A stretch of 23,661 nucleotides of DNA from a virus. The notes beneath the pieces were generated by a model. That model was not told the origin of the DNA and did no database searches. It was given only the letters and a program-made list of their open reading frames with translations. This document shows, in pieces, positions 1-23,661 of the stretch. Position 1 is the stretch's first letter, and each line of letters starts with the position of its first letter. Where the stretch lies: positions 1 to 23,661 of IMG/VR virus record IMGVR_UViG_3300020178_000622. One strand, 5' to 3'. The translations under genes and the position numbers were made by a program.

Positions 1-3000
1 ATTTTGCTATGACACTGTCTCTTCAGATGGCTACTGGAGAGCTAAGTCCAATCTCTGTTCTTAAGTTGATTGAGGTGGGGGAAAATAACGAGTCGTTCCA
101 GGTCTCATTTGAAACATCAATGAAAACTCAGGGCAGTGCCCAGACCAATCAGCTAATGACACTGCTAACTCAGAATAACGTATCTAACAATGCATTCCCA
201 GTAATGTTTGATTTTGTTGTAAACTCTGGGGGTGAATTTGACAACATGCTTGAAGCTCTTGGTGTTATTTCAAGCCTAGGAACAAGGTACGGATTTGAGT
301 TTGACCTATCAACTAATGGTGAAGAGCAGCTACAAGAGGTTGCTGAAATTATTGGAAAATACCAAGGCTTGCCAGACGTAATTACCAAAGAAGCATTTAT
401 TGAAACTGCTGCAGGCGACGCAAACCTTACCAAGCTACTAGATAATTGGGAAGACCTAAACCTAACAGATAATGTTAGCAGGCAGTTTGTAATTGACTTT
501 ATTACTAGAACATCACAAGCGGACCCAGACCTAGTTCGAGCATATATGGCAGATCAGGGAATCGCTATGACTGGCACGCGTTCTAGAAGTCGTAGGGGTA
601 GAACTGTTACTACAAATGCCCCGTCATCAGCTGATATGTCTAAGTATGGTACAGCAGCTGCAGTCTGGAACCTTGGTCAAACTATGCCAGTAACCACAGA
701 TACCAATGACCCCTCAGGAGAGGGAGAGGGAGAAGGAACTGGTGCTGGTGCTGCTCCACAGCTAGATAGCCTTCTTAAAAAGATAAGGGATGTAAGACAG
801 GCTACTATCAGTATGCGTAAGGGCTGGGACGGAATGAACCAGTCAATCAAAGAATTCCTAGACTCTGGCATTAATGGATTTAGTGGTTTGGCTAATCAAA
901 TGCGATCCATCGGCGTTGGCGAAAACCTAATTGAGCGTATTGTCGGAATGGATCCAGATGAATATGCAGAACGCAAGGATGAGCTATTTGTATTTGATAA
1001 GAATGGCAACATTGTCGGGGTAACTGAAAAGCTAAATAATCTTGGTCTAGCTATGAACAAGGTTGCTATTGGAGAATACATCAATTCTCAGCAAGCATTT
1101 ATTGAAAATACTAAGAATCAGTTTACTGCAATGCAAATGCTTACTGCAGCTGGGCTATCATTTGTGGATGCCTACGAACTAGTTCAGGATCAGGCAATTG
1201 CTACGGCTATTGCAATGGCAGCGACCAAAGAAGAAGTCGAAGAAATTATTGACATTATTGAGCGTCTCAATAGGCTACAGGAAAAGTCAGACAGGCTGTC
1301 TGAAGAAAAGCAAGCTGCTGAAGCTTTAAAGAGAACCAATGATCAGTTTATGGAGCGTGCAAGAGCAATTAGAAAGCTAGCCTCTGAGCAGGGCAAGTAT
1401 AGCGATGAGCAAATTAGTGCGATTATGAATGACCCTAATCTGACAAAGCTATACCTAAATCCATCAATTAGCCCAACAGAGCTTTCCAGGGCACTTCAGC
1501 AAGCTAAGGCAGCTGCTGATCTAGAGCTGCAGATTTCAGTATCAACTGAAGAAGGAAAGAAGGGCCTATTCGATAGCCTAATGGGAGACATTCAGACTCA
1601 GTTTAATAGGCAAGCAACTGAAATAGAACTTGATTTTAAGGCAGCAACTAGTGGAGACTCAGACATTGTTAGCCAAGCACAGCAACAAATTGCAGCAATT
1701 CAGTATGAAATTGATGACTATCAGGCACAGCTCAAAGGCATTCAAGACCAAGAAGAGGTTATTAACGACAAGTACAATGATAGGTATGAAGCATTAGAGC
1801 AGGTGGCCGCAGCTAATGAGCGTATTTCTAGAATTAGATCTGCAGAGCTAGACATTGCAGATGCACTTTCTCGTGGTGACATTGCAGCAGCGGCTAGAGC
1901 ACAGCAACAGCTTAGGGCTACGGAAGCAGAAAATCGTGCACAAACCGAAAGAGAGATGCTAGAAAAGCAGCAGGCTGCAGAAATTGCAAGGCTTAGGTCT
2001 GCTTCTGGTCAATCCAGAGAAGAGATTGAGTCTGCAATCAAAAACAAGCAAGATGAAATTTTTACAATTGAAGAGGGGCAGCTAGAGCCAGCCCAAGAAC
2101 GCATTAGGTTGGCAGAATACCAAAAGAATCTAGACATTGAAGGTTTGGAAATTGCTGGCAAGACCAGAGATGAGTGGGATCAGATTGCAAATGCAGTAGA
2201 CCTAGCTTCTGTAAATATGGATGACTTTAATAAGAAGATTCAGCAAGCACTAGCATTGTTCGAATATTTTGTCAATGGAAAAGACTTGGATGCATCTTTG
2301 TTTGGGGCAGACGAAATTCAAGAGCTAGTTGATACTGGGGTCGTTAGCGGAGATAGGGTCGACTACGGTCCTCAAAAGCCAACTCCAGCCCCTACTCCAA
2401 CCCCAACTAAGAGTGATAATGGCTCTGGGGGATCAAAAACAGTTTTGGAGGCACTTCGTGAAGCAGAGACCAAAGACCCAACGGTTGTTCAGGCCAATAA
2501 AGATATTGCCTCTGCTAATAAGACTATAGAAGCACTTAGTGGCAGCAGCATGCCAGGAAATAAGAGCATCGTTGATGCCATGGTTAAGCAAAAAGCCGAT
2601 GCGGCATATACAAAGTCGTGGGCACTTAAGGCAGTAGCAACATCCGCAGGTGCTAACTTAACGCCAAAATCATCAACTCCTTCTGGTGGTCAGGCCGCAG
2701 CATTGAACAAGCAAAAGTCATCTTCAAGCTCTACAAGCAGCAGAACGACTCCTATTCCTTCAAAGAGTTCAGCACCAAAACCAAAGACCGATAGTTCAGA
2801 CAACAAGTTTAAAAACTTGGCTCCCAAGAAGACAACCACCACCAAGAGGTTCATCACTGTTGGTGGACAAAAAATTTATTATAACCAAGGTGGCTCGGTT
2901 CCAGGATATAGCATTGGCGGAAATGTAAAGGGCTATTCCGTAGGGGGAATGTTCACCTCCATGGGATCAGACAATGTTCCAGCTATGCTAAGCCCAGGAG

Positions 3001-3209
3001 AGTATGTAGTCCGTAAACGTGCAGTGCAAGATTTTGGAACCAAAAACCTAGAAGCTATAAATAATGGAACATACTCTGGCGGTTCGGTGTATAATTATAA
3101 CTTGGCAGTTAACGTCAAGTCTGATGCAGACCCAGACAGAATTGCTAGAGTCGTAATGAAACAGATTAAACGCGTTGATTCGCAGAGGGTAAGGGGAAAT
3201 AGGATCTAA
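1..3209 (+). CDS. Tail tape measure protein, 5' end outside the window
   Basis: The reading frame is open from the first base, so the ATG at 9 is probably internal and about 1068 residues of a longer protein are visible. Tape measure proteins set tail length and sit in the tail lumen. What shows it: great length, no enzyme motif, long Ala/Gln/Glu-rich helical stretches (about residues 411-450 and 547-707, counted from the ATG at 9), a Gly-Glu repeat near residue 237, a Pro-Thr linker near residue 791 and a Ser/Thr/Lys-rich tail. Near residues 960-1010 there is a glycine-rich segment with GYSIGG and GYSVGG followed by SDNVPAMLSPGEYVVRK, a C-terminal signature I know from many actinophage tape measure proteins. 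It overlaps the next gene by one base (TAATG). I see no transmembrane segment in the visible part. Confidence 0.9.
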   Translation, partial: FAMTLSLQMATGELSPISVLKLIEVGENNESFQVSFETSMKTQGSAQTNQLMTLLTQNNVSNNAFPVMFDFVVNSGGEFDNMLEALGVISSLGTRYGFEFDLSTNGEEQLQEVAEIIGKYQGLPDVITKEAFIETAAGDANLTKLLDNWEDLNLTDNVSRQFVIDFITRTSQADPDLVRAYMADQGIAMTGTRSRSRRGRTVTTNAPSSADMSKYGTAAAVWNLGQTMPVTTDTNDPSGEGEGEGTGAGAAPQLDSLLKKIRDVRQATISMRKGWDGMNQSIKEFLDSGINGFSGLANQMRSIGVGENLIERIVGMDPDEYAERKDELFVFDKNGNIVGVTEKLNNLGLAMNKVAIGEYINSQQAFIENTKNQFTAMQMLTAAGLSFVDAYELVQDQAIATAIAMAATKEEVEEIIDIIERLNRLQEKSDRLSEEKQAAEALKRTNDQFMERARAIRKLASEQGKYSDEQISAIMNDPNLTKLYLNPSISPTELSRALQQAKAAADLELQISVSTEEGKKGLFDSLMGDIQTQFNRQATEIELDFKAATSGDSDIVSQAQQQIAAIQYEIDDYQAQLKGIQDQEEVINDKYNDRYEALEQVAAANERISRIRSAELDIADALSRGDIAAAARAQQQLRATEAENRAQTEREMLEKQQAAEIARLRSASGQSREEIESAIKNKQDEIFTIEEGQLEPAQERIRLAEYQKNLDIEGLEIAGKTRDEWDQIANAVDLASVNMDDFNKKIQQALALFEYFVNGKDLDASLFGADEIQELVDTGVVSGDRVDYGPQKPTPAPTPTPTKSDNGSGGSKTVLEALREAETKDPTVVQANKDIASANKTIEALSGSSMPGNKSIVDAMVKQKADAAYTKSWALKAVATSAGANLTPKSSTPSGGQAAALNKQKSSSSSTSSRTTPIPSKSSAPKPKTDSSDNKFKNLAPKKTTTTKRFITVGGQKIYYNQGGSVPGYSIGGNVKGYSVGGMFTSMGSDNVPAMLSPGEYVVRKRAVQDFGTKNLEAINNGTYSGGSVYNYNLAVNVKSDADPDRIARVVMKQIKRVDSQRVRGNRI

Positions 3210-3856
3210 TGGCAACTTCTAATTATATGTCTGGTAGGCAAAAGTATGGCAGACCACAGGCCATGTTGTTTGCTAATAATCCTGGCACAGTTATTGATGG
3301 CAAGATTGTTCCAGACGGAACTGAGTTTGAAGATTTTATTATCCTGTCTGACGACAATAGGGATCCAATTTCATTTTCAATTGATAGAATTGAAAATAGA
3401 GAAAGAATGATTAATGGGCGTATGCGTTCATATCATATTGCCGACAAACTAAAAATTTCTACAGGCTGGAAAAATCTACCATCTAGATCGTATGCCGCAT
3501 CGCCAGACTTTGGTCAGGGCGGCGTGTCTGAGCTAAACACATCTTCTGGCATACGTGTATTTGATGACGGCGAATACGTAACCCTGCCAAAACAATTTTT
3601 TACTACCGATGGTGGTGCTGGGGGCGTAGACCTTTTAAATTGGTATAACAATAACGTTGGATCCTTTTGGGTTTATCTGGCTTATGATAATTATGAAAAC
3701 TTTGACACCAACTACAGCGTTGATCCAAGATCCAGGCTGGCTCAATATAACGAAGTCGTTGAAGTCTTGTTTAATGATTTTTCATACACTGTAGAAAAAC
3801 GAGGAACCCTAACCCATGATTATTGGAATATTGACATAGATCTAGAAGAGGTATAA
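3209..3856 (+). CDS. Distal tail-like (Dit-type) minor tail protein
   Basis: A 215-residue protein directly after the tape measure gene and directly before the large hub protein, the usual place of the distal tail protein that joins tail tube to tip. It is rich in aromatic and acidic residues. The C-terminus has a VEKRGTLTHDYWNIDIDLEEV-like ending typical of tail proteins with a short beta-sandwich. No catalytic motif is visible. The start overlaps the upstream stop (TAATG) and the end overlaps the next start in the same way, so the three genes are probably translationally coupled. Assignment as Dit rests mostly on position and size; a generic minor tail protein is the safe call. Confidence 0.65.
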   Translation: MATSNYMSGRQKYGRPQAMLFANNPGTVIDGKIVPDGTEFEDFIILSDDNRDPISFSIDRIENRERMINGRMRSYHIADKLKISTGWKNLPSRSYAASPDFGQGGVSELNTSSGIRVFDDGEYVTLPKQFFTTDGGAGGVDLLNWYNNNVGSFWVYLAYDNYENFDTNYSVDPRSRLAQYNEVVEVLFNDFSYTVEKRGTLTHDYWNIDIDLEEV

Positions 3857-6800
3857 TGTTTGTTAATGAAAAATTACAAAGCCACTTAAATACTTCTTCA
3901 GCTGTTAAACTTCAGTCGAAAGTTATTGCAGAATGGAACATGAATGAGGCCAACAATATTCTGCAAGTAGGTAACTATAGATATAGGCCAACAGATAGTC
4001 TTGGATCACAGTATCAAATTCCACTACAGTCTTTTAGTTTATCTGATGAAGGAAACTACTATACTAATGCCACCTATTCGGATATTAAAATTGACGGCGG
4101 CCTTGACAATAGCGATGTCCCAACTATATTTTTAAGCAAACAACAAAAAGAGGGTCAGCTATATTCTTTAGAAGAATGCTTTCAGCGAAATAGGCCCAGG
4201 TCTGGCATCAATAAAGTTAGGTTTATGAGCTCTACCCCTGGAAAGTTTTTTTCTCATTTTGACAATGTTCAGATGGCAGAAAGGCCGAGGTATTATGCTG
4301 CAAGCAGAGATGATATTTTTAAATACTGGACCTCATATCGTAAAGAGTCTGGCGTAGAGCATGGTGTAGCCAACAAGGTTCAGAATAATAAGTATTACAT
4401 TACAGACGCAGCCCCATACGTTGTGTATAAAAACACTGTTGCGGCAAACAGAGTTGTTGTAAAAATGCAAACAAACGTGGGGTCCGTTGACCTGGGAGTT
4501 TTTAATAATAATTCTGTTGGAGTTCCAGACCCATTTCATGGAACAGAAAACCAGACTACTCCAACTAGATGGAAGATTCAGTATTTGGATGAAACTCAGA
4601 CGTGGGTAGATGCTACCTCATTTGATGAAAACTCTGTACGTGCCGACGGCTCCCCAGTAGTAGGGGCTGACGGGTACGTTGAAATTGGTTACGGACCTAT
4701 CATTCCACAAGAATACAAAAACTCTTTTAATTTTGTTAAAGCATTAACTCACCCAAGCCTTGTGCCCCCTACAGAATCTCTTAATGAAGGAGATGCATAC
4801 TTTATTTCTTATTCTGAAGATGTTGCGGGCAGCTATTATATTGTTGTAAATGAAACCATAAAAACATTTCCAGCTCAATATGGGTGGCAGGTTATGGAAG
4901 AAGGTATTTCAGATCAAACTCCTTTTGTAACTGAGCTAGTTGACAAACCTTCATATATAAATACAGCTAATGGCCAAACTGTTTTCAGAGAGTTTCAAAA
5001 TATTAATGGCTTAAGGATAGTCGTTGAAACTATGAATAAGTACGACTCTACTTTCGATCTCATTGAGCTATCCCCTAGGCTGGCTATTGATTTATCGGAT
5101 AAGACGAGTGACTTTTCAATTAAAAAAACCTCAGCTGATCTTGGCGTAAGCGGAATGCCAGTGTCACAGCTACTTGCCGCTACGGGATCACTCACGCTGT
5201 TTGACTATGACCAAGCATTTTTCCCAGAAAATAATAATAGTTTGCTGTACGGCCACATGACACAAAATGTGCAGTATAAATTTTATGAGGGCATTTACGA
5301 TGTCGAGGGCGAAAATTTTATTGTTCCAATTAAAACCATGTACTCGGAAGGCTTCCCAACTGCTAAGTCTACGAACAGATCAGTCTCTATTGAGCTAAGA
5401 GATTTGTTCTATCTGTTGGAGTCACAGACTGCCCCACAAATGCTGGTCCCAAATGTTTCTTTAAGCTATGCGGTTTCATTGCTTATGGATGCAATTGGTT
5501 TTTCAAACTATTACTTTAAGAGAATATCCGACGAGTCCGACCCAGAAATTCCTTTCTTTTTTATTGAGCCAGATACCACAGTAGCAGAGGTACTGAGCCA
5601 GCTGGCAATGTCTACGCAATCAGCAATATTTTTTGACGAGTATAACAATCTTGTTGTTATGTCTAGCTCATATATTTTGCCCGATGAGGGAGACAGGGAC
5701 GTTGATCTTGTTCTCTATGGGACAAAAGATTTTGTTAAAAATAATGAGGTTAAAAATCAACAGACTCAATCTTCTTTAGCTAACATTATAGAAATCGCTT
5801 CTCAGGACAAGCAGGTTTTTAATGCTGGGTCAATTAATTATACTACTAGATATATCCAGAGGTCCTTTGGTAGCATGAAGCAAGCCATGATGCTAGACCG
5901 AGATAAAACATGGTCTTATAAGCCATCGCTACTCTGGGAAGTCGCCCCATCTGAACAGCTTAAGCCGATTAATGATGAGGTAAGCTCTCAGTCAGCATAT
6001 GTTTTATCTGCTATCCCATTAAACTCAGATTTTTCCGATACTGTTCCGTCAGTTAAAAATAGAAAAATTGTAGACAATGTTATGAATATGGGAGATGGCA
6101 TTTATTGGATTACTAGATATAACGGATACCTCTATGCCAACGGTGAAATTATTAAATATGATGCAGTACAGTTTAGTGTCCCTGGTCTATCTAACGTGGA
6201 CCCAAATGATCCTAATGTAGAAGGTGATAACGTATGGATTACTAGCGTAAGAGACTACTCTAAATATTTTTCCAAAATTCCATTTAATGGAAAAATGTAT
6301 CCTACTGGTTTAGTAAGGGTATACGCAGAGCCAAACTATGAAGTTATTAATGGAGTTACTTTTTTGAAAAACGGAGAGGTAGCCAAGCACGGCAGGGGCC
6401 AGTTTGACACTCCAATTGTTTATCACAGTGCTGGACTATCTAGCCACTGGTCTTCAAACGATAACGTTCGTGGCTGCGATATGGAGTTCAACTACCTTAT
6501 TGACCCTACGCTGCAAGCCCCATCTCTTGCTGTTGGGGCTGCTGGCATTAATGATACTCGTGCCCGCAATACCTCAAGAACCAGCCTGATTAAAAACTTT
6601 TTGGCTACTAAGAATGACACAGAAAATAATACATCAGAGGATAACTCAGCAACCGTGCAGGCCTCAGCATTGGTTTTTAATGGCACTTCGTTCGCTACAA
6701 CTGATAATCCACTGAATAGCATTTCTTATATTTATAAGCCACTGAGTGACAGGTTTGTACACTTTGGTACTAGAATGAGAATTATTGGTAAGATTGAAAA

Positions 6801-8193
6801 TAGCGAAATCCGAGGCCAAAGCCCTGTAGGATCTTTTACATACTATACGCCAACCGAAACCAGTTCTGATCAGCCAGTTGCCATTGCTGGGGCATCAGGA
6901 GGCATTGCTTTTTCTCTCAACCCAGAGACAAATAACGGATACTATTTTGAAGTAGTAGCTCTGACAGACTATAGTGCCTCTAACTATGAAGATCTTGGTG
7001 TAAAAAATATTTTGTTCTATAAGGTGCAGCAAAATGCAGATGATCCAGAAAGCAAGGCCATTCCAATACCATTGTGGACAGGTGTTGCAAATATACTAGT
7101 TGATGACGGAAAGTTTACTGGACAAGCAAGGCTGGCTGCAGAAGATAAGACCACCGTGTATGATCTTGCTGCAGAATATGAAAATATCGGAGGCACAAGA
7201 AGATTTTATTTGTATATTAATGGATCGCCAGTAGCAATCGTAGATGATCCAGATCCGCTACCAGTATATAATAATCTTGCATTATTTATTCGTGGATCTT
7301 CTCAGTGCATGTTTGAAAATGTTTATGCTCTTGCAAATAACTATAGCCAAAATACTACTTTTGCATTGGGGACCCCAGTATCAGAAGCATTCGATGCAGC
7401 AGAAATTACAGCCAATAAGTCTTTTCAAAAATATGCAATGAGCGGGTTGGTACAGTCAACATATCTGTCTGGGCTTGGGCCATCAGAGCCGCCAGCCTAC
7501 AACATGTATTTTGAAGAGTTCGGAACTATTATGAGAGAGGCTGCATACTTTAACGTTAGATATGATAAGGCTTACCCAGCTCTTTATGCCAAGCTCTCGC
7601 CAACGTTTAATAGGCTAAAAGGATATACGGTTTCTAATTTTAGGGCAAGGTCATATGGTGCAGAGTTCATGATATTTAATGCAACAGATACAGCCTTAAG
7701 TTTAGATTCTACAAGTGGTAATTATTTAAGAATCCAGGGTGTAACTTTTACTCAAGAATCTACTAATGAACTAACTTTGGACAAATATTTTAATAAAATT
7801 TCTACTGTTAATGCTATCTCTGTAAACGGAGAAAATGTAATTACCCCACCGACAAAGGCAGCCCAAGATTATTTCTCGGTTAAGCTGAGCAGAATGACTC
7901 ATGGAACCAAGTCTTTTAGTTTAGACACTCCGTATATTCAAAGCCATGACGCTGCTGAAGAGTTAATGACTTGGCTGGTCAATAAAATGATGAAGCCAAA
8001 TAAATCTGTGGGGCTAAAGATTTTTGCTAATCCTACAATTCAGCTTGGAGATATGTTACAAATTGACTACACAAATGCTGATGGGGTTCAGGAAATTGCT
8101 GGGCCAGAAGCTAGGTTTGTGGTATATCATATAGAGTATGATAGAGACACCGATGGACCAACCATGAAGCTATATTTAAGTGAGGTGGTATAG
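3856..8193 (+). CDS. Large tail-tip hub / minor tail protein with a lectin-like insertion
   Basis: At 1445 residues this is the largest gene in the window. It follows the Dit-like gene, the position of the tail-associated hub (Tal/gp27-like) protein. The N-terminal 400 residues are Tyr/Asn-rich and beta-like. Residues about 430-650 contain the segment with LRDLFYLLE, then MDAIGFSNYYF and PFFFIEPDTTVAEVL, which I associate with actinophage minor tail proteins. Residues about 938-1165, from ALVFNGTSF to MFENVYALA, look like a concanavalin/LamG-type jelly roll, plausible for glycan binding. Residues from about 1345 to the end (SFSLDTPYIQSHDAAEELM, then IQLGDMLQIDY) match the closing part of hub proteins. 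No peptidase or hydrolase active site was recognised. The start shares one base with the previous stop (TAATG). Confidence 0.75.
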   Translation: MFVNEKLQSHLNTSSAVKLQSKVIAEWNMNEANNILQVGNYRYRPTDSLGSQYQIPLQSFSLSDEGNYYTNATYSDIKIDGGLDNSDVPTIFLSKQQKEGQLYSLEECFQRNRPRSGINKVRFMSSTPGKFFSHFDNVQMAERPRYYAASRDDIFKYWTSYRKESGVEHGVANKVQNNKYYITDAAPYVVYKNTVAANRVVVKMQTNVGSVDLGVFNNNSVGVPDPFHGTENQTTPTRWKIQYLDETQTWVDATSFDENSVRADGSPVVGADGYVEIGYGPIIPQEYKNSFNFVKALTHPSLVPPTESLNEGDAYFISYSEDVAGSYYIVVNETIKTFPAQYGWQVMEEGISDQTPFVTELVDKPSYINTANGQTVFREFQNINGLRIVVETMNKYDSTFDLIELSPRLAIDLSDKTSDFSIKKTSADLGVSGMPVSQLLAATGSLTLFDYDQAFFPENNNSLLYGHMTQNVQYKFYEGIYDVEGENFIVPIKTMYSEGFPTAKSTNRSVSIELRDLFYLLESQTAPQMLVPNVSLSYAVSLLMDAIGFSNYYFKRISDESDPEIPFFFIEPDTTVAEVLSQLAMSTQSAIFFDEYNNLVVMSSSYILPDEGDRDVDLVLYGTKDFVKNNEVKNQQTQSSLANIIEIASQDKQVFNAGSINYTTRYIQRSFGSMKQAMMLDRDKTWSYKPSLLWEVAPSEQLKPINDEVSSQSAYVLSAIPLNSDFSDTVPSVKNRKIVDNVMNMGDGIYWITRYNGYLYANGEIIKYDAVQFSVPGLSNVDPNDPNVEGDNVWITSVRDYSKYFSKIPFNGKMYPTGLVRVYAEPNYEVINGVTFLKNGEVAKHGRGQFDTPIVYHSAGLSSHWSSNDNVRGCDMEFNYLIDPTLQAPSLAVGAAGINDTRARNTSRTSLIKNFLATKNDTENNTSEDNSATVQASALVFNGTSFATTDNPLNSISYIYKPLSDRFVHFGTRMRIIGKIENSEIRGQSPVGSFTYYTPTETSSDQPVAIAGASGGIAFSLNPETNNGYYFEVVALTDYSASNYEDLGVKNILFYKVQQNADDPESKAIPIPLWTGVANILVDDGKFTGQARLAAEDKTTVYDLAAEYENIGGTRRFYLYINGSPVAIVDDPDPLPVYNNLALFIRGSSQCMFENVYALANNYSQNTTFALGTPVSEAFDAAEITANKSFQKYAMSGLVQSTYLSGLGPSEPPAYNMYFEEFGTIMREAAYFNVRYDKAYPALYAKLSPTFNRLKGYTVSNFRARSYGAEFMIFNATDTALSLDSTSGNYLRIQGVTFTQESTNELTLDKYFNKISTVNAISVNGENVITPPTKAAQDYFSVKLSRMTHGTKSFSLDTPYIQSHDAAEELMTWLVNKMMKPNKSVGLKIFANPTIQLGDMLQIDYTNADGVQEIAGPEARFVVYHIEYDRDTDGPTMKLYLSEVV

Positions 8194-8724
8194 TTGGCAG
8201 AAGAAACCATTGACCCAACGCCAGTATTGCCAGAGTCAAGCCCCTATTCTACAAAGTCTTCTACCGCAGTGAAGGCAGCTACGCCAGACGTTATTCTTTT
8301 TGACGAAGCCAGTATTCCTATAGAATCTCTTTCTTCACTTATTTTTGAAAGCCTGGGGGGACAGGAGGCAATTAATTTAGTCAGGTCTAGCACTATTGAT
8401 GGCACCAACGTAGACTATAGTCCGATATCAAATTTAAAAAAGTTAGCTAGTGCTTACGGACCTAAAAATATTACAAATGTCTCTGGCGGACTGGAGCAAT
8501 ATTTTAAAAACTTTGCAATTAGGCTAGATATCCATATACCAGAAAGAGGCACAGGACCACTTGGTGCATCTGTATATATTGACAGAAACAATCCAGATCA
8601 AATTCAAACAAACAGACTGGTTGTAGACGTGACTAATATGAAGACAAATGAGCAAGTAGAAATTCAAGTTCTTAACTCTGGAAGCTATGTAGATGGTATA
8701 ATTGATACTACGGAGGAATCTTGA
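8194..8724 (+). CDS. Minor tail protein, unknown function
   Basis: A 176-residue protein starting at a TTG placed immediately after the TAG of the hub gene, with a GAGGTGG ribosome-binding-like stretch about 6-7 bases upstream. No ATG lies near the start in this frame. The N-terminal 30 residues are Pro/Ser/Thr-rich and probably disordered. The middle segment (about residues 34-75, ILFDEASIPIESLSSLIFES and beyond) and the C-terminal beta-like part (RLVVDVTNMKTNEQVEIQVL) resemble proteins found between hub and fibre genes in actinophages. It is probably a small structural component of the tail tip or a fibre connector; the sequence gives no more specific role. Confidence 0.65.
   Translation: MAEETIDPTPVLPESSPYSTKSSTAVKAATPDVILFDEASIPIESLSSLIFESLGGQEAINLVRSSTIDGTNVDYSPISNLKKLASAYGPKNITNVSGGLEQYFKNFAIRLDIHIPERGTGPLGASVYIDRNNPDQIQTNRLVVDVTNMKTNEQVEIQVLNSGSYVDGIIDTTEES
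8694..8702 (+). promoter_or_regulatory. Extended -10 element candidate before the 380-residue tail gene
   Basis: TGGTATAAT matches the extended -10 consensus (TGnTATAAT). No acceptable -35 lies 16-18 bases upstream. A start near 8709 would give a short leader beginning just before the GGAGGA ribosome-binding site. It is within coding sequence, so chance is possible. Confidence 0.35.
8712..8717 (+). promoter_or_regulatory. Ribosome-binding site deciding the TTG start at 8721
   Basis: GGAGGA is the strongest Shine-Dalgarno match in the tail region and stands three bases before TTG, supporting TTG as the initiator since no ATG is near. Confidence 0.7.
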
Positions 8725-9863
8725 TTACAGACAAAGGTAGAAATATCTTGGCCAAATATCTAATTGGTCAAGCACCAGCATATGCCTCATTCATTGCACT
8801 TGGGGTAGGCCCAAAGCCATTGCTAAACACTGACGCATCAGTGGACTATTCTGAAGAAACTGAAATGGAGTTCGAGGTACTGAGAGTTCCTATTTCATCT
8901 AGGGGATATGTTTATGATGATTTTGGCAATGCGAGCATTGTTTTTTCTGGAGAGCTCCCATCGGAGCAGCGTTACGAATTCTCTGAAATAGGAATTTTTT
9001 CTGCTAAGTCAAACCCAGTTGCAGGCTCTCTCGGCAGCCGAATGATATATACCTTTTCAGAGTCTGAAAACTGGGAGTACCACGATGAAACTCTTGCTAG
9101 AGGCCTGGCAACTTATGTAGAGCCACTCTATCTAGATGAAGAACAAAATATTATTGCTGTAGATGATGTAGCCTTTAGAGCAAACTCTAACAATGCGTTG
9201 TTTTCAACAAGTATTTTACGTGCAGACAGATATGAAAATTCTCGCTTTCTAGACAAGACCCTGTTAATTAAGGGAAATATGTCAAGATTAGAAAGTGTAG
9301 ATGGTAGGCTGTCTATTGTTGAGAATGGCGTTGGCTCCTACAATTCTTCTCACATTCACTTAGCTGGTGCAACACCAAACCTTAATCAGAACCCACCTGG
9401 AGATGAGCTAAGGCTGGCCTTTTCTGTTGTCAATAAGCTAGACAGCCAGCTAGAAGAAATAGACAATGTTAAGATTTTGGTTGAGTTTGCCTCAACTGAT
9501 GCCGTAGAGCCAGATAACTATGCAAGAATTGAAATTGACACCTCTATGTCCGACTCAAACCGTTATATGGTTGTAAGAACGAAGCTTGAGGATCTTGTAA
9601 AAAGTACTGGGTTTACTTGGTCCAATGTTAATGTTGTAAAAATTTATGCATCGGTTTATGAATCTTCAGAGTACGGCCCACTGCTATCCGATAATTTTTA
9701 TGTAGCCCTAGATGGCTTGCGGTTTGAAAACTTAACTGCTACTAGCCCATTGTATGGAATGAGCGGGTACTCAGTTATTAGAAACACTGATGCAACAACA
9801 ATTGTTAAAGAGTCAAACTCTTCTAATATGGTAGAGTTTAGGTTTGGATTGGACGTTCAGTAA
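8721..9863 (+). CDS. Minor tail / fibre protein
   Basis: A 380-residue protein beginning at TTG, overlapping the upstream TGA in a TTGA junction, with a strong GGAGGA four bases or so before the start. The N-terminus (ITDKGRNILAKYLIGQAP, then FIALGVGPKP) resembles the baseplate-attachment end of phage fibre proteins that begin with a T-x-KGR-x-LLAK pattern. Around residues 195-215 a short linker (NGVGSYNSSHIHLAG) separates it from a C-terminal beta-rich half of about 160 residues that could be a receptor-binding or carbohydrate-binding fold. No enzymatic motif is seen. The order hub, small connector, this protein, then two 148-residue proteins suggests a fibre assembled from several chains. 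Tail assignment is secure by context; the binding role is inferred. Confidence 0.7.
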   Translation: MITDKGRNILAKYLIGQAPAYASFIALGVGPKPLLNTDASVDYSEETEMEFEVLRVPISSRGYVYDDFGNASIVFSGELPSEQRYEFSEIGIFSAKSNPVAGSLGSRMIYTFSESENWEYHDETLARGLATYVEPLYLDEEQNIIAVDDVAFRANSNNALFSTSILRADRYENSRFLDKTLLIKGNMSRLESVDGRLSIVENGVGSYNSSHIHLAGATPNLNQNPPGDELRLAFSVVNKLDSQLEEIDNVKILVEFASTDAVEPDNYARIEIDTSMSDSNRYMVVRTKLEDLVKSTGFTWSNVNVVKIYASVYESSEYGPLLSDNFYVALDGLRFENLTATSPLYGMSGYSVIRNTDATTIVKESNSSNMVEFRFGLDVQ

Positions 9864-10309
9864 TGGCCAGCGGACCTCGTAAAGCATCAGTTCTGTCACA
9901 AAACTTGCCACCAGTAATTAGGCTAGCCTCAAATGAATTTGGGTATCTGACAAGATACAGAATTATTTCTGAAGACCGAAATAGATTTTCAGCTTGGTCT
10001 CCTGTTCAAAAGGTGGTAGCGTTTGATCAACAGCACCTTCCAGATGTAGTCGAGGGCGATATTGTTTTAATGGGTAATACAATCATGATTACATGGGACG
10101 ATGCACTAGATAGGCCAGCATATGATATCTTTGTAAGTTTTAATGGACAAGATTATTTTTATCATGGGACATCCCCTATCCATACGTATTCAATTATTAA
10201 TAATGCTAATGCCTCCTCTGTTGATGTTGCTATTCAGATTCAAAGCGTCAACAAAGAGCGTAGCGATATCTTGACAATTTGTGAATTATATAGTATTATA
10301 GAGTCTTAA
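9863..10309 (+). CDS. Small minor tail protein, possibly fibronectin-III-like
   Basis: A 148-residue protein whose ATG shares a base with the preceding stop (TAATG). The first 50 residues contain FGYLTRYRIISEDRNRFSAW, followed from about residue 65 by IMITWDDALDRPAYDIFVSF and a Tyr-rich strand pattern to the end. A buried tryptophan, then Y-D-I-F-V, a turn with FNGQD and a final I-Q-S-V is what a fibronectin type III-like beta sandwich looks like by eye, a fold common in phage tails. The context between two fibre-like proteins supports a structural role. The domain call is tentative. Confidence 0.6.
   Translation: MASGPRKASVLSQNLPPVIRLASNEFGYLTRYRIISEDRNRFSAWSPVQKVVAFDQQHLPDVVEGDIVLMGNTIMITWDDALDRPAYDIFVSFNGQDYFYHGTSPIHTYSIINNANASSVDVAIQIQSVNKERSDILTICELYSIIES
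10271..10299 (+). promoter_or_regulatory. Sigma70-type promoter before the last tail gene
   Basis: TTGACA at 10271-10276 and TATTAT at 10294-10299 are separated by 17 bases. The expected start near 10306 falls immediately before AAGGAG at 10308-10313 and the ATG at 10318. It would drive the fibre-like gene, the MerR-like gene and perhaps the replication genes. Confidence 0.6.
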
Positions 10310-10317
10310 GGAGAATA

Positions 10318-10764
10318 ATGGCAAAAGTACCACTACCAGAAAGAGGGCAACCCCTCGATCTTAGTTATATCTATCAGCTTTCAAACGCAGTAAATGATCT
10401 TGCGGATGAGCTGAGCACAACTAGTGCAAGGTACACATCTATTGATACCGTGTCTGCAGGAACACAAACAGTAAGAACCTCAGACTCTAGAGTCATTGGT
10501 GGGTATGTAGCCGTAACGAATAGCTCCTCTACTAGTCCAGACGGCGAAGGTGCTTTCAGCTACAACTTCAGTGATTTTGCATATGTTCCAATTGTAACCG
10601 CCACCCCGATTCTGATCGACGAGGGCTCCACTGAGGCTGGTAAAGATATTACTGTTGTTTTAACAAAAGTAACTACCAACAGGGTAGAGGGTGTCGTTAG
10701 GTTTAACACTATTGGTGTTGCTTCTGTCGGACTTAATCTGCTTATTGTTGGCATCCCAGTCTAA
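10318..10764 (+). CDS. Putative tail fibre tip or minor tail protein
   Basis: A 148-residue protein with an excellent AAGGAG at 10308-10313, four bases before ATG. The first 45 residues include a short helical or coiled segment (LSYIYQLSNAVNDLADEL), and the rest is Thr/Val/Ser-rich and beta-like, ending in VGLNLLIVGIPV. A short helix followed by a beta domain fits a trimeric fibre tip. It is the last clear structural gene. Unlike the other tail genes it is separated from its neighbour by eight bases and has its own promoter candidate just upstream (10271-10299), so it and the genes after it may be transcribed separately. No lectin or enzyme motif can be named. Confidence 0.6.
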   Translation: MAKVPLPERGQPLDLSYIYQLSNAVNDLADELSTTSARYTSIDTVSAGTQTVRTSDSRVIGGYVAVTNSSSTSPDGEGAFSYNFSDFAYVPIVTATPILIDEGSTEAGKDITVVLTKVTTNRVEGVVRFNTIGVASVGLNLLIVGIPV

Positions 10765-11288
10765 TGATCTCTCGTGAAGAGTATAATGAGGCACCAGTAA
10801 TTCCTGGCCATAAAAAGCTATATTTCTTAAATGGAGATCTTGTCAAGGCTCATCATTTAAATCGTGCAAACGGTATTATGTCTGTTTATAATATTAACAA
10901 AGATAGAATAGAAAGCTGCCTGATCGCAGACTTTAAAAAGAATCGTGAGCGTGCATACTCAATTAAAAAGACGGCAGAGCTAGTTAATAGACATGTAAAA
11001 TATCTGCCAACTTTAATTAAAGACGGAGAGATACCACCACCAACTGGTGCACAAAAGGGCGGAGATAGAAAGTGGCAGGTCAGAGCATATTACTCAGAAT
11101 CGCAAGTAAGAGAAATTCGTGATATACTTGCCACTAAGAATATTGGGAGACCACGAAAAGACGGGCTTATAAATAATAATACAACGCCAACCATTCAGGA
11201 GTTGACAAGACGAATGGGAGATGGTATCCTTACATATGTGAGAACAGAAGATGGTCGTTTCGTTCCGCTGTGGAGCGAGACAGTATAA
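10764..11288 (+). CDS. MerR-like helix-turn-helix DNA-binding protein with AT-hook-like motif
   Basis: A 174-residue protein at the tail/replication boundary. Residues about 66-92 (YSIKKTAELVNRHVKYLPTL then IKDGEIPPP) form a MerR-type winged HTH pattern: a helix entered by SIKKTAELV, a turn, a second helix, then a wing with RKWQVRAYYSESQVREI at about residues 102-118. Shortly after, at residues 127-134, NIGRPRKDG carries the GRP core with flanking basic residues of an AT-hook, suggesting extra minor-groove contact. The N-terminal 60 residues lack a recognised domain. No effector-binding or cysteine cluster of classical MerR activators is seen. It may regulate the switch between gene modules or organise DNA. 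ATG overlaps the previous stop (TAATG). HTH identity is fairly secure; the role is not. Confidence 0.7.
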   Translation: MISREEYNEAPVIPGHKKLYFLNGDLVKAHHLNRANGIMSVYNINKDRIESCLIADFKKNRERAYSIKKTAELVNRHVKYLPTLIKDGEIPPPTGAQKGGDRKWQVRAYYSESQVREIRDILATKNIGRPRKDGLINNNTTPTIQELTRRMGDGILTYVRTEDGRFVPLWSETV

Positions 11289-11293
11289 AAAAC

Positions 11294-11300
11294 AAGAAGG
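11294..11300 (+). promoter_or_regulatory. Ribosome-binding site deciding the ATG at 11308
   Basis: AAGAAGG seven bases before the ATG at 11308 argues for this start rather than the in-frame ATG at 11251. Confidence 0.6.
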
Positions 11301-11307
11301 GTATGAG

Positions 11308-11514
11308 ATGAAAAACAGTCCAGCAAAAGTTACTGTAACGCTAGGCTATACACTAAACCTTGGCAACTTTCAGTCGCTAAGAGTAGACCTTGGCGTAGAG
11401 GATTCTGAACGCGAAGGCGAAAACATTAACGAAGCATTCAATAGGGTATATGCGTTTGTTGAGGATAAGCTCACCGAAAAGGTGAAGGAAGCTTCCGCAG
11501 AGATCCAGAAGTAA
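11308..11514 (+). CDS. Small conserved-type phage protein, unknown
   Basis: A 68-residue protein. The frame is open further upstream to an ATG at 11251 inside the preceding gene, but the ATG at 11308 is preferred because AAGAAGG at 11294-11300 sits seven bases before it and the longer form would overlap the HTH gene by 38 bases. The N-terminal half is beta-like (VTVTLGYTLNLGNFQSLRVD) and the C-terminal half is a charged helix (FVEDKLTEKVKEASAEI). I recognise the general type from actinophage genomes at the beginning of replication regions, always without assigned function. It shares one base with the next gene (TAATG). Confidence 0.6.
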   Translation: MKNSPAKVTVTLGYTLNLGNFQSLRVDLGVEDSEREGENINEAFNRVYAFVEDKLTEKVKEASAEIQK

Positions 11515-11822
11515 TGGCAACTTATAAGGAGAGAATGTCTCTGCTTGGCAAGTATAAGAAGTTGCACTTACAGCGATATGAAACATCGCCAACACATAAT
11601 CTTAATGCTGAGCAGTGGGCAGCTGACGGACTAATTGAGTCATACGGCCTTACTGGTTGCTATGACCTACTAGAATATTATTTTCAGGCAAACCAATCTC
11701 CCTCATGGAGACAGTTTAGTTTTAATGCCGAGAAGATCCTCGATGCCATGGAGGCAGAGAAGCGGGACAGAATTGAGCGAGAAGAGAGACGTAAAATGGC
11801 AAAGGAATGGCTAAATGGATAG
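11514..11822 (+). CDS. Hypothetical protein upstream of the helicase, possible loader or cofactor
   Basis: A 102-residue, mostly helical, strongly charged protein. It has an aromatic middle (YGLTGCYDLLEYYFQ, then SPSWRQFSFNAEKIL) and a C-terminal basic/acidic helix (EAEKRDRIEREERRKMAKEW). It overlaps the DnaB-like helicase gene by eight bases, so the two are probably co-translated. Helicase loaders are often encoded beside DnaB-type helicases, and a small helical partner would fit, but no AAA+ or DnaC/DnaD-like motif is visible, so this rests only on position. It is real by its TAATG coupling to the preceding gene and its continuity with the operon. Confidence 0.6.
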   Translation: MATYKERMSLLGKYKKLHLQRYETSPTHNLNAEQWAADGLIESYGLTGCYDLLEYYFQANQSPSWRQFSFNAEKILDAMEAEKRDRIEREERRKMAKEWLNG

Positions 11823-13041
11823 TGCAGAGGCCAGAGTACTATCGGCAGTTTTAAAGGATAAGCAAATACACGTTTTGCTACAGGCTAACGTAGATAACCT
11901 AATGCCAACGCATTCAGACATCTGGCAGTTTATCAAAAAGTATACGGAAAGCAACTCAGAGCTTCCACCATCTAGCTTAGTAAGAGAGCAGTTTCCAGAC
12001 TTTGCAATTCAGGAAGACGTGGGGGCAACAAAGTATCACCTAGAAGAGCTGCAAAGCGAATACCTTAACAATACCCTTAAGGAAATTATTCGCTCCGCCG
12101 CATCTGAGGTTCAGGACGGAAAGAATACTAAGGCACTTGAAGACCTTATTACTCACACATCAGAGCTAAAGAAAAATACTTCAGTAATTAAAGATATTGA
12201 TGCTACGGATGCTCAGGATGCCGTTGCTTACTTTGAGGAGGTCAAGCGTAAGCAAGATCTTGGCATTATGGGAATTCAAACAGGTCTGCCAGGGTTTGAT
12301 AACTACCTTCCATCTGGCATTATGCCTGGTCAGCTTGGAGTATTCTTAGCATATCCAGGTATTGGAAAGTCTTGGCTATCTCTGTACTTTGCGGTACAGG
12401 CGTGGAAGCAGGGCAAGTCTCCGCTAGTTGTCAGTCTTGAGATGAGTGAAACAGAGGTTCGTAATAGAGCTATTACAATTATGGGCGAAGGCTATTGGTC
12501 CCACCGCAAACTTAGCAGTGGAGAGATCAGCATTGATGAGCTAAAGCGTTGGTACCACACCCACCTAGATGGCAAGCCACCATTTAGGATTGTCTCAAAT
12601 GATACTGGCGGTGACATTACTCCGTCTGTTCTTCGTGGAAAGATTGATCAGTATAAGCCAGACTTTATTATTGTAGACTATTTGCAGCTAATGAGCCCAA
12701 ACCAAAAAGCAGACAATGAAACTGTGCGTATGAAGAACCTGTCCCGTGAGCTAAAGCTTATGGCTATTTCAGAAAGCGTTCCTATTATTGCAATTTCTTC
12801 TGCAACACCAGATGACGTTAGTAAGCTAGATACAGTGCCCACCTTGGGGCAGACCGCATGGTCTCGACAGATTGCGTACGATGCAGACTGGGTCATGGCA
12901 CTTGGTCGTGGCACTAATAGCGATGTTATGGAGTGTGTGTTTAGAAAGAATCGTCATGGTTTTATGGGCGAGTTTATGGTCCAGGTAGACTTTGATAAAG
13001 GCCACTATAAGTATAAGGATTTGGAGGATTTCTCTAACTAA
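11815..13041 (+). CDS. dnaB: DnaB-like replicative DNA helicase
   Basis: A 408-residue RecA-fold helicase of the DnaB type, slightly shorter than the 450-470 residues of bacterial DnaB. The N-terminal 110 residues look like a DnaB N-terminal domain (MDSAEARVLSAVLKD at the start). Walker A is YPGIGKS with K185; SLEMSE (about residues 207-212) matches motif H1a of DnaB; Walker B is FIIVDYLQLM with D288; a Gln/Arg-rich stretch near residues 340-350 fits the later conserved motifs. It would unwind the fork 5'-3', working with the primase and DnaE polymerase downstream. The start ATG overlaps the previous gene by eight bases. Confidence 0.92.
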   Translation: MDSAEARVLSAVLKDKQIHVLLQANVDNLMPTHSDIWQFIKKYTESNSELPPSSLVREQFPDFAIQEDVGATKYHLEELQSEYLNNTLKEIIRSAASEVQDGKNTKALEDLITHTSELKKNTSVIKDIDATDAQDAVAYFEEVKRKQDLGIMGIQTGLPGFDNYLPSGIMPGQLGVFLAYPGIGKSWLSLYFAVQAWKQGKSPLVVSLEMSETEVRNRAITIMGEGYWSHRKLSSGEISIDELKRWYHTHLDGKPPFRIVSNDTGGDITPSVLRGKIDQYKPDFIIVDYLQLMSPNQKADNETVRMKNLSRELKLMAISESVPIIAISSATPDDVSKLDTVPTLGQTAWSRQIAYDADWVMALGRGTNSDVMECVFRKNRHGFMGEFMVQVDFDKGHYKYKDLEDFSN

Positions 13042-13046
13042 GCCCA

Positions 13047-13052
13047 TATAAT
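13047..13052 (+). promoter_or_regulatory. TATAAT -10 element for a possible leaderless gene at 13059
   Basis: A perfect TATAAT in the 17-base gap after the helicase gene ends six bases before the ATG at 13059. There is no Shine-Dalgarno and no good -35, so promoter strength is uncertain. Confidence 0.45.
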
Positions 13053-13058
13053 TGTGGT

Positions 13059-13385
13059 ATGCAAAATGTACACCACAGGCCAATTAAAAGGTTTAGTCTA
13101 GATGGAACAATATACGATGACTCTGCAATATGGAGATTAAAGCAAGAGTATCTATACCTGATAGACTTTCAAATGAGATCTGCTGGGTACGTTCCAAGAC
13201 TTGACATTGACATAGACTTTACAATAGAATATAATGAGAAGGCACAGATATACAATTTTGAATTATCTGTATATGGTGTCTACGTGGGAAAGAGAAAGAG
13301 TGAATGGATACTAGGGGTAGACGAGAGAGCAGTAATACCTATTCAGCAGAACAGGTCAAGAGAGTACTCCTCAAAAGCGGCATAG
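13059..13385 (+). CDS. Conserved-type hypothetical protein between helicase and primase
   Basis: A 108-residue protein with many aromatic and acidic residues (DSAIWRLKQEYLYLIDFQMR; later RLDIDIDFTIEYNEK and YNFELSVYGVYVGKRKSEW). No domain is recognised. I have seen similar proteins beside actinophage primases, always unassigned. Two unusual points: there is no Shine-Dalgarno before the ATG, but a perfect TATAAT at 13047-13052 ends six bases upstream, which fits a leaderless transcript; and the last 82 bases overlap the primase gene. A perfect sigma70-type promoter also lies inside its coding sequence at 13207-13235. Confidence 0.65.
   Translation: MQNVHHRPIKRFSLDGTIYDDSAIWRLKQEYLYLIDFQMRSAGYVPRLDIDIDFTIEYNEKAQIYNFELSVYGVYVGKRKSEWILGVDERAVIPIQQNRSREYSSKAA
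13207..13235 (+). promoter_or_regulatory. Perfect consensus promoter inside the gene upstream of primase
   Basis: TTGACA at 13207-13212, a 17-base spacer and TATAAT at 13230-13235 match the sigma70/SigA consensus at all 12 positions. A second TTGACA starts at 13201. The expected start near 13242 is about 60 bases before the primase ATG at 13304. Confidence 0.65.
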
Positions 13386-14248
13386 GCATCGAGTCTGAGG
13401 TCGATACTGACTATATTATATTTTGCCCATTCCATGGAAACAGCCGCACACCTGCGGGCGAAGTAGATAAAAAGAGTGGAATCTTCTTTTGCTTTTCTTG
13501 CCACTATGTCACTGACTTAGCAGACCTTGTTGTTACACAAACTGGTAGGACATACTTCCAGGCGGTTCGTTTTATTAAGTCTAATGAATTAGAGATTGAT
13601 CTAGCAGCTGAAATTGGCAGCTCGCTAGATTCCAAACCCATGTATGTAGAGTATCCATCTGCAGATGTTTATCGCCTCCACGAGGCAGCAGTAGCCTCTG
13701 AGCGTGCAATGTCGTACTATTCTGGGAGATCTATTACTAAAGGATCTGTCGTAAAGTTTAGTTTGGGATATTCAGAACTTAAGGATATGGTTACAATCCC
13801 AGTCCACTCCCCAGATGGCATGCTCTTGGGCTTTGTGGGAAGGTCTGTAGAAGGCAAAGATTTTAAAAATACTCCTGGGCTGCCCAAGGGTAAGACTCTG
13901 TTTAATTTAAATAGAATAAAGAATTCTAAGAATGTGTACGTGGTAGAGTCCTCTTTTGATGCAATTAGACTAGATCAGTGCGGGCTGCCAGCGGTAGCTA
14001 CTCTAGGTTCAAACGTGTCTAATTTTCAAATAGACTTGCTGAAAAAGTATTTCAATGATATAATTGTGATTGCTGATAATGATGAGGCAGGAAGCAACAT
14101 GGTAAAGAAGCTCAAAGAAAAGCTAACTTCCAAAGTATCTGTCGTATCACTTGACAAGCAATACAAAGACATCGGTGATATGGATGATGATCAAATTAAA
14201 GATCTTCAGTCAGGATTTGACAAGTCCATAGCCTCGATGCTAACATAA
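13304..14248 (+). CDS. DnaG-type primase (CHC2 zinc finger plus TOPRIM)
   Basis: A 314-residue primase. An N-terminal zinc finger is visible with C41, H44, C63 and C66 (CPFHG then CFSCH), the CHC2 arrangement of DnaG primases. The TOPRIM catalytic core follows: E215 in VVESSFDAIRL and the D258/D260 pair in IVIADNDEAG. It is only about half the length of bacterial DnaG; the C-terminal helicase-interaction domain of DnaG is absent or very short. It would make RNA primers for the DnaE polymerase encoded nearby. The start lies 82 bases inside the previous gene; no in-frame ATG, GTG or TTG occurs between it and the zinc finger, so the overlap appears real. Upstream is a purine-rich GAGAAAGAG-like stretch. 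Confidence 0.88.
   Translation: MDTRGRRESSNTYSAEQVKRVLLKSGIGIESEVDTDYIIFCPFHGNSRTPAGEVDKKSGIFFCFSCHYVTDLADLVVTQTGRTYFQAVRFIKSNELEIDLAAEIGSSLDSKPMYVEYPSADVYRLHEAAVASERAMSYYSGRSITKGSVVKFSLGYSELKDMVTIPVHSPDGMLLGFVGRSVEGKDFKNTPGLPKGKTLFNLNRIKNSKNVYVVESSFDAIRLDQCGLPAVATLGSNVSNFQIDLLKKYFNDIIVIADNDEAGSNMVKKLKEKLTSKVSVVSLDKQYKDIGDMDDDQIKDLQSGFDKSIASMLT
14217..14246 (+). promoter_or_regulatory. Promoter candidate for the SSB-like gene
   Basis: TTGACA at 14217-14222 and TAACAT at 14241-14246 with an 18-base spacer, at the end of the primase gene. A start near 14253 leaves a leader of about 32 bases with a strong AAGGAG. The -10 is imperfect (4 of 6). Confidence 0.5.
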
Positions 14249-14255
14249 TATAAAT

Positions 14256-14275
14256 AAAGTATAAACAAAGTATAA
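14256..14275 (+). repeat. Two direct copies of AAAGTATAA in the leader before the SSB-like gene
   Basis: AAAGTATAA occurs at 14256-14264 and 14267-14275, an 11-base period equal to one helical turn, between the promoter candidate and the ATG. It could be an operator, an RNA-binding site for autoregulation, or AT-rich chance. Confidence 0.4.
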
Positions 14276-14279
14276 GGAG
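14274..14279 (+). promoter_or_regulatory. Strong ribosome-binding site for the SSB-like gene
   Basis: AAGGAG five bases before the ATG at 14285, in a non-coding leader, which fits high expression. Confidence 0.7.
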
Positions 14280-14284
14280 AAAAC

Positions 14285-14941
14285 ATGAGTGTAGTAAAAG
14301 GATTGGCAAATATCAACGCACTAGTTGACAAGCCAAAGTATGACAGCGACAAGCCACGAGTTAAGTGGCTCAAGCTAACAGATGGTCAGGCAGTTAAGAT
14401 TCGTTTTATCGAAGAGCTTGACGAAGATTCGCCCAGCTATGGAGAAGGCCGTGGTCTTTCACTAGTTGTCAAAGAGCACACTAACCCCAAGGACTACCGC
14501 CGCAAGGCAGTGGACACCATGGAGAGCGAAGGCCGTGACTGGGCAGAAGAGATGCATCGAAAAGACCCCAAGGCAGGATGGCGTGGTCGCCTCCGATTCT
14601 ATTGCAACGTTCTAGTTGACGATGGAATTGAGGAGCCATATGTCGCTATCTGGTCTATGGGTGTTAGCAAGCAGTCTGCATTTAACACTATTCGTGAGTA
14701 TGCAATTGAGACTGGCAGCATCTCTAATCTTACATGGAAGCTCAAGAGAAGCGGCTCTGGCACAGAGACCGTCTACACTCTGATTCCATCGGCTCCAGAC
14801 AGTGAGCCTTACGACTGGAGCGGGGTCGAGCCATTCGACATCGACTTGGCACTAAACCACGTTCCATATGCGGAGCAGGAGGCTTATTACCTCGGCTTCG
14901 ACACGCCATCCGCTTCTTCCGCCACAAACGTGGAGTGGTAA
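14285..14941 (+). CDS. Putative gp32-like single-stranded DNA-binding protein
   Basis: A 218-residue protein between primase and polymerase, the expected place for a phage SSB. The core (VKWLKLTDGQAVKIRFIEEL, later LRFYCNVLVDD and AIWSMGVSKQSAFNTIREYA, then LTWKLKRSGSGTETVYTLIP) has the strand pattern of the T4 gp32-like OB-fold proteins of phages, with a loop of basic and aromatic residues. The gp32 zinc cysteines are not present; only one cysteine is seen. The C-terminus ends in Trp without the strongly acidic tail of bacterial SSB. Codons appear GC-richer than those of its neighbours, and it has the strongest Shine-Dalgarno of the module plus its own promoter candidate, all consistent with high expression. 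SSB assignment is moderately sure. Confidence 0.65.
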   Translation: MSVVKGLANINALVDKPKYDSDKPRVKWLKLTDGQAVKIRFIEELDEDSPSYGEGRGLSLVVKEHTNPKDYRRKAVDTMESEGRDWAEEMHRKDPKAGWRGRLRFYCNVLVDDGIEEPYVAIWSMGVSKQSAFNTIREYAIETGSISNLTWKLKRSGSGTETVYTLIPSAPDSEPYDWSGVEPFDIDLALNHVPYAEQEAYYLGFDTPSASSATNVEW

Positions 14942-14947
14942 GAAACA

Positions 14948-17900
14948 ATGGCATATGTTGGTTTACATGTTCACACTCACTACTCACTCTTTGACGGTAT
15001 TGCTACCCCACAAGAGTACGTAGACAGGGCGGTGGAGCTTGGTATGTCCGCTTTGGCGATCACAGACCATGGCTCCTTATCGGGACATCGGGAAATGTAC
15101 AGGGCTGCCCGTGAGAAGAACATTAAACCAATACTTGGTGTGGAGGGCTATATAACAGAAGACAGGTTTGACCAAAGAGATAGGGACTCCAGGGAAGGAC
15201 CCCTTGATCTTGTCTACAACCATATAGTCCTCCTCGCCAAGAACAAGCAGGGGCTAGAAAACCTAAACAAGCTTAATGAAATTGCTTGGACAGAAGGGTT
15301 CTATAAAAAGCCACGAATTGACTATGAAGTTTTGAAGCAGTACAAAGAAGGCATTGTTGTCACTTCTGGGTGCCTCAGTGGTACCGTGGCAAAAGCCATT
15401 GAGTCTGGAGAGCTTGCAGCAGCAAAGCAACAGATCGAATGGCACAAAAATGTTTTTGGTGATGATTACTACATTGAGGTTATGCCTCACAACCCAGCAG
15501 AGATTAACCACCAGCTCTTGGCTCTAGCAGATGAGTTTGGGGTAAAGCCAGTAGTAACGCCAGACTGTCACCATGCTCACGTGGGGCAGAAAGATATTCA
15601 AGAACTTAAGCTAATTCTTAATACATATAGCAACAAGATTCAAAAGGATGCAACGTATGAAAAGTCCACTAAGTTTGAAACTCTCAAGGACCGCCTTCAC
15701 TATCTATATGGTGATCGTGATATATCTTTCGATAATTTCGACATCCACCTAATGTCGGATGAAGAGATGCGTTCTCAAATGCAGGCCCAAGGAATTGACA
15801 GGGAAGACATTTACGAGCACACTCTTGAGATTGCAGGCAAGGTAGAAGACTATGATATTAAAGATAATCTAGACTTGCTTCCAGCACAGTATCAGAATCC
15901 AGATACTGAGCTGCTATCCTTGGCAGTAGATGGCCTGAAAGAGCGTGGAATTACAGATAGTCCAGAGTATCTGGCTAGGCTAGAAGAAGAGATGGGCATT
16001 ATCTCTGCCAAGAAGTTTAGTCCCTACTTCCTAGTAGTACGCAACATGATTAACTGGGCAAAGAAAGAGGGCATTCAGGTAGGTCCAGGTCGTGGTTCAT
16101 CTGCAGGATCCCTGCTATGCTATGCACTTGGCATCACCGACATTGATCCGCTAAAGCATGGTCTACTGTTCTTTCGATTTATTAATCCAGAGCGTAATGA
16201 CTTTCCAGATATTGATACAGATATTCAGGATACTCGCCGTGAAGAGGTTAAAGATTATCTAGTTAGACAATATCGCCATGTTGCATCTATTGCAACCTTC
16301 CTAGAGTTTAAAGACAAGGGTGTAATTCGAGACATAGCACGAGTTTTACACATACCACTAACAGATGTTAATAAGGTTAGTAAGCTGTTTGATACGTGGG
16401 ACGAATACTGCAATTCAAAATCTACTAAAGAGTTTAGAGAAAAATATCCAGAGGTAGAAAAGTATGGAGAGCAGCTGCGTGGGCGTATTAGAGGTACGGG
16501 TATCCACGCCGCTGGTGTTGTGACTAGCAAGACACCAATCTTTAAGCATGCACCAATGGAAACAAGAAACTCACCAGGATCTGGTGAAAGAATTCCTGTG
16601 GTGGCCGTAGACATGCAGGAGGCAGAGCGTATTGGTCTTATTAAGATTGATGCTCTTGGCCTCAAGACGTTGTCTGTGCTGAAGGATGCACTAGATATTA
16701 TTCAGTCAAGGCACGGCAAAAAGCTTGACCTACTAAAGATTGAGACAGAAGATAGCAAGGTATATGAAATGCTGTCTAGCGGATATACAAAAGGTGTCTT
16801 TCAGTGTGAAGCTACGCCATATACAAACTTGCTTGTAAAAATGGGTGTCAAGAACTTTGCAGAGCTAGCAGCGTCTAATGCTCTGGTTCGACCAGGAGCA
16901 ATGAATACTATTGGTAAGGACTATATCTTGCGTAAGCATGGTAAGCAGAACATCGCATACCACCACCAAGTTATGAAAGACTTTACTGCAGAAACGTATG
17001 GATGTATTCTATACCAAGAGCAGGTTATGCAGGCTTGTACTGAGCTTGGCGGTATGACAATGGCAGAGGCTGACAAGGTTCGTAAGATTATTGGAAAGAA
17101 GAAAGATGCTAAAGAGTTCGATGTATTTAAAGATAGGTTTGTTGAGGGTGCTTCACGCTTCCTTGCTCCTAATGCTGCGAAAGACCTCTGGTCTGACTTT
17201 GAAGCTCACGCAGGCTACTCATTCAATAAGTCTCACGCTGTCGCGTATTCAACCCTATCGTACTGGACAGCGTGGCTCAAGACGTACTACCCGCTAGAGT
17301 TTATGTTCTCTATTTTAAAGAATGAAAAAGACAAGGATGCTCGCACAGAGTACCTAATCGAGGCAAAGCGTATGGGCATTCCTATTAGGCTTCCACACGT
17401 TAATGACTCAGACATTGATTTTAAGATTGAGGGCAAGGGAATTAGGTTCGGTTTGTCTGGAATTAAGTACATTTCGGATAACATTGCCACTAAGTTTATT
17501 GAGGCAAGGCCATTCAGGTCTTATACAGAGCTAGAAGAGTTTACAATGAAAAAGGGCACTGGGGTAAACACAAGATCTTTGCAAGCACTAAAGGCTATCG
17601 GAGCAGCCACGTTTGAGGATAACCCAAGGGATGACAATCAGATTAGGGAGAACCTGTATGAGTATCTCAATCTGCCAGAATTTAACGTTACGGTGCCCAC
17701 ACAGTATCATGCTTTTATGAACTCTGTAGATGAGTTCGAAGAAAAGGGATCGTTCCTATTGATGGGCATGGTCAAAAGCATTAAGAGAGGGAAGGGGTGG
17801 TCGCGTGTTGAGGTCCTTGACAAAACTGGCTCGGTCGGCATTTTCGATGAGGAACAGACCAGTATTGAAACAGGTAGGACTTATATATTACTGGCTAGTG

Positions 17901-18217
17901 ACAATAGGATTGTATCGGCTATTCCTGCTGACGAAGCCAGAGCTTCGAATGAAGCGTTAATTAAGTTTCTAAACTACAAGCAGTTGCCATTTGGTGATGA
18001 GGAGCAGTATGTGGTATCCTTTAAGCCAAGAGTAACAAAGGCGGGCAAGAAGATGGCAACTTTGACAGTTGCAGATACCAACAGAGATTTGCACTCTGTA
18101 TTGGTCTTCCCCACTACTTTTGCCAAAGCCTATATGAAGATTCAGGAGGGGAACGCATACAAGTTCTCATTCGGAAAAACAAAAGACGGAACAGTAATAT
18201 TGGAGGATATACTATGA
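14948..18217 (+). CDS. dnaE: DNA polymerase III alpha subunit, DnaE type with PHP domain
   Basis: A 1089-residue C-family replicative polymerase, near the 1160-1180 residues of bacterial DnaE. The N-terminal PHP domain (to about residue 270) keeps all the metal-ligand motifs of active DnaE1 PHP exonucleases: H7 and H9, D16, H41 (TDHGS), E66 (GVEG), a His in NHIVLL, the Cys of TSGCLSG, and Asp/His in TPDCHH. The palm carries GPGRGSSAGS and PDIDTD (D421, D423), and the third catalytic Asp is D568 in KIDALGLK. Finger motifs FQCE, YQEQVMQ and SFNKSHAVAYS are present. A C-terminal OB domain starts near LLMGMVKSI. It is the phage's own replicase. The next gene overlaps by four bases (ATGA). Confidence 0.95.
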   Translation: MAYVGLHVHTHYSLFDGIATPQEYVDRAVELGMSALAITDHGSLSGHREMYRAAREKNIKPILGVEGYITEDRFDQRDRDSREGPLDLVYNHIVLLAKNKQGLENLNKLNEIAWTEGFYKKPRIDYEVLKQYKEGIVVTSGCLSGTVAKAIESGELAAAKQQIEWHKNVFGDDYYIEVMPHNPAEINHQLLALADEFGVKPVVTPDCHHAHVGQKDIQELKLILNTYSNKIQKDATYEKSTKFETLKDRLHYLYGDRDISFDNFDIHLMSDEEMRSQMQAQGIDREDIYEHTLEIAGKVEDYDIKDNLDLLPAQYQNPDTELLSLAVDGLKERGITDSPEYLARLEEEMGIISAKKFSPYFLVVRNMINWAKKEGIQVGPGRGSSAGSLLCYALGITDIDPLKHGLLFFRFINPERNDFPDIDTDIQDTRREEVKDYLVRQYRHVASIATFLEFKDKGVIRDIARVLHIPLTDVNKVSKLFDTWDEYCNSKSTKEFREKYPEVEKYGEQLRGRIRGTGIHAAGVVTSKTPIFKHAPMETRNSPGSGERIPVVAVDMQEAERIGLIKIDALGLKTLSVLKDALDIIQSRHGKKLDLLKIETEDSKVYEMLSSGYTKGVFQCEATPYTNLLVKMGVKNFAELAASNALVRPGAMNTIGKDYILRKHGKQNIAYHHQVMKDFTAETYGCILYQEQVMQACTELGGMTMAEADKVRKIIGKKKDAKEFDVFKDRFVEGASRFLAPNAAKDLWSDFEAHAGYSFNKSHAVAYSTLSYWTAWLKTYYPLEFMFSILKNEKDKDARTEYLIEAKRMGIPIRLPHVNDSDIDFKIEGKGIRFGLSGIKYISDNIATKFIEARPFRSYTELEEFTMKKGTGVNTRSLQALKAIGAATFEDNPRDDNQIRENLYEYLNLPEFNVTVPTQYHAFMNSVDEFEEKGSFLLMGMVKSIKRGKGWSRVEVLDKTGSVGIFDEEQTSIETGRTYILLASDNRIVSAIPADEARASNEALIKFLNYKQLPFGDEEQYVVSFKPRVTKAGKKMATLTVADTNRDLHSVLVFPTTFAKAYMKIQEGNAYKFSFGKTKDGTVILEDIL

Positions 18218-18546
18218 GCGGTGCACTGTCGTTTGACGGACATGCAAGAGAAGTACACAAGAATGCCACTGAAAAGGGATTCTGGTCTGAAAAGATTGAC
18301 GACATCTTTATTGCAAAACAATGCATGATGATTGTCTCTGAAGTCACTGAGCTGATGGAAGCCATTAGAAAGGATCAGGGCAAGGATGCTGTTGCACATG
18401 AGACTGCAGACATTCTAATTAGAACCCTAGACCTGTGGCAAGGGCTCGTAGAGCATGGCTATGCAGAGGGGTCCTTGCAGGCAGCATTTAACAATAAGAC
18501 AGAACACAACAAGTCAAGACCAGAAAGGCACGGTGTGCGATTTTGA
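18214..18546 (+). CDS. MazG-like nucleoside triphosphate pyrophosphohydrolase
   Basis: A 110-residue all-alpha NTP pyrophosphohydrolase of the MazG-like superfamily. The metal-binding pattern is visible: E43-x2-E46 in SEVTELMEA and E63-x2-D66 in HETADILIR. The C-terminus NKTEHNKSRPERHGVRF is typical of the single-domain phage and bacterial MazG-like proteins. Such enzymes hydrolyse dNTPs/NTPs to monophosphates and pyrophosphate, removing non-canonical nucleotides or altering nucleotide signals; the substrate here cannot be read from sequence. It has a good GGAGGA at 18202-18207 and overlaps the polymerase gene by four bases (ATGA), linking it to replication. Confidence 0.85.
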   Translation: MSGALSFDGHAREVHKNATEKGFWSEKIDDIFIAKQCMMIVSEVTELMEAIRKDQGKDAVAHETADILIRTLDLWQGLVEHGYAEGSLQAAFNNKTEHNKSRPERHGVRF

Positions 18547-19565
18547 CAGTAACAGCGGAACAGGCTATGGCCTCGCTAAATCCAAAGCTACGTAAAGGCA
18601 TTAGCAATGGTGTGGGGATTAGTGTTACAACTCAGCCCACTCCCAGCATTGGTCTAAACCAAGCTCTGGGCGGAGGTTTGCCGTATGGAAGACAGGTACT
18701 CGTTTGGGGCAGCAAGTCAAGTGCGAAGTCATCGCTATGCTTGCAGACTATTGCAGAGGCACAGAAAGACGGTAAGCTTTGTGCATGGATTGATGCAGAG
18801 ATGTCTTACTCTGAAGAGTGGGCAGTAAGGCTGGGTGTTGATCCAGAACAGCTTATTTATTCGCAAGCCCGAACCATTAATGAGATGGTAGATGTTAGTG
18901 TTGCCCTGATGGAAGCAGGGGTAGATGTAATTGTTGTAGATAGCATTACCTCATTGTTGCCAGCCATTTACTTTGAAAAGGGTAGCGAGGAGCTTAAGCA
19001 GCTAGAAAATACTAAGCAGATTGGTGCAGAGTCTAGAGACTTTAGCAACGCCTGGAAGATGATTAACTATGCTAACAATAAGGTTAAGCCTACATTGTTT
19101 ATCCTTATCTCTCAGTCTAGGAATAACATTAATGCTATGTATACTAGTCAGCAACCATCTGGAGGACAGGCTACAAAATTCTACTCATCTACAGTAATTA
19201 AATTATTCTCGTCTGAGTCAGACAATCAAGCGTTGAAAGGAAAGATAGCTGTTGGGGATAAGCTCATTGAGGAAAAGGTTGGAAGAAAAGTACGCTGGGA
19301 AGTCCAGTTCTCAAAAACGTCGCCTGCGTTCCAGGCTGGTGAGTATGATTTTTACTTTAGAGGCGATCGGATTGGCATTGATACTGTGGGCGATCTGGTT
19401 GATACTGCAGAGCTACGTGGAATTGTAGAGCGTACTGGTGCTTGGTATCTAATGCCAGATGGCTCAAAGGTCCAGGGGCGAGATTCATTTATTGAAAAGG
19501 TAAGAGAAGATAAAGAGCTGCAAGAGCTGCTTACCAAACAATTGAATGGTGAAGCAGTTGGCTAG
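18543..19565 (+). CDS. recA: RecA-like recombinase with altered Walker A motif
   Basis: A 340-residue RecA core protein, close to the 330-350 of bacterial RecA. Walker A is G56-S-K-S-S-A-K62-S-S, where RecA normally has GPESSGKTT: the lysine remains but the glycine before it is alanine. Walker B is VIVVDSITSLLP. The end of the L2 region (SGGQATKFYSS) matches the GGNALKFYAS of E. coli RecA, and SQSRNNI replaces NQIRMKI. It should coat ssDNA for strand exchange in phage recombination-dependent replication or repair. The TTG start overlaps the upstream TGA (TTGA). An in-frame ATG at 18567 would remove eight residues and cannot be excluded, since neither start has a strong ribosome-binding site. 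Confidence 0.9.
   Translation: MTVTAEQAMASLNPKLRKGISNGVGISVTTQPTPSIGLNQALGGGLPYGRQVLVWGSKSSAKSSLCLQTIAEAQKDGKLCAWIDAEMSYSEEWAVRLGVDPEQLIYSQARTINEMVDVSVALMEAGVDVIVVDSITSLLPAIYFEKGSEELKQLENTKQIGAESRDFSNAWKMINYANNKVKPTLFILISQSRNNINAMYTSQQPSGGQATKFYSSTVIKLFSSESDNQALKGKIAVGDKLIEEKVGRKVRWEVQFSKTSPAFQAGEYDFYFRGDRIGIDTVGDLVDTAELRGIVERTGAWYLMPDGSKVQGRDSFIEKVREDKELQELLTKQLNGEAVG
19548..19552 (+). promoter_or_regulatory. Ribosome-binding site deciding the TTG at 19558
   Basis: GGTGA five bases before TTG at 19558, within the 3' end of recA. It overlaps the alternative ATG at 19546, which itself has no such site. Confidence 0.4.
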
Positions 19566-19749
19566 TAGATATGTAATCCACGAAGGCTTGTTTCCTTGCC
19601 ATACATGCAAGGAGGTTGTGAAGACCCTCAGGCACTATGTGGAAGATCAAAACCTAACCTGGATGTGTAGCAAGAAGCACATGAGTGAAGTATCTTTACA
19701 GGCACGTAAGAAAACAAAGAAAGATTATGAGCGAAAAGAGCGAAGCTAA
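19558..19749 (+). CDS. Small zinc-ribbon-like protein
   Basis: A 63-residue protein. I chose the TTG at 19558 over the ATG at 19546 because GGTGA (19548-19552) lies five bases before it, while nothing useful precedes the ATG, and because the product then begins MASRYVIHEGLFPCHTC, a sensible N-terminus. Four potential zinc ligands: C14, C17, C37 and H41 (CHTC, then MCSKKH). The C-terminus is highly basic (ARKKTKKDYERKE), suggesting nucleic acid contact. It overlaps the 3' end of recA by eight bases. Function is unknown; proteins of this look are common near actinophage recA genes. Confidence 0.65.
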   Translation: MASRYVIHEGLFPCHTCKEVVKTLRHYVEDQNLTWMCSKKHMSEVSLQARKKTKKDYERKERS

Positions 19750-20014
19750 AAAAATTGGAGCTAAGCTCCACAAGAACTCAGGTCGTAATACCAAAAAGGG
19801 CGATGCAACTTGGGATAACTTCTGTGTTGACTTTAAAGAGGTTGGCAAAAGTTTTACTTTAAATAAAGAAGTATGGGCAAAAGCTGTAACTGATGCCTTG
19901 CGTAATAAGCTAGACCCTGCTATAATTGTAGTTCTGGGTGAAACCAGCAAAACACGCCTGGCTGTGGTAGAAGTATCATTGCTAGAGCAACTATTGGAAG
20001 AGAGAGACAGTTGA
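19727..20014 (+). CDS. Putative small PD-(D/E)XK nuclease, Holliday-junction-resolvase-like
   Basis: A 95-residue protein (start MSEKSEAKKIG). The frame is open to an ATG at 19685, but that would overlap the zinc protein by 65 bases; the ATG at 19727 overlaps by 23. The arrangement of a basic lead (SGRNTKKGDATWDNF), then VDFKEVGKSFTLN, then a helix (KEVWAKAVTDAL) and a strand (PAIIVVLGE) is the alpha/beta order of small PD-(D/E)XK enzymes such as Hjc-type resolvases: GD followed by D-x-K in DFK. Similar phage proteins with an ECK-y-t-e-k-k-S-f-s-l pattern exist. This is a motif-level reading; the protein could be inactive or merely DNA-binding. Its neighbours, RecA and a DEDDy exonuclease, fit recombination. 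Confidence 0.5.
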   Translation: MSEKSEAKKIGAKLHKNSGRNTKKGDATWDNFCVDFKEVGKSFTLNKEVWAKAVTDALRNKLDPAIIVVLGETSKTRLAVVEVSLLEQLLEERDS

Positions 20015-20622
20015 AAAATATACTATTGCTAGACATTGAGACTAAGCCAATCAAGGCTTATGTCTGGGGTCTATGGGACCAGAATGTTTACATAGATCAG
20101 ATTATCGAACCTACAGAGATGCTCTGCTTTGGTGCACGTTGGCTTGGACAAAAGAAGGTTACCTTTAAGTCTGTACACCACGACGGCAAGAAAGCTATGC
20201 TGGAAGAGCTGCACCGCATGATGGACAAGGCAGATGTGCTGGTAGGCTGGAACTCAGCCGCGTTTGATCACAAGCATATCAATCGAGAGTTCTTGGAGAA
20301 TGGCATGCAGCCACCATCGCCAGTCAAGGACCTAGACCTTATGTCAATTACCAAGGCCAACTTTGCCTTCCCATCTAACAAGCTTGACTATGTTGCCCAG
20401 CGTCTTGGCGTTGGTGCTAAGGTAAAGCACTCAGGATTCCAGCTGTGGCTTGACTGCATGGCGGGGGACGACAAGGCATGGAGAGAGATGAAAAAGTATC
20501 AGCTGCAGGACGTTAACCTGCTCGCTGACCTCTACTATGAGCTATTGCCATGGTTTGTTGGCAAGGGTAATGTTACCAGTACAGAGAAGCAAAAGATCCT
20601 AGAGTCGGAGTCCGTGGTATAA
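20011..20622 (+). CDS. DEDDy-type 3'-5' exonuclease, RNase H fold
   Basis: A 203-residue exonuclease. The three DEDD motifs are visible: Exo I D8/E10 in LLLDIETKP, Exo II N81/D86 in WNSAAFDHKHIN, and Exo III Y163 and D167 in KKYQLQDVNLL, spaced Y-x3-D as in the DEDDy subclass found in family B polymerases and related free-standing nucleases. No polymerase domain is attached. It could act as a separate proofreading or end-processing nuclease with the phage DnaE or in recombination. The TTG start overlaps the preceding TGA (TTGA), with a purine-rich GGAAGAGAGAGA upstream. Enzyme class is well supported; its in vivo partner is inferred. Confidence 0.85.
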   Translation: MKNILLLDIETKPIKAYVWGLWDQNVYIDQIIEPTEMLCFGARWLGQKKVTFKSVHHDGKKAMLEELHRMMDKADVLVGWNSAAFDHKHINREFLENGMQPPSPVKDLDLMSITKANFAFPSNKLDYVAQRLGVGAKVKHSGFQLWLDCMAGDDKAWREMKKYQLQDVNLLADLYYELLPWFVGKGNVTSTEKQKILESESVV

Positions 20623-20623
20623 T
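20615..20623 (+). promoter_or_regulatory. Extended -10 promoter candidate, possible leaderless start
   Basis: TGGTATAAT just upstream of the 103-residue gene. The -10 ends three bases before ATG 20627 and six before the in-frame GTG 20630. No -35 is visible, as is usual for extended -10 promoters. Confidence 0.45.
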
Positions 20624-20626
20624 ATT

Positions 20627-20938
20627 ATGGTGGATAACGAGAACAAGACTACTATCGATACGGTAAATGGTCTAGCAGAAATTGCTGACTATATGCAGGA
20701 CGAAGAGTTAACCTCGGCACTCACTATGGTAGCAAAGTTGATTGTGAAACCAGACATTCCTATCAATATTGCCACGGTAGAGATTGTACGCCTGCAAGCA
20801 ATTGCAGCCAAGATGTCCTTCAAGGCAACCTGGATGGCCAATGTAGATAAAGGAGACAGGGCTAAGAAGAATATATACTTTACCGCAGCTAGTTCAATTA
20901 ATGAGCTTGTAGCAGCACTCAAGTATATTACCCGATAA
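20627..20938 (+). CDS. Hypothetical phage protein, helical
   Basis: A 103-residue protein, mostly alpha-helical, with an acidic N-terminus and a conserved-looking centre (EIVRLQAIAAKMSFKATWMA then DRAKKNIYFTAASSINELV). I have seen this pattern in actinophage genomes without functional assignment. There is no Shine-Dalgarno. TGGTATAAT (extended -10) at 20615-20623 lies immediately upstream: TATAAT ends three bases before the ATG at 20627 and six bases before an in-frame GTG at 20630. If the transcript begins about seven bases after the -10, the GTG could be the true leaderless start. Neighbours are the DEDDy exonuclease and the Cas4-like nuclease, so a role in DNA metabolism is possible. Confidence 0.65.
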   Translation: MVDNENKTTIDTVNGLAEIADYMQDEELTSALTMVAKLIVKPDIPINIATVEIVRLQAIAAKMSFKATWMANVDKGDRAKKNIYFTAASSINELVAALKYITR

Positions 20939-20942
20939 TTTT

Positions 20943-21749
20943 ATGAGTAAAACTTTACTTGGCGAACTAATGCAGCAGGGTGCGTCAGAAAACAAAATGG
21001 CACAGCCAGAAGAAAGCATGGTAGCCCTTGTTGATAAAATCAACTCTGGCTATATTGCTAAGCGAGGCCCAAAGCATCAGCAGAAGAAAAGCTTTGCTCC
21101 GTCTACTATTGCCTACGGGCATGGAGAGTGTGCAAGGTATTGGTATCTAGCCTTTGAGGGCGGTACGTTTGAAGACTACGCAGATCCATTTGCTGGTGCT
21201 AATATGACTAATGGTATCAAGGGCCACGAAAGAATTCAGCAAGCAATAGAAGATGCTGGCATTATGATTGATTCAGAGTTTAAGATTACATATGAAGACC
21301 CTCCTATTTTTGGATTTGGAGATGTCCTGCTTGACTGGGAGGGCGAAGAGCTTTTAGGTGAAATTAAAACAGCTATGCAAGAAGGCTTTGAGTATCGTAA
21401 GAAGACTCGTAAGGCTAAGACAGGCCACCTAATCCAGATTCTTATCTACATGAAGATTCTTAAGAAAACAAAAGCAGTATTGATATATGAAAACAAAAAT
21501 AATCATGAGCTGCTTGCTATTCCAGTAATTGCAACACAGCCTAGAATAGATTGGACTAATAAAGCGTTTGATTGGATGAGAGAAGTTCGCAAGGCATGGG
21601 AAGAGAGAACTCTGCCTAAAAAGAACTACCGATCAAATTCAAAAATATGCAAGACCTGCCCATTGGCAAAGGTCTGTGCGACAGCGGGCGAAGGAGACAT
21701 TAAGATAAATGCCATGGAGCCGCTAGATGAAAATATGTCAATGGTGTGA
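20943..21749 (+). CDS. Cas4-like (RecB family) exonuclease with Fe-S cysteines
   Basis: A 268-residue PD-(D/E)XK nuclease. Visible motifs: C63 in GECARYW, H95 in KGHERI, D127 in GFGDVLLDW, E140 and K142 in LGEIKTA, Q165/Y169 in IQILIYM (the QxxxY motif), then C236, C239 and C245 in CKTCPLAKVC. The four cysteines with this spacing are the 4Fe-4S cluster ligands of Cas4/AddB-type nucleases, so it is likely an active 5' end-processing exonuclease. There is no cas1, cas2 or repeat array nearby, so recombination or end resection with RecA is the likely job rather than spacer acquisition. It follows the previous gene by four bases and lacks a clear Shine-Dalgarno. Confidence 0.85.
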   Translation: MSKTLLGELMQQGASENKMAQPEESMVALVDKINSGYIAKRGPKHQQKKSFAPSTIAYGHGECARYWYLAFEGGTFEDYADPFAGANMTNGIKGHERIQQAIEDAGIMIDSEFKITYEDPPIFGFGDVLLDWEGEELLGEIKTAMQEGFEYRKKTRKAKTGHLIQILIYMKILKKTKAVLIYENKNNHELLAIPVIATQPRIDWTNKAFDWMREVRKAWEERTLPKKNYRSNSKICKTCPLAKVCATAGEGDIKINAMEPLDENMSMV

Positions 21750-22020
21750 TGAGCCCTTCGAACCTAACGTAAAGTATCAGATTTACTGTGGAACAGACTG
21801 CAGGGAAGCTGCCACTAAAGAAAAAATTGTAGAGCGATATGCAATAAATCGTAGAAATAAGTTGATGGGTAAAGACAGAAAGTGCAAGTCTTGCGGCTGC
21901 CAACTTTCTGCATATAATGATGAACAGCTTTGTCAGTCTTGTATTGTAAACCCCTCGGAAGTTGCAAAAGCTTTAAAGAAAATTAAAGGGGTAGCCAATG
22001 GTAAAGCTGAGCTTGATTAA
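21727..22020 (+). CDS. Double zinc-finger protein
   Basis: A 97-residue protein with two cysteine clusters: C4, C7, C21 and C25 (CQWC ... YCGTDC) and C53, C56, C58, C69 and C72 (CKSCGC ... CQSC). The first resembles treble-clef fingers of the type found in HNH-like and FmdB-like small phage proteins, the second a zinc ribbon. A basic linker (ERYAINRRNKLMGKDRK) and a basic C-terminus (AKALKKIKGVANGK) suggest nucleic acid binding. It overlaps the Cas4-like gene by 23 bases and the RuvC-like gene by 23 bases, so it is probably co-translated with both. It may be an accessory factor of the recombination set; function unknown. Confidence 0.7.
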   Translation: MKICQWCDEPFEPNVKYQIYCGTDCREAATKEKIVERYAINRRNKLMGKDRKCKSCGCQLSAYNDEQLCQSCIVNPSEVAKALKKIKGVANGKAELD

Positions 22021-22573
22021 CCCACAGCCTAGTCGTATCTGTGCTATTGATGCAAGCACAAATAGTTTAGCGTTTGCTATGTTTAATGATGATGATCTTG
22101 AGGCTGTTGGCAAGATTGAATTTGCTGGAGCTAATACTTATGCCAAGGTTAAAGATGCTGCAAGAAAAACTGCAGCATTCTTTCAGGCCTACGGGGTCCC
22201 AGAAGCTGTAGTAATTGAACACACGGTGTTTATGAATAGCCCTAAGACCGCAGCTGACCTAGCTTTAGTCCAGGGAGCTTTGCTGGGAGCACTGGGGGTA
22301 TCTGGATCAAAGATTATTAAATCAATTAATCCTATTGCTTGGCAAACTTTTATTGGTAATGGTAGATTAACCACACCAGAGAAGCAACTTATTAGATCTG
22401 ATAATCCAGGCAAAAGTGATTCGTGGTACAAAACTAAAGAGCGAGAGTTTCGTAAACAAAGAACTATTCGCTTTGTAAACACTATGTATGATAGATCTAT
22501 TAGTGATAATGATATTGCAGATGCTGTGGGTATTGGTCATTATGCTAAAGATAATTGGCAAAAGTTGACATAG
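21998..22573 (+). CDS. RuvC-like Holliday junction resolvase
   Basis: A 191-residue RNase H-fold resolvase, about the size of bacterial RuvC (about 173-190). Catalytic acids by motif: D18 in CAIDASTNSLAF, E74 in VVIEHTVFMNS, and D172/D175 in SDNDIADAVGIGHY, the typical order. The central region (ALVQGALLGAL, then INPIAWQTFIGNG) matches the RuvC pattern of a helix followed by a substrate-binding loop. A basic segment (KTKEREFRKQRTIRF) before the last motif could contact DNA. It would cleave four-way junctions or branched replication intermediates before packaging. AAAGGGG about seven bases upstream of the ATG is a good ribosome-binding site, inside the previous gene. Confidence 0.88.
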   Translation: MVKLSLINPQPSRICAIDASTNSLAFAMFNDDDLEAVGKIEFAGANTYAKVKDAARKTAAFFQAYGVPEAVVIEHTVFMNSPKTAADLALVQGALLGALGVSGSKIIKSINPIAWQTFIGNGRLTTPEKQLIRSDNPGKSDSWYKTKEREFRKQRTIRFVNTMYDRSISDNDIADAVGIGHYAKDNWQKLT

Positions 22574-22593
22574 GGATCATAGTAAGGTAGAAT
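22565..22593 (+). promoter_or_regulatory. Strong promoter of the leaderless HTH gene
   Basis: TTGACA at 22565-22570, a 17-base spacer and TAGAAT at 22588-22593 (11 of 12 consensus positions). It lies in the only gap of over 20 bases in this region apart from the SSB leader. The predicted start coincides with the ATG at 22600. Confidence 0.75.
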
Positions 22594-22599
22594 ATATCA

Positions 22600-22746
22600 A
22601 TGGCAAAATTGTATCAAAACGCTGCTTGGCTTCGCAAAAGATATCACGTGGATAAAAAGACTCCACAAGAGATTGCAAAAGAGTGTGGCGTTAGCGATAA
22701 AACAATTTATACACATCTAGATAAATTTGGATTAAGGAAAAGATGA
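22600..22746 (+). CDS. 48-residue helix-turn-helix protein, apparently leaderless
   Basis: A short gene that I read directly: a 48-residue product with an HTH at residues about 22-43 (PQEIAKECGVSDKTIYTHLD), of the type seen in resolvase/Hin C-terminal and small phage HTH proteins. The preceding part (YQNAAWLRKRYHVDKK) resembles the start of compact HTH units in phage regulators and HNH-associated proteins. The evidence that it is expressed is strong for its size: TTGACA-N17-TAGAAT ends six bases before the ATG, so transcription would begin at or next to the start codon. There is no Shine-Dalgarno. It could be a regulator; targets are unknown. The next gene overlaps it by four bases (ATGA). 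Confidence 0.7.
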   Translation: MAKLYQNAAWLRKRYHVDKKTPQEIAKECGVSDKTIYTHLDKFGLRKR

Positions 22747-22916
22747 GAGTAGTTAGGCACTTTATTAAAGTTGCCAAGTGGCAGTTTAAGCGGATTACCT
22801 GTAAGCATAATGTTGCAGGAGAAGCGTCATGCCCATTTACTGGGCTGACATACGTTACATGTAATAATTGTGGTAAGCGGATAGGGGCATATAGAACCAA
22901 TGAGCAGGGAAACTGA
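22743..22916 (+). CDS. 57-residue zinc-ribbon-like protein
   Basis: A short gene starting at an ATG that overlaps the preceding TGA (ATGA), with AAGGA about three to eight bases upstream. The 57-residue product has cysteines at 20, 30, 40 and 43 and a histidine at 22 (ITCKHN ... SCPF ... VTCNNCGKRIG), which could ligate one zinc ion. The N-terminus is basic (MRVVRHFIKVAKWQFKR). Its coupling to the HTH gene suggests they share the leaderless transcript. Function is unknown; a nucleic-acid-binding or accessory role would be normal for this type. Confidence 0.6.
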   Translation: MRVVRHFIKVAKWQFKRITCKHNVAGEASCPFTGLTYVTCNNCGKRIGAYRTNEQGN

Positions 22917-23175
22917 AAAAGCAATCACAGACGTAATGTCTGACATAGCAGCAATGCTAATTGAAAAGAACAGGGCTTATGGAGACTCCGCCCTTGATCC
23001 AGTAAGGGTGTTCTCGAAGCAGGACAACATCGAGCAGCTATACGTACGTATTGATGACAAGCTGTCTCGAATTAAGAGGGGTTATGAGTACCCTGGAGAT
23101 GATACAATATTTGACTTAGTCGGATACCTTGTGCTGCTGCTGGTAGCACAAGAAAGACTTAGAAATGAGCTTTGA
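22900..23175 (+). CDS. DUF1599-like (nucleotide-modification-associated domain 1) protein
   Basis: A 91-residue all-helical protein. Its pattern, EKNRAYGDSALDPVRVFSK, then YVRIDDKLSRIKRG and DDTIFDLVGYLVLLLVA, is what I know as the DUF1599 family, which comparative genomics has linked to modified-base synthesis (Nmad1) and which is helical like MazG-type pyrophosphohydrolases. The acidic and basic residues of YGDS, RIDDK and DDTIFD are plausible metal/nucleotide ligands. It overlaps the zinc-ribbon gene by 17 bases and the next gene by 11. The neighbouring IMP dehydrogenase/GMP reductase makes a role in purine nucleotide supply or modification attractive, but this is inference. Confidence 0.7.
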   Translation: MSRETEKAITDVMSDIAAMLIEKNRAYGDSALDPVRVFSKQDNIEQLYVRIDDKLSRIKRGYEYPGDDTIFDLVGYLVLLLVAQERLRNEL

Positions 23176-23416
23176 AAGATTTAGTTCTTCAGACGTTTAT
23201 ATGTTCCCACATGTAGGTGGTGGCATAGAATGTTGTGCATGCTTCTTGTCTTTAGAAGACGAGCCATTTCCTAACTTCAAGACTCCTAGAGAGGCCCTGG
23301 CCCATCTTGACAGTCACGTAGAAGCAGGGTATAATATTGGTAGAGCTAAAGAATCAATACTAAAAGACTATAAAAATTTAGATGAAGTAATAGGGCCTTA
23401 TCAGAAAGACGGGTAA
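23165..23416 (+). CDS. Small C2H2 zinc-finger-like protein
   Basis: An 83-residue protein with C23, C26, H47 and H51 (IECCACF ... EALAHLDSHVEAG) in a C-x2-C ... H-x3-H spacing like a zinc finger with a long loop. I recognise similar sequences (DVYMFPHVGGGIECC) as conserved, unassigned actinophage proteins. It overlaps the DUF1599-like gene by 11 bases and shares one base with the IMPDH/GMPR gene (TAATG). A perfect sigma70-type promoter is embedded in it at 23307-23335, coding for residues about 48-57. Confidence 0.7.
   Translation: MSFERFSSSDVYMFPHVGGGIECCACFLSLEDEPFPNFKTPREALAHLDSHVEAGYNIGRAKESILKDYKNLDEVIGPYQKDG
23307..23335 (+). promoter_or_regulatory. Perfect consensus promoter before the IMPDH/GMPR gene
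   Basis: TTGACA at 23307-23312, a 17-base spacer and TATAAT at 23330-23335 match all 12 consensus positions, inside the small zinc-finger gene. The expected start near 23342 is about 74 bases before the ATG at 23416. Confidence 0.65.
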
Positions 23417-23661
23417 TGAGAGAGTATAGCAACAAAGAGCACATCGGTTTTGACGACATACTGCTAGTGCCACAATACACAGAAACAAATAGTCGTAAGG
23501 ATATTTCCTTACATACAATGCTTGGCGGGCTGTCTATGGGCATCCCATTCTTGGCAGCACCAATGGATACAGTGTGCGAGGCTGAGATGGCAGCTGCAAT
23601 TCGCAGGCATGGTGGGTACGGGGTTATCCATAGATACATGAGTATCTATGATCAGGTCCAG
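23416..23661 (+). CDS. IMP dehydrogenase / GMP reductase family enzyme, cut by window end
   Basis: The first 82 residues of a gene that runs off the window. FDDILLVPQYTE, then GIPFLAAPMDTVCEAEMAAA and GGYGVIHRYMSI are the opening motifs of the IMPDH/GMPR TIM barrel (FDDVLLVP, P-x-x-AAMDTV, GG-x-GVIH). Enzymes of this family either oxidise IMP to XMP, the committed step to GMP, or reduce GMP to IMP. The catalytic Cys loop and any CBS domains lie beyond the window, so the two cannot be separated; HRYMS resembles the HRFMS of GMP reductases as much as the HKNMS of IMPDH. Start ATG overlaps the previous stop (TAATG), and a perfect promoter lies about 75 bases upstream. Confidence 0.88.
   Translation, partial: MREYSNKEHIGFDDILLVPQYTETNSRKDISLHTMLGGLSMGIPFLAAPMDTVCEAEMAAAIRRHGGYGVIHRYMSIYDQVQ

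Follow-up and report, generated by a model that had tools for sequence, protein, structure and literature searches.

A candidate nucleotide-supply gene pair, with an IMPDH/GMP reductase-family enzyme devoid of CBS domains, in tailed phages of presumed actinobacterial hosts

The last genes of a virus contig from IMG/VR, analysed here over its full length of 23661 bases (the window), include a small conserved gene and the beginning of a gene for an enzyme of the IMP dehydrogenase (IMPDH)/GMP reductase (GMPR) family. The reading that we prefer, and to which we give somewhat better than even chances, is that these genes form a nucleotide-supply module of an actinobacterial tailed phage, with the enzyme most likely acting as an unregulated GMP reductase. 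Overall, the nucleotide metabolism is of a type usual for phages, and two of its parts are unusual, namely a large enzyme lineage that has neither the flap nor the CBS domains and a small protein family that alternates with DUF3310.

Results

The end of the window and its continuation

Since the window is an entire contig, the IMPDH-like ORF is cut by the contig end (Table 1). The sequence past 23661 was read through contigs L002 and L003 (99% identical in the shared part of the protein) and through the relative L004, which has 67% identity across the whole enzyme. The complete protein in L002 matches PF00478 at 3.2e-90 and, over its full length, phrog_9582 'dehydrogenase' at 6.8e-90, which confirms that an IMPDH/GMPR-family ORF runs off the end of the window. 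The enzyme gene of L002 is followed by genes for a 96-aa protein, the small and large terminase subunits, NrdI and NrdE. The small subunit, a phrog_9507 protein, is so called from its position; NrdI and class Ib NrdE were matched in profile searches at 1.3e-38 and 3.8e-135, respectively. In other relatives an NrdF-like ORF comes next, recognized by eye from translations, as was a glutaredoxin/NrdH-like ORF nearby in L090. The MazG-like ORF said to lie upstream is present about 4.4 kb away, matching phrog_3301 'pyrophosphatase' at 9e-15 and PF03819 at 6e-4 (20.4 bits, below the cut-off of 22 bits). The 83-aa ORF that separates the 91-aa gene from the enzyme gene had no family match in Pfam and PHROG profile searches.

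Table 1. Features of the window discussed in the text
Feature	Coordinates	Strand	Remarks
MazG-like pyrophosphohydrolase-type protein	18214..18546	+	phrog_3301; Streptomyces phage Yaboi has its annotated MazG gene at the corresponding position
48-aa helix-turn-helix (HTH) protein	22600..22746	+	phrog_9759, 3e-12; conserved, bounds the variable slot on the left
57-aa ORF containing Cys	22743..22916	+	17-base overlap with the start of the 91-aa gene
91-aa helical protein	22900..23175	+	phrog_1485; in sister phages a DUF3310 gene takes its slot
83-aa ORF between the 91-aa gene and the enzyme gene	23165..23416	+	only in the window's near-identical contigs among the contigs compared here
IMPDH/GMP-reductase-family enzyme, first 82 codons of 344 aa	23416..23661	+	complete in L002:10001-11035

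Phage affiliation

The large terminase subunit (TerL) has 54-55% identity to that of Streptomyces phages of the Stanwilliamsviridae (Yaboi, Samisti12). Moreover, the gene order of Yaboi matches that of the window: DnaE, MazG, RecA, a Cas4-type exonuclease, RuvC, HTH, the slot and TerL. In Yaboi the slot itself holds a methyltransferase and a thymidylate kinase, and a DprA-like gene sits at the place between RuvC and HTH. None of the Stanwilliamsviridae Streptomyces phages is among the listed matches of the enzyme. In L138, L143 and L147, WhiB-like ORFs (recognized by eye) adjoin the enzyme gene, in agreement with actinobacterial hosts. These observations point to a tailed actinobacterial phage related to the Stanwilliamsviridae, its host being presumed from such likenesses.

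The enzyme is probably a GMP reductase

Alongside E. coli GuaB and GuaC, we aligned 73 full-length homologues from viruses, all distinct. Cys305, Thr307 and Glu415 (numbered as in E. coli GuaB) are kept in every sequence of this viral set, and so is the catalytic Cys loop with its Cys-x-Thr motif, which the original prediction proposed to look for past the window end. CBS (Bateman) domains, sought there as well, are absent from all 73, with at most two residues aligning across the CBS region; likewise, none has the Arg401-Tyr402 flap dyad. Lys72 of GuaB, a lysine common to GuaC, is Arg throughout the 73. In the window's group the flap falls short of the GuaB flap by about 10 residues and of the GuaC flap by 3, and the viral enzyme keeps an IMPDH-like C-terminal tail, E-S/T-x-P-H. 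The flap and the Cys loop have low confidence in the structure model, and the active site was therefore judged from the alignments.

These observed motifs can be compared with what is known of the two reactions. GMPR has no Arg-Tyr dyad and a truncated flap, and in the E. coli enzyme the Cys, Thr and Glu residues are essential (PMC2525682). By these traits, retention of Cys, Thr and Glu together with loss of the dyad and truncation of the flap favours GMP reductase, and we consider that the viral enzyme is probably of this kind. The alternative is a minimal, unregulated IMP dehydrogenase, in which a Thr-Glu relay replaces the flap and which would raise XMP, GMP and GTP for RNA, DNA or GDP-sugars. 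The closest solved structures, both by sequence and by fold, are indeed IMPDHs (about 38-41% identity to CBS-deleted structures), of the NCBIfam models it is the IMPDH equivalog TIGR01302 that scores highest (264 bits, short of the 481.5 required), and the C-terminal tail is of the IMPDH type. In addition, an ancestral IMPDH using the Thr route alone has been proposed, and an IMPDH deprived of its flap could keep slow hydrolysis via the Thr-Glu route (PMC2525682). However, the dyad is missing from each of the 73 homologues, and replacing its Arg in IMPDH slows the hydrolysis step about 1000-fold (PMC2525682). We therefore regard the IMPDH reading as possible, but clearly the less probable of the two.

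The phylogeny does not attach the viral enzymes to GuaC. In the enzyme tree, which has several long branches and an uncertain root, they form a clade of their own (support 95/93), apart from a clade in which E. coli GuaC groups with the GMPRs of phages XacN1 and Cr30 (99/96). The GMPR equivalogs also score below their cut-offs: TIGR01305 (175 bits against 492), TIGR01306 (143 against 466), NF003470 (185 against 397) and NF052358 (183 against 675). Because GuaC belongs to a separate clade and no equivalog cut-off is reached, the viral enzyme is, judged by its sequence, not a GuaC orthologue; it is a mosaic that takes no simple label.

The lineage is large, with relatives of the enzyme encoded in at least 578 viral stretches. 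In the collection searched, the relatives found in named phages all stay below 60% identity; OR847177.1, OR846961.1 and AFYI01000001.1, which are short, unannotated or Salmonella-named and look bacterial, were excluded as phage relatives. Homologues about 40-42% identical and likewise free of CBS domains occur in Halonotius and related haloarchaea (L255-L261), where the flap is also changed and the Arg-Tyr dyad is missing. Among more distant viral relatives (L131, L133, L138, L143, L152 and L167), the enzyme gene is surrounded by ORFs that by eye resemble glycosyltransferases and sugar-nucleotide enzymes. In L143 and L167, GDP-mannose dehydratase- and fucose synthase-like ORFs, also identified by eye, stand behind it. 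In these distant relatives the enzyme may serve GDP-sugar supply; this setting would fit GTP or GDP-sugar supply, as by an IMPDH, at least as well as a role as GMP reductase.

The 91-aa gene and the variable slot

Homologues of the 91-aa ORF are found in many contigs, with 56-91% identity and 34 invariant alignment columns. Substitutions fall mostly on codon position 3 (45 of 71 against L004 and 48 of 79 against L072), an excess indicating constraint at the protein level, and by these comparisons the ORF is a real conserved gene. Its product matches phrog_1485, a family without assigned function, at 8e-14. The DUF1599-type label given to it earlier did not hold: at a limit of E<=10, PF07659 matched neither the window nor L002, L003 or L004, and it matched none of 18 homologues and none of three homologues from named phages. 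Our literature search found no paper that treats DUF1599 in such phages. The predicted structure consists of three helices (mean pLDDT 69.5). Foldseek returned nothing below E 1.9 with this model; several matches to a MazG/PRA-PH fold at E 3-9 are not evidence for that fold. A profile search of PDB with the 91-aa family gave nothing significant.

The slot, bounded by the HTH gene on one side and by the terminase genes on the other, varies in content among relatives. Of 135 related phages that differ in TerL and whose slot is complete, 85 carry the 91-aa gene, 40 a DUF3310 gene and 10 neither, and not one carries both, as detected in partial genomes with one tblastn query per family. The loci were gathered partly by searches with the 91-aa gene (best 80 per scan), which biases the counts but leaves the absence of co-occurrence unaffected. 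Within the TerL-selected set alone, the 91-aa gene and DUF3310 occur 18 and 41 times, respectively, again never together. On the TerL tree, where support is SH-aLRT only, the DUF3310 label needs 8 changes, of which at least 7 are forced by well-supported branches; the alternation thus does not go back to one old split. The DUF3310 protein of the slot scores 42.9 bits against a cut-off of 24, and PF11753 (DUF3310) has no match in the window record. T7 gp1.7, which has a DUF3310 domain, phosphorylates dGMP and dTMP (PMC12846349, PMC7693777). Given the mutual exclusion observed, the kinase activity associated with this domain and the thymidylate kinase in the slot of Yaboi, we infer for the 91-aa family a role in deoxynucleotide supply that is most likely equivalent to that of DUF3310.

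Other variation is seen in the same region. In sister phages with DUF3310 in the slot (L016, L026, L032, L035, L038 and similar ones), the polymerase gene adjoins recA, with no MazG-like gene detected between them. A 212-aa ORF that by eye resembles methyltransferases and a 214-aa ORF are further inserts, found in the slot of L034, L052 and L060 and between RuvC and HTH in L016 and L022.

The pair was originally described as nearly adjacent, which is correct: one 83-aa ORF intervenes in the window, and within the group to which the window belongs, most relatives have the 91-aa gene and the enzyme gene directly overlapping. In another group the gene order is reversed and the pair is still adjacent, and a third group has the enzyme gene behind TerL, 2.6-3.6 kb from the 91-aa gene. 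Within the 135-phage set, the enzyme gene accompanies the 91-aa gene in 35 cases, DUF3310 in 3 and neither in 6. This distribution supports a shared role of the two proteins, although co-occurrence falls short of proof, given that clade structure underlies the counts and that these very genes were in part used to select the loci. The two might instead be unrelated accessory genes in a permissive insertion slot ahead of the terminase genes. The variability of the slot, the occurrence of each gene without the other and the group with the enzyme behind the terminase would agree with this. Yet adjacency persists in both gene orders, and the exclusion between the 91-aa gene and DUF3310 is strict though the slot readily takes two or more genes, so that we hold an accidental pairing to be unlikely. 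Enzyme-bearing phages had been expected to be AT-richer and turned out to be GC-richer (42.7% vs 39.3%); the difference follows clades and is uninformative.

Purine supply or a modified base

The original prediction had left a choice between purine supply and a modified base in phage DNA. Purine supply gained from the CBS-less enzyme, the gene alternating with DUF3310 and the class Ib ribonucleotide reductase (RNR). For the modified base, we searched 14 records, all possibly fragments and eight of them with lengths of 72-105 kb, for four families, PF00303, PF06508, PF01227 and PF00709 (thymidylate synthase/hydroxymethylase, QueC, FolE and PurA/PurZ), and found none of them in any record. Three records encode ThyX, which is ordinary dTMP supply. 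The genes immediately past the window end, where the original prediction proposed to look for thymidylate-synthase-like and QueC genes, are those for terminase and RNR, with no modification gene among them. These absences are not proof, as the records may be fragments and the search covered four families, and they leave the modified-base idea unsupported rather than disproved. A modified purine (7-deazaguanine, 2-aminoadenine or a new base) as the product served by these genes might be suggested by the proximity of a purine enzyme, a MazG-like protein and a small conserved protein and by the glycosyltransferase-like ORFs seen by eye near the enzyme in several relatives. We hold this to be very improbable in view of the failed DUF1599 match, the lack of all four families in records of up to 105 kb and the terminase and RNR genes next in line.

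Discussion

In the nucleotide-supply reading that we favour, the enzyme would most likely be an unregulated GMP reductase, since it has neither the CBS regulatory domain nor the Arg-Tyr flap that hydrolyses E-XMP* in IMPDH. The direction of the reaction and its substrate we infer to be GMP + NADPH → IMP + NH3. Guanine nucleotides from degraded host nucleic acid could in this way be turned into IMP and then into adenine nucleotides. The 91-aa protein would stand in for the DUF3310 protein as a small protein that handles deoxynucleoside monophosphates before DNA is made, and NrdI-E-F, encoded just after the terminase, would convert the adjusted pool into dNTP precursors. A probable guanine-recycling enzyme next to a gene that swaps with a phage nucleotide-kinase gene suggests that the two most likely supply the phage with DNA building blocks and do not make a modified base.

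If the enzyme is a GMP reductase, these phages would turn guanine into adenine precursors by means of an enzyme free of allosteric control, and they would show a route by which a GMPR may arise from IMPDH. The alternation of the 91-aa gene with DUF3310 offers a concrete, testable function for a family that has none. More tentatively, both novelties might hold at once: the actinophage GMP reductase could be a large lineage of separate origin, derived from IMPDH by loss of the dyad and the CBS domains, and the 91-aa family could be a new tiny (d)NMP-handling enzyme, perhaps a kinase, repeatedly swapped with the T7 gp1.7-type domain. Our literature search found no paper joining IMP dehydrogenase with phage auxiliary metabolic genes.

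Comparison with known systems

Among cellular enzymes, E. coli GuaC resembles the viral enzyme in its length of about 345 aa, the lack of CBS domains, the retained Cys-x-Thr and Glu, the missing Arg-Tyr dyad and the truncated flap. In contrast to GuaC, the viral enzyme belongs to a separate clade, has a still shorter flap (in the window's group), Arg in place of Lys and an IMPDH-like tail, and stays below the GMPR equivalog cut-offs. With bacterial GuaB it shares the catalytic Cys loop, the tail and the identity to CBS-deleted structures given above; unlike GuaB, it is devoid of CBS domains and of the dyad, and its flap is cut down. The IMPDH/GMPR genes of Thermus phage phiYS40, Bacillus phage G and Xanthomonas phage XacN1 belong to the same fold family, but all relatives in named phages are <60% identical, and several of them group with GuaC or sit on long branches. 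As for the small protein, its counterpart is the DUF3310 domain of T7 gp1.7: the two have no detectable homology (hhalign E 0.66, probability 0.1%) and never occur together in the phages compared, and in sister phages DUF3310 occupies the very slot that the 91-aa gene holds in the window.
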